Assembly: GCF_017908595.1 (NCBI RefSeq)
Contig: NZ_JAGKTL010000001.1
Span: forward strand, 310,001 to 374,000
Length of the DNA stretch: 64,000 bases
Reading direction: 5' to 3'
Source: Rhodothermus bifroesti
GTDB taxonomy: Bacteria > Bacteroidota > Rhodothermia > Rhodothermales > Rhodothermaceae
Below the pieces are notes generated by a model. It ran no database searches, was not told the DNA's origin, and worked only from the letters and a program-made list of their open reading frames with translations. Both the position numbers and the translations under genes were made by a program. Of the stretch, positions 1 through 64,000 are shown one piece after another; within the stretch, counting starts at the first letter, position 1; the number at the start of each line of letters is the position of its first letter.

Positions 1-1651
1 GCACTTCGGGCGGCTGGGGTTGGACCAGGAGTACAGTCTCTTGCTCGAAGACGACAGTACCTGGGGCAGCAGCACGTGGTTTGCGCACATACTTGCGAGG
101 AACTGCAACGACAGGCACCAGATAGCTTCCACGTGCTTTGCTAAAGTAGGCTGCTAGTGCGGCTGCCTGTTCCAGCACGTGTCGAGGGGGCTGATGGGTA
201 CGGCCAGGAAGTCGCAAAATCACATGGGACCCTGGAACGTCCCGTGCATGTAGCCACACATCAAACGGACGTGCATAGCGAAACGTGAGTGCATCGTTCT
301 CTCGGGCGTTTCGGCCAATCCAGGCCTCGTAGCCCCCACCCAGTGGAATGCGTCGAAAACCAGGTTCGGTTTGCTGCAAACGCGTGCTGTGCGCTAGGCC
401 GAGCGCGGCAAGTTCTGCAGCATAGCGTTGCCGAAACGTGCGAAGCGCAGGCATGCTTGAAATTGCTTCCAGCTCGCTACGTAGCGCCTCTAGTCGCGGT
501 AGCCGACGCTGCACGTCTTCCAAGCGTTTTTGGATTGTCTCTCGTTCCTGGCGGGCTGCTCGGGCACGTTCGTAGTAGGCCTGGGCATTTTCTACGACGG
601 AGCGGGAGGGATCAAGTGGGATCTGCACCAAGCTACCGTCGCCAAACCAATCGGGGAGCGCCACCATTTCAGCGCCTGTCGGCACCAGGTGCGCCTGGGC
701 CATGAGCAAGTGACCCCAACGCGCATACTGCTCGGCACGTTCAGGCCGGGCGAGTGCGGCCGCAAGCATCTGCTGCTGCTGTTTGAGGCGCTCCAGTGCT
801 GTTTCGAATGTTTGCCGAAGCGGTAGGTAAGCTTCCCGAAACGCCTTTACGGCCAGGGCCCGACGCGTAGCCACATGCACCGCCGCATCGACCGAATCAA
901 AGCTTTCGCAGGGCAGGTGCGCCAGATGCTCAAGGGGAATCAGGGCAAATTGTGTCGTCCACGGATCAATCCGGTAAAGCCGAGGGGCCGGATGCTGCAG
1001 TGCAGTTTCAAGTGCACTACCGGCGGCATACAAACGTTGCAATGCCTCTTCCGTACATTCTGCGGGCAACTGTTCCTCCAGCCCAGCGCGAAAGATCACT
1101 TCTTGCGCAAGCAGTGCATCAAACAGCGGGAAAGCGGCGGCCACAGCTTGCGTGAGCGTGCGACCTTTGGGCTGCCAACGGGCTTGAAACGCAGCAAAGG
1201 TGTCCACTGCAGCAGCGGGGCACGGTGCTGGCGCCAGCTGTCCACGCCAGGCGTCGTCTTGCGCGAAAGCCGCTCGAACCCGCCCATCTGGTCCAACCCA
1301 GAGCACGTTTGGCCGCGGCCCATAGAGCCAGCACTGAAAGTAAGAGGCGTCGTCCAGTTCAAAAAAAAGCACCCGGTCTCGTTCGGCCACCCGGATATCC
1401 ACCAGGGTGCGCCCGTGTGCTGCGGCAAATAGCGTAGCCACGTTACGACGCGCTCGGTGATAGCCTTCGACGCGAAAAACGTACCGGAACGCCCCCGTCG
1501 AGAGGCGCACCATCCATTGGGCCTTCGGTTGGGCAAAAGCCAACACCAGCTCACGGCGCACTTGCGAAAAAGCATCGATAAGCTGGCTGCCACGCAGCTC
1601 GCGGCGCCACGCTTCGGCCAAAGCATGCAGGGTGTAGTAAGTCTGTAACAT
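1..1651 (-). CDS. rqcH: RqcH / NFACT family ribosome quality-control protein (3' end cut by window edge)
   Basis: RqcH binds stalled 50S subunits carrying peptidyl-tRNA and directs alanine tailing of the nascent chain. About 550 residues are readable from ATG 1651 to the left edge without a stop. The N-terminus (MLQTYYTLHALAEAWRREL) and a following RELVLAF segment fit the NFACT-N domain. A long helical middle (about residues 250-450) fits the coiled-coil arm. Near the edge, GRNARENDALTF and DVWLHARDVPGSHV match the NFACT-R RNA-binding domain. Family members are about 530-580 residues, so little is missing. A GTG at 1672 in the same frame is an alternative start. The family is clear; the function is inferred from it. 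Confidence 0.85.
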   Translation of the reverse strand, partial: MLQTYYTLHALAEAWRRELRGSQLIDAFSQVRRELVLAFAQPKAQWMVRLSTGAFRYVFRVEGYHRARRNVATLFAAAHGRTLVDIRVAERDRVLFFELDDASYFQCWLYGPRPNVLWVGPDGRVRAAFAQDDAWRGQLAPAPCPAAAVDTFAAFQARWQPKGRTLTQAVAAAFPLFDALLAQEVIFRAGLEEQLPAECTEEALQRLYAAGSALETALQHPAPRLYRIDPWTTQFALIPLEHLAHLPCESFDSVDAAVHVATRRALAVKAFREAYLPLRQTFETALERLKQQQQMLAAALARPERAEQYARWGHLLMAQAHLVPTGAEMVALPDWFGDGSLVQIPLDPSRSVVENAQAYYERARAARQERETIQKRLEDVQRRLPRLEALRSELEAISSMPALRTFRQRYAAELAALGLAHSTRLQQTEPGFRRIPLGGGYEAWIGRNARENDALTFRYARPFDVWLHARDVPGSHVILRLPGRTHQPPRHVLEQAAALAAYFSKARGSYLVPVVAVPRKYVRKPRAAAPGTVVFEQETVLLVQPQPPEV

Positions 1652-1683
1652 ACGCGCTTGGATCTGGGCCACATGCTCGGGTC

Positions 1684-2004
1684 CTAAGCAGAGCGCTGAC
1701 GGTGTGCGATGGCTGCTGAAAGCCCCCAGATGAGCGCCCAGGCAAACGCCATCCACCACCAGCGTCCAACCCCAAGGACCAGCACATTGAGCCCATAAAG
1801 TACATGAAACAGGGCTTGGGGGGTATGCTGACGCACACGCGGTAAATGCGGTGCAGCCCACAACGCCACCAGCTTAAGCAACAACATAAACGGTGTGTAC
1901 ACCAGTACGATCCAGCGTGCCCAAGGCAGCGCAGGAATAGCAGCCAGCACGATCACCACCGTAACGAGACCATCTAGCCAGGCCTCTTTCAGCCAGCGTC
2001 CCAT
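1684..2004 (-). CDS. small hypothetical membrane protein
   Basis: A 106-residue protein with about three hydrophobic segments (roughly residues 12-32, 35-55 and 68-97) and a basic C-terminal tail (AIAHRQRSA). It is almost certainly an inner-membrane protein; I do not recognise the family. It lies 32 bases upstream of rqcH on the same strand, so the two may be co-transcribed, and it is divergent from the OsmC gene. Its middle holds a proline/arginine-rich stretch (HLPRVRQHTPQ) between membrane segments. No catalytic motif is visible. Confidence 0.6.
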   Translation of the reverse strand: MGRWLKEAWLDGLVTVVIVLAAIPALPWARWIVLVYTPFMLLLKLVALWAAPHLPRVRQHTPQALFHVLYGLNVLVLGVGRWWWMAFAWALIWGLSAAIAHRQRSA

Positions 2005-2099
2005 GTGGCACCTTTCTCGATAGTTCGTAAACGCGTTTTATGTTGCCTTATCAAGGTAAAATGTCGATTTTGCGCTTTCAAAAACCACCAATAGAAGCG

Positions 2100-2552
2100 A
2101 TGCAGGCACGACTTAAATACGTTGAGGGCTTGACGTTTATGGGTCAAGGCGGCTCTGGGCATTGGACCGTACTCGATGCCGCACATGAGGGACGGCCATC
2201 GGGCGCAACAGGTCCGATGGAAATGGTTCTGATTGCGCTCATGGGGTGCTCGGCCATGGATGTGGTTTCCATACTCCAAAAAATGCGTGCGCCCCTTACT
2301 GATCTTCAGCTTGAGGCCCAAGCCGAACGTGCGGAGACCCATCCGCGGGTCTACACCCGCATTCATCTCACGTATCGCGTCGTTGGACGCGGGCTTAAGC
2401 CCGAACAGGTGGCCCGGGCCGTACAGCTTTCCCAAGAAAAGTACTGTTCGGTCAGTGCTATGCTGCGCCCTACCGTGCCCATTAGCTACGAAGTTTGGAT
2501 TGAAGACCCGGAAACCGGACAAAGACAGGCGGTACCTTTGGTGAAACCCTAA
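2100..2552 (+). CDS. OsmC/Ohr family peroxiredoxin-like protein
   Basis: A 150-residue member of the OsmC family, thiol-dependent hydroperoxide reductases. The two expected cysteines are visible in MGCSAMDV and QEKYCSVSAM, and the start MQARLKYVEGLTF is typical of the YhfA/OsmC subgroup. ATG codons at 2061 (with AAGG just upstream) and 2040 would add 13 or 20 residues that homologues usually lack, so 2100 is preferred. The gene is convergent with trmH, with 8 bases between the stops. Substrate (organic peroxide or other) cannot be decided. Confidence 0.82.
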   Translation: MQARLKYVEGLTFMGQGGSGHWTVLDAAHEGRPSGATGPMEMVLIALMGCSAMDVVSILQKMRAPLTDLQLEAQAERAETHPRVYTRIHLTYRVVGRGLKPEQVARAVQLSQEKYCSVSAMLRPTVPISYEVWIEDPETGQRQAVPLVKP

Positions 2553-2560
2553 CAGGTGAC

Positions 2561-3340
2561 TTAGGGGCAAGCACTGTTTTCCTGCTTTAAGCGTGCCCAG
2601 AGAAACTTACCCGCATGGCGCACGCTGCGCAAGTAGAAGATCGCCTTTAGGGTTTCTTGCCAAACCGGTGGCAAATCGCCGTGCCGTCCTTGCCGCGCCA
2701 TGCGATCGCGATAGGCATGGTAAAGCGCAATAGCTGCGGCTACGGAAATGTTAAAACTTTGCGTAAAGCCCATCAGGGGAATGACGCATCGCGCGTCGGC
2801 CTGTTTTAACAATTCCTCCGACACCCCCGCTAGCTCATTGCCGAAGACCAGCGCGGTGGGCACCGTAAAATCAAAGGTCTCGATAGGGGCTGCATTTTCC
2901 AGCGTAGTAGCCACCAGACGGTAGCCAGCGGCTTTAAGTGCCTGGGCAGCCTCTGTAGCTGTTTGCCATGTCCATAGGTCCAACCACTTATCGGCGCCTT
3001 GGCTGGTGCGTTCAGAAGTTTTGAACTTTTGAACGCTTCCCTTAATGATGCCAAAGGCTTGATAGCCTAAAGCTTCCGCCGAGCGCATCACCGCGCTGAC
3101 ATTGCCCGTGTTGGCTAACCCTTCAACGACCGGTACAATGGTATAGGTGCGCCCTGCCAGCACCTGCTCGATGCGCTGCCGGCGATGCGCACTGATGAAC
3201 GGCTGAAGCCATGCCACAATTTGGCTGGGGGAAAAACTACAGGCCAGCTTTGCCACAGACTGCGCATCGCATTTTTCTCGCAATATGCGATGCAGCTCTT
3301 GTTGCAGTCGCGCTTCTGGCGTAGCTAGCATAAGTAGCAT
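2561..3340 (-). CDS. trmH: TrmH-type SPOUT RNA 2'-O-ribose methyltransferase
   Basis: A 259-residue SpoU/TrmH-family methyltransferase, which adds a 2'-O-methyl group to RNA, in TrmH itself at G18 of tRNA. The three SPOUT motifs are visible: NTGNVSAVMRSAEALG (motif 1), ALVFGNELAGVSEE (motif 2) and IPLMGFTQSFNISVAAAIAL (motif 3, which forms the SAM-binding knot). The extra N-terminal helical part (about 1-75) and the basic C-terminus match true TrmH rather than the rRNA enzyme RlmB. An in-frame ATG at 3331 is equally possible. The exact target nucleotide is inferred. Confidence 0.85.
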   Translation of the reverse strand: MLLMLATPEARLQQELHRILREKCDAQSVAKLACSFSPSQIVAWLQPFISAHRRQRIEQVLAGRTYTIVPVVEGLANTGNVSAVMRSAEALGYQAFGIIKGSVQKFKTSERTSQGADKWLDLWTWQTATEAAQALKAAGYRLVATTLENAAPIETFDFTVPTALVFGNELAGVSEELLKQADARCVIPLMGFTQSFNISVAAAIALYHAYRDRMARQGRHGDLPPVWQETLKAIFYLRSVRHAGKFLWARLKQENSACP

Positions 3341-3391
3341 CGATCGTAGATTAGGAAGGTCCTTTTATCCTTAACCCAACGTAACGATCCA

Positions 3392-4108
3392 ATGGAATTG
3401 CAGGATAAAGTAGCCGTTGTTACGGGTGCCAGCAGTGGTCTTGGCCGTGCATTTGCTATTGCCTTGGTGCACAAAGGAGCTCAGGTATATGGTTTGGCCC
3501 GGCGTGCCGAACGCCTGAACGCCCTGCAGAGCGAACTAGGCTCCCGTTTTCACCCGGTTGTCTGCGACGTAACCCATGCGAACGAGGTAGAGGCCGCCTT
3601 CCAACGTATTGTGCGAGAAGCAGGCCGCCTAGACATTCTGATCAACAATGCTGGGTTGGGCAAGCTAGGGGCCGTCGACCAGCTCTCGCTGGAGGACTGG
3701 GACGTGCAGATGAACACCAATCTGCGAGGTGTTTTTCTTTGTACCCGTGCGGCTGTACCACAAATGAAAAAACAAAACGCTGAGACGGGTTTTGGTGGGC
3801 ACATCATCAATATCGCTTCAGTGGCCGGCTTGGTGGGGAATCCTAACCTGAGCGCTTACAATGCCACCAAGTTTGGCGTGCGGGGCTTTAGCGAAGCGAT
3901 CATGCAGGAACTGCGCCACCACGGCATCAAGGTAACCTGCGTGTATCCCGGTTCGGTTGCTACAGCATTTTTCGAGGTGTCGGGCATGCGCGGAGCCGAC
4001 CATCCAGTTACACCTGAGCAGGTGGCGCAAACCGTTTTGCACGTGCTGGAAACAGACGACAACTACCTGATCTCGGAAGTCGTCATCCGGCCGCTGCGAC
4101 CCCGGTAA
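3392..4108 (+). CDS. short-chain dehydrogenase/reductase (SDR)
   Basis: A 238-residue classical SDR that probably oxidises or reduces a small alcohol/ketone with NAD(P). The nucleotide-binding TGASSGLG motif is at residues 11-18, the NNAG motif at about 85-88, and the catalytic Ser143, Tyr156 and Lys160 sit in IASVAG and YNATK. An Arg pair (LARRAE) after beta-2 suggests NADP preference. It is divergent from trmH with 51 bases between starts. The esterase cluster follows 57 bases downstream on the same strand. Substrate unknown. Confidence 0.85.
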   Translation: MELQDKVAVVTGASSGLGRAFAIALVHKGAQVYGLARRAERLNALQSELGSRFHPVVCDVTHANEVEAAFQRIVREAGRLDILINNAGLGKLGAVDQLSLEDWDVQMNTNLRGVFLCTRAAVPQMKKQNAETGFGGHIINIASVAGLVGNPNLSAYNATKFGVRGFSEAIMQELRHHGIKVTCVYPGSVATAFFEVSGMRGADHPVTPEQVAQTVLHVLETDDNYLISEVVIRPLRPR

Positions 4109-4165
4109 GGCATTCTAATAGGGCAGTATGCAGCGGTGGGTGTCTTTAGCTGAAAAAGCTAGGCT

Positions 4166-5509
4166 ATGCATCGCTGTGCGCTGCTGTTTATCGGGCTGGG
4201 GATAGCCATTCGGCCAGCACTTGCGCAGCGGCCGGATTCGGCCATGTGGTTAGCCTTGCGTAGGGCCACGCAAGAAGACTACCAGCGTATGCTGCGACGT
4301 TTGGGTATCGACAGCCTACGGGCTGGGCCCTCTCCTGCAGAAGCCAATACCGACGAGTCGAAAGTTCCTCCCTACACCCTACCTGATCCGCTACGATTTG
4401 CGGACGGCTCGCTGGTAACCACTGCTCAGCAATGGTGGGAAAAACGGCGCCCAGAAATCCTCGAGGATTTCGATCGAGAAGTTTACGGCCGCATCCCACC
4501 CAACGTGCCCCCTGTACAGTGGGAAGTGGTTCAAGTCCTTCGGGAAAAGCGAGATACCTTTCCTGTAGTGATCAAAAAACTTAAAGGCAGGGTCGATAAT
4601 ACACGCTGTCCAAGTCTGCAGCTATCCTTGGAGCTTACGCTCAGTTTGCCGACTACAGCTCAGGCTCCAGTGCCGGTAATCCTTCATTTTGGTTTTGCTT
4701 GGCCGCCCTGGATGCAACGCCCTGCAGCTGAAAAGGCCACACTCACCGAGTGGCAACGGTTGATTCTGATGCGCGGATGGGGTTTTGCCGAACTTATCCC
4801 AACCAGCTATCAGCCTGACTATGGCGCAGGACTCACGGAAGGCATCATTGGGCTAACCAGCTGCGGCCAATCCCGCAAGCCCGACGACTGGGGCGCACTG
4901 CGGGCATGGGCTTGGGGCGCTAGCCGAGCGATGGATTACTTCGAGACCGATCCAGACGTCGACGCCACACGCATAGCCATCGAAGGGCTATCCCGTTACG
5001 GAAAAGCCGCCTTGGTGGCTATGGCCTACGACCAACGCTTTGCCATCGGCTTTATCGGATCTTCAGGCGCAGGTGGCGCCAAACTCTTGCGGCGTCGTTT
5101 TGGCGAACAGATCGAGAATTTGGCTTCGGCAGCCGAGTATCACTGGTTCGCTGGGAATTTTCTCAAGTATGCTGGGCCCCTAACGCCGAATGACTTGCCT
5201 GTCGACGCACATATGCTCATTGCGCTTGTTGCTCCCCGACCGATCTTTATCGGAACGGGTTCGCCAGAAGTAGAAGGGCACTGGGTGGATGCTCGCGGCA
5301 TGTTTCTGGCCGCTGTCCATGCCGAAGCTGTCTATCGACTGCTGGGCAAAACAGGTCTTGGTACCGACGTCATGCCCCCTGTCGGCATCTTACTGGACCA
5401 AGGGGAAATCGCTTTCCGGATGCATGAAGACGGACACACGAATGACCCTAACTGGCCCTATTTCTTAGAATTTGCCAGCCGGTATTTCCAGCATAAGCCT
5501 GCACGATAA
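4166..5509 (+). CDS. CE15 glucuronoyl esterase (4-O-methyl-glucuronoyl methylesterase-like)
   Basis: A 447-residue exported alpha/beta hydrolase. CE15 enzymes cleave ester bonds between glucuronic acid side chains of xylan and lignin alcohols. A signal peptide ends at about residue 20 (ALA-Q). The nucleophile lies in GLSRYGKAALV (Ser276), matching the CE15 GCSRxGKG motif, and the histidine is in MHEDGHTN (His424). At the position where many CE15 proteins carry the catalytic Glu (SGEGGA), this one has SGAGGA (about 300-305). An acidic residue in GSPEVEGHW (about 366-372) could substitute. Two bases separate its stop from the next start, so it is co-translated with the SGNH hydrolase. Confidence 0.82.
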   Translation: MHRCALLFIGLGIAIRPALAQRPDSAMWLALRRATQEDYQRMLRRLGIDSLRAGPSPAEANTDESKVPPYTLPDPLRFADGSLVTTAQQWWEKRRPEILEDFDREVYGRIPPNVPPVQWEVVQVLREKRDTFPVVIKKLKGRVDNTRCPSLQLSLELTLSLPTTAQAPVPVILHFGFAWPPWMQRPAAEKATLTEWQRLILMRGWGFAELIPTSYQPDYGAGLTEGIIGLTSCGQSRKPDDWGALRAWAWGASRAMDYFETDPDVDATRIAIEGLSRYGKAALVAMAYDQRFAIGFIGSSGAGGAKLLRRRFGEQIENLASAAEYHWFAGNFLKYAGPLTPNDLPVDAHMLIALVAPRPIFIGTGSPEVEGHWVDARGMFLAAVHAEAVYRLLGKTGLGTDVMPPVGILLDQGEIAFRMHEDGHTNDPNWPYFLEFASRYFQHKPAR

Positions 5510-5511
5510 GC

Positions 5512-6726
5512 ATGTTGCGCTTTCGGACCGCTTTCTTTTTGCTAGGCGCAGTGGCCCTGCTGACCGCCTGTCGTAGCCATAGCCAGCCTTCGGAAGCCTG
5601 GGTAGGCACCTGGGCCACCGCTCCCCAGCTTGTGGAACCCCATAACTTACCTCCACCGCCAGGATTAGCAGGCAATACGCTGCGGCAGGTTGTGCGCGTT
5701 TCCCTAGGTGGCCGTCGACTACGGGTTCGCTTTTCCAACGCGTATGGGAGTTCACCTTTGGTGCTGAAGGCTGCGCATCTGGCCCAATCCTTGGGGGGCA
5801 GCGCCATCGATCCAGCTACTGACCGCGCACTCACCTTCAATGGCCAAACTTCGGTGAGCATTCCAGCAGGTGAGCATGTGGTGTCTGATCCGATCGACTA
5901 TCCGCTTCAGCCGCTATCCAACATCGCCATTACCCTGCACTTCGGCACTGTACCCGCTGAAATCACGGGCCATCCTGGGTCTCGAACAACTTCGTACCTG
6001 CAGTCAGGCTCAGCGGTCGATGCGCGGGAAATGCCTGAAGCTGTCACTTTTGAGCGCTGGTACGTGATCCATGCCATCGACGTTGTAGCTCCAGGGGCAG
6101 CCGCTGTGGTCACTTTAGGCAATTCGATTACCGACGGGCGCGGCTCAGGCACAAACAAGCAGAATCGCTGGCCTGACGAGCTCGCCCGTCGGCTGCAGGC
6201 GGATCCCCAAACGCGCCATATAGCGGTGCTAAACATGGGCATCGGGGGCAATTGCGTCCTACGCCAATGCCTGGGCCCCTCTGCCTTGGAGCGCTTCACA
6301 CGCGACGTGCTCGATCAGCCTGGAGTGCGTTGGGTAATCGTTTTTGAAGGCATTAACGACATTGGGGGCGCTATGGGAGGGTTGGAAGGAGCCTTAGCTG
6401 TAGCCGATTCCTTGATCGCAGCCTACCGGTGGATGATCGAACAGGCCCACAACCGCGGCCTACGCATCTACGGGGCTACGCTCCTGCCTTTTGAGGGCGC
6501 TTTTTACTACACGCCAGAACGGGAGCTCGCCCGCCAGCGCGTGAACGCTTGGATCCGTTCCAGTAATGCTTTTGACGGCATCATTGACCTCGACGCAGCA
6601 CTACGTGACCCAGAGCATCCCTCACGCTTGCATCCCAACTGGGATAGCGGCGACCATCTGCATCCGAACGAAGCAGGCCATCGCCGCATTGCCGAGACAG
6701 TAGACCTTCGGCTATTTATGGATTAA
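5512..6726 (+). CDS. SGNH/GDSL hydrolase lipoprotein
   Basis: A 404-residue lipoprotein with lipobox LLTAC (Cys20). A beta-rich N-terminal part of about 175 residues precedes an SGNH esterase domain. Block I reads TLGNSITDG (Ser205), with Asn in place of the usual Asp of GDSI. The glycine/asparagine blocks appear as GIGGNCVL and EGINDIGG, and the catalytic Asp381-His384 pair is in DHLHPNEAGH. The layout matches Bacteroidota carbohydrate or acyl esterases that act outside the cell. It sits between the CE15 esterase and the sugar dehydrogenase, supporting a role in deacylating plant polysaccharides. The exact ester is unknown. Confidence 0.83.
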   Translation: MLRFRTAFFLLGAVALLTACRSHSQPSEAWVGTWATAPQLVEPHNLPPPPGLAGNTLRQVVRVSLGGRRLRVRFSNAYGSSPLVLKAAHLAQSLGGSAIDPATDRALTFNGQTSVSIPAGEHVVSDPIDYPLQPLSNIAITLHFGTVPAEITGHPGSRTTSYLQSGSAVDAREMPEAVTFERWYVIHAIDVVAPGAAAVVTLGNSITDGRGSGTNKQNRWPDELARRLQADPQTRHIAVLNMGIGGNCVLRQCLGPSALERFTRDVLDQPGVRWVIVFEGINDIGGAMGGLEGALAVADSLIAAYRWMIEQAHNRGLRIYGATLLPFEGAFYYTPERELARQRVNAWIRSSNAFDGIIDLDAALRDPEHPSRLHPNWDSGDHLHPNEAGHRRIAETVDLRLFMD

Positions 6727-6742
6727 CAGGACGCACGGCTCC

Positions 6743-9700
6743 ATGAAGCTGCTACTCTTGGCTTTACTCTTGACAGCTACGCCAGCGGCAACGCTCCAGC
6801 CCGATGTGCTAGCCTCTCCTTATCCGTATGACTTTCGCGTGCTGGTTTTTTCGCGAACGTTGGGTTTTCGGCACAGCTCCATACCCACAGGCATCCAGAC
6901 CCTTCAGGAGCTGGGCCAAGCACATCACTTTGAAGTCATAGCCACCGAAGACCCAGCGGTTTTTCGTGATGAGGTGCTGCAAAACTTTGAAGTGATCGTC
7001 TTTCTAAACACCACCGGCGACGTGCTCGATGCTGCGCAGCAGGCAGCCTTTGAACGGTTTATTCGCTCTGGGAAAGGCTTCGTAGGCATTCATGCAGCAG
7101 CCGACACAGAATACGACTGGCCCTTCTACAGCGGCCTTATCGGCGCCTACTTTGCTAGCCATCCAGCCGTTCAAACCGCCACCGTAAAGGTTATCGACCG
7201 CACACACCCCTCGACAGCCATGCTCCCCGCACGCTGGGTGCGTACCGACGAGTGGTACAACTTCCGTAGTAATCCCTACGGCAAGGTCCATGTGTTGGCC
7301 GTACTCGATGAAACCAGCTATAGCGGAGGTAGCATGGGCAGTGTGCATCCGATTGCTTGGTGCCAGGTATATGAAGGCGGGCGCTCTTGGTATACCGCTG
7401 GGGGACATACCGAAGCGGCCTACCAAGAGCCTTTGTTTCAGGCCCATCTCCTAGAAGGCATCCGTTGGGCTGCAGGACAGACGCCTGGCAATTGCGGCGC
7501 AACCGTGGAGCGCAACTTCGCGAAAATCGTCCTCGAAGACGAAGTAGATAACCCTATGGACCTTGAGGTCCTACCAGACGGGCGCCTGCTTTTCATTGAG
7601 CGCGGAGGCGATGTGCACTTGCATGACCCAACCACAGGACGCACAACGCTGGCTTTGCACTTAAACGTGTTTACGGGCAACGAAGATGGTCTGCTGGGCA
7701 TTGCGCTTGACCCTCACTTTTTGGAAAACAACTGGGTTTATTTGTTCTATTCGCCTGCCACAGGCCCAGCACGCCAACAGGTTTCTCGCTTCACCTTCGA
7801 CGGCACTTTGCTTGATGCGACCTCTGAAGTGGTACTGCTAGAAATTCCGACCCAACGGGAGCAGTGCTGCCACGCAGCTGGATCTATGGTGTTTGATCCG
7901 CAGGGAAACCTTTACATTGCTACCGGAGACAACACCAATCCCTTCGAATCGGACGGTTATGCTCCCATCGACGGGCGCCCGGGGCGCGCCGCCTGGGATG
8001 CCCGACGCACCGCAGGTAATCCCTTTGATCTACGCGGCAAAATCTTACGCATTCGTCCCCAGCCTGATGGGTCCTATACCATTCCAGAAGGCAATCTATT
8101 TAACGGCCAGGATGGTGCCCCTGAAGTTTACGTGATGGGGGTGCGCAACCCGTTCCGCATTGCCTTTGACCCTGTAAGCGCTATGCTCTACTGGGGCGAT
8201 GTGGGACCAGACGCTTGGTCGGATAACCCTCGACGCGGGCCACGCGGCTATGATGAGTGGAACAGAACCAGCCGCGCAGGTAACTTCGGCTGGCCGTTTT
8301 GCATTGCCGACAACCAGCCGTACCTTGCCTACGATTTTGCCACTGGAAGCTCCGGCGCTCCTTTTGATTGCGCTGCGCCGGTCAACGATTCTCCCCATAT
8401 ACCTTATGGCCCGCTGCTATTGCCGCCTGCACAACCGGCCTGGATTTGGTATCCCTATGGCCCTTCCACAACCTTTCCTGAAATTCCCGACGGTACGGGA
8501 CGCACGGCTCTGGCCGGACCTATCTACCGACGACCTGCACAGCCAGGACATGGAGCATTGCCTCCCTTTTACGAAGGGGTGGTATTTCTGCTGGAATGGT
8601 CTCGTTCTTACCTCTTAACAGCTCACCTCGACGAAAATGGCAACCTGCTGGCTATTTTGCCTTTTTTGCCTAGCATTCCCTGGAAACGCCCCATTGCCAT
8701 GAAACAAGGTCCTGATGGGGCCCTTTACGTGATCGAGTGGGGAACGAGTTTCTGGGGCGGCAATCAGGATGCTCAGTTGGTCAAGCTGATTTACCAAGAA
8801 GGGGGCAGGGCTCCTGTCGTCCAAATCCAGGCAACACCCACTTCAGGTCCGCTACCGCTTGTCGTGCATTTCTCCAGCGCCGGCACCTATGATCCCGATG
8901 CAGAGGGTCCGCTAACGTACGCTTGGGACTTCACCGACGACGGCACCATCGACGCAACGACACCCGAAGCCACCTTTACGTATACCCAAGCAGGCACCTA
9001 CGTTGCGCGGCTCATCGTAACCGATGCCTCTGGTTTAAGCAGCAATGCTACGGTTACCCTGATTGCTGGCAATACCCTACCGGAAATCACCATTGAAACA
9101 CCTGTAGATGGGGGCATTTTCGACTGGGGCCAAGTTATTCCTTTTCGCGTGCGCGTGACCGATGCGGAAGATGGCACTACAGAAGACGGCACCATTGCCT
9201 GTGAAACGATTCTCGTGCAGCCCTTCCTAGGGCACGACGACCACAGCCATCCCCTAGAGCAGCTCTCGGGCTGTGAAGGCAGCTTTCAGACCGTAACCAG
9301 CCATGGCACCGAAGGCGACAATCTGTATTACTTGCTCCAAGTCACCTACACGGATCGTGGCAGTGAGCAGGCCGGCCCACTTACAGGATGGGCTGGGGTA
9401 AAACTGTACCCACGCCGCGTTGAAGCCGAACACGCTACCGAGCAAGTAGGTACCGTGCGTGCCTCAACCAGCGATCCCTTAGGCGGACGATACGATTTGG
9501 GGCAAATCGACCACGGCGACTACATCGCATTTTCGCCTATGAATCTCACAGGCATCTCTTTTGTGACCTTTCACGCGGCCTCAGCCAGTGAGGGCGGGCG
9601 CATTGAAGTGCGTGCCCAGCGCCTTAACGGTCCGTTACTTGGGACAGCCTACATCCCCCCAAGCGGCAGCTGGCAGACCTATACCGATGTTACCATCCCA

Positions 9701-10552
9701 CTAGCGCCTTTTGACCAAACGACGACCCTGTACTTTGTTTTTCTCCGTAACCCTGGGAATACCGGACTGTTCAACCTCAACTGGATTCAGTTTCACGGCC
9801 CGGGCGTAACCCGTTCTGCTGTAACAAAGCAGGGGCTTAGAGCGCAGTATTTCACATCGCGCACGTTGAGTGGCCCAGCACGGGAGCGCCTTGATCCCCA
9901 GATCAGCTTTAACTGGGCCGCATACGGTCCTTTTCCAGACTTTCCGACAGACAGCTTCAGCGTTCGCTGGACGGGCTTTTTGGAGGTTGAACAAACCGAC
10001 ACCTATATCCTTATTGGTCAAAAAGACGATGGCTTACGCGTTTGGCTAAATGGGAATCTGGTCATTAACCGCTGGCAAGAGGGTCCCCAAGAAGTACGCT
10101 CGCAGCCCATTTTTCTGGAGGGTGGGCGGCGCTATCCGCTGACGGTCGAGTACTTTGAAGCTGCAGGACACGCCCGCGTGCGCCTCATGTGGCAAAGCGC
10201 CTCTATGCCGGCACAAACGATCCCTGAACGCCTCCTCTTTACAGACACTACAGGCACTACACAGCTCGAAAATGCTCCCTCCCCGACAGAAGAAGTAACG
10301 CTGCATTCGCCGTTTCCCAACCCATTTTCTGGCGCTGTTCAGCTTGGCTACACGCTGCCGCATGCGGCTGAAGTGCGTCTTTTTGTGTACGACCTTCTGG
10401 GCAGACGCGTGGCCGTGCTTCAAGAAGCATGGCAAGCAGCTGGGGTGCATCACCTGCAGTGGCGCCCCGAAGGTCAAGCCTCTGGTTTCTATATTGTTTG
10501 GTTAGAAGCTGCTGGCAAGGTCCGACGGCAGGCCGTGATGTATCTCCCTTGA
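6743..10552 (+). CDS. secreted multidomain ThuA + PQQ-type sugar dehydrogenase + PKD + CBM6 + PA14 + T9SS sorting domain
   Basis: A 1,269-residue secreted protein. From the N-terminus: signal peptide (about 1-18); ThuA-like domain (about 28-250, containing GIHAAADTEYDWP and AGGHTEA); glucose/sorbosone dehydrogenase beta-propeller (about 260-690, with LLGIALDPHF, GDNTNP, MGVRNPFRIAFDP and GNFGWPFC); PKD (about 690-775, YAWDFTDDGTID); an Ig-like region; a CBM6-like domain starting near VEAEHATEQVG (about 890-1020); PA14 (about 1030-1165, RAQYFTSRTLSG); and a T9SS type A sorting domain (about 1185-1269, FPNPFSG and YDLLGRRVAVL). It probably oxidises sugars at the surface while bound to polysaccharide. 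It is 16 bases after the SGNH gene and likely in the same operon. Confidence 0.88.
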   Translation: MKLLLLALLLTATPAATLQPDVLASPYPYDFRVLVFSRTLGFRHSSIPTGIQTLQELGQAHHFEVIATEDPAVFRDEVLQNFEVIVFLNTTGDVLDAAQQAAFERFIRSGKGFVGIHAAADTEYDWPFYSGLIGAYFASHPAVQTATVKVIDRTHPSTAMLPARWVRTDEWYNFRSNPYGKVHVLAVLDETSYSGGSMGSVHPIAWCQVYEGGRSWYTAGGHTEAAYQEPLFQAHLLEGIRWAAGQTPGNCGATVERNFAKIVLEDEVDNPMDLEVLPDGRLLFIERGGDVHLHDPTTGRTTLALHLNVFTGNEDGLLGIALDPHFLENNWVYLFYSPATGPARQQVSRFTFDGTLLDATSEVVLLEIPTQREQCCHAAGSMVFDPQGNLYIATGDNTNPFESDGYAPIDGRPGRAAWDARRTAGNPFDLRGKILRIRPQPDGSYTIPEGNLFNGQDGAPEVYVMGVRNPFRIAFDPVSAMLYWGDVGPDAWSDNPRRGPRGYDEWNRTSRAGNFGWPFCIADNQPYLAYDFATGSSGAPFDCAAPVNDSPHIPYGPLLLPPAQPAWIWYPYGPSTTFPEIPDGTGRTALAGPIYRRPAQPGHGALPPFYEGVVFLLEWSRSYLLTAHLDENGNLLAILPFLPSIPWKRPIAMKQGPDGALYVIEWGTSFWGGNQDAQLVKLIYQEGGRAPVVQIQATPTSGPLPLVVHFSSAGTYDPDAEGPLTYAWDFTDDGTIDATTPEATFTYTQAGTYVARLIVTDASGLSSNATVTLIAGNTLPEITIETPVDGGIFDWGQVIPFRVRVTDAEDGTTEDGTIACETILVQPFLGHDDHSHPLEQLSGCEGSFQTVTSHGTEGDNLYYLLQVTYTDRGSEQAGPLTGWAGVKLYPRRVEAEHATEQVGTVRASTSDPLGGRYDLGQIDHGDYIAFSPMNLTGISFVTFHAASASEGGRIEVRAQRLNGPLLGTAYIPPSGSWQTYTDVTIPLAPFDQTTTLYFVFLRNPGNTGLFNLNWIQFHGPGVTRSAVTKQGLRAQYFTSRTLSGPARERLDPQISFNWAAYGPFPDFPTDSFSVRWTGFLEVEQTDTYILIGQKDDGLRVWLNGNLVINRWQEGPQEVRSQPIFLEGGRRYPLTVEYFEAAGHARVRLMWQSASMPAQTIPERLLFTDTTGTTQLENAPSPTEEVTLHSPFPNPFSGAVQLGYTLPHAAEVRLFVYDLLGRRVAVLQEAWQAAGVHHLQWRPEGQASGFYIVWLEAAGKVRRQAVMYLP

Positions 10553-10635
10553 GCTTACTGGGGATTCGCTTTTCAACCTGGGATCGTTGTATTTTTAGCG
10601 TTCAGGTATTGGATAGGAAACCGCAACGCGCATTT

Positions 10636-11742
10636 ATGGAACGTCGTCGTTTTCTCAAAGACGCTGCCCTGGGTGCTATGGCTACGGCCATGCTCACCGG
10701 TTGCGGCAATCGGTCTGCTTCAGAAACAGGCGCTCCGGCTGTCCAAACGCAGCCGCGTTTGCGTTGGCGCCTAGCCTCAAGTTTCCCACGCGGACTAGAT
10801 ACCATCTTTGGTGCTGCCGAAGTGCTGGCTAAGCGTGTGCACGCGCTAACCGATGGCCGATTCGAGATTCGCGTGTACCCAGCCGGTGAGCTGGTGCCCG
10901 GCTTGCAGGTCTTTGATGCGGTTCAGAACGGGACTGTCCCTATGGGCCACACGGCCAGTTACTATTTTATTGGCAAGCATCCGGCGCTGGCCTTTGACTG
11001 TACGGTACCTTTTGGATTGACTGCGCGCCAGTACAATGCTTGGTTGCTCGAAGGGGGTGGGTTGGATTTACTACGCGAATTGTTTGCGGAATTTAACATC
11101 GTCAATTTGCCCGGGGGTAATACTGGTGCCCAGATGGGAGGTTGGTTTCGGCGAGAAATTCACAGCCTACGCGACCTGCGCGGGCTCAAAATGCGCATTC
11201 CCGGCATGGGAGGCCGTGTGATGAGTGAAATGGGCGTAGTTGTACAAGTGCTTGCCGGGGGCGAAATCTATCCAGCCCTTGAGCGCGGAGCCATCGATGC
11301 TGCCGAATGGTCTGGTCCCTACGACGACGAAAAATTAGGCTTTTATCAGATTGCTCCTTATTACTACTACCCCGGCTGGTGGGAGCCTGGCCCAGCGCTT
11401 ACGTTTTATGTCAACCGGCAAGCCTGGGAGCGCCTGCCTACCTTCTACCGCGAAGTGCTTTGGACAGCGGCCCTCGAAGCAAGCCAGGTTATGCTGGCGC
11501 GCTACGATGCCCGTAATCCAGCTGCACTGGAGCGGCTACTGCAGGCAGGTGCCCAGCTTCGGCGCTTTCCAGAAGACCTGCTTCGCGAAGCTGCCCGCAT
11601 CTCCGAAGCGTTCCTCGAGCAAGAGCGCGATCCGCTTTACCGCAAAATCTACGAGGCCTACCGCTCCTGGCGCGCGCAAAGTTATCGCTGGTTTGGCACT
11701 GCCGAGCTGGCTTATGCCCAGTTTGCCTTTCCCCAAGCTTAG
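10636..11742 (+). CDS. dctP: TRAP transporter substrate-binding lipoprotein (DctP family)
   Basis: A 368-residue solute-binding protein of a tripartite ATP-independent periplasmic transporter. The N-terminus [16 protein letters not shown] looks like a twin-arginine signal and is followed by a lipobox (LTGC), so the mature protein is probably lipid-anchored. DctP features include [10 protein letters not shown], a conserved Arg in [11 protein letters not shown] (organic-acid carboxylate binding) and [12 protein letters not shown]. The closely related TakP/DctP group binds organic acids. The gene is 83 bases after the sugar dehydrogenase and ends tail-to-tail with dctM, the two stops overlapping by 4 bases. 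An upstream in-frame start at 10429 would overlap the previous gene and is unlikely. Confidence 0.88.
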
Positions 11743-13061
11743 CGGACTAGCCAGCCAACCATGTCGGGGAATAAGATGACCAGCAAAAGCCCTATAAGCT
11801 GGAGCACAATAAAAGGCAATGCACCGCGATAAATTTGCGCTGTGGTGAGCTCTGGCGGTGCCACTCCCCGAAGGTAAAACAGTGCAAAACCAAATGGCGG
11901 TGTTAGAAACGAAGTTTGCAGGTTCATCCCCACCATAACCCCGAACCACACCAAATCGACCCCCAACTCGCGAGCAGCAGGCACCAAAAGTGGCAAAATG
12001 ATAAAGGCGATTTCAAAGAAATCAATAAAAAACCCAAGCACAAAGATAGCCAGATTCGCCACGACAAGAAATCCGATAACTCCCCCGGGCAAATTTGTCA
12101 GCAGCTCTTCGATCCAGATATCTCCATAAAGCCCATAAAAAACCAGCGAAAACGCCGTCGAGCCAATCAGCAGAAAAACTACCATTGTGGTTAGACGAGC
12201 AGTCTCGTCCATAGAAGCCCGCAGGGCCGCTAAGGTGAATCGCCGATTCAAGACAGCCAAAAGCAGGGCACCTACGGCTCCCAGGGCGCCGGCTTCGGTG
12301 GGCGTGGCAATACCGGCAAAAATGCTTCCGAGCACCAGTAGCATAAGCACCAGCGGCGGCAGCATAACCAGCACTACGCGACGGGCCAGGGTGCGCCCAG
12401 ACACGTTGCGCACCGCACGAGGAAGTGCTGGCGCAGCCTTAGGACGAAGAAGCGCTATAGCTGCAGCATACAGGGCATATAGCCCGGCCAACATGAGGCC
12501 AGGGATGATTGCACCAAAAAACAAATTCCCTACCGACACCCCCAGCTGGTCAGCCAGCACCACAAGCACCACACTGGGTGGGATAATTTGCCCTAGCGTG
12601 CCCGAAGCTGCAATAATTCCAGCAGCCAGTTCTTTGGAATAGCCGTACCGTAACATGATAGGCAGGGAGATCATCCCCATGGCCACGACCGAGGCTCCTA
12701 CCACACCGGTAGCTGCAGCCAGCAACGTGCCCACAAATACCACGGCCAGTGCCAGTCCACCCCGAAGCGGGCCAAAAAGCATCCCAATCGTCTGCAGCAG
12801 GTCTTCGGCCAAGCGGGAGCGCTCCAGTACCGTACCCATAAAAATGAAAAACGGAACTGCCAGCAGCACGTAGTTGGACATGATCCCAAAAGTGCGGTCA
12901 GGCAACGCTAGCAGCAAACTCCAGTCGAAATACCCCAATGCCACGCCCAGACCTGCAAACAACAGTGCCGTCCCTCCTAAGGCAAAAGCCACTGGATAGC
13001 CCGAAAAAATGAGCACCAGGGCTGTTACAAACATCAGCGGGGCTAGCCAATCGCCATTCAT
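11739..13061 (-). CDS. dctM: TRAP transporter large membrane subunit (DctM)
   Basis: A 440-residue membrane protein with about 12-13 hydrophobic helices, the large permease of a TRAP transporter, which couples Na+ flux to organic-acid uptake. Characteristic segments are visible: [35 protein letters not shown] and [15 protein letters not shown]. Its start ATG overlaps the TGA of dctQ by 4 bases, so the two are translationally coupled. Unusually, the matching binding protein dctP is on the opposite strand and converges on this gene. Confidence 0.9.
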
Positions 13062-13612
13062 AGTTTGCCTAAGCCATCTTCATGTGTTTCTGGTTCGCTC
13101 TGGCGTAATCGTGCGATTTGATGAATCAAAAAGGAAAAGCCTTGCAGGGCCAGTAGCACAAACGCTATCGGTAGCATTGCTTTGAGCGGATAACGTGGCA
13201 ATCCTCCTGGATCAGGCGATACTTCACGCACGGCCCAGGAATTGGCCACCCAGCCCCATGATACCCAAAGCATCAAGGCGCAGAAAGGCAGCAGAAAAAG
13301 CACTGTGCCCAATAGGTTGATCCATGCCCGACCGCGCGATGAAAACCGACTGAAAAATACATCCACCCGAACGTGTGCATCCCGCTGCAGCGCATAGGCC
13401 GCCCCTAGCAAAAAAATCAGACTAAAAAGGTACCACTGCAGCTCTAAATAAAAGTTTGAGCTGAGCCCCAGCCCTGTATATCGATCTAGGTAACGGGCTA
13501 CGGCATTGTACGCGCCTAGAGCCACCATGAGCAGCACCAACCAATAGACCAGCTGACCAACAGCCGAGTTCAGCCGATCAATCGCGCGTGCAAGCTTTAA
13601 CCACGTCTCCAT
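13058..13612 (-). CDS. dctQ: TRAP transporter small membrane subunit (DctQ)
   Basis: A 184-residue protein with four hydrophobic helices. The segments [36 protein letters not shown] and [15 protein letters not shown] are the standard DctQ signature. The start [12 protein letters not shown] (13612) is chosen because the longer start at 13645 adds 11 residues not expected in this family. It pairs with dctM to form the membrane part of the TRAP system. Confidence 0.87.
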
Positions 13613-13654
13613 AGGTGCATCTTGAAGGGTTAAGCCCATCCACAAGCCGAATGT

Positions 13655-13684
13655 AAAAAGGCCCCTGCGCCAAATGCAGAGGCC
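13655..13684 (-). terminator. rho-independent terminator of the ferredoxin gene
   Basis: Read on the minus strand, GGCCTCTGC (13684-13676) pairs with GCAGGGGCC (13668-13660), nine pairs with one G-T wobble and a 7-base loop, followed by TTTTT (13659-13655). It lies 28 bases past the ferredoxin stop and before dctQ, separating the two transcripts. Confidence 0.75.
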
Positions 13685-13711
13685 CTCTTCCTTTGTTTCG
13701 AGAAGCTATGG

Positions 13712-14065
13712 CTATGCAGCCGGCGCTTCCCAGGTGAGGATATCCTTTTCTGATTTAGGCCGCGTGCGCCACGTCTCTGCATCCGGCAGGGGGCCTTTCT
13801 TTTCCGTGATGTTATACCCCATTGCCTTCCACTGCTCGGCCAGATATCGATTCCATTCAATGTAGTGTGCCCATTCCTCGGGCACTTCATCTTCTGGGTA
13901 AATGGCTTCTACCGGACAGGTCGGCACGCACGCGTTGCAATCGATGCATTCGTCTGGATGAATCGCCAGGAAATTCGGCCCTTCATAAAAACAGTCGACT
14001 GGGCATACTTCGACGCAGTCGGTGTACTTGCAGTTGATGCAAGGTTCGCAGACGACGTACGGCAT
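13712..14065 (-). CDS. fdxA: 7Fe-type bacterial ferredoxin (FdxA-like)
   Basis: A 117-residue electron carrier with two Fe-S clusters. From the start [17 protein letters not shown] the first cluster cysteines appear at about 9-25 ([15 protein letters not shown]), and the second cluster is [12 protein letters not shown]. This pattern and the conserved C-terminal extension ([10 protein letters not shown]) match the [3Fe-4S][4Fe-4S] FdxA group. ATG 14065 matches homologues; an upstream in-frame ATG at 14134 would add 23 residues. It has its own terminator downstream. Redox partner not identifiable here. Confidence 0.88.
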
Positions 14066-14231
14066 AAGGTTTCGCGCAATAAATGAACGTAAGGATCCGG
14101 GCGAAATATACGGTGTAAACAGGAAACCTCCCAAGTTTTTTTAGGAGGAGGCCCCAACTTTTGATCCCGGTAACCTTTGCGGTGGTTGGCTTTTTTTGTT
14201 TATTTGTAACGACGATCTGTCCTTTACAGCC

Positions 14232-14651
14232 ATGAAAGAAACGCTTCGGACCATAGCGCTGATCGCGCATGATGGCAAAAAGGCCGACATGGTGGCCTTT
14301 GCCATGCAACACAAGGACCTTCTGGCCCGCTTTGAGTTGGTAGGGACCGGCACCACCGGCAAACTGCTAGAAGAAAAAGTTGGGCTCAAGGTGCGTCGAT
14401 TTCTTTCCGGGCCACTGGGCGGCGACGTGCAGATTGCCGCGCGTGTGGTGACCGGCGACATCGATGCGGTGTTCTTTTTTGTAGATCCCTTAGATAAACA
14501 TCCGCACGACCCTGATATCCAGACGCTCCTGCGCGCTTGCAATGTGCACAATGTGCCGCTGGCGACCAATCCAGCCACAGCCCATTACATCCTGACCAGT
14601 CAGGCACTGCAAAGCGTCGAAACAAGCCCTGCGGACGAGTCAGCGTCCTAA
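14232..14651 (+). CDS. mgsA: methylglyoxal synthase
   Basis: A 139-residue enzyme that converts dihydroxyacetone phosphate to methylglyoxal and phosphate. Family motifs are visible: [23 protein letters not shown] (phosphate binding), [12 protein letters not shown] (with the catalytic Asp) and [11 protein letters not shown] followed by ATNPATA. The start MKETLRT fits homologues; an in-frame ATG at 14196 would add 12 residues. The 3' end overlaps the convergent ruvB by 12 bases. Confidence 0.92.
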
Positions 14652-15677
14652 GTCGTCAAACAGCGTAGGCATGCGGGCTGGGGGTTCCAGGCCAAAGTGC
14701 TGATAGGCCCGAGCTGTAGCCACGCGTCCGCGTGGTGTACGCTCCAAAAAGCCTTCCTGGATCAGGTAAGGTTCATAGACCTCTTCCAGCGTACCTGGGT
14801 CTTCACCTACCGAAACCGCCAGGGTACCCAGCCCGGTAGGTCCACCGCCAAATTTCTCGATGAGCGTGCGCAGCAGCCGCACGTCCATTTCGTCCAAGCC
14901 AGCTTCATCCACTTCTAAGGCCTCAAGTGCCAAACGGGCTACCTCACGCGTGATGCGGCCGTCCCCTTTGACTTCAGCAAAGTCGCGCGTGCGTCGCAAA
15001 AGTCGGTTGGCAATGCGGGGTGTGCCCCGGCTCCGGCGGGCAATTTCAAAAGCTCCTTCTTCATCAATCGAAATCCCTAAAATGCGTGCCGAGCGCAAAA
15101 CGATTTGCAAGAGCTCTTCGGTTTGGTAGTAATCATAACGAAACTCAATGCCAAAACGCGCGCGCAGCGGTGCTGTCAAAAGCCCTTTACGCGTCGTTGC
15201 GCCAATAAGCGTAAAAGGTGGCAGTCGAAGCTTCACGCTGCGCGCATTCGGACCACTGTCGATCAATATATCGATCCGATAATCCTCCATCGCCGAGTAC
15301 AGGTACTCCTCCACCACAGGACTTAGGCGATGAATCTCATCAATAAACAGCACATCTCCTTCGTTGAGATTGGTCAATAGCCCCGCAATATCGGCGGGCT
15401 TTTCCAGTACAGGACCACTCGTGGTGCGCAAGCGCGCCCCCATTTCTTCAGCAATAATCCAGGCCAGGGTCGTCTTTCCTAAACCCGGAGGGCCCGAGAG
15501 TAGTACATGGTCCAGGACTTCACCTCGTTGCAGCGCAGCGGTGATGAACACCTGTAAGTTATCTTTAATTTTCTTTTGGCCGATAAATTCTGCTAGGCGA
15601 CGCGGCCGAAGCGCCTTTTCGTAATCCTCTTCGGCGCGCTGCGGCAACGGGTGCAGGAGTCCGCTTCGCTCAGGCAT
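14640..15677 (-). CDS. ruvB: Holliday junction branch-migration helicase RuvB
   Basis: A 345-residue AAA+ ATPase motor that drives branch migration with RuvA. It shows the start region [11 protein letters not shown], Walker [12 protein letters not shown], Walker B FIDEIHRL, sensor 1 [12 protein letters not shown] with the arginine-finger region PLRARFGI, sensor 2 [13 protein letters not shown], and the C-terminal winged helix ending in [16 protein letters not shown]. Length is normal. ruvA and ruvC are not in the window. Confidence 0.96.
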
Positions 15678-15768
15678 AGGGGTATAAGCGCTTTAGCCTA
15701 TGAAATTAAACCTTTGATGAACCCAATGCGTTGACAAAACGCACAGGGGATACTACGTTACAGGCATT

Positions 15769-16353
15769 ATGTTTGCTGTAGACCACATTCTCATCTCGGA
15801 TGGCCTGCTTCGGGCGCCGTTTGCCTGCCAGCTCCAGGCCTGCCGGGGAGCCTGTTGCGTGCAGGGCGAAGGCGGAGCCCCTCTGGAGCCGGGCGAGCGA
15901 CGCGTGTTGGAAAGTCTGCTGCCAGAGCTGTGGCAGGACCTTCGGCCTGAGGCGCAAGCTGTTATCACCCAACGGGGTCCCTGGCAAAAAGTAGGGACAG
16001 ATCGCTATGCAACCACTTGTGTGGACGATGGCGCCTGTGTGTTTGTGGTCTATGAAGATGCCATTGCCCGCTGCGCTATCCAACGGGCTTATAGCCAAGG
16101 CCGCATTGACTTCCCCAAGCCAATTTCCTGCCACCTGTATCCGCTTCGGGTGGAACGGCAAAAGGGGGTAGAAATTCTCCGTTATGAAGAAATTCCCCTA
16201 TGTGACCCTGCACGGCAACATGGTGCGCACTGCGGCATAGAGCTTATTGACTTTCTGGAAACACCACTCACGCGCTGCTATGGCGCATCGTGGTATGTCC
16301 GCTTCCGAGCCGCTTGGGCTGAACGCCGACAGACCTTAGGTTTGGTCCCGTAA
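15769..16353 (+). CDS. DUF3109 family cysteine-rich protein
   Basis: A 194-residue protein of the DUF3109 family (related to YkgJ-like zinc/iron-chelating proteins). Conserved cysteines appear in CQLQACRGACCVQGEGG near the N-terminus, ATTCVDDGACVF in the middle, and RCAIQ, SCHLYPLR and PLCDPARQH further on. The spacing suggests bound metal, perhaps an Fe-S cluster; the function is unknown. It is divergent from ruvB and 22 bases ahead of rpoN, so it may share a transcript with rpoN. Confidence 0.8.
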   Translation: MFAVDHILISDGLLRAPFACQLQACRGACCVQGEGGAPLEPGERRVLESLLPELWQDLRPEAQAVITQRGPWQKVGTDRYATTCVDDGACVFVVYEDAIARCAIQRAYSQGRIDFPKPISCHLYPLRVERQKGVEILRYEEIPLCDPARQHGAHCGIELIDFLETPLTRCYGASWYVRFRAAWAERRQTLGLVP

Positions 16354-16375
16354 CACAGCAGAGAGGAACCGTGCC

Positions 16376-17926
16376 ATGCTGAAGCTCAAGCAAGAACAAA
16401 AGCTGCAGCAAAAACTTTCGCCGCAGCAAATCCAGTACATCAAGCTGCTGCAGCTGCCTACGCTGGCGCTCGAGCAACGCATTAAGGCTGAACTGGAATC
16501 CAACCCGCTTTTAGAAGAAGGGCCGGAAGACGAAGAGGCACCCCTGGAGGAGGGTTTGGCTGAACCTGCTGAAGCTACAGCTGCCTCTGAGGTAAGCGGA
16601 GAAGCAACCCCTGCAGCGGAAACTTCCGGATCGACCGAAGCAACCACCTCAACCCCTGAAGAAGAGGTCGATTGGGAGGAACTCTTTAACAATGTCGACG
16701 ACCTCTACGGCTATAAAGCCCGCGTGGACCGTAGCGACGAAGAAGAGGAGCGGCGTGAGCTTCCCCTACCAGCACGCCCTTCCATGGCCGAATATCTGCG
16801 CGAACAACTGGTACTGCTGAAGCTCAACGAAACCGAACAGCTTATTGCTGAACAAATCATTGGGTCAATCGACGAGGACGGCTACCTGCACCGCTCGCTT
16901 GAATCTATTGTCGATGACCTTATCTTCAGCCATGGCGTTAGCGTGACCGAAGCCGACGTGGAGCGTGTGCTCAAACAAATCCAACGCCTCGACCCCGTCG
17001 GCATTGCCGCACGTGACCTGCGCGAGTGCCTAATCGTGCAACTCGAAGTGCTACCTGAAGACACCCCTGGCCGCAGCGTAGCCCTCCGTATGCTTCAGGA
17101 AGCGTTTAAGGACTTCACCATGAAGCACTTCGAGGCGCTTAAACGCAAACTCAAAGTTTCCGAAGCAGAATTAAAAGAGGCCTATCATCTGATCCAGCAC
17201 CTTAACCCTAAACCCGGAGAAGGCGACCTTAGTCCGCAGCAAAATTATATCATCCCCGACTTTACGGTAACCTACGAGGATGGAGCGTTCATCATCACGC
17301 TTAACAGCCGCAACGCACCTCAACTCCGCATTTCACGCCGCTACCGCCAGATGCTCGAACAGATGCTGGCAGAAAAAAAACGCGGCAAGCCGCACAGCAG
17401 CTTCGACGAAGAAACCCGCGCCTTCCTCAAAAACAAGCTGGAGTCGGCCCGCTGGTTTATCAACTCCATCAACCAGCGCCGCCAAACGATGTTTAAGGTG
17501 ATGAAAGCCATTGTGGAACTGCAAGAGGATTTCTTCAAGTACGGGGAAGGCCACCTCAAACCCATGATCCTCAAGGATGTGGCCGACCGCATCGGAATGG
17601 ACCTCTCAACAGTTAGCCGTGTGGTCAACGGGAAGTATGTGCAAACAGACTTTGGCGTCTACGAGCTCAAGTATTTCTTCTCTGAAGGATTGCCTACCGA
17701 AAGTGGCGAAGAAGTCTCTAACAAAGAGGTCAAAGCCCTCATCCAACGCATGATCGAGGAGGAAGACAAGCGGAACCCGCTCTCCGATCAGCGCATTGCT
17801 GAGCTCCTCGAGCAGCAAGGCTTTAAGATTGCCCGTCGCACCGTTACCAAGTATCGCGAGCAGCTGGGCATACCTGTAGCCCGCTTGCGGCGAGAGATCG
17901 TACTGGACGGCGAAGCGTCTTCTTAA
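16376..17926 (+). CDS. rpoN: RNA polymerase sigma-54 factor
   Basis: A 516-residue sigma-54, which recognises GG/GC (-24/-12) promoters and needs an activator ATPase to open them. The glutamine/leucine-rich region I is at 1-50 (QKLSPQQIQYIKLLQ and SNPLLEE). A long acidic region II (about 50-130) follows. The core-binding domain includes DEDGYLHRSL and LDPVGIAARDLRECL. The DNA-binding helix-turn-helix is near DVADRIGMDLSTVSRVVNGK, and the RpoN box ARRTVTKYRE is close to the C-terminus. A clear AGAGAGGAA ribosome site precedes the start. No enhancer-binding activator is encoded in the window. Confidence 0.96.
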   Translation: MLKLKQEQKLQQKLSPQQIQYIKLLQLPTLALEQRIKAELESNPLLEEGPEDEEAPLEEGLAEPAEATAASEVSGEATPAAETSGSTEATTSTPEEEVDWEELFNNVDDLYGYKARVDRSDEEEERRELPLPARPSMAEYLREQLVLLKLNETEQLIAEQIIGSIDEDGYLHRSLESIVDDLIFSHGVSVTEADVERVLKQIQRLDPVGIAARDLRECLIVQLEVLPEDTPGRSVALRMLQEAFKDFTMKHFEALKRKLKVSEAELKEAYHLIQHLNPKPGEGDLSPQQNYIIPDFTVTYEDGAFIITLNSRNAPQLRISRRYRQMLEQMLAEKKRGKPHSSFDEETRAFLKNKLESARWFINSINQRRQTMFKVMKAIVELQEDFFKYGEGHLKPMILKDVADRIGMDLSTVSRVVNGKYVQTDFGVYELKYFFSEGLPTESGEEVSNKEVKALIQRMIEEEDKRNPLSDQRIAELLEQQGFKIARRTVTKYREQLGIPVARLRREIVLDGEASS

Positions 17927-17929
17927 CGA

Positions 17930-19213
17930 CTAAGACCACTTCTCTAAGAAACGCACTTCCATCGGCGCTTTTTGAAGACTAATCGTAACTGTTGTACCCT
18001 GCCCTGGCCGACTTTCGATACGTAGTCCCCCTGCCATCAATTCAAGCAGTCGATGGGCAACGGTCAGGCCAATCCCCGCCCCTTCGTGCGAACGTCCTAA
18101 TCCCGTAGACCCTTGCTCGAACGCCCGAAGCAACCGCTCCAGCAAGGCAGCATCAATACCAGGACCGCTATCCTGCACCTCAAGCTCCAGACGGTCTTCT
18201 TGCGTCTTTAGCGCAAGGTGTATCCGCCCTTGAGCAGTAAATTTGATCGCATTTTCGAGTACGTTATAACACACCGTGTGCAACGCTTCGGGATCGGCAT
18301 ACACGTAGACAGGGGCACTTGGACAAGCACACGTCAGGTCCAAGCCCTTTGCTTCGGCTTCTGCCTTGAGCGCTTGCAGCACTTCATGCATTATCTCCCT
18401 GAGATCCACCAGACTGGGCTTTAGGCGCAGCCGATCCGCTTCCATGCGGGCCAAAAGCAGCAGGTTGGTTAACAAATGCAACAGGCGTTGCCCGCTATGC
18501 TCAATGATATGCACAAACTCTCGCAAGGAGGGGGGAGCTTCTTCATGCAAGATTTGGGCAGCACCTAGAATGCCGGCCAGCGGCGTCCGCAACTCGTGGT
18601 GCATGTTGGCCAATAGCGCATTGCGGAACTGCAGGGCAGCTTCGGCTTGAGCCCGTGCTTCGTCTAGGGCCCGCTGCCGCTCCATGAGCGTACGCATCAC
18701 CAAATATAGGGTAATCCCAATACCGGTGAGCACGCTAATAAGCATTACGCGGGAGATCCCGGGGTCCGCTATCCAAATACTGCCTAAGGCTATTCCAAGC
18801 CACCCAGCCCCAAGATAAACTCCCAAGGGTTCAGGCCGCTGCAACCCCAGTCCATAAACTACACCTGTGGCCGCATATACCAGCAAATACCCAACCACAT
18901 AGTTCGGCGACAGGCGATTGGTTAAGGTCAGCAAGCCAAACCACAAAAGCAGCACCCATAGAATGCCTGAAACCACAAGCACCAGGTGTGTACGAATCCA
19001 CCCTATTCGGTACGAAAGGCCTACAACAGCCAACGTACCACCGCCGATGCACAGCCGTATCCAGAGTGGATCCCAAGCCGATGGCTCTAGACTACGGTGT
19101 ACAAATCCAAACCCCACCACCATGAAAGCCACTATTACCCCTAAAACGCGGTAAATTCGAAGCAATCCGGCAGGAGGTTCTAACCGATACGCTGGCCCCA
19201 GTGCAGTTTCCAT
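17930..19213 (-). CDS. membrane-bound sensor histidine kinase (orphan)
   Basis: A 427-residue kinase. About six hydrophobic helices (roughly 20-175) form the sensor half, then a short coiled-coil (MERQRALDEARAQAEAAL). The dimerisation domain NMHHELRTPLAGI has the phospho-accepting His206. The ATPase domain shows ENAIKF (N box), DSGPGI (G1) and GAGIGLTVA (G2). No response regulator is adjacent. The gene converges on rpoN with 3 bases between stops. The signal sensed is unknown; the membrane half has no recognised sensor motif. Confidence 0.87.
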   Translation of the reverse strand: METALGPAYRLEPPAGLLRIYRVLGVIVAFMVVGFGFVHRSLEPSAWDPLWIRLCIGGGTLAVVGLSYRIGWIRTHLVLVVSGILWVLLLWFGLLTLTNRLSPNYVVGYLLVYAATGVVYGLGLQRPEPLGVYLGAGWLGIALGSIWIADPGISRVMLISVLTGIGITLYLVMRTLMERQRALDEARAQAEAALQFRNALLANMHHELRTPLAGILGAAQILHEEAPPSLREFVHIIEHSGQRLLHLLTNLLLLARMEADRLRLKPSLVDLREIMHEVLQALKAEAEAKGLDLTCACPSAPVYVYADPEALHTVCYNVLENAIKFTAQGRIHLALKTQEDRLELEVQDSGPGIDAALLERLLRAFEQGSTGLGRSHEGAGIGLTVAHRLLELMAGGLRIESRPGQGTTVTISLQKAPMEVRFLEKWS

Positions 19214-19373
19214 ATCATTACGGTCTGTTCTCAGGAAGTATCGACGCTATGCAGGAAAAAACTTAGGCGCTCTATGCGGTAACTTGTGTGCCTCATCAAC
19301 GTACCTTTGAGTAGACAACTTGGCATTCCTGAACGAGAAAATAGAGTTTGGCGCAAAATTTGTTGAACACAAC

Positions 19374-19655
19374 ATGAAGAAAAATGACCAACCTGCTTTC
19401 CTCATGCGTACTACACGACGTAGACGAGACTCAGCGCTGGCTAAACTGTTTACGTACTACGTAGCTGGCCAAATTGGCGAAGAGCAATGGAGGCAGCTTT
19501 CCCGCCTGCTGGATGCCCGCAATACCACACGAGAGGAACGGGAAGCGCTGGCGACTTTTTACACCGACCTGTTGCGGGACCGTCCGCCGGCTGAACTGCG
19601 CATTCCTCGACCCAAGGAATTCCGGGATCTCATGGCTTTAGTGCATCCAAAGTAA
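19374..19655 (+). CDS. small hypothetical protein
   Basis: A 93-residue basic protein (MKKNDQPAFLMRTTRRRR at the start) that I do not recognise. It is rich in charged helices (LAKLFTYYVAGQIGEEQW and ARNTTREEREALATFYTDLL) and has no membrane segment, cysteine motif or signal peptide. It is divergent from the histidine kinase gene and followed by its own strong terminator, so it is transcribed alone. Start 19374 is preferred; a TTG at 19320 is possible but lacks a ribosome site. A cytoplasmic regulatory or nucleic-acid-binding role is only a guess from charge. Confidence 0.6.
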   Translation: MKKNDQPAFLMRTTRRRRDSALAKLFTYYVAGQIGEEQWRQLSRLLDARNTTREEREALATFYTDLLRDRPPAELRIPRPKEFRDLMALVHPK

Positions 19656-19677
19656 TTTTTCTTATAAGCTGCACTTT

Positions 19678-19706
19678 AAGCCGAACCTGCATGGCGGGTT
19701 CGGCTT
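19678..19706 (+). terminator. rho-independent terminator
   Basis: AAGCCGAACC (19678-19687) pairs perfectly with GGTTCGGCTT (19697-19706) around a 9-base loop and is followed by TTCTTTTT. It terminates the small gene at 19374. The ATG at 19691 in the loop is in frame with the next gene but cannot be its real start. Confidence 0.85.
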
Positions 19707-19738
19707 TCTTTTTAGGCTTAAATATCCACTGCGTATGT

Positions 19739-20671
19739 ATGATGAAGCTTCCTGAAAGCGCTTTGATCTGCGAAGTCGGGCCGCGCGACGGCTTCCAGTA
19801 TGAAACAAAGTGGATTCCGACCGAACGAAAGCTGGCTGTGATTCAGCGGCTGCTTGAGGCTGGGGTGCGGCGCATCCAAATTACCTCGTTCGTCCATCCT
19901 AAGTGGGTACCGCAAATGGCCGATGCAGAGGAAATCTGCCGTCACCTGCCACAGCGAGACGATGTGATTTTTTCCGGGCTGGCTCTTAACCAGAAAGGCG
20001 TTGAGCGCGCGCATGCCGCTGGGCTCCGCTACATTGATCTCTCTATTGCAACCCATGACGAACACAGCCTGGCCAATGCGAACATGACCGTAGCAGAGGC
20101 CGTCCGGCAGGCCGAAGCAATGGTTCGCCTGGCCCATCACTACGACATGCAGCCCCAGCTGGGGTTGCAAACGGTGTTTGGCTATCGCAAACCGGGCGAC
20201 ACGCCGCTGGCACGCGTGCGCGAACTGGCCCGGCGTTTTGTCGATCTGGGTCTGGAGTCGTTTTCGCTGGCCGATACTACAGGTATGGCCCATCCGCTGC
20301 GCATCCAAGAATATGTGCAGGCCGTTCAGGAGGAAATTGGCGACACGCCACTGGTGCTGCACCTACACGACACGCGCGGCCTGGGCTTGGCCAATGTATT
20401 GGCTGCACTTCAGTGCGGTGTTAGGCGCTTTGACACGTCGGTAGGTGGCCTGGGCGGCTGTCCGTTTATTCCTGGTGCCACGGGCAACATCGCTACCGAA
20501 GACACTGTCTATTTGCTCGAGGCTATGGGCGTGCGCACAGGCATCGATTACCACAAGGTGGCCGAGCTTGCCCTTGAGCTAGAAACCTTTTTGGGCAAAC
20601 TGCTGCCCAGCCGCCAAGCGCGTTTGCTAGCCCGCCAGCGTGACCTAGCGTCCCAGGCTCACACCGCATAA
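19739..20671 (+). CDS. hydroxymethylglutaryl-CoA lyase
   Basis: A 310-residue TIM-barrel lyase that splits HMG-CoA into acetyl-CoA and acetoacetate, the last step of leucine degradation. The family motifs are visible: [12 protein letters not shown] (catalytic Arg and metal Asp), [31 protein letters not shown] (metal His pair) and the signature [17 protein letters not shown] with the catalytic cysteine. Two consecutive ATGs (19739, 19742) are both possible; an in-frame ATG at 19691 lies inside the preceding terminator. The 3' end overlaps gcvP by 13 bases. Related DRE-TIM lyases are a less likely alternative. Confidence 0.88.
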
Positions 20672-23529
20672 GCTTCAACGGGTGGGCAGGCGCACATCAG
20701 GTTGCGATCGCCGTAGGCCTCATCGACACGCCGCACAGCAGGCCAAAACTTGCGCGTACGCGTCCAAGGCGCCGGGAAAGCAGCCTTCTCCCGTCCATAG
20801 GGCATCTCCCAATGATCTGAAGCCACCATAGCCGCCGTGTGTGGCGCCTGTTTGAGCACGTTGTGCTCTGGATCGGCCCATCCAGTAAGCACTTCCTCAA
20901 TCTCAGCCCGAATGCGGCGCAGCGCTTCGCAGAAGCGATCCAGCTCTTCCTTTGACTCACTTTCGGTGGGTTCAATCATCATCGTCCCGGCTACAGGAAA
21001 CGAGACGGTGGGCGCATGGAAGCCATAGTCGATCAGGCGCTTCGCCACGTCGATTTCCGTAATGCCTTGCCTGCGGAAGGGACGTAGGTCTAGAATAAAC
21101 TCATGTGCCACGCGCCCATTGGGCCCTCGGTAAAGAATCTCAAAGGCGTGCTCAAGTTGTTGGGCTAGGTAATTCGCGTTTAGGATGGCCACAGCAGAAG
21201 CACGGCGTAACCCTTCGGCACCCATGAGGGCAATATAGGCCCAAGAAATAAGCAGAATGCTTGCGCTGCCAAAAGGCGTAGCGGCCACGGGCCCAATGGC
21301 CTGAGAGCCTCCTGTGGGGATGACCGGATGGCTGGGCAAGAAAGGCTTTAGGTGTTCAGCTACGCAGACCGGACCTGCACCTGGCCCTCCGCCACCATGG
21401 GGAATGGCAAAGGTTTTATGCAGGTTCAAGTGGCACAGGTCTGCACCGTACTCCGCGGGTCGACACAGCCCTACCTGTGCGTTCATATTGGCCCCGTCTA
21501 GGTAAACCTGCCCGCCACAGGCATGTACGATGTCGCAAATCTCTCGAATATGCGGCTCAAAGACCCCGTGGGTTGAAGGATAGGTCACCATGAGCGCAGC
21601 CAGCCGATCTCGATGGGCCTCAGCTTTGGCCTGCAAGTCGTTAAGGTCGATATTGCCGTTTTCGTCGCACTGCACCACGACCACCTCCATGCCAGCCATG
21701 ACCGCACTGGCGGGGTTTGTGCCGTGTGCTGAGGCTGGAATCAAACACACCTTGCGGTGTCCTTCCCCCCGGCTTTGGTGATAGGCCCGGATGATCAGCA
21801 ATCCGGTGTACTCACCTGCTGCACCGGAGTTGGGCTGGAAGGTAACAGCGGCAAAGCCGGTGATGTCTTTGAGCCACTGCTCCAGCTGATCGAGCATTTC
21901 GCGATAGCCTTGCACTTGGTCCAGCGGGGCAAACGGATGCACCCGCATGAACGCTGGCCAGCTCAGCGGCATCAGCTCTGCAGCAGCATTGAGCTTCATT
22001 GTGCACGAGCCCAAAGGAATCATGCTGTGCACAAGCGATAGATCGCGGCTGGCCAGGTGGTGCAGGTAGCGCATGAGCTCGGTTTCGGAGTGGTAGCGTT
22101 GAAAGACCGGATGGGTCAGGTACGGCGAGGTGCGCGCCAGGGGTCCCTGGTAACCTGACTCCATGGTTGTGGCCAACGCGGCAGCGGTAAATGCCCGAGG
22201 CTGGCCAAGCGCAAAAACTTCTAGCAGCGTTTCTAGCTCTTCAGCGGTGGTCGCTTCATCGAGCGATAGACCCACGCTACCATCCTCGTAGTAGCGCAGG
22301 TTGATGCGTCGTGCCAGGGCTGCTTCGCGAATGCGCGCAGCCTCAGCAGGGGTCGTGTCCAGGCGCAATGTGTCAAAAAAGTGCTTGTGGCGTAGCCGGT
22401 AACCTAGGCGCTCCAGGCCAGCTGCCAGCACACGGGTCAGATTGTGAATGCGCTCGGCAATGCGGCGCAGTCCCTCAGGGCCGTGGTAGATGGCATAAAA
22501 ACTGGCCATAATAGCAGGCAACACCTGGGCCGTGCAGATGTTTGAGGTAGCCTTGTCCCGGCGAATGTGTTGCTCACGCGTTTGCAATGCCATGCGCAGC
22601 GCCAGATGTCCATCGGCATCGCGCGAAACACCAATAATGCGACCAGGCACCTGGCGTTTAAAAGCATCGCGCGTAGCAAAATAGGCGGCGTGCGGTCCGC
22701 CATAACCCATCGGCATACCGAAACGCTGCGTGCTGCCTACAGCCACGTCGGCCCCGAACTCCCCCGGAGGCATCAGTAGGGTTAGGCTTAGCAGGTCGGC
22801 GGCCACGACAACGTAAGCACCAGCCGCATGGACTTGTGCACAATAGTCTCGGTAATCGTAAATCGCTCCGTCGGTGGCCGGGTACTGCAGCAACACACCC
22901 AAAAGCTCAGGACCAGGCGTGAACGCTCGATGATCGCCCACCACAATCCGAACGCCCAGGGGCTCAGCCCGTGTGGCCACCACCGCAATGGTTTGCGGAT
23001 GGCAGGTTTCGGAGATAAAAAAAGTGTTTCGGCCTGGATCTGTGGTCAACCGGCGCAGCATCATCATCGCCTCAGCAGCAGCTGTCGCCTCATCAAGCAG
23101 CGAAGCATTGGCTAGCTCCAGCCCTGTGAGATCGATGATCATGGTTTGGAAATTTAAAAGCGCTTCCAATCGACCTTGTGCAATCTCAGCCTGATAGGGC
23201 GTATACGCGGTATACCAGGCTGGATTTTCGAGCACATTTCGCTGAATCACCGGTGGGGTGACCGTGTCGTAATAACCCATTCCGATAAAAGAACGAAACG
23301 GCGCATTTTTCGCCGCTAACCGCTCAAGTTTTTCCAATAGCGCGGCCTCACTACATGCAGGTGGAATCTGCAAGGCATGCCGCGTACGAATCGGCTCCGG
23401 GATGGTCTCGTCAATCAGTGCTTCCAGGGAAGTCAGCCCTAGCGCCTGAAGCATTTGTTGGATTTCTGCCTCTGAAGGCCCAATATGCCGATCGGCAAAC
23501 CGGTCTGTAGGAGATAAATCAATCGCCAT
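20659..23529 (-). CDS. gcvP: glycine dehydrogenase (decarboxylating), single-chain P protein
   Basis: A 956-residue PLP enzyme of the glycine cleavage system that decarboxylates glycine and passes aminomethyl to the H protein. It starts [19 protein letters not shown], typical for fused GcvP. The N-terminal half (about 10-440) includes [10 protein letters not shown] and [12 protein letters not shown]. The C-terminal half carries [14 protein letters not shown] and the PLP lysine in [19 protein letters not shown]. The open frame continues 90 codons upstream to 23799, but that part overlaps the divergent DUF89 gene and lacks family similarity. gcvT and gcvH are not in the window. Confidence 0.95.
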
Positions 23530-23692
23530 GAGCTCGTATTGCTTAAGCTGCTGAACCAACTGCGCTGCATAAATGCCAAGCGCTCGCGCAAGTTCAAGAT
23601 TGGCGGATTCTTCAGATGCCTGAAGGCACTTGCATCCCCATCTTGAGGTAAAGAGCTGTCCTTCAACACAAGGGCATGAAGCAGTTGGCCCC

Positions 23693-24898
23693 ATGAGCAC
23701 AACCACCCACGTTCCCCCTGCACTGCGGGGTACCGATCCCGATTCTTTTGCGCAACAGACGGTTCGGGTGCGCTGGCCCAAAATCGTAGCGCAAACCATT
23801 GCAGAAAATACATTCCCCCAAGCTGTTGTAGCGCGGCTTTGGGCCCTGCATCGCGAGCTGCCCGACGGTCCTATTCGGCCCCTTGAGGATCCTGGAGCAC
23901 CTGACGTGTCGCTTTGGGCAGCATGGATTGCGCCATTTTTAAATGAAACGTGGGCTTCTGCTCCCTGGCTATTTGCAGAGCATTATCTCTACCGTCGCAT
24001 TCTAGAGGCCACAGGGTATTTTCAACCCGGGCCAACCTATCAGCTAGATCCCTTCCGGAAACAAAAAACCGCGACGCTGACCGAATCGGGCGACGCTGTT
24101 TGTGCGCTAGCGCAACAGGCCAATCAGTGCGCTGCGCATGCGGAAGCAGCCCGAAGGCAGCTTCCACAGCTTTTGCGTACGGCGCTTTGGGGAAATCAAA
24201 TGGACCTAAGCATGTGGTCGGTAACGGAAGCACCTAGCCATCTGGGGACCGACCGTGAAACAGCCCACCTTTTGGCTGACGATACCCACGCAGTAGTCGC
24301 CTACCTAGAGGCTGTTGCACCAATCCGCATTGACCTCCTAGCCGACAATGCTGGCTTCGAGCTGCTTTGCGACCTCCTCCTTGTCGATGGCCTGCTCGCA
24401 GCAGGCTACGCCCGCGAAGTGGTATTGCATCTCAAGGCGCACCCCACGTTTGTTTCCGACGCTTTGATTGCCGACGTGCTGGAGACACTGGACGTCCTGG
24501 CAGCGCATCCCCATACTGCACCCCGCCAATTGGCCGAACGATTGCGGACCTATTTAGCTTGTGGACAAATGCGGTTAGCAGACAGTTTTGCTTGGAACTG
24601 TCCGCTGCCAATGCGTCAGTTTCCTCCCCTAGCGATCGCCGATTTAGCCCGTTCTGGACTCGTCATCGCTAAAGGCGACGCGAACTACCGCCGCCTGGTC
24701 GACGATGCCCACTGGCCGTTTACCCTTCCTTTTAGCGAAGTTGTCGCTTACTTTCCCACGCCTTTACTGGCCTTGCGTACCCTTAAGGCCGAGGTAGTTG
24801 TCGGTCTGTCCGAGGCACGCCTTCAGGAGGTGCAAGCGCAGGATCCGGAATGGATGATCAACGGTCACTGGGGCGTGATCCAGTTTTATTGCCCGTAG
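23693..24898 (+). CDS. DUF89 / ARMT1-like metal-dependent phosphatase family protein
   Basis: A 401-residue member of the DUF89 family. Family members are Mn/Ni/Co-dependent phosphatases thought to remove damaged phosphometabolites; eukaryotic ARMT1 is a relative. The metal-site motifs are [17 protein letters not shown] and [18 protein letters not shown], with a further helical N-terminal half (about 25-180). ATG 23693 is used; an in-frame ATG at 23630 adds 21 residues without similarity. It is divergent from gcvP and overlaps the convergent rnc by 13 bases. The natural substrate is unknown. Confidence 0.8.
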
Positions 24899-25677
24899 TC
24901 CTGCGGGTTTTCTGCAGCCTGCAGGTAGGCTAAAGCCGCTCGTGCAGCCTGTTGTTCTGCCAGCTTTTTGCTTCGGGCAATTCCACGCCCCAGCTGGCGA
25001 TCGCCAATCCAGGCTTCAACGATGAACGTGCGTGCATGGCTGGGCCCTTCTTCGGCTACCACCTGGTAGCGTGGTTGTGGCCAGCCCCGGGCCTGGGCAA
25101 ATTCGAGCAATAAGCTTTTGTAGTTGTCTGAGCGCCGTGCTAGCGCTTCTAAGTCATACGAGGCCAGCAGTACGCGTTCAACAAAAGCGCGCGCTGCTTC
25201 AAGCCCTAAATCGAGGTACAGCGCGCCGATTAAAGCTTCAAAGGCATCGGCCAAAATAGATGGATTGTCCTGGCCACCGACGTGTTGCACGTCTTCACTA
25301 AGGCGCAGGTAGGCGCCTAGCTGCAGGCTCCGGGCTGCTTTGGCTAAGGCTTCCTGATTGACCAGTTTGGCTCGCAAGCGCGTTAGAAATCCCTCGTCGC
25401 GGTCAGGAAAGCGTTCATACAAATAGGCAGCTACAACAAAACCCAGCACGGCATCCCCCAGAAATTCCAGTCGTTCGTTGGAGTACAAATAGCTACCGGG
25501 CTCTCCGCGAAAAAGGCTGCGATGCGTTAGGGCCTGCTCATAAAGGGGGACGTTCTGTACAGGAAGCCCGGTTAGTTGTCGAAACTGCTCACGTGTCCTG
25601 TCTAGGATCGGGTTAGGGGCTGCTGCAGTTTGGATGCCCCGAAGCCACTGTTGCAGTCGTTCCAGCCAGTACGCCAT
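24886..25677 (-). CDS. rnc: ribonuclease III
   Basis: A 263-residue double-strand-specific endoribonuclease for rRNA and mRNA processing. The catalytic signature NERLEFLGDAVLGFVV is at about residues 67-82, the second acidic site in ADAFEALIGALYLD, and the dsRNA-binding domain runs from NYKSLLLEFAQ (about 184) to EQQAARAALAYL. The N-terminus has a 35-residue extension before the RNase domain. In many bacteria rnc follows acpP-fabF; here those genes are 28 kb away. Its tail overlaps the DUF89 gene. Confidence 0.94.
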   Translation of the reverse strand: MAYWLERLQQWLRGIQTAAAPNPILDRTREQFRQLTGLPVQNVPLYEQALTHRSLFRGEPGSYLYSNERLEFLGDAVLGFVVAAYLYERFPDRDEGFLTRLRAKLVNQEALAKAARSLQLGAYLRLSEDVQHVGGQDNPSILADAFEALIGALYLDLGLEAARAFVERVLLASYDLEALARRSDNYKSLLLEFAQARGWPQPRYQVVAEEGPSHARTFIVEAWIGDRQLGRGIARSKKLAEQQAARAALAYLQAAENPQDYGQ

Positions 25678-25809
25678 ACAACGTGCAGATTACCGCCACA
25701 CCAATAGCAAAATACAGCCCCTATAGCAAAAATTCTGTAACACGCACTTCCTTTAAGAAACTTTATGATCATCTAGCTTTCCAAACTTGGACTAAAGCGA
25801 TACTTCAAT

Positions 25810-27099
25810 ATGAAAGCTGCAGCACCCCGTGTGGTCATTATAGGCGCCGGTTTTGGCGGGCTAACGCTAGCGCGCTTGTTGCGCCGTACCCCCTTCGAGG
25901 TGGTGCTTATCGACCGGCAGAATTACCACACGTTTCAGCCGCTGCTTTACCAAGTCGCCACAGCTGGCTTAGAACCCGAAGAGATTGCGCATGCCGTACG
26001 GGGCATTTTTCAGCAGCAGCGCAATTTTCGTTTCATCATGGGTACGGTTGTAGGCGTCGACTGGGAAGCCCAAGCCGTCTGCCTGGAAGACGGTGACCGT
26101 ATCCCCTTTACGTATTTGGTCCTGGCTGCAGGAGCAACCACAAACGATTTCGGCATTGAGGGCGTTGCGCAACATGCCTTCCCGCTTAAAACCCTTGAAG
26201 ATGCCATTGCGCTGCGTAGCCATATTGTCCGTCAGTTTGAAGCAGCCGATCGCCATCCAGAGCGCATCCGTGAAGGTTTGCTGAACGTGGTGGTTGTTGG
26301 GGGTGGACCGACAGGTATTGAGATGGCGGGTGCGCTTGTGGAGTGGTTTGAGCTGGTTTTTCGCAAAGATTATCCCCAGCTGCCCATCAACCGGGCACGC
26401 GTACTCCTGGTAGAAGCGCTCGATACGGTGCTGCCCACCTACAGCGTGCAGCTGCAACGCTATGCCCGAAAGCAGCTTCGCCAGCGCGGCGTAGAGCTTC
26501 ACCTGGGGAATCCAGTGGCTCGCATTACTTCCGAGGCCGTTTACCTCCAAAGTGGCGAGCGCATCCCCACGCGTACAGTCATCTGGGCAGCCGGCGTGCG
26601 GGCCTGCCCTTTAGCCGACCGGCTGGGCTTACCGCAAACGCGTGGCGGGCGCATCGTCGTAGACCCTGATCTACGCGTGCCCGGCCGGGCGAATGTATTC
26701 GTGATCGGAGACCTAGCAGCCAGCCAAGACGAAGCAGGCCGTCTCCATCCTCAGATGGCACCTGTAGCCATTCAAGGCGCGCGGCACGTAGCTCGGCAGC
26801 TTCAACGCCTGCTTGCAGGGCAAGAAACCGAACCGTTCTGCTATCGGCACCGTGGAGCAATGGCCACGATTGGCCGCCATGCAGCCGTAGCTGAGCTACC
26901 CAGCGGCGTGCGCCTAACAGGTCCACTAGCCTGGCTTGCTTGGCTTGTGCTCCACCTGATAGAACTCATTGGCTTTCGCAACCGGCTGCAAGTGCTGATC
27001 AACTGGGCCTGGAATTACTTCACCTATGATCGCAGCGCCCGACTTATTTTTCATGTTCAGCCCCTTAGGCAGGAAGCCCTTGACGCAACCGTTGCTTAA
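25810..27099 (+). CDS. ndh: type II NADH dehydrogenase (NDH-2)
   Basis: A 429-residue single-subunit flavoprotein that passes electrons from NADH to quinone without pumping ions. The FAD-binding IIGAGFGGLTLARLL motif is at residues 10-24, NYHTFQPLLYQVATAGLEP is the quinone-site region, VVVGGGPTGIEMAGALVE is the NADH-binding Rossmann motif, and VFVIGDLA binds FAD again. The C-terminal amphipathic segment (about 375-410) should attach it to the inner membrane face. It ends with a 4-base overlap with the convergent MFS gene. Confidence 0.9.
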   Translation: MKAAAPRVVIIGAGFGGLTLARLLRRTPFEVVLIDRQNYHTFQPLLYQVATAGLEPEEIAHAVRGIFQQQRNFRFIMGTVVGVDWEAQAVCLEDGDRIPFTYLVLAAGATTNDFGIEGVAQHAFPLKTLEDAIALRSHIVRQFEAADRHPERIREGLLNVVVVGGGPTGIEMAGALVEWFELVFRKDYPQLPINRARVLLVEALDTVLPTYSVQLQRYARKQLRQRGVELHLGNPVARITSEAVYLQSGERIPTRTVIWAAGVRACPLADRLGLPQTRGGRIVVDPDLRVPGRANVFVIGDLAASQDEAGRLHPQMAPVAIQGARHVARQLQRLLAGQETEPFCYRHRGAMATIGRHAAVAELPSGVRLTGPLAWLAWLVLHLIELIGFRNRLQVLINWAWNYFTYDRSARLIFHVQPLRQEALDATVA

Positions 27100-28733
27100 C
27101 TGACCAGATCAGCCCCCACTTGCTCAGCAGTGATTTCTTCCAAGCGCCGGCGCCGGGTTTCGATACCGCGTATAGCAAGTACCACAAGAGCCAGCAGCAA
27201 GGGAATCGCTCCTAGCAGCGCAGCGCCGGTAAACGTAGGTGGCGTAATGCCAGCCACCACCAGACCGATGCCGAGCACGCCCCCTACCTTGCTAGCACCT
27301 GCTATAAAACCACTACCGCGCCCCCGCAGACTGGTTGGGTACACCTCAGCGGCATAGGTTGGCATTAAGTCTGTCGTGGCTGTGCTCACCCCCATAATGA
27401 TAAGTACAATAAGCCCGTAAATCAGGAGCGTATTTTGAGTAACCGTGCCTTCAAAGAAAACAAAGCCAAGCAATGCTGCACAGGTGAGCATCGCAAAAAG
27501 AAGCAGCGTTTTTTTACTGCTCCAAAATGCATAGAGAAAAGCAGAAATAAAAGTTACCGGGAATCCTAGCAAGCTCGCACGCGCAATTAAGCCATCGGCA
27601 GCTGCTACATCAAAACCTGCTACGCGAAGATTTGTAGGCAACCACAGCAAAAAACCAAATTGAACTAAGCCAAACGCCACTGCATAAAGGCCTAAACCTA
27701 CACTGAGTCCAATAAAGGGTCTTTTGAACAACTGGCTGAAACGCCCTTGAATCCTTTGTTCAACCGCTAACGCTTCGTCTTTAGACACCTCCACGATCGA
27801 AGCCCCAAAACGATCCATGATCTGTTTGGCTTCTTCTGTGCGGCCTGTAGCCAATAAAAAGCGAGGGGATTCCGGAATCCATCGGCTAATCAGGATAAGC
27901 AGCAGACCTGTTGGAGCTCCAATCAACCAAAGAATGCGCCATCCAAATTCCGGCTGTAGCCATGCTGAAAGGGCACTGGTGACAAAGTAAGCCAGCGAGA
28001 GGTCCCCACCCATAAGAATCATGAGTAGCCCGCGATGACGCGCTGGAATTGTCTCGGCAGTAAGCGCATAAGCGATCGGCAGCATGCCCCCCACCGACAA
28101 GCCCATGAGAAAACACATGAGCAAATTCAAGGAAAAGGTGGGCATTGCTCCACAAATAGAAGTCGCAATGAAAAGTAGCGCAGCAAGCAAAATTGTAGGA
28201 CGGCGCCCAATCCAGTCTGCCATCCATCCCCAAATAAAAGACCCCAGAACCGTGCCAGTTATGCCAGAAAGTGGCAAGAGCGCCACCGGTATCTTGCCGT
28301 CAGGATTAAGCGGGGATTTTAGACCGTACTCTTTAGCCATACCAGGCACCACAAAGCCCAGTGTCGTTGGCTTCATGATGTCGATCAGAATAGCAATGGC
28401 CAGCACGGTCAGGAGTACGATGTGGGTGCGCCCCAGAGGTACATCATCGAGCGCCTTAACGCGAATATGAGCTAAGCGCGCCCGAACTTCCGGGTCGGTC
28501 TTCGGAATAAGGCCATAGACAGCCATGCCAAGGCCTACGACAATGAGTATCATGCCCAGGATCATCCATCCATCTATGGGCATCCCGACCAGCTGGTAAC
28601 CCATGTGCGCTGCGTGCACAAACATAGGAATGTGCAGGAAGGTACCTACCGACAGCGCGATTGTACCCAGCCAAAAAGCAAGCGGCCGAGAAAACACAAT
28701 CCTGCCACTTGAAAGATTACGTTGAGGAGCCAT
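27096..28733 (-). CDS. MFS transporter (metabolite:H+ symporter type)
   Basis: A 545-residue major facilitator protein with about 12 membrane helices. The MFS loop motif appears as WGWMADWIGRRPTILLAA, followed by FLMGLSVGGMLPIAYALTAETIPARHRG, which resembles the aromatic-acid/sugar MHS groups; a second-half counterpart is TYAAEVYPTSLRGRGSG. The N-terminus has an extra pair of hydrophobic helices before the canonical fold. ATG 28733, preceded by GAGG, is preferred to 28745. Slightly A/T-rich relative to neighbours. Substrate unknown. Confidence 0.82.
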   Translation of the reverse strand: MAPQRNLSSGRIVFSRPLAFWLGTIALSVGTFLHIPMFVHAAHMGYQLVGMPIDGWMILGMILIVVGLGMAVYGLIPKTDPEVRARLAHIRVKALDDVPLGRTHIVLLTVLAIAILIDIMKPTTLGFVVPGMAKEYGLKSPLNPDGKIPVALLPLSGITGTVLGSFIWGWMADWIGRRPTILLAALLFIATSICGAMPTFSLNLLMCFLMGLSVGGMLPIAYALTAETIPARHRGLLMILMGGDLSLAYFVTSALSAWLQPEFGWRILWLIGAPTGLLLILISRWIPESPRFLLATGRTEEAKQIMDRFGASIVEVSKDEALAVEQRIQGRFSQLFKRPFIGLSVGLGLYAVAFGLVQFGFLLWLPTNLRVAGFDVAAADGLIARASLLGFPVTFISAFLYAFWSSKKTLLLFAMLTCAALLGFVFFEGTVTQNTLLIYGLIVLIIMGVSTATTDLMPTYAAEVYPTSLRGRGSGFIAGASKVGGVLGIGLVVAGITPPTFTGAALLGAIPLLLALVVLAIRGIETRRRRLEEITAEQVGADLVS

Positions 28734-28823
28734 CGATAGCCTCACTTAACTTGTTGACGCTTTTGGCAGGCGTACGATATGCAATTTACATGTAATTTAC
28801 AAGGCGTGAAAAAATCCCCATTT

Positions 28824-30824
28824 TTAGCTTTCTGCGGCACTAGGACGCGGGGGGCGAAACAGTTCAGCGCAGCGGGCAAACTGATCGGCCAGACCAATAA
28901 GCACCAGACGATCGCCCGGTTCAATGCGAAAGTCGCCAGAAGGACTGCCTATGGTGCGCTCGCCTCGGCGCACGGCGAGTACTGTCAGGCCATAGCGCTG
29001 ACGTAGGTTCAGCTCGGCCAACGTTTTTCCCGCTACCGGTGCACTTTCCCGAACCACCACAGCCCGGGTATGCAGACCTTCCTCGTCAAGCCCCTGCAGG
29101 ACCATAAGGTGCGCTTCCTGGATGCTGCCTCGAAAAATACGATAATCACCCGCCCGAATAGTGGCAATCTGGCGATTAATCTCTTCGGGCGGCACAAAGT
29201 AGGCCTGCAGCACTTGGGTAAAGATGCGTACAGCTGTTTCCAGCTCTTCGGGAACCACGATATCGGCGCCAATGCGTTGCAGGAATTCCACATCGCGCAG
29301 AAAGCGGGTGCGTACGATGATCTGCAGGGTAGGGTTAAGGTACCGGGCCAACTCTACAATCCGTCGCGTTGCGGCATCATCGTTGATAGCCACGACACAA
29401 ACCTTGGCCCGATCGACCGCTGCGTGCTCTAAAATGTGCCGGCGACTGGCATCCCCGTAAAGCACAGGAAGGCCATTTTTTTGGGCAGTCTGTACTGTAT
29501 AGGGGTTAAGATCAATGATGATGAACGGAATACCTGTGTCTTTGAGCACCTGCACTAGGCGTTGACCAGCCGGTCCGTAGCCCACAACGATGACGTGATC
29601 TTCCAGTGCAGCCTTGGTTGCAGAGGCCACCATGGCATGCTCGCGTGGATGCTGCAGCAGGTGCGCATTGAGTTGCCGGCCTGCGGCCATAAGCAAGGGT
29701 GTAGCAGCCATGAGCAACACAATCGCGGCCAACAGGCTCTGCGTCCCCACCTCACCCAAGCCGGCGGGTGTAAGGCCCACTTCTTGTCCAGCCTGCGCCA
29801 GTACAAAAGAAAATTCCCCTATCTGGGCTAAAGCTAAACCCAGAACCAACGCCACCCGTAAAGGATAGCCCAGCAGCCGCGTTGCAGCAGCTGTGGTTAG
29901 CACTTTCACCAAAAGCACAGCAAGCGCTGTAGCCGCCACCAGCAGGGGGTGCGCCAACAAGAAATGCACATCGAGCAACAGGCCTACCGAAACAAAGAAC
30001 ACCGCATTGAAGACCGACTTGAGCGGAAGAATTTCACTTAAGGCATATTCACTATAGGGACTTTCGCTGACCACCAACCCGGCCAAAAAAGCTCCTAAGG
30101 CCAAGCTGACGCCAAAGAGATGGGTAATCCAGGCCATGCCAAAACAAATGGCTACGATGGTCAGCAAAAACAGGTCGTGGCGGCGCGTGCGGGCAATGCG
30201 CTCCAGAAGCGGCGGCATAATGCTCCGCGCCAGAAACAACGTTCCCCCTACTACCAGTAGCGCCTGACCCAGGGCCAGCAAAGCCTGGCCAAACGAGCCA
30301 TGGCCTTCACCTAAGACGGGGATCAGCAACACAACCGCTACTGTAGCCAAGTCCTGAAAAATTAACATGGCTAGTGCCAGCCGACCGACCACGGTATCGG
30401 TCTCTTGTCGGTCGCTCAGCACGCTAAGCACAATAGCGGTACTACTGCCTACAGCAACCAGAAAACCCGTAAACAAGGCGGAACGTACCTCCACCCCTAA
30501 CCCTACGAGTAGTGCCAACACCACCAGGGTACACAACCCTACTTGCAATCCACCGCCGATCAGCAGCTCGCGCCAGATGCGCCGAAGCTGCTCAAGCTTA
30601 AATTCAACCCCAATGGTAAAGAGTAGCAAAATGACGCCAATCTGGGCGGTGTTATAAATCAGCGTTTCACTACGAACTAAGGCTAATAGCCCTGGACCAA
30701 TAAGCACACCGGCCAAAAGAAATCCAACGATCGGCACTAGCCGGATCCGATAACAGAGGTAGGCAATAAGCACGCTAATGGCCAAAAGGGCCACCAGCTC
30801 AGCCAGCGTGTCTGCAAGGGACAT
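28824..30824 (-). CDS. CPA2 monovalent cation:H+ antiporter with RCK domains (KefB/YbaL-like)
   Basis: A 666-residue protein: a Na+/H+-exchanger membrane domain (about 1-385, with AMLIFQDLATVAVVLLIPV and LGAFLAGLVVSES), then a TrkA-N/RCK domain (VIVVGYGPAGQRLVQVL, about 412-530) that binds a nucleotide, and a TrkA-C domain at the end (GDFRIEPGDRLVLIG). Such proteins exchange K+ or Na+ for H+ under nucleotide control. Its start lies 3 bases after the sbtB-like stop, making it the last gene of the nhaA-sbtA operon. The transported ion is inferred. Confidence 0.88.
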   Translation of the reverse strand: MSLADTLAELVALLAISVLIAYLCYRIRLVPIVGFLLAGVLIGPGLLALVRSETLIYNTAQIGVILLLFTIGVEFKLEQLRRIWRELLIGGGLQVGLCTLVVLALLVGLGVEVRSALFTGFLVAVGSSTAIVLSVLSDRQETDTVVGRLALAMLIFQDLATVAVVLLIPVLGEGHGSFGQALLALGQALLVVGGTLFLARSIMPPLLERIARTRRHDLFLLTIVAICFGMAWITHLFGVSLALGAFLAGLVVSESPYSEYALSEILPLKSVFNAVFFVSVGLLLDVHFLLAHPLLVAATALAVLLVKVLTTAAATRLLGYPLRVALVLGLALAQIGEFSFVLAQAGQEVGLTPAGLGEVGTQSLLAAIVLLMAATPLLMAAGRQLNAHLLQHPREHAMVASATKAALEDHVIVVGYGPAGQRLVQVLKDTGIPFIIIDLNPYTVQTAQKNGLPVLYGDASRRHILEHAAVDRAKVCVVAINDDAATRRIVELARYLNPTLQIIVRTRFLRDVEFLQRIGADIVVPEELETAVRIFTQVLQAYFVPPEEINRQIATIRAGDYRIFRGSIQEAHLMVLQGLDEEGLHTRAVVVRESAPVAGKTLAELNLRQRYGLTVLAVRRGERTIGSPSGDFRIEPGDRLVLIGLADQFARCAELFRPPRPSAAES

Positions 30825-30827
30825 GGA

Positions 30828-31130
30828 CTAAACGTATTTATCGCCGCGTACCACTTCGACTGGTTGCGCGTAGACAATGACAGCGTAATGCTGAAAATAA
30901 TGGGTAGCGATGTGCTCGATAATGCGATCAGCTACCTCGGGGCTCACGATCGTTTCAATTTTCACGTTGTGTCCTTCCCACTCGCTAGCCCGCACGCCTC
31001 GTGACCCTTCGCCCGATACTTCGGTCAGCGTGTACCCCTTTCCTCCCAATTCTTTGATTTCACGCAGCAGGCGTTCCTGAAGAATACGCTCTGTGACAAT
31101 CGTCACCAGTTTTAGCGTTACCGTAAGCAT
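30828..31130 (-). CDS. SbtB-like PII signalling protein
   Basis: A 100-residue PII-like protein. SbtB of cyanobacteria binds adenine nucleotides (including cAMP) and blocks SbtA. The segment ERLLREIKELGGKGYTLTEV followed by GEGSRGVRASEWEGHNVKIE matches the PII fold with the glycine/arginine nucleotide loop, and HYAVIVYAQPVEVVRGDKYV is the C-terminal strand. The CGPEGC redox loop found at the end of many cyanobacterial SbtB proteins is absent. Four bases separate it from the sbtA stop, a classic pairing. Trimer formation is inferred. Confidence 0.85.
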   Translation of the reverse strand: MLTVTLKLVTIVTERILQERLLREIKELGGKGYTLTEVSGEGSRGVRASEWEGHNVKIETIVSPEVADRIIEHIATHYFQHYAVIVYAQPVEVVRGDKYV

Positions 31131-31134
31131 GGGT

Positions 31135-32094
31135 TTACCCTCCGATCCAGTGTGCTAAGGCAAAATACAGCGGGATGCCGAGCGTCAAGTTAAATGGGAA
31201 GGTAATGCCCAGCGAGGCCGTCAGGTAGTAGGTGGGGTTTGCTTCAGGCAGCGAAATGCGTACAGCTGCTGGTGCTGCAATGTAGGAGGCGCTAGCGACC
31301 ATAGCTCCCAGTACCGCACTACCGCCCTCGGAAAGCCCAGCCCAACTTCCTAGCACAACACCTAACACGCCATGCACGATGGGCATGCAAATGCCAAATC
31401 CGATTAAGAAAGCACCCACCTTCTTTAAATCGCGCAAGCGCCGCGCAGCAACCAGCCCCATCTCCAGCAGAAACAGCGTCAGCGCTCCCTTAAAGCCATT
31501 GACAAAAAAGGGCTCAACTTGCTTGAGCCCTTCCATACCGGACAAATAGCCGATGACCACTCCCCCCACTAAAAGCAACACGCTTCGCCCTGTGAGCACT
31601 TCGTGCAACCCTTGGCGCCAGGAGCCGTGGCGGTTCGAGCGTAAAAAGACAATCATCAGCGCCACTACGATGGCCGGGACTTCGAGCATAGCTACTAGCG
31701 CGGGCATGAATCCCTCGGCAGGTGTGCCTTGCAGCTGGCCAAATGTTTGTGCTGCAATGAACGTTACGGCCGACACTGAGCCGTAGTGCGCGGCAATAGC
31801 CGCCGCGTTGATGCGGTCCATACGGCCGATCTTCCGCAGCACGATATAGGACGTCACCGGTGTCAACATACCCAGCAGCAAGGTCACCAAAGCTGGCCAG
31901 AGCACCACAGCCCAAGGTGTGTGGCTGAGCTCGGCGCCGCCTTTTAATCCAATCGCCAACAGCAAATAAATCGATAGCGCCTGGTAAAGCGGCTCTGGAA
32001 ACGACAAATCGCTGCGAATCAGCTGCGCAACAACGCCTAGCGCAAAGGCCAAAACGATGGGGGAAAGCAAGTTCGTTAGCAGAATTTCCAGCAT
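31135..32094 (-). CDS. sbtA: SbtA family Na+-dependent bicarbonate transporter
   Basis: A 319-residue membrane protein of the SbtA (formerly DUF897) family, which imports bicarbonate with sodium. About ten hydrophobic helices are seen, in two similar halves. Family segments include LTNLLSPIVLAFALG, AIGLKGGAELSH, AAHYGSVSAVTFIAA and VASASYIAAPAAVRISLPEANPT. Start MLEILLTNLL (32094) matches homologues, but its ribosome site is inside a 13-bp hairpin; ATG 32145, 6 bases after the nhaA stop, would add 17 residues encoding that hairpin. The gene lies between nhaA and sbtB-like genes. Confidence 0.87.
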   Translation of the reverse strand: MLEILLTNLLSPIVLAFALGVVAQLIRSDLSFPEPLYQALSIYLLLAIGLKGGAELSHTPWAVVLWPALVTLLLGMLTPVTSYIVLRKIGRMDRINAAAIAAHYGSVSAVTFIAAQTFGQLQGTPAEGFMPALVAMLEVPAIVVALMIVFLRSNRHGSWRQGLHEVLTGRSVLLLVGGVVIGYLSGMEGLKQVEPFFVNGFKGALTLFLLEMGLVAARRLRDLKKVGAFLIGFGICMPIVHGVLGVVLGSWAGLSEGGSAVLGAMVASASYIAAPAAVRISLPEANPTYYLTASLGITFPFNLTLGIPLYFALAHWIGG

Positions 32095-32097
32095 AGA

Positions 32098-32132
32098 GCG
32101 GCTCCGGCTTGTTTCAGGAAAGCCGGAGCCGC
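32098..32132 (-). promoter_or_regulatory. 13-bp hairpin over the sbtA translation start
   Basis: On the minus strand GCGGCTCCGGCTT (32132-32120) pairs perfectly with AAGCCGGAGCCGC (32110-32098) around a 9-base loop. The 3' arm contains the only Shine-Dalgarno-like GGAG for the sbtA ATG at 32094, three bases beyond the stem. There is no T-run on either strand, so it is not an intrinsic terminator. It could lower or condition translation of sbtA relative to nhaA. Confidence 0.6.
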
Positions 32133-32151
32133 CTAACGAACCCATGAAGGA

Positions 32152-33498
32152 CTATGTTTCGACCGCCAGCGTTTCTGCTTTGTGGATTTTCCGCTCCCGA
32201 GCTAACAGCGCCCAGCCCACAAGCCCGGAAAGCAGCGATGCGCCAAGGATCCCGACTTTGGCTTGATCCAACAGCAGCGGGGAAGCAAAAGCCAAGCTGG
32301 CAATGAACAAGGCCATGGTAAAGCCGATGCCGCACAGGCATCCCACGCCCAACAGCTGTCCCCACCGCACCCCTGAGGGCAGCTCGGCTAGCCGCAGCCG
32401 CGTTGCTAGCCAGGAAGCCCCAAGCACCCCAATAGGCTTGCCCACAAGCAAGCCCAGCACAACGCCCAGCGTCACCGGATGCGTAAAGCTTAAACCGGTA
32501 TCTCCACCTAATACGACGCCTGCATTGGCCAAGGCAAAAACGGGCATAACAAAATAGGCCACTAAACCATGCAGGTTATGCTCCAAACGGGTTAGGGGCG
32601 CTTCGACACGCTCGCAGCTTTGTTCCAGGGCGTAAAGCGCATCGCGCTGCGCTTCGTTGAGCAAACGTCCCTCGCCCCGATTGCGCGCAAACGTATCGAT
32701 CGCTTCTCGCACTTGTTCTAAAAACGAAGCACTGTCGAGCTTGCGCCGCGCCGGAATCGTCAGGGCGAGCAGCACACCGGCAACGGTTGCATGCACACCT
32801 GACTTGAACACGGCCAGCCAGAGCAGCACGCCCAACAGCGCATAGACGGACAGCTGGCGTACCCCCAGCAGATTGCAGCCCCACAATAAGCCCCAAATGC
32901 CTGCAGCCGCCAGCAAGGCGTTGGTCGATAGATCTGCCGTGTAAAAGATCGCAATGACCAACACCGCCCCTAGATCATCCACAATGGCCAGCGCTGCCAG
33001 AAACACCCGGAGCGCCACGGGTAGCCCCCGGCCCACCAGGGCCAGCACGCCCAGCGCAAACGCAATATCCGTCGCCATCGGAATGCCCCAACCCCGCTCG
33101 CCTTCACCCCCCGCATTAAGCGTTGAATACAACAAAGCTGGCACGATCATCCCTCCAAGCGCTCCTGCAATTGCTAAACCTGCCTTGCGCGGAGAAGAAA
33201 GCTCACCGACCAACAACTCCCGCTTGATTTCCAATCCCACCAGCAGGAAAAACAGCACCATCAGCCCATCGTTGATCCAATGCAAAAGCGATTTGGTTAG
33301 CGCAGCTTCGCCAAAACCAACGGTAAACGTTGCCGACCAAAGCGCCTGATAGGTCCCGCCCCAGGGCGAGTTAGCCCAAACGAGGGCTATCACCGCGCTT
33401 ACCAGCAACAGGGCCCCGCTGGCCGCCTCGGTGTGAAAAAACTCCTGAAAAGGACGCAAAAGCTGCGCTACGCGATTCGTAGAACCCCGAGTCTCCAT
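32152..33498 (-). CDS. nhaA: Na+/H+ antiporter NhaA
   Basis: A 448-residue antiporter that exports Na+ for protons. The ion-binding aspartates are in AALAIVDDLGAVLVIAIFY, and other family motifs are GLEIKRELLVGEL, GWGIPMATDIAFALGVLAL and FVMPVFALANAGV. Length is somewhat above E. coli NhaA because of the loop holding FLEQVREAIDTFARNRGEGRL. Start METRGSTNRV (33498) is used; the open frame continues upstream to 33594 without similarity. First gene of the nhaA-sbtA-sbtB-CPA2 operon; it could maintain the sodium gradient used by SbtA. Confidence 0.93.
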   Translation of the reverse strand: METRGSTNRVAQLLRPFQEFFHTEAASGALLLVSAVIALVWANSPWGGTYQALWSATFTVGFGEAALTKSLLHWINDGLMVLFFLLVGLEIKRELLVGELSSPRKAGLAIAGALGGMIVPALLYSTLNAGGEGERGWGIPMATDIAFALGVLALVGRGLPVALRVFLAALAIVDDLGAVLVIAIFYTADLSTNALLAAAGIWGLLWGCNLLGVRQLSVYALLGVLLWLAVFKSGVHATVAGVLLALTIPARRKLDSASFLEQVREAIDTFARNRGEGRLLNEAQRDALYALEQSCERVEAPLTRLEHNLHGLVAYFVMPVFALANAGVVLGGDTGLSFTHPVTLGVVLGLLVGKPIGVLGASWLATRLRLAELPSGVRWGQLLGVGCLCGIGFTMALFIASLAFASPLLLDQAKVGILGASLLSGLVGWALLARERKIHKAETLAVET

Positions 33499-33682
33499 CG
33501 ATACGCTCAGCCAGTTTGGTTTTAAGGTTAGCGAAAGCACTCCTTTGGCCTCATCGACAAGGCCTAAATACCCTTCAGAGCTCCCCCAAAACACGCGGGC
33601 TGCCTATATCAGAAAGGGCAACGCTCTATTTCCCACCGAGGGGTAGATCAAGCATAAGGTCAATCAGCTCAAAAAGCAAGCA

Positions 33683-34738
33683 TTACACCGAAGCTGCAGG
33701 CAGGACAAAAGCAAAAGTAGAGCCTCGACCGGGGGTACTTTCAATCTGCAAACGGGTGCGGTGCGCTTGAAGGATATGCTTAACGATCGCCAGACCGAGG
33801 CCAGTCCCCCCTTGCTCGCGTGATCTTGAGCGATCCACCCGATAAAATCGCTCGGTTAGGCGCGGAATGTGCTGCGGTGCAATACCAATGCCATTATCGA
33901 CAACGGCTACACGCACGCTGTGCTGCTGCGGGATGGCCTCGAGGCGCACTTCCACAAACCCTCCTGGATTGTTGTACTTGATGGCGTTATCTACCAGATT
34001 AACCAGCACCTGGCGTAGGCGTTCGCGATCAGCCAAAACAGAAGGCATGTTCTCCGTAGCCGTAATCCGCAGGGATACTTGGCGTGCTGCTGCTAGCGGC
34101 TCCATCGATTCGATCACCTCACGCACCAAGGATACCAGGTTACACGGAGCCATTTGCATTTGCAATGCGCCTGTTTCCAGGCGCGAAATGTCCGAAAGAT
34201 CACGCACCAAGTGCGCCAGGCGATCTGCATTGTGCAAAATTTTTTGCAAAAAGGCTTGGCGCGTGGCCTCATCTTCTGGATTGGCTTCAAGCAGCGTTTC
34301 TGCAAACCCCCGAATAGAAAAAATGGGGGTTTTGAGTTCATGAGACACGTTGCCTAAAAACTCGCGCCGGTAGTCTTCCATGCGTTGGAGTTGCTGGATT
34401 TCTTTTTCCAGCACGCGGCCGGTGCGGTAAACTTCCCAAATCAGCGTGTTGAGCTCGTCGCCTTGAGGCACTTGTGCTTGCTCTAGGTTTTCAAAGGATC
34501 GGTTTCGGATCTGGGCTAAAAGCTCACGTGCTAGGGTCAAGCGGGGCGTAAGCAGCCGTGTAGCCACCAACAAAACACTTGCGGCCCAGATTAGCATTAA
34601 CAGGCCCCACTGCAGCAAAGGGCTTCCTACAACAAACAGTGTCGCGGCTGCTGGAGCAGCGGCCACAAGCATACTGTAGGCAGCCAGCTTAAACACCAGC
34701 TGGCCTACCGGCCTGCTTTGGGTTCCTTGCCATGGCAT
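33683..34738 (-). CDS. phoR: sensor histidine kinase PhoR-like
   Basis: A 351-residue kinase with two membrane helices (about 14-36 and 42-62) and almost no periplasmic loop between them, then a short linker. The phospho-accepting His133 is in GNVSHELKTPIFSI. The ATPase domain shows NLVDNAIKYN, DNGIGI and GGTGLGLAI. It follows the phoB-like regulator by 6 bases, the standard order. The PhoR assignment rests on domain type and pairing; no phosphate genes adjoin it. Confidence 0.85.
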   Translation of the reverse strand: MPWQGTQSRPVGQLVFKLAAYSMLVAAAPAAATLFVVGSPLLQWGLLMLIWAASVLLVATRLLTPRLTLARELLAQIRNRSFENLEQAQVPQGDELNTLIWEVYRTGRVLEKEIQQLQRMEDYRREFLGNVSHELKTPIFSIRGFAETLLEANPEDEATRQAFLQKILHNADRLAHLVRDLSDISRLETGALQMQMAPCNLVSLVREVIESMEPLAAARQVSLRITATENMPSVLADRERLRQVLVNLVDNAIKYNNPGGFVEVRLEAIPQQHSVRVAVVDNGIGIAPQHIPRLTERFYRVDRSRSREQGGTGLGLAIVKHILQAHRTRLQIESTPGRGSTFAFVLPAASV

Positions 34739-34744
34739 GCGGCG

Positions 34745-35476
34745 CTATTCACGGAATTTGTAGCCGATGCCCTTGACCGTTTCGATATACGTACTGCCTA
34801 GCTTTTCGCGGATTTTGCGCACGTGCACATCGACCGTCCGGTCTACCACATAGACATCACGCCCCCAAATTTCGTCGAGCAATTCCTGTCGCGAAAAAAC
34901 CTTTCCTGGATGCGCCGCCAAAAAGTAAAGCAGTTCAAACTCCTTACGGGGCAACCGTAGTGTCTCTCGCCCTTCGGGGGTAAAACGATAGACCAGATAC
35001 CGATCCCGGTCAATTTCTAGGTCGTGAATGCGCAGCAGCTCGGGAGGAGTCTCATAGCGACGCAGACCCCGCAGCAATGCCCGCGTTTGACTCAGCAGCA
35101 CAGGAACCGACACCGGCTTGCCAATATACAGGTCTGCACCTACATCCAGGCCCTTGAGGTAATCTTCCTCTTCGGTTCTGGCAGTAAGCATCACAATGGG
35201 GATGGTGCGGAGTTTCGCATCACGCCGCAGCCGTCGGCATACCTCTAACCCATCCATCCCCGGCATCATGATATCCAAAATAATTACGTCCGGCTGGCTG
35301 CGTGCTGCCTTTTCTAAAGCTTCTAGGCCCTCTCGGGCTAACTCTACCTCAAAACCTCCCCGCTGAAAATTGTAGGCCAGAAGCGAAAGGATATCCTCCT
35401 CGTCGTCTACGATAAGTACACGCGGTGGGCGGTCGGCGACGTCTGCATCGGGCATGGCTCGCAATAGCGTTTCCAT
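34745..35476 (-). CDS. phoB: OmpR/PhoB family response regulator
   Basis: A 243-residue regulator. The receiver domain starts RVLIVDDEEDIL and is phosphorylated at Asp68 (VIILDIMMPGMDG), with LTAR and IGKPVS as the other conserved sites. The C-terminal winged-helix DNA-binding domain runs from about 145 (PRKEFELLYFLAAHPGKVF to RTVDVHVRKIREKLG). A second ATG (residue 8) is an alternative start. It forms a two-component pair with the downstream kinase. Targets unknown. Confidence 0.88.
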   Translation of the reverse strand: METLLRAMPDADVADRPPRVLIVDDEEDILSLLAYNFQRGGFEVELAREGLEALEKAARSQPDVIILDIMMPGMDGLEVCRRLRRDAKLRTIPIVMLTARTEEEDYLKGLDVGADLYIGKPVSVPVLLSQTRALLRGLRRYETPPELLRIHDLEIDRDRYLVYRFTPEGRETLRLPRKEFELLYFLAAHPGKVFSRQELLDEIWGRDVYVVDRTVDVHVRKIREKLGSTYIETVKGIGYKFRE

Positions 35477-35530
35477 AAGCTGCGCTTTATCGTGGCTTAA
35501 CGTACAAAAAATACGACCGCCAGCGGGCTT

Positions 35531-36274
35531 TTATGTTATCAAAGCGTTATGTGCTGGATTTTCAATCCCCGGCAACTGGGCCGTTAGATCTTCCAGAGGA
35601 GGATCAAAGCGCTCCTGAAACAACTCAAAACAAACGCCACCAGCCACCAGGCGTAGCGGCTGCTGGGCATCAATCACGGCCTGATAGGTCTGATAACAAG
35701 CGAGCGCTGCTTCAGCACGTTGCCGATCTGCTTCGCTGAAGCGCACGCAGACATCAATGGCTGTTTGCGGCGAAGTGCGCAGATGGGGAGGTTTGTTTGG
35801 CAAACCCTCAGGCAATGTCAGAAAAGCCAGTCTGCGTAAGTAGGGCACCTGCGGTCCACGCATGGCACAAAAAACCCGCTTGACCACAGCATGCGTCACC
35901 AGATGATCCGGATGACCACTAACGCCGTGAACCGGATACGTCACCACGACCTCGGGCCGATGACGCACGATCGCCTGCTGCACTACAGCCTCCAGATGCC
36001 GCGGATCCAGCTCAGCCAAGCCGCCATCAGGAAAATCCAGCACCTCTAAGCTACTAAGCCCAAGTACTTGGGCCACACATTGCATCTCTGCGAGACGCAC
36101 GCGTCCCATTTCAGGCTTACTGTAGCCGTACCGATGCCGCTGGTGCGTAGCCTCACCCCGCGTGAGCGTTAGCAAATGCACTGCATGTCCCTCCCGCCGC
36201 TGCCGGGCTATGGCCGGCGCAGGCCCAAAACTCTCATCGTCGGGGTGCGGAAAAATGTACAGTAGCGTGGCCAT
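35531..36274 (-). CDS. PIG-L family N-acetylglucosamine deacetylase-like protein
   Basis: A 247-residue LmbE/PIG-L protein. The zinc site is visible as PHPDDES at residues 9-15 and HPDHLVTH at about 122-129. Family members remove an acetyl group from N-acetylglucosaminyl compounds, for example BshB in bacillithiol synthesis. The TLTRGEATHQRHRYG and RLAEMQCVAQVLGL segments resemble the BshB group, but without bshA or bshC nearby this is only a possibility. The gene is 100 bases downstream of the BFD-type gene and 54 bases ahead of phoB. Confidence 0.83.
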   Translation of the reverse strand: MATLLYIFPHPDDESFGPAPAIARQRREGHAVHLLTLTRGEATHQRHRYGYSKPEMGRVRLAEMQCVAQVLGLSSLEVLDFPDGGLAELDPRHLEAVVQQAIVRHRPEVVVTYPVHGVSGHPDHLVTHAVVKRVFCAMRGPQVPYLRRLAFLTLPEGLPNKPPHLRTSPQTAIDVCVRFSEADRQRAEAALACYQTYQAVIDAQQPLRLVAGGVCFELFQERFDPPLEDLTAQLPGIENPAHNALIT

Positions 36275-36374
36275 GGCTTAAAATGACGCAACAGGGTAAA
36301 AATTTTAGGCTAAACCTTGTCTTAACAACTTTTGTTGCGCCAACCAATTAGAGCCTAGCCACGCTGTTTTCGGA

Positions 36375-36581
36375 TCAAGCTACATCTTCGCGCAGGACCT
36401 CGTGGAACACCGTTTTGCCTGTTTGGAGCATGTGACGGACATAAGGCAAGCAAAGCCGGCAACGCAGGCCAAAGGCCACCTGCTGCTGCAGTGCTTCAGG
36501 GCTTGTCACCTTGTGCTGCTGGGCAATCGCCTTAAGCTCGGCAAACGTTCGCTGAAAGCAATAGCATCGGTCAATGCGCAT
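36375..36581 (-). CDS. BFD-like [2Fe-2S] protein
   Basis: A 68-residue protein with four cysteines in the BFD arrangement: Cys6-X-Cys8 (RCYCFQ) and Cys41-X2-Cys44 (RCRLC), about 32 residues apart, with helical segments between. BFD domains carry a [2Fe-2S] cluster and act as small electron carriers. It starts 2 bases after the stop of the BtuG-like lipoprotein, so it belongs to the riboswitch-controlled B12 operon. A role in reducing cobalamin or cobalt is an attractive but unproven idea. Confidence 0.72.
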   Translation of the reverse strand: MRIDRCYCFQRTFAELKAIAQQHKVTSPEALQQQVAFGLRCRLCLPYVRHMLQTGKTVFHEVLREDVA

Positions 36582-36583
36582 TG

Positions 36584-37702
36584 TTAACGCCTCTCTTGCA
36601 CAAGCGCGATGTGGGAAGGGGCTGGGCCTACGCTAAAGCGGTCAATCTGACGTCCTTCGCGGTTCAAGATCACCACAGCGCCTGCGGCGGTATAGTCTGG
36701 GCGCCCGTTGGGTCCAGCAGCCAAGCGGGCCACATAGAGCCGTTGTTGTGCGGCATCATAGGCCACAGCTGAAAGACCAGCCAAATCCGTTGCGGTAGGC
36801 ACCGTGATCGTTGCTGCCAGGGCGTTGGCATTGGTGTTAACCCGAAAGATGCGGCCGCTACCGCTTGAGATTGCATAGAGTTCTTCCACTTCCGGAGCGT
36901 AGTAGGCCACTTGCGTGCCGTTGGCCGATCCGAGCTGAACCTCAAGCGTCAGACGTGCAGTCACGACCCCGGTAGTGGGATTCATGAAAACGATTTGGCC
37001 ATTGGTCTGTTCAATGATGGCGCTGTAATCGGCATTGTACACCGTTTTGCCTAAGCAAACGACAACCAGTTCCTCTTCGGCATCAATAAACACTGCTTGG
37101 GGACCGTCGCAACCCGGTTCAAGTGTCTGAACCACCGCATCTGTAGCGGTATCGATCACCGAAATGGTTCGCCCCGCACCTAGTGAACCGTAGTTGGCGA
37201 CGTAGACCCGTCCCTTGTGAGCTACGAGCCCTTCTGGATAAAGGCCAACGGGGATTGTATCGGGCAAAAGCGTTTGGGTTACAGGATTAAAGGCTAGCAC
37301 AAATCCATCGCGTCCAAAAGCCATGTTGGTCACGTAGGCTTTTTGGTCGCTTGCAAAGGTGATGTATCGCGGGATAGGTACATTTATGCGGCCCGCCAGC
37401 TGGCGCGAAGTTAGGTCAACGATCGCGATCTGTCCGACGCTAAACGTGTTCAGGGCTACATATGCTCGTCCTTGGTGCAGCGTTAGGCTTTGCACGAAGG
37501 CGTTCAGGGCCAGCGTAGCGGTCTGGCCTGTAGCCGGGTCATAAAACGTCAGCGAGCCATTTTGGTCACTGAAGTTGCCCCCATTGCCTACCACAACGCC
37601 TGTGATGACCAATCTGGAGGCTTGATCATCTTCGGAGCCCAGCAGATCGCAACCGTTTAGTACCAAAAGGAGCAAGCTCCAAAGCAATAGCAGTTTTCTC
37701 AT
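36584..37702 (-). CDS. beta-propeller surface lipoprotein, BtuG-like
   Basis: A 372-residue lipoprotein with lipobox VLNGC (Cys18) and YncE/DUF5074-type repeats. Seven blades are suggested by recurring segments such as LTFYDPATGQTATL, IAIVDLTSRQLAG, LAFNPVTQTLLPD, ISVIDTATDAVVQTLEPG, IVFMNPTTGVVTARL and AVVILNREGRQID. It lies 26 bases after btuB in the same riboswitch-controlled operon. In Bacteroides, BtuG is a beta-propeller lipoprotein that binds B12 at the cell surface and works with BtuB, so the same job is inferred here from position and fold. Direct sequence similarity to BtuG was not tested. Confidence 0.75.
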   Translation of the reverse strand: MRKLLLLWSLLLLVLNGCDLLGSEDDQASRLVITGVVVGNGGNFSDQNGSLTFYDPATGQTATLALNAFVQSLTLHQGRAYVALNTFSVGQIAIVDLTSRQLAGRINVPIPRYITFASDQKAYVTNMAFGRDGFVLAFNPVTQTLLPDTIPVGLYPEGLVAHKGRVYVANYGSLGAGRTISVIDTATDAVVQTLEPGCDGPQAVFIDAEEELVVVCLGKTVYNADYSAIIEQTNGQIVFMNPTTGVVTARLTLEVQLGSANGTQVAYYAPEVEELYAISSGSGRIFRVNTNANALAATITVPTATDLAGLSAVAYDAAQQRLYVARLAAGPNGRPDYTAAGAVVILNREGRQIDRFSVGPAPSHIALVQERR

Positions 37703-37728
37703 GGTTTATCTTAATTTAGTGGATGGAC

Positions 37729-39636
37729 TTACGCGTTTTTTGGGTTCAGATCGATCCGAAGCTGCACGCGCACCTGGCGCGGAGGCATCGGGTAAAAACG
37801 CACCACTTCGTAAGGATAGTTGGTCAGATTCTCCACGCTGAGGCCTAAAGCCAGCCGTACGTAGCGCAGGGCTTGCTCCCAGCGCAGGTAGCCATCGACA
37901 ATGAGGTAGGGCCTTAATGCCTGCGTTTCATCAGTGGTGAGATAGCGACGGCCTGTGTAGCGTCCTTGCAGGCCGATGCGCAACCCAGCCCATTGGATTT
38001 CCCCAAAAGCTTTCAGCTGGTGCAAAGGCACGTAGCGAAGCTGGCGGCCGAAAGCTGGGCTTGCACGATATGAGCGGTCCTCGGCGCGGGTATAGGTGTA
38101 GAAGCTTCCGCCCTGGAGTACCACAGGACCCCAAGCAATCGCTTCGGTAGCGAGCGAGGCTTCCAGGCCGCGCGTGTGCACACGCCCTACGTTTACCGGC
38201 TTCCAGAGCTGCAAACCCGGCGCCACCAGTGCAGGGTACCAGACGATCTGGTCCACCAAAGCGGTGTAAAAAGCCGTGAGCTCCAGCGAGAACTTAGGCG
38301 GATGGAGCAGTAGTCCAGCTTCCAACGTCCAACCGCGCTCTGGGCGAAGGTGGGGGTTGCCCCCAGGCATGTAGAACCGTTCACCTAACGTAGGAGCTCG
38401 AAAAGTTCGTCCGATTTGTCCTTTCAGGTGCAGTCGTTGCGCACGAAGGGCCAGGTTGAAGCCGAGTTGCGGGCTAAAGGTTTGGAAGTGCTGCGCTCGG
38501 GTTACGTATCTATCTAACCGTAGGGCAGGATAAAGCCAAAGGGGCCCCACGTGACCGTTGCCTTGCAACGCTAGTGCACCGGCACGCCCATCCACACCAC
38601 CACGCAGCGCAGCGTGCTCCCACCGCGTTTCAGCACTTAACGTCATAGCCCACCGCTTGCCTAGCGCTTGTTCCAGCATTCCACTGAAGCTCAGCGTGTA
38701 CGTACGTGCCGTATCCTGCTGCTGGGCATACGTGTTGACGTACTGCAGCCGGGTATGCTGGTAGTGGCCCCCAAGCGTGAAACGGCCCTTAGGGATAGCA
38801 CGCCAAGCACCTAACAGCAGGCGTTGCGCATGGTCCGTCTGCCAAGCGTCGATGGGAGGCGCGTTTCCCGGGCCGGGAAGGCTGCGGTGTGCTGCGGTAG
38901 CCCAAAACGTACCCTCAAAGCGCCAGGCGTTCTCGTAACGGACTTTACCAAACAGCGTGGTCATTTGACGGTCGGCACCTTCTCGCCGCCGGGTTTTGGG
39001 CGGTGGCAGCGGGTTAGGATAAGGGTAATCTCCTGTGGCCAGACTGCGCTCCGCAGCGGCCACGGCTGCTATGCGTCCTTTCCCGCCCTGCATCACGACA
39101 CCTAGGCTACGTTCGCCGAAAGCCCCTACCCGCACAGCAGCCCGAGCGCCTAGACGCTCCCTAGGCCGTAGCGTATGCAAGTGCACAACCCCTCCCATAG
39201 CTCCAGAACCATACAGGGCAGTGGCAGGACCGTGCACCACCTCAACCGCCTCCAGGAGCACGCTGGGCAAAAGGGTCAAGTCGAGAAGACCAGACTGGGG
39301 ATCGGCTACCCGGTGTCCATCGACAAGCAAGAGTGTCTGCGTAGCAGCCGCACCGCGTAGGGAAACCGCTGCTAACCCTCCACTGCCATAACGACGCACC
39401 CAGAGACCTGTCCGTGCTTCGAGCACTTCGGCGGCTGTCGTAGCACCCGCTGCTTCCCATGCTGAGGCCTCTAAACGCCATAAGCGCTGCCCTGCCGTAA
39501 GCGCGCTAGGCGTTCGCTGCCCTTCGATCACCACAGGTGGAAGCATCCGCGTGGTGTCCGAGTGCTCCTGTGCCCAAGCGCCCCTAAGGCTCAATAGGCC
39601 CCATAGCAGCAGTCCACATGTACGCGAAAAGCCCAT
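37729..39636 (-). CDS. btuB: TonB-dependent outer-membrane receptor, BtuB-like (vitamin B12)
   Basis: A 635-residue receptor with a signal peptide (about 1-22), a plug domain (GATTAAEVLEARTGLWVRR and SLRGAAATQTLLLVDGHRV) and a beta-barrel ending in an aromatic-rich strand (YPYEVVRFYPMPPRQVRVQLRIDL). A likely TonB box is MLPPVVIEGQR. The length is close to E. coli BtuB. It is assigned to cobalamin because a cobalamin riboswitch precedes it and a BtuG-like lipoprotein follows. ATG 39636 directly adjoins the riboswitch terminator's T-run. Confidence 0.9.
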   Translation of the reverse strand: MGFSRTCGLLLWGLLSLRGAWAQEHSDTTRMLPPVVIEGQRTPSALTAGQRLWRLEASAWEAAGATTAAEVLEARTGLWVRRYGSGGLAAVSLRGAAATQTLLLVDGHRVADPQSGLLDLTLLPSVLLEAVEVVHGPATALYGSGAMGGVVHLHTLRPRERLGARAAVRVGAFGERSLGVVMQGGKGRIAAVAAAERSLATGDYPYPNPLPPPKTRRREGADRQMTTLFGKVRYENAWRFEGTFWATAAHRSLPGPGNAPPIDAWQTDHAQRLLLGAWRAIPKGRFTLGGHYQHTRLQYVNTYAQQQDTARTYTLSFSGMLEQALGKRWAMTLSAETRWEHAALRGGVDGRAGALALQGNGHVGPLWLYPALRLDRYVTRAQHFQTFSPQLGFNLALRAQRLHLKGQIGRTFRAPTLGERFYMPGGNPHLRPERGWTLEAGLLLHPPKFSLELTAFYTALVDQIVWYPALVAPGLQLWKPVNVGRVHTRGLEASLATEAIAWGPVVLQGGSFYTYTRAEDRSYRASPAFGRQLRYVPLHQLKAFGEIQWAGLRIGLQGRYTGRRYLTTDETQALRPYLIVDGYLRWEQALRYVRLALGLSVENLTNYPYEVVRFYPMPPRQVRVQLRIDLNPKNA

Positions 39637-39669
39637 AAAAAAGCCCGTTACCTCAAACGAGGTCCGGGC
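39637..39669 (-). terminator. riboswitch-controlled intrinsic terminator before btuB
   Basis: On the minus strand GCCCG-(G)-ACCTC (39669-39659 region) pairs with GAGGT-(AA)-CGGGC, ending at 39643, around the loop GTTT, and is followed by TTTTTT (39642-39637) directly before the btuB ATG. An upstream segment GAGGTCCG (39735-39728, minus strand) is the exact complement of CGGACCTC in the terminator's 5' arm, and pairing extends four more bases past one mismatch. This is the expected antiterminator. Confidence 0.82.
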
Positions 39670-39758
39670 CTATGCAAGCGACGCGCGGCCAAATGCCTAA
39701 GCCGTCGAACAGCCGATGCATCAGGCACGGACCTCAGTTCCCGGAGGCTTCGGCCTGA

Positions 39759-39993
39759 CGCCGCCGGCAGGTCTCCTGGCTCGCCGCAGGCCCTGTCGAT
39801 CCGACAGGGCAGGTCGCTACGGGCTCCACCGCCAGCCTTCCCATCTGCTCCCAAGCAGACAGTGACTGTCGGCTTCTTCGCCCGCCAACCTCAGCTGCAG
39901 CTCACAGTTGCGGGTACAGCTCCAGACTCCCCGACGCTACCGTCGGGCCACTGGATTCCCTTTTCATCCGCTTAAGGCGGAACCGGCGACGCA
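39759..39993 (-). promoter_or_regulatory. cobalamin (AdoCbl) riboswitch aptamer
   Basis: The minus strand shows the cobalamin riboswitch landmarks in order: GCCGGTTCCGCC, AAAAGGGAATCCAGTG, the core GGGAGTCTGGAGCTGTACCC followed by GCAACTGT, and the B12 box AGCCAGGAGACCTGCC (39781-39766). The outer P1 helix can form between GCGTCGCCGG near 39993 and CCGGCGGCGT near 39759. Cobalamin binding should favour the downstream terminator and shut off btuB, the BtuG-like gene and the BFD-like gene. Boundaries are approximate. Confidence 0.92.
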
Positions 39994-40097
39994 TGTCGAA
40001 GAACAGGGTGATAGAGAGAATTTACACCCCTTAGCCTTTAATGCCAAGTCTTCAAGAAAACTCCTGCAACACACGCTCGCTGGAACGCCGTAGACTC

Positions 40098-40128
40098 TTG
40101 CCCGTAGAGATTAACCTTTGTAGGTTTA
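40098..40128 (+). promoter_or_regulatory. putative Bacteroidota-type promoter of the marR gene
   Basis: TTG (40098-40100), 20 bases, then TAGGTTTA (40121-40128), close to the Bacteroidota consensus TTTG-N19-TAnnTTTG. Transcription would begin about 7-12 bases later, immediately ahead of the palindrome at 40141. The rest of the interval 39994-40097 shows nothing else I recognise. Confidence 0.4.
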
Positions 40129-40140
40129 GCGCGAATCTAT

Positions 40141-40158
40141 GTACGTAAGATTACGTAC
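40141..40158. promoter_or_regulatory. perfect palindrome, probable MarR operator
   Basis: GTACGTAA-GA-TTACGTAC is a perfect 8-bp inverted repeat with a 2-base centre, 4 bases before the marR start at 40163 and just downstream of the putative promoter. MarR dimers bind such 16-20 bp palindromes, and autoregulation is common in the family. If the upstream ATG 40139 were used, the palindrome would be coding. Confidence 0.65.
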
Positions 40159-40162
40159 GCCG

Positions 40163-40633
40163 ATGAAACTTTCCGAACGGATTCAACAATCCCAGTTTGC
40201 CTCGCCTGCACAGGAAGCCTTGCTCAACATTTTGGTCACCAGTTCTTGGGTGCTGAGCGAGCTGAGCACTTTGATGGCCCCTTTTGGCATTACCCCCACG
40301 CAGTACAATGTGCTGCGCATTTTACGCGGCAGCCATCCCCGCAAGTTGACCTGCACCGAAATCGGCCGGCGCATGCTCGACCGCACGCCCGATGTTACAC
40401 GCATCTTGAATCGACTTCAAAAAGCTGGCTGGATTACGCGGGGACGAGCTACTTACGACAAACGCGTTGTTGAAGTCGGTATCACGGAAAAAGGGCTAGA
40501 CCTGCTGGCGCACATGCAACCTCTGGTCGATGCTGCCCAGGAACGCTTGATGGCTCGCCTATCTCCAGAAGAATTGCGCCAGCTGAGCAACTTGCTCGAC
40601 CGCTTACGTGCTGAAGAACCCTCGCTGTCTTAA
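40163..40633 (+). CDS. MarR family transcriptional regulator
   Basis: A 156-residue winged-helix repressor. The fold runs through TQYNVLRILRG, KLTCTEIGRRMLDRTPDVTRILNRLQKAGWI (recognition helix region) and the wing RATYDKRVVEVGITEKG, with a C-terminal dimerisation helix. Start MKLSERIQQSQ (40163) is chosen over ATG 40139 because of the operator-like palindrome between them. Six bases separate its stop from the transporter gene, so the two are co-transcribed. Ligand unknown. Confidence 0.87.
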   Translation: MKLSERIQQSQFASPAQEALLNILVTSSWVLSELSTLMAPFGITPTQYNVLRILRGSHPRKLTCTEIGRRMLDRTPDVTRILNRLQKAGWITRGRATYDKRVVEVGITEKGLDLLAHMQPLVDAAQERLMARLSPEELRQLSNLLDRLRAEEPSLS

Positions 40634-40639
40634 ACCGCC

Positions 40640-41383
40640 ATGCGACCAGAAGTTTACGTTTTAAGCCGCCCACAAAAGCTTTTTGTCGTTTGCACAGCTA
40701 TTTTTATCACAGCATTGGTTATTGCCGAAGCCACGTCAACCAAATTTTTTACAGCCTTTAAGCTGCCTTTCCCGATTCATCTTTTTGGCATGACCTTCGG
40801 CGAGGTGGTTATGACCACTGGTGTGCTAGCCTTTCCGGTCACGTTCATTATTACCGATCTTATGAACGAGTACTTTGGCAAAAAAGGGATCCGCTTCGTG
40901 ACGCTCGTGGGGATGGTCATGATCGGGTTTGAGTTTTTGCTGCTTCAAGCCGCCATTGCCGTTCCAGCAGCTAGCATTTCTCCGGTATCCCAGGAAGCAT
41001 TTGAGGCGGTTTTTGGGACGACAGGCCGCATCATTCTAGGCAGCTTAACAGCGTATTTGCTCGGGCAACTGGCCGACATTACCCTTTTTCATTGGCTTCG
41101 CGGCCTTACACGAGGCCGTTTTCTTTGGTTGCGGGCTACAGGCTCAACGTTTGGGTCGCAGTTTATCGACACGTTTGTTGTGCTCACGATCGCCTTTGCT
41201 GGTCAGCTTGCCTTTCAACAAATTCTTGCGATCACGCTTTTTAACTACGGATACAAGCTCCTCATTGCCATCGCAATTACACCGTTGATTTACTTAGCCC
41301 ACTGGGCAATGGATGCCTACTTGGGCAAGGAATTGGCGCATCAGCTTACTGCCAAAGCTGCTGCGCGCCAAGATGCCTTTTAG
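40640..41383 (+). CDS. queuosine precursor transporter (YhhQ/VUT family)
   Basis: A 247-residue membrane protein of the vitamin-uptake-like (VUT_1) family; E. coli YhhQ imports queuosine precursors preQ0/preQ1. About six hydrophobic helices are present, with family segments VIAEATSTKFF, VTFIITDLMNEYFGKKG and TGSTFGSQFIDTFVVLTIAF, ending in a YKLLIAIAITPLIY helix. It follows the MarR gene in one transcript and overlaps the convergent DUF2905 gene by 4 bases. No queuosine biosynthesis genes are in the window. Confidence 0.87.
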   Translation: MRPEVYVLSRPQKLFVVCTAIFITALVIAEATSTKFFTAFKLPFPIHLFGMTFGEVVMTTGVLAFPVTFIITDLMNEYFGKKGIRFVTLVGMVMIGFEFLLLQAAIAVPAASISPVSQEAFEAVFGTTGRIILGSLTAYLLGQLADITLFHWLRGLTRGRFLWLRATGSTFGSQFIDTFVVLTIAFAGQLAFQQILAITLFNYGYKLLIAIAITPLIYLAHWAMDAYLGKELAHQLTAKAAARQDAF

Positions 41384-41622
41384 CGAAAGAGCCTAAGGAG
41401 CAGGTTTAGCAAGATGGTCAGCACCAGGCTGATCAGCAGCATCGTGCCCAGGGGGAAGTAAATGCGCACGTTTCCTTTCTCCCAGCTCAAGTCACCGGGT
41501 AAACGCCCTAGCGGCAGTTGCGGTAGGCGGCCCAGGAGTAGCATTAGGCCACCAACTACCAGTAGCACCGCGCCTATGAGCAAAAGCCAGCGTCCCAGCT
41601 CCGTCAGTGGACCTTGCGCCAT
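41380..41622 (-). CDS. DUF2905 small membrane protein
   Basis: An 80-residue protein with two hydrophobic helices (about 9-30 and 57-77) flanking the conserved loop LGRLPGDLSWEKGNVRIYFPLG, which defines DUF2905. The family is widespread and uncharacterised. It starts 6 bases after the ilvE stop and probably shares its transcript. Confidence 0.85.
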   Translation of the reverse strand: MAQGPLTELGRWLLLIGAVLLVVGGLMLLLGRLPQLPLGRLPGDLSWEKGNVRIYFPLGTMLLISLVLTILLNLLLRLFR

Positions 41623-41628
41623 GGCATG

Positions 41629-42567
41629 CTACAGCGATATGCTTGCTTCGCGGGGAACGTCGACGAACGTCAACCAGCCATAAGGGTCGTTGCCCTTATG
41701 GACAATTTCGTAGAAGGCCCGTTGGAGCGCCTCCGTTACGGGGCCGCGGCGGCCTTGACCGATCGTATAATGATCGACCGAGCGAATTGGGGTGATTTCG
41801 GCAGCCGTTCCCGTAAAGAACAGTTCGTCGGCAATGTAGAGCGCCTCGCGTGGGATGGGTTGCTCTACGACCCTATAACCCAAGTCACGGGCAAGCGTCA
41901 TCACTGTGTCGCGCGTAATGCCTGGCAGAATCGACAGAGTGAGGGGAGCGGTATAAATCACCCCGTCGCGTACCAAAAAGAGGTTCTCTCCACTGCCTTC
42001 GGCCACGTAGCCACCTACCGAAAGCATAATGCCTTCGGCATGCCCATTCAGCACGGCTTCCATCTTCACCAATGCTGCGTTGGCATAGTTAGCACCCGCT
42101 TTGGCCATGGCTGGCAACGTGTTGGGCGCCATACGCTGCCAGGTAGCCACCTGGACGTCGACGCCCTGCTCGAGGGCCTCGTTGCCCAAGTAAGCGCCCC
42201 ATTCCCACACCGCAATTGCAACCTCAACGGTATTCTTGAGGGGGTTGACGCCCAACCCGCCCATACCCCGGAATACCACGGGTCGGATGTAGCAGGATTT
42301 GAGTCCGCTGGCGCGGATCGTCTCGAGCGTGGCTGAGATCAGCTCCTCTAGGGTATAAGGCAGTTCCATCCGATAGATGCGCGCCGAGTCGAGTAACCGG
42401 CGCAAGTGTTCCCGCAGCCGGAAAACAGCCGGCCCGCGCGCTGTCTCGTAGCAGCGTATACCTTCAAACACCGAGGACCCATAATGCACTACATGAGAGA
42501 GCACGTGAATCTTGGCTTCCTCAAACGGCACCAGCTTGCCGTTGAACCAAATCGGATGTTTGTCCAT
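41629..42567 (-). CDS. ilvE: branched-chain amino acid aminotransferase
   Basis: A 312-residue class IV PLP aminotransferase that interconverts leucine, isoleucine and valine with their 2-oxo acids. The N-terminus [20 protein letters not shown], the substrate-site region [17 protein letters not shown], the PLP lysine Lys156 in [10 protein letters not shown] and the signature [14 protein letters not shown] are all in place. Length is typical. Related D-amino-acid aminotransferases lack this FEGIR/RAVFR pattern, so IlvE is favoured. Confidence 0.93.
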
Positions 42568-42618
42568 GGTTATCGTTGTTTATGTCAAAAAAGCAATGTA
42601 GCTGTCCTATTTTTGGAA

Positions 42619-42644
42619 CTCCTATCCCCGTCTGGCTATAGGAG
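42619..42644. repeat. inverted repeat upstream of ilvE
   Basis: CTCCTAT (42619-42625) and ATAGGAG (42638-42644) form a perfect 7-bp inverted repeat with a 12-base spacer, in the 99-base gap between the divergent starts of ilvE and the small gene at 42667. It could be an operator or a leader hairpin. No T-run follows on either strand. Confidence 0.35.
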
Positions 42645-42666
42645 CCGATAAAGTAACGTTTTTCCC

Positions 42667-42921
42667 ATGGCCGCAATGCGCTGGTCGCGTTGGGTTTTCC
42701 TATTATTCATTGCAGGTTTTTTGGCCTTAGTCGTGGCCGACGCACTGGACTTGTTTGCACGGCGACCATACTATGAAGTCCCGCATGGGGATCACACCCA
42801 CTATGTACCTCGCGACCGTAACCCCAACGTGCCGCTCGAACGTTTTCCCACGCGCCCACCTGGCCGATGTGAGCGCATTGCGCCCGACGGTGCGCTGATC
42901 CCCATCGAAGGCTGCCAGTAG
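42667..42921 (+). CDS. hypothetical membrane-anchored small protein
   Basis: An 84-residue protein with one N-terminal membrane helix (about 7-27) and a polar tail rich in histidine, proline and arginine (VPHGDHTHYVPRDRNPNVP and FPTRPPGRCERIAPDG). I do not recognise it. The tail has two cysteines and a HGDHTH cluster that could bind metal, which is only a guess. It stands alone between divergent ilvE and the convergent GNAT gene. Confidence 0.55.
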   Translation: MAAMRWSRWVFLLFIAGFLALVVADALDLFARRPYYEVPHGDHTHYVPRDRNPNVPLERFPTRPPGRCERIAPDGALIPIEGCQ

Positions 42922-42926
42922 GCCTT

Positions 42927-43430
42927 TTAGCCTGCCGCAGCATTGCTTCCCAGCTGGAGTAGGGCGGTGCCGCTAAGACGCATTGGAATCCATTCCTTCA
43001 ACGCTTGCGCGCCCAGCTTCTCATAAAACTGGCGTGCCGTCGCATTCCAATCGAGTACCTGCCAGTCGAGTCGCTGGGCCCCTCGAGCGACTGCGATTTC
43101 GGCCACGCGCTGAAACAGCGCCATACCCACGCCCCGGCCGCGGTAAGCAGGCCGTACGTAAATATCCTCCAGATAGAGGCCCCATCGGGTTAAAAAGGTT
43201 GAATAGTTCGCAAAGAAAAGCGCAAACCCTATGGGCTCACCGCTTTCGATCTCCTCAGCCAGCAAAGCTTCGCAGCGCGGGCAGGCAGCAGGATCGAGGT
43301 GAGCCCGCAAGGCTTTGGGATCAGGCTGCGCTACGTGCTGAAGTTTTTCATATTCGGCCAGTTCGCGAATGAGCCCAACCAGCACCTCGGCATCTTCTGG
43401 CCTAGCCATACGAATGCGAAACGCGCTCAT
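42927..43430 (-). CDS. GNAT family N-acetyltransferase
   Basis: A 167-residue acetyltransferase using acetyl-CoA. The CoA-binding motif is YVRPAYRGRGVGMALFQRV, preceded by the beta-4 strand LYLEDI and followed by LDWQVLDWNATARQFYEKLGA. This resembles the diamine (SSAT-like) acetyltransferase group. Its start overlaps the stop of the upstream AAA ATPase by 4 bases, so the two are coupled. Substrate unknown. Confidence 0.86.
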   Translation of the reverse strand: MSAFRIRMARPEDAEVLVGLIRELAEYEKLQHVAQPDPKALRAHLDPAACPRCEALLAEEIESGEPIGFALFFANYSTFLTRWGLYLEDIYVRPAYRGRGVGMALFQRVAEIAVARGAQRLDWQVLDWNATARQFYEKLGAQALKEWIPMRLSGTALLQLGSNAAAG

Positions 43431-44950
43431 CGGTATCGGCGAAAGTCTTCTTCCTCGTCGTCATCAGACTCTTCGTCGTCGTCCCGTCCCAGCGAAGAGA
43501 GCATCGCACCCATCATGTCGCTGTAACGGGTTTCCTGTTCGAACAGGTCTTTGCCCAAAAGCGAATGCTGGTGCAGCGCCTCCAATACGAACTCCATCAT
43601 GGAAGCTGTCTCTTCCCGGGTATTAGGTCGGGTATAACGCTGCACCACAGCGCAGAGCCCCTCTACAGCCTCAAGTCGACGGGCATACTCCACAAATGGC
43701 AGCTCTGGGTTAAGCTCAACCTGCCCTCCTTTAGCAAACCAGTCCAGAATAGGCTGGTACGGCGCGCGCCCTTCTTTCCGGTTGGTTGGGTCGGGGAAAT
43801 AGCGCGGGAAGATGGCCTTAATAGCTCTTCCCACAAGCAACCGGGCAACGTTTTGCACGCCCTCCTGCTCGCCTTCGTAGACCAGTTCGATTTTTCCCGT
43901 GATGGCAGGTTCAATCAGCAACAGGTCGCTAATGCGCAGGGTGGTTTCTGTTTCGCCATTGAGCAACGCGCGGCGCTCGGCAGCCGAAATTAGGCACTCC
44001 AGCGCTGCCCGCGTCATCCGCACCGAAACGCCCGACTTTTGGTCTACATATTCACTTTTTCGGGCCTCAAAAGCAATTTGCTCAATGATTTCTCGGAAAA
44101 AGTAGGGAATATGCACCCGTACCTGTCCGTCGCGCTCTTGCCAGGCTTCTTGTTGCGTAATGGCAATGCCAATCTCGAGGGTTTTCGGATAGTGGGTGAT
44201 GATTTGGCTATCGATGCGGTCTTTGAGCGGCGTAATGATGTTCCCCCGGTTGGTATAGTCTTCGGGGTTAGCTGTAAATACCAAAAGTACATCAAGGGGG
44301 AAGCGAATATTAAAGCCGCGAATCTGAATATCTTGCTCTTCGAGAATATTGAGCAGCCCCACCTGAATGCGCGGCTGCAGATCGGGCAGCTCGTTAATGG
44401 CGAAGATCCCGCGATTGGTGCGTGGAATCAGGCCAAAGTGAATTACTTCTTCATCGGCGTAGGTCAGGCGTCGGTTAACCGCCTTGATTGGATCGATATC
44501 GCCGATTAAATCGGCAATGGTGGTGTCGGGTGTGGCCAGCTTTTCAGCATAGCGGCGGCTGCGATGCAGCCATTCAATAGGGGTGTCGTCGCCCATATCG
44601 GCCACCATTTCGCGCCCGTATTTAGAGATAGGGGCAAACGGGTTGTCGTTGACTTCGCTCCCCTGGATGATGGGGATGTATTCATCGAGCAGCTCTGGTA
44701 GCATCCGGATGAGGCGCGTTTTGGCCTGGCCGCGCAGGCCAAGCAAGATCATGTCATGGCGGCCCAGGATGGCATTTTGAATTTGAGGGATCACGGTGCG
44801 CTCGTAGCCAATAATCCCTGGAAAGATTTCCTCCCCTCGGCGCAGCTTAGCGATTAGGTTCTTTCGCAATTCGTCCTTGACCGTAAGTGGCCGGTACCCG
44901 ATCGCCTTTAGGTCGCCCAGTGTTTTTAGTTCAGTTAACGGCCGATCCAT
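43427..44950 (-). CDS. ChlI/BchI-like AAA+ ATPase
   Basis: A 507-residue MoxR/magnesium-chelatase-type ATPase. Walker A is GLRGQAKTRL. The Walker B position reads IFAINELPDL, with Asn where most AAA+ proteins have Asp. Other segments are VLLVFTANPEDYTNRG (sensor 1) and ITPLKDRIDSQI. The C-terminal half is helical and ends in a strongly acidic tail DDDEESDDDEEEDFRRYR. Relatives work with a von Willebrand factor A protein, but none is encoded here. ATG 44950 is preferred; a start at 44983 adds 11 residues. It is not evidence for chlorophyll synthesis. Confidence 0.83.
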   Translation of the reverse strand: MDRPLTELKTLGDLKAIGYRPLTVKDELRKNLIAKLRRGEEIFPGIIGYERTVIPQIQNAILGRHDMILLGLRGQAKTRLIRMLPELLDEYIPIIQGSEVNDNPFAPISKYGREMVADMGDDTPIEWLHRSRRYAEKLATPDTTIADLIGDIDPIKAVNRRLTYADEEVIHFGLIPRTNRGIFAINELPDLQPRIQVGLLNILEEQDIQIRGFNIRFPLDVLLVFTANPEDYTNRGNIITPLKDRIDSQIITHYPKTLEIGIAITQQEAWQERDGQVRVHIPYFFREIIEQIAFEARKSEYVDQKSGVSVRMTRAALECLISAAERRALLNGETETTLRISDLLLIEPAITGKIELVYEGEQEGVQNVARLLVGRAIKAIFPRYFPDPTNRKEGRAPYQPILDWFAKGGQVELNPELPFVEYARRLEAVEGLCAVVQRYTRPNTREETASMMEFVLEALHQHSLLGKDLFEQETRYSDMMGAMLSSLGRDDDEESDDDEEEDFRRYR

Positions 44951-44985
44951 AGCCCCTCGTTGGATGATAGCGCAAAGTAGCACGG

Positions 44986-46023
44986 TCAGGGCGTGCGGCT
45001 GTTCCCTACAAGTCGCCAGCTGTAGGCCACCACACGCGGATCAGGGTCGTTGAGGACCACCACCAATAGGCAAGCAGTTGGCTTACAGCGCACGGCCAAG
45101 TCATGCGGGTAAAACTGGCGCTTCAACGGTTGTGCTGCTGGGGCCAACCGGTAGCGCAGCCAACCCTCGGTGTCGTATACATCGACCTGCACCCATCCGG
45201 GCCGCAAGTTGAGCACAAACAGTAGTGAATCGACAGGCACGGCAGCGCTGCTCAGCAGCGGCGCCTGGTATGCTTCACCAACGAGAAATGCCCTGCTGCG
45301 GGCAAGCATTGGGGAGTCGAACCCCACGAGTGCCAGCGTATCCATGCGCCCGTCTGGGTACCATCGGTCGACGACGGGGCGAAAGCCCGACAGACTCAGC
45401 AACGTATCGTCCCAAAGCCGTAACAGCCCGGCATAACGCCACACAGGCCCAGAGAGCCGTTGTTGCCGCAGCGTTTGCCCTAAGGCATCAAGCTGCAGGA
45501 GCCATCCCGTTTCCCCCTCACGGAGGGCTTTCACAAAGTAGCCCGTCTTGCTGGCTGCCGCATAAAGCAACGCCTTCGCAGGGAGTTGATCCGGCAGTGG
45601 GATACGACGGACGACTTGGTGGCCCACTAAACCCACAAGTTGACGCGCTTCGGGCGCCAACACAACCAAGGTATCCCCACGCCAGCCTGCCAAATAAGGG
45701 TAACGCAGCCCGGCCACGTGTAGCGTGTCCACCAGTCTCCCCATGGTATCCAACACGGCCACAAAATGCCGGGCAACATCGCTCACATACACCTTGCCTT
45801 CTGGCCCAAACTGTACTGTGCGTGGGCGTTCTAAGGGAAGCGCAGCGGTCGCCGCCACTTCCCAACGTAGGTGCAAGGTGTCTTGCGGAACCGTAGCGGC
45901 AATCTGCCGCGAAAGGGAATCCGACGGTAGCAGCGCCGTGGGCTCTTCGCGACGGCACGACGAGGGAAGACATCCCGAGAGCACCGCTATGCTCAAAAGC
46001 CACCAGGTGCTGCGCCTCATCAC
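44986..46023 (-). CDS. hypothetical lipoprotein, probable beta-propeller
   Basis: A 345-residue lipoprotein with lipobox VLSGC (Cys18). Repeating strands such as RTVQFGPEGKVYVSDVARHFVAVLD and WVQVDVYDTEGWLRYRL resemble NHL/6-bladed-propeller blades (DUF4934-like), common in Bacteroidota lipoproteins of unknown role. Its start overlaps the stop of the HtrA gene by 4 bases, so the two are coupled. No catalytic motif is visible. Confidence 0.7.
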   Translation of the reverse strand: MMRRSTWWLLSIAVLSGCLPSSCRREEPTALLPSDSLSRQIAATVPQDTLHLRWEVAATAALPLERPRTVQFGPEGKVYVSDVARHFVAVLDTMGRLVDTLHVAGLRYPYLAGWRGDTLVVLAPEARQLVGLVGHQVVRRIPLPDQLPAKALLYAAASKTGYFVKALREGETGWLLQLDALGQTLRQQRLSGPVWRYAGLLRLWDDTLLSLSGFRPVVDRWYPDGRMDTLALVGFDSPMLARSRAFLVGEAYQAPLLSSAAVPVDSLLFVLNLRPGWVQVDVYDTEGWLRYRLAPAAQPLKRQFYPHDLAVRCKPTACLLVVVLNDPDPRVVAYSWRLVGNSRTP

Positions 46024-47186
46024 GGTGCTTGCCGGCCAATCCGCATTTCCAGTTCTAGCCGTCGCCCTTCTCGAAGGATGCTGAGACGAACCCGATCGCC
46101 CGGACGGAAGTCGAGCAGCCGCGCCCGCAGTTCTTCACTGTTTGCCACGGCGGTACCCCCAAAGGCAATGATGACGTCGTAAGGCCGCAGCCCGGCTTCA
46201 TCGGCAGGCGAACCGGGGTCGACATCGGTAACAAATACCCCTCGCGCCTCGGGCACCCCTAAAGCCTGCGCAATGCGCGGCGTAACGTCTCGTACGTACA
46301 GGCCAGTGTAATAAGAACGATCGACGTATCCTTTGGCTTTTAATTCTTCTACAATGCGGCGGACCTTTTCTGCCGGAATGGCAAAACCAATCCCCACCGA
46401 CCCTCCCGTTTCTGTATAAATGGCCGTATTCATGCCAATCACTTCACCAATCGCATTGACCAGCGGCCCCCCTGAATTCCCCTGGTTGATGGCAGCATCG
46501 GTCTGGATCATGTCGCGATACACCCGACCGCTTTGGCCAGCTGGCAGGTTACGCCCAACAGCACTGACAACGCCTACAGTTACCGTTGGAGGGGCGGCTT
46601 CAAACAAGCCATAAGGATTCCCCAAAGCCACAACCCACTCCCCCACGATAGGTGGACTATCGCTAAACTTCAGATAGGGCAGAGGCCGATCCGGCCGCAC
46701 TTTTAGAAGGGCAATATCGGTTGCCGGATCTGTTCCCACCAGCTCGGCATCCATGGCATGACCATCGGGAAAGGACACTGTAATCTTGGTCGCATTGCCC
46801 ACCACGTGGTCGTTGGTGACAATATAGCCATCAGGAGAAATGACAAATCCAGACCCGATCGCGTGAATCTGACGCTCAATAACGCGCGAACGCGGCCCTC
46901 CGAAAAAGAATTCCCAAATCGGATCATTAAAAAAGTCGGCAAAGGGGTCACGATAACGGATACGCTGCACCTCAAGCACGTTGATGCTCACCACTGCTGG
47001 CGACACCTCGCGAACAGCCCGCGTAATGGCTGTCTCACGAGAACGGGAAAGCTGCACTTGTGTAGTATCTACAAGGCCCTGGGATGCTCCAGGCTCTTCC
47101 GAACGCGCGTTCTGTGAACACCCCATTCCTGCCCATGGCAGGAAAAGCAGGCCCAATAACAGTGCGTAACGCATCATGTTTGACAT
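46020..47186 (-). CDS. degP: HtrA/DegP-type serine protease lipoprotein
   Basis: A 388-residue envelope protease. A lipobox AGMGC (Cys23) replaces the usual signal peptide. The catalytic triad is His127 (VTNDHVV), Asp157 (ATDIALL) and Ser238 (QGNSGGPL). One PDZ domain follows (about 290-385, with GVFVTDVDPGSPADEAGL). HtrA proteins degrade misfolded envelope proteins. A loop FFNDPIWEFFFGGPRS resembles the DegP LA loop. The start MSNMMRYALL (47186) fits a signal sequence; the frame stays open to 47267. Confidence 0.9.
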   Translation of the reverse strand: MSNMMRYALLLGLLFLPWAGMGCSQNARSEEPGASQGLVDTTQVQLSRSRETAITRAVREVSPAVVSINVLEVQRIRYRDPFADFFNDPIWEFFFGGPRSRVIERQIHAIGSGFVISPDGYIVTNDHVVGNATKITVSFPDGHAMDAELVGTDPATDIALLKVRPDRPLPYLKFSDSPPIVGEWVVALGNPYGLFEAAPPTVTVGVVSAVGRNLPAGQSGRVYRDMIQTDAAINQGNSGGPLVNAIGEVIGMNTAIYTETGGSVGIGFAIPAEKVRRIVEELKAKGYVDRSYYTGLYVRDVTPRIAQALGVPEARGVFVTDVDPGSPADEAGLRPYDVIIAFGGTAVANSEELRARLLDFRPGDRVRLSILREGRRLELEMRIGRQAP

Positions 47187-47284
47187 GCTTTGTAAACCCA
47201 GGCCGTTAATACGAGCCGTACCCGTCATGAGTTCTTTAGGAAAAGATGTACCTTGAAAGAGATACATCTAACCAATTTGATGCG

Positions 47285-47890
47285 ATGCCCCCTTTGCGCC
47301 ACGTGCTATTTTGGAAGCCTTATGGCGTACTGAGCCAGTTCACAGATCCTCAAGGGCGTCCCACGCTTAAAACGTACATTGACGTCCCAGACGTCTATCC
47401 GGTTGGACGTCTGGACCAAGACAGCGAAGGACTGCTTTTGCTCACCCGCGATGGGCAGCTTAAGCATCGCCTGCTTCATCCGCGCTACGGGCATTGGCGT
47501 ACCTACTGGGTCCAAGTCGAGCGCATCCCTGAAGAAGAGGCACTACGGCAATTGGCACAAGGCGTTGTCATTGCCGGGGGCTACCGAACACGTCCAGCCC
47601 GCGTGCGGCGCATCGACCCCCCACCGCTTCCACCACGTCCCGTACCTATCCGCTACCGAAAAACGGTTCCCACCTGCTGGCTAGAGATCTCCTTACGGGA
47701 GGGAAAAAACCGCCAAGTGCGACGCATGACAGCGGCTATTGGACACCCTACGCTGCGCCTAGTGCGTGTAGCCTTTGGCCCCTTAAGCTTAGAAGGTCTC
47801 TCTCCAGGTCAATGGCGGCCCCTCACCCCTGAGGAAGAAGCCGCACTGTACCGCCTCTGCCACCTAAACAAACCTTCCCACTTACCTTGA
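47285..47890 (+). CDS. rluE: 23S rRNA pseudouridine synthase RluE-type
   Basis: A 201-residue pseudouridine synthase of the RsuA family without an S4 domain, as in RluE. The catalytic Asp is in [16 protein letters not shown]; other motifs are [30 protein letters not shown] and [25 protein letters not shown]. RluE modifies U2457 of E. coli 23S rRNA; the site here is inferred. Divergent from degP, with 98 bases between starts. Confidence 0.88.
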
Positions 47891-47926
47891 GGGGATCTCG
47901 CCAGACCACTGGACGACCCCCCCAAG

Positions 47927-49204
47927 TCATGTACCTGCAGCATAATCGGTCACGTAAGCCCGCTGCTCCTCCGAGAGCGTGTCGATCCGAATGCCTAAGG
48001 TCTCCAGCTTGATGCGTGCAATTTCTTGGTCCAGCTCTTCAGGCAGGTCAATCACTTGAGGTGGCAGCTTTTCGCCTGATTTGTGTTTTTCAACCAGGGT
48101 CAAATGGGCCATAAACTGATTGGCGAAGCTCATGTCCATCACTTCAGGCGGGTGTCCTTCGGCAGCCGCCAGGTTGACGAGGCGTCCCTCGGCCAATACG
48201 TAGATGCGGCGGCCATTTTCGAGCAAGTATTCTTTGTTGTTGGGTCGCACTTCGCGGGTGCGAACGGTCAGCGCGGCCAGTTCCTTCAGGTTAAGCTCCA
48301 CATCGTAGTGGCCGGTGTTGCACACGATCGCCCCATCTTTCATTTTGCGAAAATGCTGGCCACGAATTACATCCTTCATGCCCGTAGCGGTGATGAAAAT
48401 ATCGCCGATTTCGGCAGCTTCGTCCATGGGCATGACTTGAAAGCCATCAAGTACAGCCTTGAGCGCAGCGGTCGGTTTTACTTCGGTGACAATCACCTGC
48501 GCCCCCATTCCCCGGGCCCGCATAGCTACGCCGCGCCCGCAATGGCCGTAGCCGGCTACCACCACGCGCTTGCCCGCCAGGAGCACACTGGTAGCCCGCA
48601 AGATGCCATCGATCGTAGACTGGCCAGTGCCGTAGACATTGTCAAAATCCCACTTTGTTTCCGCATCATTGACAGCGAAGACCGGATAGCGGAGCTTTCC
48701 ATCAGCAGCCATGGCCCGCAGGCGTTTGACGCCTGTGGTGGTTTCTTCCGATCCCCCAAGGATGTGCTCGGCCAGCTCAGGTCGGCGATGATGCACCGTA
48801 AAGATGAGGTCGGCACCATCGTCCAGTGTCAGGTGCGGTGGTTTTTGGAGCGTCTGCTCGATACTCCAGTAGAACTCTTCGACGCTCTGTCCATGCCAAG
48901 CGTAGATTTCTATGCCAGCATCGGCTAGTGCGGCTGCAATGTCGTCCTGTGTCGAAAGCGGATTACAGCCGCTCCAGGCTACCTCGGCGCCACAGGCTTT
49001 AAAGGTCTCGATCAGCACCGCCGTTTCTTTAGTTACGTGCAAGCAGCCAGCAATCCGGTAGCCTTTGAACGGTTGCAAGGCTTGATAGCGCTCGCGCAGG
49101 TGCATCAGCACTGGCATGCGGCTTTCGGCCCACGCAATGCGCCTGCGGCCAGCTTCGGCCAGACGCAGATCCCGTACCTTATAGGCGCCTTCCTTGTAGT
49201 CCAT
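47927..49204 (-). CDS. ahcY: adenosylhomocysteinase
   Basis: A 425-residue NAD-dependent enzyme that hydrolyses S-adenosylhomocysteine to adenosine and homocysteine. The substrate domain shows CLHVTKETAVLIETFKACGAEV, the NAD domain VVAGYGHCGRGVAMRARGMGA, and NTGHYDVELN and NNKEYLLENGRRIYVLAEGRLVNLAAAEGHP contain further active-site residues. It lacks the roughly 40-residue insertion of some bacterial and plant enzymes. With metK it maintains the methylation cycle, although the M36-type protease gene lies between. Confidence 0.95.
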   Translation of the reverse strand: MDYKEGAYKVRDLRLAEAGRRRIAWAESRMPVLMHLRERYQALQPFKGYRIAGCLHVTKETAVLIETFKACGAEVAWSGCNPLSTQDDIAAALADAGIEIYAWHGQSVEEFYWSIEQTLQKPPHLTLDDGADLIFTVHHRRPELAEHILGGSEETTTGVKRLRAMAADGKLRYPVFAVNDAETKWDFDNVYGTGQSTIDGILRATSVLLAGKRVVVAGYGHCGRGVAMRARGMGAQVIVTEVKPTAALKAVLDGFQVMPMDEAAEIGDIFITATGMKDVIRGQHFRKMKDGAIVCNTGHYDVELNLKELAALTVRTREVRPNNKEYLLENGRRIYVLAEGRLVNLAAAEGHPPEVMDMSFANQFMAHLTLVEKHKSGEKLPPQVIDLPEELDQEIARIKLETLGIRIDTLSEEQRAYVTDYAAGT

Positions 49205-49287
49205 GGTCTAGAATCTATTTGCTGGAATCGTAGGCTGTTCCTACGCCTTAGCCCTAAAGGTAGCTCACGGTTCAGCAAAACTTCACC

Positions 49288-52071
49288 TCAAGGTCGGTAC
49301 ACCACCGATACGGTCTGCTGCGCGTCTTCGGTGAGCAGCCGAACCCAATAGACGCCCGCAGCAAGTCCGGTAGGCTGGAACGTTACGGCGTAGGTGCCTT
49401 CAGGCTGCAGCGCATCGACCAGTCGCACGAGCTCTCGCCCCAGCAGATTATAAACGACCAGCTGCACCTGCTGCGTACGCGATAAGGTATAGGCAAGCGT
49501 TAGCGTCGTTCGGAAAGGATTGGGGAATGGGGGCCACAATCGGGTCTGGCGCTGCAGCTCCAGCTCAGGATCTAGCGAGGCCTGCTCTAAGCGCAGCGCT
49601 TCTAGTGTCCAAAAAGCCTCTGGGACTTCACTAGAGCAACGAAATGAAGCCCTCAGCCAGAGCGTAAGACCAGCATAGCTTGAAAGATCAAAGGTGTGCC
49701 AGAGGCCTTCTGGGGGACTCGCCTCGCCAAAGGGTTGCTCAGCAGAGGATGCGCCTTCGGGCAGCAAAACCTGCCAGCTATAGCCGCCATCGGTCGATCC
49801 TTCCAAAAGGCCATTACACGCATGGCCAAAATGAAACGCATGGTGCAAATGTAGGCGCAGCCGTTGGGCATTGCGGGCCAGTTCAAGCGGCAATAAGACA
49901 AGCGTAGCCGGTGTTGTCTGCGGGCGTTGAATGCGCCACTGCGTACCCGATTGGGCCCAACCGGCATTGGCCTGCGCTACACGTAGCGCATCAGTTTCGG
50001 CCACGTGTCCAATAGCCACGGCAAAGGTTTGATCGGGCGCTTGCAGAGGCTGGCGCAGCTGCCAGCCTGTTGCCGTCTCGGCCTCGAGATAGTAAAAAAT
50101 CTGTCCCGGCATCCCATCCCAAGGGATCTGCCCTTCAAAAAGCGAGTCACTAAGGGGTTGGAAGAAAGCAGACGGGACGAACTGACCGTTTTGCAGATAA
50201 AAAGCCTGCACCCGTACAATCGAGTCCCTACGGGCTGTAGCGTAGGTGCGCACAATGAGCGCAGTGGGCGTGACCGTCACGTCACGCGTGGGATCGTGGC
50301 GAACCACCACCGGAAACGATGCAGGATCAACGAGCCCCCGTGCCCCTAGTCGCTCAACGAGCAGGCTCACATGCGCCCCCCCATAGTAATCCATATCGGC
50401 CTGCAAAAGGGCCTGGGCTGCATCTCGAAACGTAGCTGGTGGGCTTAAGTACAGGGCGGCAGCCACTGCCAAACGGTCTGTAATGGCCTTTCCGAGAACA
50501 TCCTGAATTTCCATGAGCACCTTAGCCCAAAGCAAACCGTCCCGATAGGGATTGCAGGGACTTTGCGGCGTGTCTTCGCGATCGCAGTTTGTGTCTTGCG
50601 GATAGCTTCCTTCGAAGGCTATGCGTCGTCCTTCCCAGATCGTTCCGTCGCCACTATCCCAGCGAAAGAGGAGATCCCAATCTGTGCGTCGCACGGCCCC
50701 AGTTTCGGCCAGCCATCGGGCATACGTAGCTGCCCAGTAGTCGGCCCACCCCTCATGCAGCGCTTTGCCTTCGTTCGTATTGAGCAACCCTGGCGCCATG
50801 TCCTCCAGCAGGGCATGCCAGTACTCATGCCAAATGACCGCAGCATCTTCGGCGTCATCTACGCCACCCGTGCCAAAAGCGATGGCTTTGGCGGAGGGGT
50901 AGTACATCGAATTATCTGTGGTCAGGCCGCGTGGATTGACCGGCAAAGGGGCGGCCTGGACGGGCGTGCCAATGGCAAGCTGCTGCAGGTAACGTTGGCT
51001 AAAGTCAATATGGTAATACGCCATAACCGCTTCAAAGCGCGGATCGCCACGGGTATAGTGGAAAGCATCAGGGACAGGCTCTGCAGGAGGGGTGTAGGCG
51101 GCATCGGCCACATTGGGTAGGTTACCCGTAATGCGCACATACGGACCTTCCAGCCGGTAGAGCCCATCTTGGCCTTGGGTGATTTCAAGCAGTGAAACGG
51201 CGCGGCGCTCGGCATTCAACTCAGGCGTGTCGGCGTCACTGTTGTCGGCATAGGCTCCACCATAAGGCATGCCGGCTGTAGCCAATGGATCGGGGTCGAA
51301 CACATGCCCTTCACCTGTAACCAGGCCCACAGGTAAAGGAAAAGCAGGGCTTGGCGACACCACAGACTTGGGAGGCTGCACATGGGTGGCTTGGTTCCAA
51401 ACGGCTACTAGCCCACCGCTATGGGCATCGACAAAAACAGCCCATTCTTCGGGCTGGTCTTGAGGCCAGAGTACGAAATGCCAAACCAGGCGTGGGGGCA
51501 GCTCAGGCCAAACCATAAGCATAGGATCACTCGCAGGGGCTTCAGGCTGCTTGAGCTCGTGGCGTGCGCTGGCCAGTGCTGCCGAAGCCGAAAGCCGAGG
51601 TAAGGAATCCAAGCGATGGGCCCAAGCTTCCAGGCGAGGGTCGTAACCGTTCAGCACCAGCGTAGGCCGACCTTCCCGGTTGAGATTGAGCTGCACATAT
51701 CGTCCCCAGATGGGCACGCCGTTTAAGGTTTGCTGAAAGCGCACGTGCGCCGCCTGAGGCGTAGCGCGTAACCATTGCAGCTGGAGCGTGCGGTCCGGCG
51801 CACGCCATCCAAAACGCACGGCTTCTTGACGCAGGAACGCGCGTGCAGTGGCTTCCACACTGCCTTGCCAAGCTACCGGCGAGGGGAGGCGGTACGTGGC
51901 CTGCTGCTGTCCTGTGAGCGGGTGCACGCGGCCCTGAGGTACCGGTCGGGTCGGCGAGGCAAGCAGCGTATCGGGGAGCGTCTGCACGCGGCGCGGCTGC
52001 GCATAGGCTGCCAGGCTTACCGCGAGCATCAGCAGTCCTAAGCTCAGCCTCTTTCCAATGCGCCTGGTCAT
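49288..52071 (-). CDS. secreted M36-like metalloprotease with T9SS sorting domain
   Basis: A 927-residue secreted protein with a signal peptide (about 1-25), an FTP/PepSY-type propeptide (about 55-230, with LNGVPIWGRYVQLNLNREG), and a gluzincin domain with the zinc site H415-E416-Y-W-H419 and E440 in HEGWADYWA, as in fungalysins. Further C-terminal regions include a jelly-roll-like segment (about 700-830) and a T9SS sorting domain (PFPNPFRTTLTLAYT and VYNLLGRELVRLV). It is probably exported by type IX secretion and activated by propeptide removal. It stands 83 bases upstream of ahcY and behind the metK terminator. Confidence 0.85.
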   Translation of the reverse strand: MTRRIGKRLSLGLLMLAVSLAAYAQPRRVQTLPDTLLASPTRPVPQGRVHPLTGQQQATYRLPSPVAWQGSVEATARAFLRQEAVRFGWRAPDRTLQLQWLRATPQAAHVRFQQTLNGVPIWGRYVQLNLNREGRPTLVLNGYDPRLEAWAHRLDSLPRLSASAALASARHELKQPEAPASDPMLMVWPELPPRLVWHFVLWPQDQPEEWAVFVDAHSGGLVAVWNQATHVQPPKSVVSPSPAFPLPVGLVTGEGHVFDPDPLATAGMPYGGAYADNSDADTPELNAERRAVSLLEITQGQDGLYRLEGPYVRITGNLPNVADAAYTPPAEPVPDAFHYTRGDPRFEAVMAYYHIDFSQRYLQQLAIGTPVQAAPLPVNPRGLTTDNSMYYPSAKAIAFGTGGVDDAEDAAVIWHEYWHALLEDMAPGLLNTNEGKALHEGWADYWAATYARWLAETGAVRRTDWDLLFRWDSGDGTIWEGRRIAFEGSYPQDTNCDREDTPQSPCNPYRDGLLWAKVLMEIQDVLGKAITDRLAVAAALYLSPPATFRDAAQALLQADMDYYGGAHVSLLVERLGARGLVDPASFPVVVRHDPTRDVTVTPTALIVRTYATARRDSIVRVQAFYLQNGQFVPSAFFQPLSDSLFEGQIPWDGMPGQIFYYLEAETATGWQLRQPLQAPDQTFAVAIGHVAETDALRVAQANAGWAQSGTQWRIQRPQTTPATLVLLPLELARNAQRLRLHLHHAFHFGHACNGLLEGSTDGGYSWQVLLPEGASSAEQPFGEASPPEGLWHTFDLSSYAGLTLWLRASFRCSSEVPEAFWTLEALRLEQASLDPELELQRQTRLWPPFPNPFRTTLTLAYTLSRTQQVQLVVYNLLGRELVRLVDALQPEGTYAVTFQPTGLAAGVYWVRLLTEDAQQTVSVVYRP

Positions 52072-52108
52072 AGCATGACCAGTGAATGGTGGGACCTTAG
52101 CTAAAGTA

Positions 52109-52138
52109 CAAAAAAAGCCGTCTAAGGCTTAGACGGCT
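52109..52138 (-). terminator. rho-independent terminator of metK
   Basis: On the minus strand AGCCGTCTAAG (52138-52128) pairs perfectly with CTTAGACGGCT (52126-52116), followed by TTTTTTT to 52109. It lies 21 bases past the metK stop and ahead of the protease gene, so these are separate transcripts. Confidence 0.9.
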
Positions 52139-52159
52139 CTAGAGCAAGCGCACTGCGCT

Positions 52160-53326
52160 TTAGGCAAAGCGGGCAACAGCCTGGCGTAGTTCTTCGACGC
52201 GATCGAGCGCCTCCCAGGGGAATTCCTCGCGGCCAAAGTGGCCATACGCTGCAGTGGCGCGATAACGCGGGCGCAATAGATCCAGATTCCGGATGATCGA
52301 AGCAGGGCGAAGATCGAAGACCTCTTTTACTACCTCTACCAGCACAGCATCGGGCACAACACCAGTACCAAAGGTATTTACGTCGATCGAAACCGGATCC
52401 GCTAACCCAATCGCATAGGCAATCTGCACTTCCACTTCATCGGCCAAGCCTGCGCCCACAATGTTCTTGGCCACATGACGGGCAGCGTATGCACCAGAAC
52501 GATCCACCTTGGAAGGATCCTTACCGCTAAAGGCGCCGCCCCCATGCGCCCCTTTACCCCCATAGGTGTCGACAATGATCTTACGACCGGTCAGGCCTGT
52601 ATCCCCATGAGGCCCACCAATAACAAACCGCCCCGTGGGGTTTACATGCAAAATAAGCCGCTCGTCGACCAGCTCCGGCGGTAGCACCCGTGGGAGCAAA
52701 ATTTCTCGGATGTCTTCTTTAATGCGTTCTTGTGCAACTTCTTCACTGTGCTGCGTCGAAACCACCACTGTGTGGATGCGCCGGGGTGTGCGGCGGTCGT
52801 CTTCGTACTCCACAGTCACTTGACTTTTGGCATCCGGACGTAGGTAAGGCATCAGGTGCGGCTCATGTTTGCGAATGTGGGCCAACTCCCGCACCAGTTT
52901 ATGCGCCAAAATGATGGGCAACGGCATCAGCTCTGGCGTCTCGCGGCAAGCGTAGCCAAACATCATGCCCTGATCCCCTGCTCCCTGTTCACCACTTGGC
53001 GCCCCATCAACCCCACGGCGGATATCTGGACTTTGCTCATGAATGCTTGAAAGCACACCACAGCTATCGGCATCAAAGCGCAGGCGGGGATCTGTATAGC
53101 CAATATCCCGGATGACCTCACGCACGACCTGTTGCACATCGACATGCGCTCGCGTGTAGACTTCACCCGAAAGAACTACCAGTCCGGTAGTGACCAGCGT
53201 CTCGACCGCCACCCGGCTGTTGGGATCCTGCGCCAACATAGCGTCCAGGATCGCATCCGAAATCTGATCGGCAATCTTGTCCGGGTGTCCTTCGGAGACC
53301 GATTCAGAAGTAAACAAGTAGGCCAT
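52160..53326 (-). CDS. metK: S-adenosylmethionine synthetase
   Basis: A 388-residue enzyme making SAM from methionine and ATP. Motifs include [32 protein letters not shown] and [19 protein letters not shown] 53326 matches homologues and has AAGGA upstream. The frame remains open 33 codons further to ATG 53425, which has a better GGAGG site 7 bases ahead; a longer protein is therefore possible. I looked for SAM-sensing leader RNAs in 53327-53588 and recognised none. Confidence 0.95.
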
Positions 53327-53588
53327 TCGTCCTTTGGTCTTTTGCGTTGCGCTAAGGGGTGAAAGCGAGCCGTTAACGCCCTGGCTGCTGCAGGGTTCAA
53401 CGCTTTTTGTGCTGAAGGCTTCCATGGAACTCCCTCCAGCCTTGCACGTTGGCCGCTGCCGTCTACAGCGCCACGTTGCCCTAAACGTTTTGGTGTTGTA
53501 TTTTGAGGCGATTTGCGTTAGCCATCCCCTGCCAACGGGCTCTGGCTCGTTTTGGATGTAGCTTTACTAACCAAGGAGGCATCGCACT

Positions 53589-53831
53589 ATGGCAAACGAT
53601 ATCGAAGCGAAAGTGAAAGCCATCATTGTCGAAAAGCTGGGCGTCGACGAAGCGGACATTACGCCAGAAGCTTCATTTACGAACGACTTAGGGGCCGACT
53701 CGCTCGACACCGTTGAACTGATCATGGAGTTTGAAAAAGAGTTTGATATTACCATCCCCGACGAAGAAGCAGAGAAAATTGTGACCGTGGGTGACGCCAT
53801 CAAGTACCTCAAAGAAAAGATTGGTGCCTAA
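53589..53831 (+). CDS. acpP: acyl carrier protein
   Basis: An 80-residue acyl carrier protein. The phosphopantetheine attachment Ser38 is in [11 protein letters not shown]. The protein is acidic and ends in [10 protein letters not shown] strong AAGGAGG ribosome site lies 9 bases ahead. It is followed by a terminator and then fabF, so the usual acpP-fabF pairing is kept but with an attenuating signal between. Divergent from metK. Confidence 0.96.
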
Positions 53832-53847
53832 AACAAACTTACCTTGG

Positions 53848-53884
53848 GCCCGGCTGATTGCTGAAGTACATGCCGGGCTTTTTT
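53848..53884 (+). terminator. rho-independent terminator between acpP and fabF
   Basis: GCCCGGC (53848-53854) pairs with GCCGGGC (53872-53878) around a 17-base loop, followed by TTTTTT. It should end many acpP transcripts, allowing acpP to be made in excess of fabF, which lacks an obvious separate promoter. Confidence 0.75.
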
Positions 53885-53923
53885 GTGTTTTTTGATTTGT
53901 GTTTTTTGATTTGTGTTTTTTGA
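53884..53923 (+). repeat. 14-bp tandem repeat, about 2.9 copies
   Basis: The unit TGTGTTTTTTGATT occurs at 53884-53897 and 53898-53911, with a nearly complete third copy at 53912-53923, directly between the terminator T-run and the fabF start at 53933. T-rich tandem repeats can change copy number by slippage, and these may affect readthrough, a promoter, or the fabF leader. Confidence 0.7.
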
Positions 53924-53932
53924 GAAACGTCT

Positions 53933-55189
53933 ATGCGACATCCACGGCGCGTTGTCGTCACCGGAATGGGCGCGCTTACGCCAATTGGCCTAAGCGTTCC
54001 CGAGTTTTGGGAAAACCTGCTGCGTGGTACAAGTGGCGCAGCACCCATTACCCGCTTTGACCCTACACCATTTGACACGCATTTCGCCTGCGAGCTCAAG
54101 GGCTTTGATCCACTCAACTATATGGACCGTAAGACGGCGCGACGGTTAGATCCCTTCGCGCAGTATGCCCTGGTGGCTGCCGACGAAGCGCTGCGCGATG
54201 CAGGGTTAGACCCGGCAGTGCTTTCGCCTGCGGAAAAGGCCCGCATTGGCGTTGTTTTTGGCAGCGGCATTGGCGGCATGCACGTCTTTCAGGAACAGAC
54301 CACGGGCTACCTTCGCCAAGGCGTCCGGTCCATCTCACCGCTTTTCATCCCCATGCTCATTCCCGACATTTCAGCTGGGCACTTGTCGATTCGTTACGGA
54401 TTTCGTGGTCCAAACTACGCCGTTGTCTCGGCTTGCGCTACAGCCAATCACAACATCGGTGATGCCTTTCTCCTGATTCAGCGTGGCCTGGCCGACGTAG
54501 TGCTTTGCGGCGGTAGCGAAGCGCCCATTACCGAAATGGCCTTAGGCGGTTTCAATGCCATGAAGGCCCTTTCCACGCGTAACGACGATCCAGCACGCGC
54601 CAGTCGACCGTTCGACGCAACCCGCGACGGCTTCGTGATGGGCGAAGGAGCCGGAGCCCTGGTGCTCGAAGCACTCGAACATGCCCAGCGCCGCGGTGCA
54701 CGCATCTACGCCGAAGTGCTTGGCATCGGCATGTCGGCCGATGCCTATCATATTACCGCGCCCGATCCCGAGGGCGAAGGAGCTGCTTTGGCCCTTCAGG
54801 CACTGCTCGCCGACGCCAACCTCCAAGCTGAAGATGTTGACTACATCAATATGCACGGCACGTCCACCCCACTGGGCGACGTGGCAGAAACCAAAGCGAT
54901 CAAGCGCGTCTTTGGCGAGCATGCCTATCGCATGAATTTTTCATCCACCAAAAGCATGACCGGACATCTGCTCGGGGCCGCAGGTGCAGTTGAAGCTATC
55001 GCTACCATTTTGGCGCTGGTGCATCAGACGATCCCGCCCACGATCAATTTTGAACAGCCAGATCCGGAATGCGACCTAAACTACACGTTTAATGCGCCGC
55101 AAAAGCGCTCGGTGCGCGTGGCCATCAGCAATGCGTTTGGATTTGGAGGCCACAACACCGCTGTGGCCTTTGCCCGATTCGAAGCCTAA
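53933..55189 (+). CDS. fabF: beta-ketoacyl-ACP synthase II
   Basis: A 418-residue condensing enzyme that elongates fatty acyl chains on ACP. The nucleophile Cys168 is in [13 protein letters not shown], with histidines in [11 protein letters not shown] and [16 protein letters not shown]. The N-terminus [16 protein letters not shown] and the final [11 protein letters not shown] are typical. It follows acpP past a terminator and tandem repeats. Confidence 0.95.
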
Positions 55190-55195
55190 GAAAAG

Positions 55196-55477
55196 CTATC
55201 GAAAAACGATTTCTTGGATCAGCGGCTTGCCCAGCGCTTCGTTGAGCCGCAGCCGCCACTGCTCGCGCTGCAGATGCAACGTGTGCCGCCAAGCTGCTGA
55301 GGTCAGCTTGACGTAAAGTGTACCGTCGCGTACCCAAACCGCGTCGGTGACGCGATTAATTTGGGGGCCTGCTAGGGCAGCCCAGGTCTCTACCACCTGA
55401 GCTGCTTCGATACGCGACTTTAAGCCCAGCCGCTCGATAACTTCCTTGAGTACAGCGCCTAGCGGTCGCGGATTCAT
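55196..55477 (-). CDS. DUF721 / DciA-like protein
   Basis: A 93-residue protein of the DUF721 family (DciA-related). The segment RIEAAQVVETWAALAGPQINRVTDAVWVRDGTLYV and a following SAAWRHTLHLQREQWRLRLNEALG are typical. DciA loads the replicative helicase DnaB in bacteria that lack DnaC; short DUF721 proteins in Bacteroidota are less studied. It converges on fabF with 6 bases between stops and is divergent from the TolC gene. Confidence 0.75.
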   Translation of the reverse strand: MNPRPLGAVLKEVIERLGLKSRIEAAQVVETWAALAGPQINRVTDAVWVRDGTLYVKLTSAAWRHTLHLQREQWRLRLNEALGKPLIQEIVFR

Positions 55478-55560
55478 AGAAATGGAAAGAAGTTTGCAAT
55501 AAGGTAGGCACGCTGCGACGTTTTTGTCCAGCTGGGTTTCTCCAAAAACCTTAACGTTCC

Positions 55561-56976
55561 ATGAAGTCCTCTAGGCTTTGGTTGCATTATGCGTGCGTTG
55601 CCACGCTTTTTTGGGGACTAGCCGGACGGGCGCTAGCGCAGCCGATCGATACGCTACGGCTTTCGCTGCTAGAAGTGCTTCAGCGCGCCCTAGCGGTAAG
55701 TCCCGATTTACAGGCCGTTGCCGCACGAGAGGCATTCGCCGAAGCCCGCTATGACCAGGCCCGAGCAAGCCGGTTTTTGACGCAGTTGCGCCTGCAAACG
55801 GCACATGCGGTCGCACCGGGCCTCAAGATTCCAGAAGACAATGCCTACCCAACCGATGCCCTGTACTTAAACCCAGAGGTGCGCAACGACTGGGCACATG
55901 TACGCCCCTTTAATCAGCTCGAAGTGGAGCTAATTCAGCCGCTTTGGACTTGGGGAGAGCTTAGCGGTCAGATCCGCGCTGCCCGGTATGGTACCGAGGT
56001 CGAAACTGCCAGCTTACGGCAAAAAGCCCTGGAAGTGGCAGCCCGTAGCGGCGAACTGTACTACAGCCTACAACTTACAGCAGCCCTGCTTCGCCTAACG
56101 CGAGAAACAGGCGAGATCATCGAGCGGGCAAAAGCCGAAATCAACCGACTACTGGAAACTGGCGCTCCTGAGGTGGACGATGCGGACCTATTCCAACTCC
56201 GCATTACCGAACAAGAATACTTGCAACGCGTGGTTGAGGCTGAAGAACGCCATCGGCTTGCGCGCTCGGCCTTAGCCCTCCAGCTGCAGTTGCCGGATAC
56301 GGTTGCCCTGGAAACTACAGAAGTTCTGCTCCCCGTATCGTTCACGCTACAACCGTTAGAAACCTACCTAGCGCTGGCTGAAGCGCATCGGCCGGAAATC
56401 CAACAAGCCCAAGCTGGCTTGGCTGCCAGAGAAGCCTTGGTTGACGTAGCCCGCTCAGAGTACTACCCTAAGCTTTTTTTGGGCATCTCCGGGCGCTGGA
56501 CTTACACGGCTGGACGCTATCGGCAGCCGAATCCATATATCAGCGATCCCTACTTAGGTGAAAGCCTACGCGCCGGCCTTGGACTACGCCTCAGCCTCAA
56601 CTTTGGCCAAACGCGGGCGCGCGTTGCCCAAGCCCAAGCCCAACGCAACGAGGTAGCCTATCAGTTGGAAGCCGCGCGCCTGCTCGTCCGCTACGAGGTC
56701 GAAGAAGCCTATCGCAATGTCCTCATTGCGAAGGCCGCCTTAGAAGCCCGCGACCGTGCCTTGACCATCAGCAAGGAATGGCTCCGCACCGAACAAATCA
56801 ACTTTGACCTGGATCTGGGTGATACCGAAAACCTGGTCCGGGCCGTTCGGGAAAACTTAGAGCTGCAGGCGCGTTACTACGAAGCTGTCTACAATTATAA
56901 CCGTGCGGTATTGCGCTTACTACGCGCTATAGGCACCTTGGACGAAAATATTCGCAACGGTACAGTTATTGAGTAA
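55561..56976 (+). CDS. TolC family outer-membrane efflux protein
   Basis: A 471-residue outer-membrane channel with a signal peptide (GLAGRALAQ, about 1-26). Two repeated outer-membrane-factor halves are seen: LLEVLQRALAVSPDLQAVAAREAFAEARYDQARA and LALAEAHRPEIQQAQAGLAAREALVDVARSEYYPKLFLGISG, each with long coiled helices. It probably forms the exit channel of an efflux or type I export system. The MlaC-like gene starts 34 bases downstream. Confidence 0.87.
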   Translation: MKSSRLWLHYACVATLFWGLAGRALAQPIDTLRLSLLEVLQRALAVSPDLQAVAAREAFAEARYDQARASRFLTQLRLQTAHAVAPGLKIPEDNAYPTDALYLNPEVRNDWAHVRPFNQLEVELIQPLWTWGELSGQIRAARYGTEVETASLRQKALEVAARSGELYYSLQLTAALLRLTRETGEIIERAKAEINRLLETGAPEVDDADLFQLRITEQEYLQRVVEAEERHRLARSALALQLQLPDTVALETTEVLLPVSFTLQPLETYLALAEAHRPEIQQAQAGLAAREALVDVARSEYYPKLFLGISGRWTYTAGRYRQPNPYISDPYLGESLRAGLGLRLSLNFGQTRARVAQAQAQRNEVAYQLEAARLLVRYEVEEAYRNVLIAKAALEARDRALTISKEWLRTEQINFDLDLGDTENLVRAVRENLELQARYYEAVYNYNRAVLRLLRAIGTLDENIRNGTVIE

Positions 56977-57010
56977 AGCACACACACGCCCAACTGACTA
57001 CCTAGACCAT

Positions 57011-57634
57011 ATGTATAAGCGTTGCATACCCCTTGTGATGAGCATCGGCTTGCTTAGCGGCGTGCTTGGGGTGCACAGTCTTTGGGCCCAATCCACCAGC
57101 CCTGAAGCCCAGCGCCTGCAACAGCTGCTCGAAAGCCGCGACCGCCAGGTTAAAGCCTTACTCAATGCTGGACCCCTAACCCCAGAACGGCGCGCCCGCT
57201 TGAAAGAGCAAATTAATGGCGTAGTCGACTTCGAAACGATGGGCCGCCTGGCTTTAGGGCCTTTTTGGAAAAACCTGACGCCGGCGCAGCGCCAGGAATT
57301 CATTCAGGTCTTTAGCGACATCGTGCGCGAACAGTCCTTAGCAGATCTGGACATCTACCGGGCTCAGGTACGCTACAACCGCATCGAAGTGCGCGGCGAC
57401 AGTGCGCGGGTGCTGACTACCGTTACCTACAAAGAAACCCCAACCCAGGTCGTTTACCTTTTCACGCGCCGTGATGGCCAGTGGAAAGCCTACGATATCA
57501 TCATCGACGAAGTGAGTACAGTCGACGGCTACGCCCGCTCCTTCCAAAGCGTGATTCGCAAACGCGGCTTTGAAGCCCTTATGAACAGCCTGCGCAAAAA
57601 ACAAGCCCAACTCACCCAATCCACTTCTTCATAA
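57011..57634 (+). CDS. MlaC/Ttg2D-type periplasmic phospholipid-transport protein
   Basis: A 207-residue exported protein of the MlaC family, which shuttles phospholipids across the periplasm. A signal peptide (about 1-26, ending SLWAQ) precedes the domain, with EQINGVVDFETMGRLALGPFWKNLTPAQRQEFIQVFSDIV and the final DGYARSFQSVIRKRGFEALMNSL. ATG 57011 gives a proper signal peptide; a TTG at 56969 in the TolC gene's end is unlikely. MlaD/E/F partners are not nearby; a role linked to TolC is possible. Confidence 0.87.
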   Translation: MYKRCIPLVMSIGLLSGVLGVHSLWAQSTSPEAQRLQQLLESRDRQVKALLNAGPLTPERRARLKEQINGVVDFETMGRLALGPFWKNLTPAQRQEFIQVFSDIVREQSLADLDIYRAQVRYNRIEVRGDSARVLTTVTYKETPTQVVYLFTRRDGQWKAYDIIIDEVSTVDGYARSFQSVIRKRGFEALMNSLRKKQAQLTQSTSS

Positions 57635-57715
57635 GCAAAAATTTGTGACTTTACCTAAAACCCAGGCGGCTTTTCTATCGTTTGCTTGAGGCTTTGCGGG
57701 CTTAACACAAAGATA

Positions 57716-58711
57716 ATGTCTCGCTCCCCTAGCGAAGGCTACGTGCTGCACACCTATGGACCCGAACGCTACGTGCAGCACGCGTTGGCATCGGTAGTCA
57801 CGCTGCGACGGCATGATCCGATCCGTCCTGTGGCGCTTTTCTGCCCGCCTGAACACCAGGCCCTGCTGAAGCACTATGGCTTAGACCAGTGGTTTCAGGT
57901 TATTGCCCCCCTTCCGGAAGCTCATCGCTCGATCGTTGGCTTTAAGCATCACCTGCACCGCTTCATGCCTTTTGACCGGTGCTTGTTTGTCGATGCCGAC
58001 ATGATCTGGTGCCGCAACCCGGATCCCCTATGGCAGCAGCTGGCGGCCTTTCCCTTTACGGCTACCGGATTAGAGCGCGCAGATTTCTTCTTTGGTGGGC
58101 CTAAGGGCTTAGGTGTTGTGAAGGACTTCTTGCTGGACCGCCGTCGCCGCACGTTGCGCCGCTTGGGCCTTACATATCTTCCCCGCGTGCAAGCCGGGAT
58201 GATCTTTGCCCAAGACGCTGAGCTGACCCGCACGGTCTGTGAGCTGGCAGCTGCATTTTTAGCCCGCAGGACAGAAACCCATTTTCGCAGCCGTCTTCAT
58301 GAAGGCCGCAGTGAAGAATCCTGCGAGTGGAGCTTGGCTTTGGCAATGAGCCAACTCAACTTGCCTGTTTTCCCCTGGTTTGCTGGGCAAAATAGCCCGC
58401 AGCTCGACTTTATCGAAGACTTGACCACCTACGACCCTGACTTCGAACAGGTGCGCTGCCGCTACTATACCGATCGCCTGGTCTATGCCTTGCGTGGGCT
58501 GCCTAACGCTACGCTTCGACGCCTATTGCTTAGGCTCTTTACCTGCCTTCCTGGCCGAGGGGATTATATGGAAGTGACCCCCTTTGCGCTGCATTTTGGT
58601 TGGCTGCACCAAAAAGCCCCATTTTATGCCTTTGCCACGCGCGTCTGGCATCAGCTGACCCACTCAAAACTCCGCAGCGAGCAGGTGCCAGAAAAAGTAC
58701 GTATCTCCTGA
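57716..58711 (+). CDS. glycosyltransferase-like protein (GT-A fold)
   Basis: A 331-residue protein resembling family 8/32-type GT-A glycosyltransferases. A DXD-type metal motif is in RCLFVDADMIWCRNPDPLW, preceded by a Rossmann-like strand (PVALFCPPEHQALLK). Donor sugar and acceptor are unknown. ATG 57716 is used; a TTG at 57686 is less likely. The last 48 bases overlap the convergent gene at 58664. Confidence 0.68.
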   Translation: MSRSPSEGYVLHTYGPERYVQHALASVVTLRRHDPIRPVALFCPPEHQALLKHYGLDQWFQVIAPLPEAHRSIVGFKHHLHRFMPFDRCLFVDADMIWCRNPDPLWQQLAAFPFTATGLERADFFFGGPKGLGVVKDFLLDRRRRTLRRLGLTYLPRVQAGMIFAQDAELTRTVCELAAAFLARRTETHFRSRLHEGRSEESCEWSLALAMSQLNLPVFPWFAGQNSPQLDFIEDLTTYDPDFEQVRCRYYTDRLVYALRGLPNATLRRLLLRLFTCLPGRGDYMEVTPFALHFGWLHQKAPFYAFATRVWHQLTHSKLRSEQVPEKVRIS

Positions 58712-60301
58712 ATGCAGGCCCCATCCTGCACTCCCTGCCATTACAGCAAACAGCCAAAAGCCTGGATGCAGTAGAACCAAGGCCAAACGCATCCAAAGGC
58801 GCCCTTCTACAACCTGCCCTGCATCTCGCAGCGTACGTTGCAAACTCCATCCTTCACACAACACCCATAACCCCAGCAGTGCAGTTCCAGCTGCTGGCGA
58901 CGCTGTGTCTAAAAGGCCAAGGGCTCCCATCAGTAGGGCAAGCAAAACCCAACGAGGCATAAGCGCAATAGTTAAGGCCTGCACATATCCAATGCGCCGC
59001 CCCCAGCGACTGAGCAGTGCCAATCCCAAGCTCCATAACCCAACGCCTATGGCAGTCCCGCAGAGCGTTAGCCCTAGCAGCAGAGCCGGATACTGTAAAA
59101 CAAACAGTACCGTTTCCTGCACGTCCAAAGGCAACAAGCCAACAAGCCAGGCAACTGCTCGGCTTTGACGCAGCATCGGCACGCTGAGGGCTAGCGAGAC
59201 GCCGAGCGCTACGCTTTGAGCTAAGCCGAAACTGAGGACAGCTCCCACAGGGAGATCCCGCCCCCACTGCACGGCCTCAATGTAAAAGCCGTGTGCCCAA
59301 AAATAACGCCTGCTTTGCAGGCGCCAAAGTAGCGAAACGCGGCGGTTGACTGCCAGCAGCACAATAGGCAGCCAAGCCAACATGACCTCCCAAGGCCATG
59401 GGGACTTAGGGGAATGGCCCATTGCAAAGGCAAAAACCCCCTGCCTGCCTGTAAAAAATCCCTGCACTACGTCACGTGCTGGCCGGGGAGTTCCTTCGCG
59501 GGCGTGCAGTCCATAGGGTTCCCAGTAGGGCTGATCGTGATGCAACGCTGGCCGTTGACGGGAGGCGTCACGCCATCGATAGACGAAAACCGGACCTTCT
59601 ATCCAGCCCTGTAGGCGGCGCAGGTGCTGCTCGAAGTAGCGCGCCTGCGCCTCTGGAGAATGCGGCACCCGCAACCCACGCAGCGTATCTGCCCTCACCC
59701 AGATGCCCAACTTGCCTATGCCGACCGGAACGCGCGGATGGGCTTGCTTCCAGCGACGGAGCAGTAGCAGCGGATCTTCGGCATCACGTGCATCCAAAAG
59801 CACCCAGTCGACGGCGTGGCCACACCGATCGGCTTCAATAAACACGGTCTCGTAGTAGACGTCCAGGTCGGCTCGGTAACGCCGCACCTCTGCTGCGAGG
59901 GTCTCAAAGTAAGCACAGGCCTCAGGATCTGTCGTATCCACCCCTTGGGCTAAACCTATAGCCCGCAGCGAAGGATGCCCTCCAAGCTGCTCAAGCAGTG
60001 TCCAAAGCTGCCGACGCACCTGCGGAAGTAACCGCAGCAACCTACGCGCTGCCAAAGCTTCAACCGGTAACGACACGTATACCGCAAGCCCTAGTGAATC
60101 GGCCATATCCAACACAAAAGTCGGCACTGCTCCTCCTTCTACCTGTACAGCTTGGGCACCTAGCTGCCGAACTCCTTGCCAGTCCACAAAGGCTTGAAAG
60201 GTATCTTGCGCAGGACGCCAAACAATTCCCCATACCTGTGCATAAGCTGCACTGCCCAAAATCCACCAACCGATACACCAATAGCCCCACAAGCATCTCA
60301 T
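58664..60301 (-). CDS. unusual protein: predicted TIM-barrel-like exported domain fused to a multi-helix membrane domain
   Basis: A 545-residue protein with a signal peptide (about 1-22, SAAYAQ). Its first half (about 25-300) has features of a glycoside-hydrolase-like barrel: repeated strand/helix segments, VPTFVLDMADSLGLAVYVSLPVE and GPVFVYRWRDASRQ. From about 315 on, about seven hydrophobic helices follow (LAWLPIVLLAVNRRV to LHPGFWLFAVMAG), Yip1-like in appearance. I do not recognise the combination. No clear catalytic acid pair can be fixed. Start 60301 is chosen for its signal peptide; a GTG at 60319 is possible. Confidence 0.65.
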   Translation of the reverse strand: MRCLWGYWCIGWWILGSAAYAQVWGIVWRPAQDTFQAFVDWQGVRQLGAQAVQVEGGAVPTFVLDMADSLGLAVYVSLPVEALAARRLLRLLPQVRRQLWTLLEQLGGHPSLRAIGLAQGVDTTDPEACAYFETLAAEVRRYRADLDVYYETVFIEADRCGHAVDWVLLDARDAEDPLLLLRRWKQAHPRVPVGIGKLGIWVRADTLRGLRVPHSPEAQARYFEQHLRRLQGWIEGPVFVYRWRDASRQRPALHHDQPYWEPYGLHAREGTPRPARDVVQGFFTGRQGVFAFAMGHSPKSPWPWEVMLAWLPIVLLAVNRRVSLLWRLQSRRYFWAHGFYIEAVQWGRDLPVGAVLSFGLAQSVALGVSLALSVPMLRQSRAVAWLVGLLPLDVQETVLFVLQYPALLLGLTLCGTAIGVGLWSLGLALLSRWGRRIGYVQALTIALMPRWVLLALLMGALGLLDTASPAAGTALLGLWVLCEGWSLQRTLRDAGQVVEGRLWMRLALVLLHPGFWLFAVMAGSAGWGLHSGDTYFFWHLLAAEF

Positions 60302-60335
60302 CTTTTTAGCCACGACCACGAAATTTTTTGGTCTG

Positions 60336-60367
60336 TTTGGTACTATCCGTTAAAGCTTATATTTTTG
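60336..60367 (+). promoter_or_regulatory. putative Bacteroidota-type promoter
   Basis: TTTG (60336-60339), 20 bases, then TATTTTTG (60360-60367), an almost ideal match to TTTG-N19-TAnnTTTG. It would start transcription about 100 bases ahead of the outer-membrane protein gene at 60478, leaving a leader without other recognised signals. Confidence 0.5.
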
Positions 60368-60477
60368 TCTAAAGCCTTTGACCTTTTGGTGCTCTAAACC
60401 AAGAGAAGATACAACCCGGCATTTTCTTTGCCTAAGCTAAACAACGCGCTTTTCACCAACCAAACCCTATACGCCCT

Positions 60478-60987
60478 ATGCCATACCGTATCCTGTCCTT
60501 ATTGTTTTTAGGCGCCCTTGGAGCGCTGTCTGTTCGAGCTCAGGTACCTTCGCCAGTTACCTTCGAGCTGGGTCCACGCGTGGGCTATGATATCGGTGGA
60601 GACGTAGAAGAATTTTTTATAGGAGCAGACGCTCGTCTGGGTGTGATTGCCCTGCCCATCGATTTTCAGGCCACGTTTGATTATTACTTCATGGAAGAGA
60701 ATACCACGTTTTGGCAGCTAAGTCTTAATGCCTTGCTGAGTTTTGGTCCGGGCATTTTGTTTACTCCCTATGTGGGCGGAGGCATTGGCATTTCCAGAAC
60801 TTCGATAAGTGTAGACATCCCAGGGTTTGATAGTGTTAGCGACACCGACACTGGCCTAAACCTTGTAGGTGGGGTGCGCTTTGGGGTAGGGCCGCTTCGA
60901 CCCTTTGTGCAGGCGCAAGTAACCATGCTGGGAGATGTGGAGCTTGTAACCCTAAGCGGGGGGCTGCTTTTCAAGTTTGGCCCTTGA
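60478..60987 (+). CDS. small outer-membrane beta-barrel protein
   Basis: A 169-residue exported protein with a signal peptide (about 1-21, LSVRAQ). About eight alternating amphipathic strands follow, for example VTFELGPRVGYDIGGDVEEFF, PYVGGGIGISRTSISVD and LVGGVRFGVGPLRPFVQAQVTM, ending in LSGGLLFKFGP. This matches OmpW/outer_membrane_beta-brl type barrels. It has its own promoter and terminator. Function unknown. Confidence 0.75.
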   Translation: MPYRILSLLFLGALGALSVRAQVPSPVTFELGPRVGYDIGGDVEEFFIGADARLGVIALPIDFQATFDYYFMEENTTFWQLSLNALLSFGPGILFTPYVGGGIGISRTSISVDIPGFDSVSDTDTGLNLVGGVRFGVGPLRPFVQAQVTMLGDVELVTLSGGLLFKFGP

Positions 60988-61008
60988 TTCGAGAGGCTTC
61001 GATACCTG

Positions 61009-61040
61009 AAAGGGGCAGCCTGATTGCTGCCCCTTTCTGT
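61009..61040 (+). terminator. rho-independent terminator
   Basis: AAAGGGGCAGC (61009-61019) pairs perfectly with GCTGCCCCTTT (61026-61036) around a 6-base loop, followed by CTGTTTT. It ends the outer-membrane protein transcript. The rest of the gap to ftsZ (61041-61213) shows nothing I recognise. Confidence 0.85.
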
Positions 61041-61213
61041 TTTACGGCCCTTGGGCCGCTCGCTGAACCACACCCCACGTGCTACAGGCTGTGCTCGGCA
61101 GCCCAGTGTAGGGTGAAGGGGGACTTAACTGCCACCGAGATAAAGTTCATCCCAGCGGGTGTCAGCTGTTCGTCACCTTCTACGCGAACGTGGAGCCCGG
61201 TCTTGCCGCCGGG

Positions 61214-62440
61214 TTAGTCCATCATTTTGCGTAAAAAAGCCGGTGTATCCATACCGTCCTTGCGGCTGCGCTCCTTGAGCTCGTCGGCATGCAGCCGGCG
61301 GATATTTCCCGGTCGTTCCGTGTCTGTCATCGGGGGGAGGGTGCGCCGCTCAAAAGCAGGGGTATCGAGCCGTTTCAGGTTTTCTTCGCCTTTGTAGTTT
61401 ACATAAGGCTCTTCGGGCTCTAGCGGGACTGTTCGGCGCCGCCCGACGGTTTCTGTTCGACGCTCGCGATCGAAACCCGTGGCAATGACCGTCACACGCA
61501 GCTCGTCGCCCATACTGTGATCGATCACTGTGCCGAAAATCACTTCCACGTCTTCCCCTGCTTCCTGCTGAATAATACGAACCGCCTTTGTGGCTTCGTG
61601 AATGCCTAATGAGGGGCCAGCCGTGATGTTGACCAGCACGTTCCGGGCCCCTGAAATAGAAAGCCCGTCGAGAAGCGGGCTAGAAATAGCTGCAATCGCT
61701 GCCTTTTCGGCCCGGTTTTCTCCAGAGGCCACGGCAGAACCCATGATAGCTGTACCTCCGTTTTGCATGGTAGTCTTGACGTCTGCAAAGTCCAGGTTGA
61801 TAAGGCCATGGGTAGTGATCAGGTCGCTAATACCACGCACGGCGTTGTAAAGCACTTCGTCTGCTTTTGCAAACGCCTCTAGGAGCGTGGTCTTTTCGTC
61901 GGAGATGTCCAGCAAGCGCTCGTTAGGGATGACAATAAGCGTATCAACGTTTTCTTTCAGCAAGGCAATGCCGTCGAGCGCTGCCTTCATGCGCTTAGCC
62001 CCTTCGCATTCAAAGGGCTTGGTCACAACGGCCACTGTTAGAATACCCAGCTTGCGCGTAATGGCAGCGACCACCGGAGCCCCTCCCGTACCGGTACCGC
62101 CTCCCATCCCTGCCGTGATAAAGACCATATCATAGCCCTTTAGCGCCTGCTCGATCTCGTCGCGGCTTTCTTCAACAGCTTGAGCCCCAACCGCTGGGCG
62201 CGCACCTGCGCCCAAGCCTTTGGTCAAGTTACGCCCTACTTGAATCTTGATGGGAGCTTGGTTGGCTGCCAGGGCTTGGGCATCGGTATTAATCGCAATA
62301 AAGTCTACCCCACGAATGCCTCGCTCTAACATGTTGTTAATGGCATTGCCGCCCCCACCGCCGATGCCCACCACGCAAATTTTGGCTTCGCTGGGTACCG
62401 AATCGTCAAAAGCGAAGCGTGAGCTAATAGAGTTTTCCAT
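61214..62440 (-). CDS. ftsZ: cell division GTPase FtsZ
   Basis: A 408-residue tubulin-like GTPase that forms the Z-ring. Motifs include GIGGGGGNAINNM, the tubulin signature GGGTGTGGAPVVA, and NLDFADVKTTM with the synergy Asp. The C-terminal GTPase part ends near VTVIATGFDRER; a linker of about 60 residues and the conserved tail DGMDTPAFLRKMMD follow, the docking site for FtsA and others. It is 72 bases after ftsA. Confidence 0.97.
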   Translation of the reverse strand: MENSISSRFAFDDSVPSEAKICVVGIGGGGGNAINNMLERGIRGVDFIAINTDAQALAANQAPIKIQVGRNLTKGLGAGARPAVGAQAVEESRDEIEQALKGYDMVFITAGMGGGTGTGGAPVVAAITRKLGILTVAVVTKPFECEGAKRMKAALDGIALLKENVDTLIVIPNERLLDISDEKTTLLEAFAKADEVLYNAVRGISDLITTHGLINLDFADVKTTMQNGGTAIMGSAVASGENRAEKAAIAAISSPLLDGLSISGARNVLVNITAGPSLGIHEATKAVRIIQQEAGEDVEVIFGTVIDHSMGDELRVTVIATGFDRERRTETVGRRRTVPLEPEEPYVNYKGEENLKRLDTPAFERRTLPPMTDTERPGNIRRLHADELKERSRKDGMDTPAFLRKMMD

Positions 62441-62512
62441 AAGTCCCCCCTTAGATTGTGGTTCAGCGGATGAAAGCCACCGGGCCGAGCCTACCCGGCA
62501 GCACCGTCAAGT

Positions 62513-63781
62513 TCAAAGTTCGTCAAACCAAGCTTTCATGCGGCTGGCAATTTTGCGCAGCAGGGTTTCTCCCGGGATGGCTTCGCCAACGCTACGCGCT
62601 TGCACCTCGCTGCTGAGCCCCGGCGTACCGATCAATTCAGGCCGCAGGCCGTAGAGCACCAAGCCAACAGCCGTAGAAAACTTCGGATCACTCACCTCGG
62701 CCACCATCCCACCCGACAGACCCATAGGGGCACCCAAACGCGCCTCCATACCCAACACATCGGCAGCCAATTCGACTGTGCCTGGAATTAGGGCTCCTCC
62801 ACCCGTCAGCACCGCTCCAGCAGCTAAATGCCGGGCATACCCACTGCGTTTAATTTCAATGGCTGCAATTTCTAAAATTTCTTCCATCCGCGGCTGGATA
62901 ATTTGCGCTAAGGTCGTGCGGCTAATGCGCTTTTCTGGACGTCCACCAATGCCAGGGATCGTAATCTCCTCATCCTCCTCAATAAGGTCAACGAGCGCCA
63001 CGCCAAAGCGACACTTGAGCCGCTCGGCCTGATCGCGCATGATGCCCAATCCTTTGCGGATGTCATCGGTTACCTTGTTGCCGGCCACCGCAATCACTCC
63101 GGTATGCCGGATGGTATGGTCTTCAAAAACAGCGATATCGGTTGTGCCACCGCCAATGTCGATTAGGGCAACGCCAATTTCTTTCTCATCCGGATGCAAC
63201 ACGGCAAACGAAGAGGCCAACGGCTCGAGCACCAAATCGGCTACCTCGTAGCCCGCCTTTTCCACGCACCGATAAATGTTGCGGGCTGCCGAAACCAGGC
63301 CGGTGATGATGTGCACGTTGGCTTCCAAGCGAATGCCGCTCATCCCTACGGGATCGGCTACCCCGTCCTGTCCATCCACAATAAATTCCTGAGGAATTAC
63401 GTGCAGGATTTCGCGATCGGCCGGCAAGGCCACATGCGTGGTGTCCTCAAGCAACCGTTCTACATCACGCTGGGTGATCTCGCCCTCACGGTTAGAGATG
63501 GTGATCACTCCGCGACTTTGAAAGCTTTGGATATGATCCCCCGCAATTCCTACAATAACGTTGCGTACCTGAATGCCTGCGGCCCGTTCAGCCTCACTGA
63601 CAGCAGCTCGGAGTGAAGCCACGGTTTTGTCGATATTGACCACCACGCCCCGGTTTAGGCCGTCCGATTCGGCCACTCCTACACCTAAAATGTTGACCCG
63701 ATGCATTTCATCGGCCGCAGCGACTACGGCACACACCTTTGTGGTGCCGATATCGACGCCTACGACAATCCGCTCGTTCAT
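62513..63781 (-). CDS. ftsA: cell division protein FtsA
   Basis: A 422-residue actin-like protein that tethers FtsZ to the membrane. The nucleotide-binding start is VVGVDIGTTKVCAVVA; ALIDIGGGTTDIAVFEDHTI and GAVLTGGGALIPGTVELA complete the ATPase core. A SHS2/1C-like domain lies at about 85-165. The C-terminal amphipathic helix LLRKIASRMKAWFDEL should bind the membrane. It follows ftsQ by 39 bases in the ftsQ-ftsA-ftsZ order. Confidence 0.96.
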   Translation of the reverse strand: MNERIVVGVDIGTTKVCAVVAAADEMHRVNILGVGVAESDGLNRGVVVNIDKTVASLRAAVSEAERAAGIQVRNVIVGIAGDHIQSFQSRGVITISNREGEITQRDVERLLEDTTHVALPADREILHVIPQEFIVDGQDGVADPVGMSGIRLEANVHIITGLVSAARNIYRCVEKAGYEVADLVLEPLASSFAVLHPDEKEIGVALIDIGGGTTDIAVFEDHTIRHTGVIAVAGNKVTDDIRKGLGIMRDQAERLKCRFGVALVDLIEEDEEITIPGIGGRPEKRISRTTLAQIIQPRMEEILEIAAIEIKRSGYARHLAAGAVLTGGGALIPGTVELAADVLGMEARLGAPMGLSGGMVAEVSDPKFSTAVGLVLYGLRPELIGTPGLSSEVQARSVGEAIPGETLLRKIASRMKAWFDEL

Positions 63782-63820
63782 GACCGATCCCAGGTTAAGG
63801 GTTTTTAGATTACACCTGCC

Positions 63821-64000
63821 TTAGGAACGCAGGCGTTCATGCACGACCACCTGGCCATTAAATCGCAAATCTATAAACAAAAACATCTTGCCTGGTTGGG
63901 TTAAAACAGCCTGCTGCCAAAAGGCGGCAAGGGTGCGCAAGCGCTTGCCAAACTCCTCCTGCCCTAGGCGGACCGGGATGCTGCCTTGACCCGCGGCCGG
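63821..64000 (-). CDS. ftsQ: cell division protein FtsQ (C-terminal end; 5' part outside window)
   Basis: The minus-strand frame is open from the right edge to a TAA at 63823-63821, giving 59 residues that include IPVRLGQEEF, a helix FGKRLRTLAAFWQQAVL and the strand MFLFIDLRFNGQVVVHERLRS. A short strand of this IDLRxxxxVVV kind immediately before ftsA is what the end of FtsQ looks like, and gene order supports it. The membrane and POTRA domains are outside the window. FtsQ links divisome assembly to septal peptidoglycan synthesis. Confidence 0.8.
   Translation of the reverse strand, partial: PAAGQGSIPVRLGQEEFGKRLRTLAAFWQQAVLTQPGKMFLFIDLRFNGQVVVHERLRS

Follow-up and report, generated by a model that had tools for sequence, protein, structure and literature searches.

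Corrinoid capture and hand-over by the BtuB-BtuG system of Bacteroides is established, and structures are available for its BtuG1-3 proteins (PDB 3DSM, 8BMX, 8BMY, 8BAI, 8BLW and 8P97) (PMC6143338, PMC10404256). Within the set of gut genomes, BtuG has so far been reported only from Bacteroidetes, and it has been discussed as a means of adapting to life in the crowded gut. The corrin reductases PduS (PMC2982820) and CobR (PMC4083273), which serve the reduction of cobalt before adenosylation, are flavoproteins. Here we describe a locus of Rhodothermus bifroesti, in a 64,000-nucleotide stretch of contig NZ_JAGKTL010000001.1 (positions 310,001 to 374,000; hereafter the window), that combines a counterpart of the BtuB-BtuG pair with a small [2Fe-2S] protein (Table 1).

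Table 1. Features of the Rhodothermus bifroesti B12 locus, in window coordinates
Feature	Position	Strand	Basis
Cobalamin (RF00174) riboswitch aptamer	39749..40002	(-)	Rfam, full model 1-189
Probable expression platform (GC-rich hairpin followed by a T-run)	39642..39670	(-)	Fold and terminator-like scan; putative role
btuB-like TonB-dependent outer-membrane receptor, 635 aa	37729..39636	(-)	PF00593, PF07715, TIGR01779
Seven-bladed propeller lipoprotein of the BtuG family, 372 aa, with lipobox at Cys18	36584..37702	(-)	Profile, AF2, Foldseek, VIA
BFD-like [2Fe-2S] protein, 68 aa, CxC-x32-CxxC, without signal peptide	36375..36581	(-)	PF04324, AF2, Foldseek
PIG-L/LmbE-type deacetylase, possible fourth operon gene (uncertain)	35531..36274	(-)	PF02585

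All the elements named in a preliminary description of this region are present on the minus strand, namely a single riboswitch, btuB, a propeller gene after a gap of 26 bases and, 2 bases further, the gene for a 68-residue BFD-like protein with four cysteines; its edge of the region, placed at 39993, has to be moved outward, as the riboswitch starts at about 40002. The order of btuG and the BFD-like gene and the 2-base gap between them recur in the same genus, and hence the arrangement is not one of chance. The PIG-L deacetylase gene (PF02585, E 1.9e-32) begins 100 bases past the BFD-like gene on the same strand and directly follows that gene, again on the same strand, in 15 related loci; the operon transcript may therefore include it as a fourth gene.

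The covariance model match to the riboswitch, at 85.3 bits (E 1.4e-19), exceeds the gathering score of 31.5. The hairpin and T-run stop right at the btuB start codon, burying a Shine-Dalgarno-like GAGGT sequence. The 63 nucleotides around the hairpin fold at -25 kcal/mol with a modest z-score of -1.6, and the terminator-like scan match (39661-39644) is weak on its own, given that 3 such matches were found against 4.3 expected. The btuB-like product matches the barrel (PF00593, 1.5e-39) and plug (PF07715, 1.6e-18) models of Pfam, and its best NCBIfam model is TonB-B12 (TIGR01779, E 1.1e-37) at 129.9 bits, far under the 599.7-bit cut-off.

The preliminary description had proposed that the propeller is a BtuG counterpart in a Rhodothermota-type genome, and this has been borne out: the profile match, the structure prediction, the control by a riboswitch and a conserved association with btuB together strongly support its being a genuine BtuG homologue, which probably binds corrinoids. 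In hmmsearch, a family profile matched all the BtuG PDB chains nearly full length (E 1.9e-44 to 1.5e-33, the best chain covering profile positions 8-360 of 368), against only 2e-9 for Escherichia coli YncE. In structural comparison, the AlphaFold2 model (pLDDT 92) recovered BtuG or BtuBG entries at ranks 1-16 of a Foldseek search of the PDB, and VIA gave a Z of 35.9 to 3dsm versus 28.8 to YncE. The BtuG2 loop Asn54-Thr64 (NEGNFQYSNAT) corresponds to residues 40-50 of the window protein (NGGNFSDQNGS), the PRY motif is kept as residues 111-113, and Y337 retains the DY found at Tyr335 of BtuG2. By inspection, the lipobox Cys18 is invariant in 18 sequences; the acidic SEDD-like run that follows it at +5 to +8 (CDLLGSEDD) differs from the MKWD pattern of BtuG2. 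A further invariant residue, Cys216, lies next to the loop by which BtuG2 grips its ligand and is a candidate contact for cobalt.

Propellers with seven blades are common, 1l0q comes close behind in structural score (Z 33.1), and the PF16819 match of the protein lies below the Pfam cut-off; these points could be taken to mean that it is a YncE/SMP-30-like propeller for some other ligand, with its adjacency to btuB being incidental. We regard this as very improbable: YncE ranks behind all the BtuG chains in sequence and structure alike, the BtuG match is nearly full length with the ligand-loop motif retained, and 53 of 61 genomes of the class have a riboswitch one gene upstream of btuG, at a distance of 1.9-2.8 kb and in the same orientation. 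The homologues are thus not mostly away from btuB or outside B12 control.

BtuG is widespread in Rhodothermota and is also found in Balneolota and, weakly, in Ignavibacteria. This extends its range from gut Bacteroidetes to Rhodothermota, for which we found no report joining BtuG with Rhodothermus in the open literature. Such a distribution, with BtuG in thermal, saline and sediment bacteria, argues for an old trait of the wider lineage as opposed to a gut invention.

The third product matches PF04324 (E 3.2e-5) at 24.6 bits, just below the 26-bit cut-off, and 58 of 60 members of its family match the same model at E 0.01 or better. Its cysteines C6, C8, C41 and C44 are all invariant in the 60 sequences, which come from several phyla, with a family cluster-ligand spacing of CxC-x(31-34)-CxxC, and a C-terminal PY(V/I)xxMLxTGxTxF motif is nearly invariant. 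For its AF2 model (pLDDT 94), the best four Foldseek matches are Pseudomonas aeruginosa Bfd (probability 0.77-0.98), with VIA aligning 52 residues at an rmsd of 1.6 (Z 7.0). The protein nonetheless lies outside Bfd proper, reaching 14.1 of the 75 bits of the NCBIfam equivalog NF007803, and it is a member of a distinct [2Fe-2S] family, an older one with a broader range. We detected no export signal or signal peptide in it; therefore, it is predicted to be cytoplasmic and to have no part in outer-membrane capture or release.

Loci of this family were sampled by a DNA pattern for the C-terminal motif, and counts resting on that pattern describe a sample; in relatives, genes were called by codon usage with the BFD frame forced in. 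In the order Rhodothermales (taken with family f11) the BFD gene directly follows btuG in 56 of the 64 genomes holding both, across 11 families. Of 116 listed loci retrieved solely through the BFD motif, 28 carry same-strand B12 genes within five genes of the BFD gene; the linkage holds for 11/12 listed loci of Rhodothermales, 9/14 of other Bacteroidetes and 4/5 of Ignavibacteria. Depending on the lineage, the gene immediately upstream is btuG, btuB, btuF, pduO, cobO/btuR or metH, i.e. six B12 genes, and several of the B12-linked loci are headed by riboswitches. None of the 27 Balneolia-type genomes with both genes has the BFD gene next to btuG, and those loci that were read show a dcd-bfd-rsmE operon; in Phycisphaerales the BFD gene sits elsewhere. 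The B12 link is thus lineage-specific. Among the matches listed, no B12 neighbours occur in 35 loci of Planctomycetota, and the family occurs away from B12 genes in Planctomycetota, Zixibacteria, Armatimonadota and Balneolia. In family f7, btuB-btuG and PduO are present and the BFD gene is missing. From these contexts and this absence, it follows that the BFD-like protein is not obligate in the uptake system.

Given the absence of an export signal, we favour a role in the cytosol: the BFD-like protein is most likely a supplier of electrons for corrinoid reduction, in adenosylation or MetH reactivation, and not a component of outer-membrane uptake. The earlier suggestion that it helps reduce or release corrinoid is accordingly divided, with action on corrinoid gaining real, though indirect, support from the six B12 neighbour genes in several lineages, and outer-membrane release being contradicted by the lack of a signal peptide. 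More specifically, we tentatively propose, as quite possible, that it is a small [2Fe-2S] carrier dedicated to corrinoid activation in the branch of Rhodothermota, Ignavibacteria and Bacteroidota. Its gene would be the last one in operons for B12 uptake, adenosylation or methionine synthase, and the protein would fill the poorly known physiological step of cob(II)alamin reduction. The occurrence of the family outside B12 contexts, its nearly always single copy per genome, the retention of btuB-btuG without it in f7 and a tree of 117 BFD proteins (74 columns) too poorly resolved to tell one from many origins of the B12 link would also fit a protein of general [2Fe-2S] housekeeping (e.g. iron storage or Fe-S supply), placed beside a BtuB-BtuG uptake system by inherited gene order. 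We consider this possible but less likely, as a single inherited gene order would not lead one to expect an upstream gene that varies by lineage and in nearly every case still belongs to B12 metabolism or uptake, nor does it sit well with the 2-base gap and the control by a riboswitch in the window genus. Four Ignavibacteria loci and one further locus have metH just before the BFD gene or a short way upstream of it, and MetH is encoded in the window genome; the protein might instead serve MetH alone, replacing flavodoxin as the electron source for reductive cob(II)alamin reactivation. This is unlikely: elsewhere the neighbour is an adenosyltransferase gene (five loci) or an uptake gene, and the reactivation requires a very low redox potential. 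The type of adenosyltransferase was rejected as an explanation for the presence of the BFD gene: PduO occurs in 84 of 90 genomes of the order and CobA/BtuR in 0, and BFD-positive and BFD-negative families are not separated by it.

Taking the corrinoid-reduction role together with uptake, we think it somewhat probable that the locus is an operon for the uptake and activation of B12 that is itself repressed by B12. At low adenosylcobalamin, the riboswitch would permit transcription and translation; BtuG, as a putative surface lipoprotein, would catch the corrinoid and pass it to BtuB, which it caps, with capture and hand-over carried over by homology from the Bacteroides pair. TonB energy would then drive the corrinoid into the periplasm and an inner-membrane transporter would bring it into the cytosol, where the [2Fe-2S] protein could act as the electron carrier lowering the oxidation state of cobalt. 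The reduced cobalt might go to coenzyme B12 by a PduO-type adenosyltransferase, to MetH reactivation, or to both; in the window genome PduO is encoded beside an ABC ATPase. Certain observations weigh against this scheme. Of the aromatics of the upper-ligand cavity in BtuG2, Trp272 and Tyr316 are not kept in the window propeller and Trp194 is replaced by Tyr, and the mature protein has a net charge of -9 versus the -18 quoted for BtuG2. The Balneolia-type, Planctomycetota and f7 patterns count similarly, and the neighbourhood encodes no redox enzyme that could pass electrons to the [2Fe-2S] protein or take them from it. To our knowledge, few dedicated bacterial proteins for corrinoid reduction are known, and in the open literature we found nothing that connects B12 with BFD-type proteins or with DUF6580. 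Being under riboswitch control and linked to six different B12 genes, the [2Fe-2S] protein is a concrete and testable candidate electron donor for this reduction.

Set beside the Bacteroides BtuB-BtuG systems, the Rhodothermus locus shares the riboswitch-controlled operon, a btuG adjoining btuB, the signal peptide with lipobox, and a seven-bladed propeller with the GNF loop, the PRY motif and a nearly full-length profile match. It differs in that the propeller has only about 25% identity to BtuG in structure-based alignment, has no equivalents of Trp272/Tyr316, bears the acidic run in lieu of an MKWD-type export signal and carries Cys216; moreover, it is a single locus, in a thermophile outside the gut. 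The BFD-like protein resembles Bfd (PDB 4E6K, 6E6R) in fold and CxC...CxxC ligand spacing, and departs from it in its family-specific C-terminus, its low score against the NCBIfam Bfd model and the lack of a bacterioferritin neighbour by its gene. Unlike PduS and CobR, this 68-residue carrier is too small to hold a flavin or NADH domain and would therefore need a separate reductase; like them, its proposed job is to provide electrons for the reduction of cobalt before adenosylation.

The preliminary description named a cobalamin riboswitch followed by btuB, a BtuG-like propeller gene and a gene for a BFD-like (bacterioferritin-associated-ferredoxin-like) protein, and the open-reading-frame listing and Rfam bear out their positions, on the minus strand. 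The hairpin preceding btuB is consistent with a role in termination or Shine-Dalgarno masking. The deacetylase gene immediately 3' of the BFD-like gene, on the same strand, is so placed in 15 related loci. The window comes from a genome of 2.88 Mb in 8 contigs, whose closest named relatives are Rhodothermus sp. MAGs (identity 73-77% for BtuG, 66-72% for the BFD-like protein).

Features of the B12 operon, its flanks and a second aptamer (window positions unless a contig is named; G000, the genome containing the window; C6, a contig; L249, a single locus)
Feature	Position	Strand	Remarks
Cobalamin riboswitch	40002-39749	minus	Rfam, 85.3 bits; the single such riboswitch in the window
Hairpin and T-run	39670-39642	minus	between riboswitch and btuB; ends at the btuB ATG; encloses GAGGT
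btuB	39636-37729	minus	635 aa
btuG (propeller)	37702-36584	minus	372 aa; 26-base gap to btuB
BFD-like gene	36581-36375	minus	68 aa; 2-base gap to btuG
PIG-L/LmbE deacetylase gene	35531-36274	minus	3' of BFD-like gene
MarR-family regulator and queuosine-precursor transporter (TIGR00697)	40139-41383	plus	divergent from B12 operon
AdoCbl-II aptamer (RF01689)	G000:C6:14436-14560 (L249 6456-6514)	minus	41.1 bits; gathering score 36.5

In a search against the PDB the propeller protein alone matched BtuG structures at 1e-11, and a profile of 18 relatives run against PDB chains picked up all BtuG chains over almost their whole length (8p97, 1.9e-44; 8bmx, 1.0e-42; 3dsm, 7.0e-40; 8blw, 5.4e-35). Escherichia coli YncE was matched at 2e-9 with partial coverage, and the top summed score went to the repeat protein 1l0q, via five short repeats. 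BtuG or BtuBG entries occupy Foldseek ranks 1-16 for the AlphaFold2 model (mean pLDDT 92, pTM 0.87), and VIA-align gives Z-scores of 35.9 (3dsm), 35.6 (8bai) and 35.5 (8bmz); because 1l0q and YncE also score (33.1 and 28.8), the fold alone is insufficient to settle the identity. Profile ranking, near-full-length coverage and the ligand-loop motif nevertheless agree with the BtuG reading originally offered for this propeller, and it is very probable that the product functions as BtuG.

Following the numbering of PMC10404256, the ligand-gripping loop Asn54-Thr64 of BtuG2 (NEGNFQYSNAT) corresponds to NGGNFSDQNGS (residues 40-50); the PRY motif is conserved (111-113) and Tyr337 is the counterpart of BtuG2 Tyr335. 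In the same mapping Trp194 is replaced by Tyr, and Trp272 and Tyr316 are not conserved. Cys216, invariant in 18 of 18 Rhodothermota-type relatives, stands in place of Thr235 of Bacteroides BtuG2, adjoining the mobile ligand loop 236-249; as Cys198 is found in 15 of the 18, a disulphide is possible in most relatives, not all.

BtuG matches at 1e-10 or better occur in 114 of 196 genomes sampled from the class. Among the 61 having both such a match and a listed riboswitch, in 53 the riboswitch and btuG share a strand and the riboswitch precedes the gene by 1.9-2.8 kb, a distance equal to one btuB. BtuG-like open frames in genomes of family f7 (e.g. G163, G203, G211), which are without the BFD-like gene, run to about 450 residues against 372 in the window.

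Members of the BFD-like family share, with little or no variation, four cysteines and a tail of the form PY(V/I)xxMLxTGxTxF. The sole convincing matches to the model (pLDDT 94) are P. aeruginosa Bfd structures (Foldseek probability 0.77-0.98, E 0.16-0.36; VIA Z 6.5-7.0, rmsd 1.6-2.1). The protein has no export signal, and its CxC motif begins at residue 6.

The gene is present in 153 of the 196 genomes, nearly always in single copy, and directly follows btuG in 56 of the 64 genomes with both, across 11 families (the order plus family f11). It adjoins btuG in none of 27 genomes of Balneolia-type families; in the Balneolia-type loci read it lies between rsmE and a two-domain dCTP deaminase gene (dcd). 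This dcd-bfd-rsmE operon is conserved in Balneolia (L086-L099; families f12, f13, f14, f48, f49), and in Ignavibacteria a deoxycytidylate-deaminase-type gene also follows the BFD-like gene, a repeated link to deoxycytidine deamination.

A search of species genomes for the tail motif, independent of B12, gave 116 usable loci among the matches listed: 28 B12-linked (same-strand B12 genes no more than five genes away), 28 with dcd/rsmE and 60 with neither. Among these matches, the B12-linked loci comprised 11 of 12 from Rhodothermales, 9 of 14 from other Bacteroidetes, 4 of 5 from Ignavibacteria and 4 of 12 from unnamed bins, and none of 35 from Planctomycetota, 23 Balneolia-named or 6 from Zixibacteria. 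Arrangements differ, so that by this neighbourhood reading any of six B12 genes may immediately precede BFD; riboswitches lie within L124, L132, L199 and L221. The poorly resolved BFD tree does not give the number of origins of the link. DUF6580 (PF20221; about 185 residues) recurs in btuB operons (L071, L081, L126, L132, L151, L169, L173, L183, L214, L247) and is a candidate B12 transport component; the open library yielded no literature on it.

B12-linked arrangements of the BFD-like gene (L, single loci)
Arrangement	Loci
btuB-btuG-BFD	
btuB-btuG-DUF6580-btuF-BFD	L214 (Salinibacter altiplanensis); L071, L173
btuB-btuG-btuF-DUF6580-(BtuG-like)-pduO-BFD	L151
btuB-btuG-DUF6580-x-pduO-BFD	L132
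btuB-DUF6580-x-pduO-BFD	L126
btuB-btuR-BFD	L124
btuB-DUF6580-metH-BFD-kinase-deaminase-btuR	L247; similar in Ignavibacteria L163, L169, L183, L237
btuB-BFD	L076, L077, L157

The AdoCbl-II aptamer on C6, the second B12 aptamer of the genome, lies upstream of a gene for a ribonucleotide reductase large subunit; metE follows at a greater distance, also on that strand. This suggests that B12, when present, represses B12-independent isozymes, and fits an organism relying on B12 supply.

By homology to the Bacteroides system, BtuG would capture corrinoid at the outer membrane and pass it to BtuB. The BFD-like [2Fe-2S] protein might serve as a cytosolic electron carrier for cobalt reduction, a role that fits its cytosolic location and neighbours importing, adenosylating (PduO, BtuR) or using (MetH) corrinoid. 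As the genome encodes PduO, adjoining an ABC ATPase gene on contig C2, and MetH on C3, targets for it exist. Family f7, with btuB-btuG and PduO and lacking BFD, counts against a strict requirement. We regard some B12 role for the protein as fairly probable, and corrinoid reduction specifically as a tentative assignment. The earlier proposal that it helps to reduce or release corrinoid stays plausible, with more support from the six neighbouring B12 genes than could then be known, but it bears on activation in the cytosol and is confined to certain lineages.

An eLife study encountered BtuG in Bacteroidetes only, among 313 human gut genomes searched (PMC6143338). GTDB places Rhodothermia within Bacteroidota; the extension of BtuG is therefore large in habitat and lineage, and not one across distant phyla.
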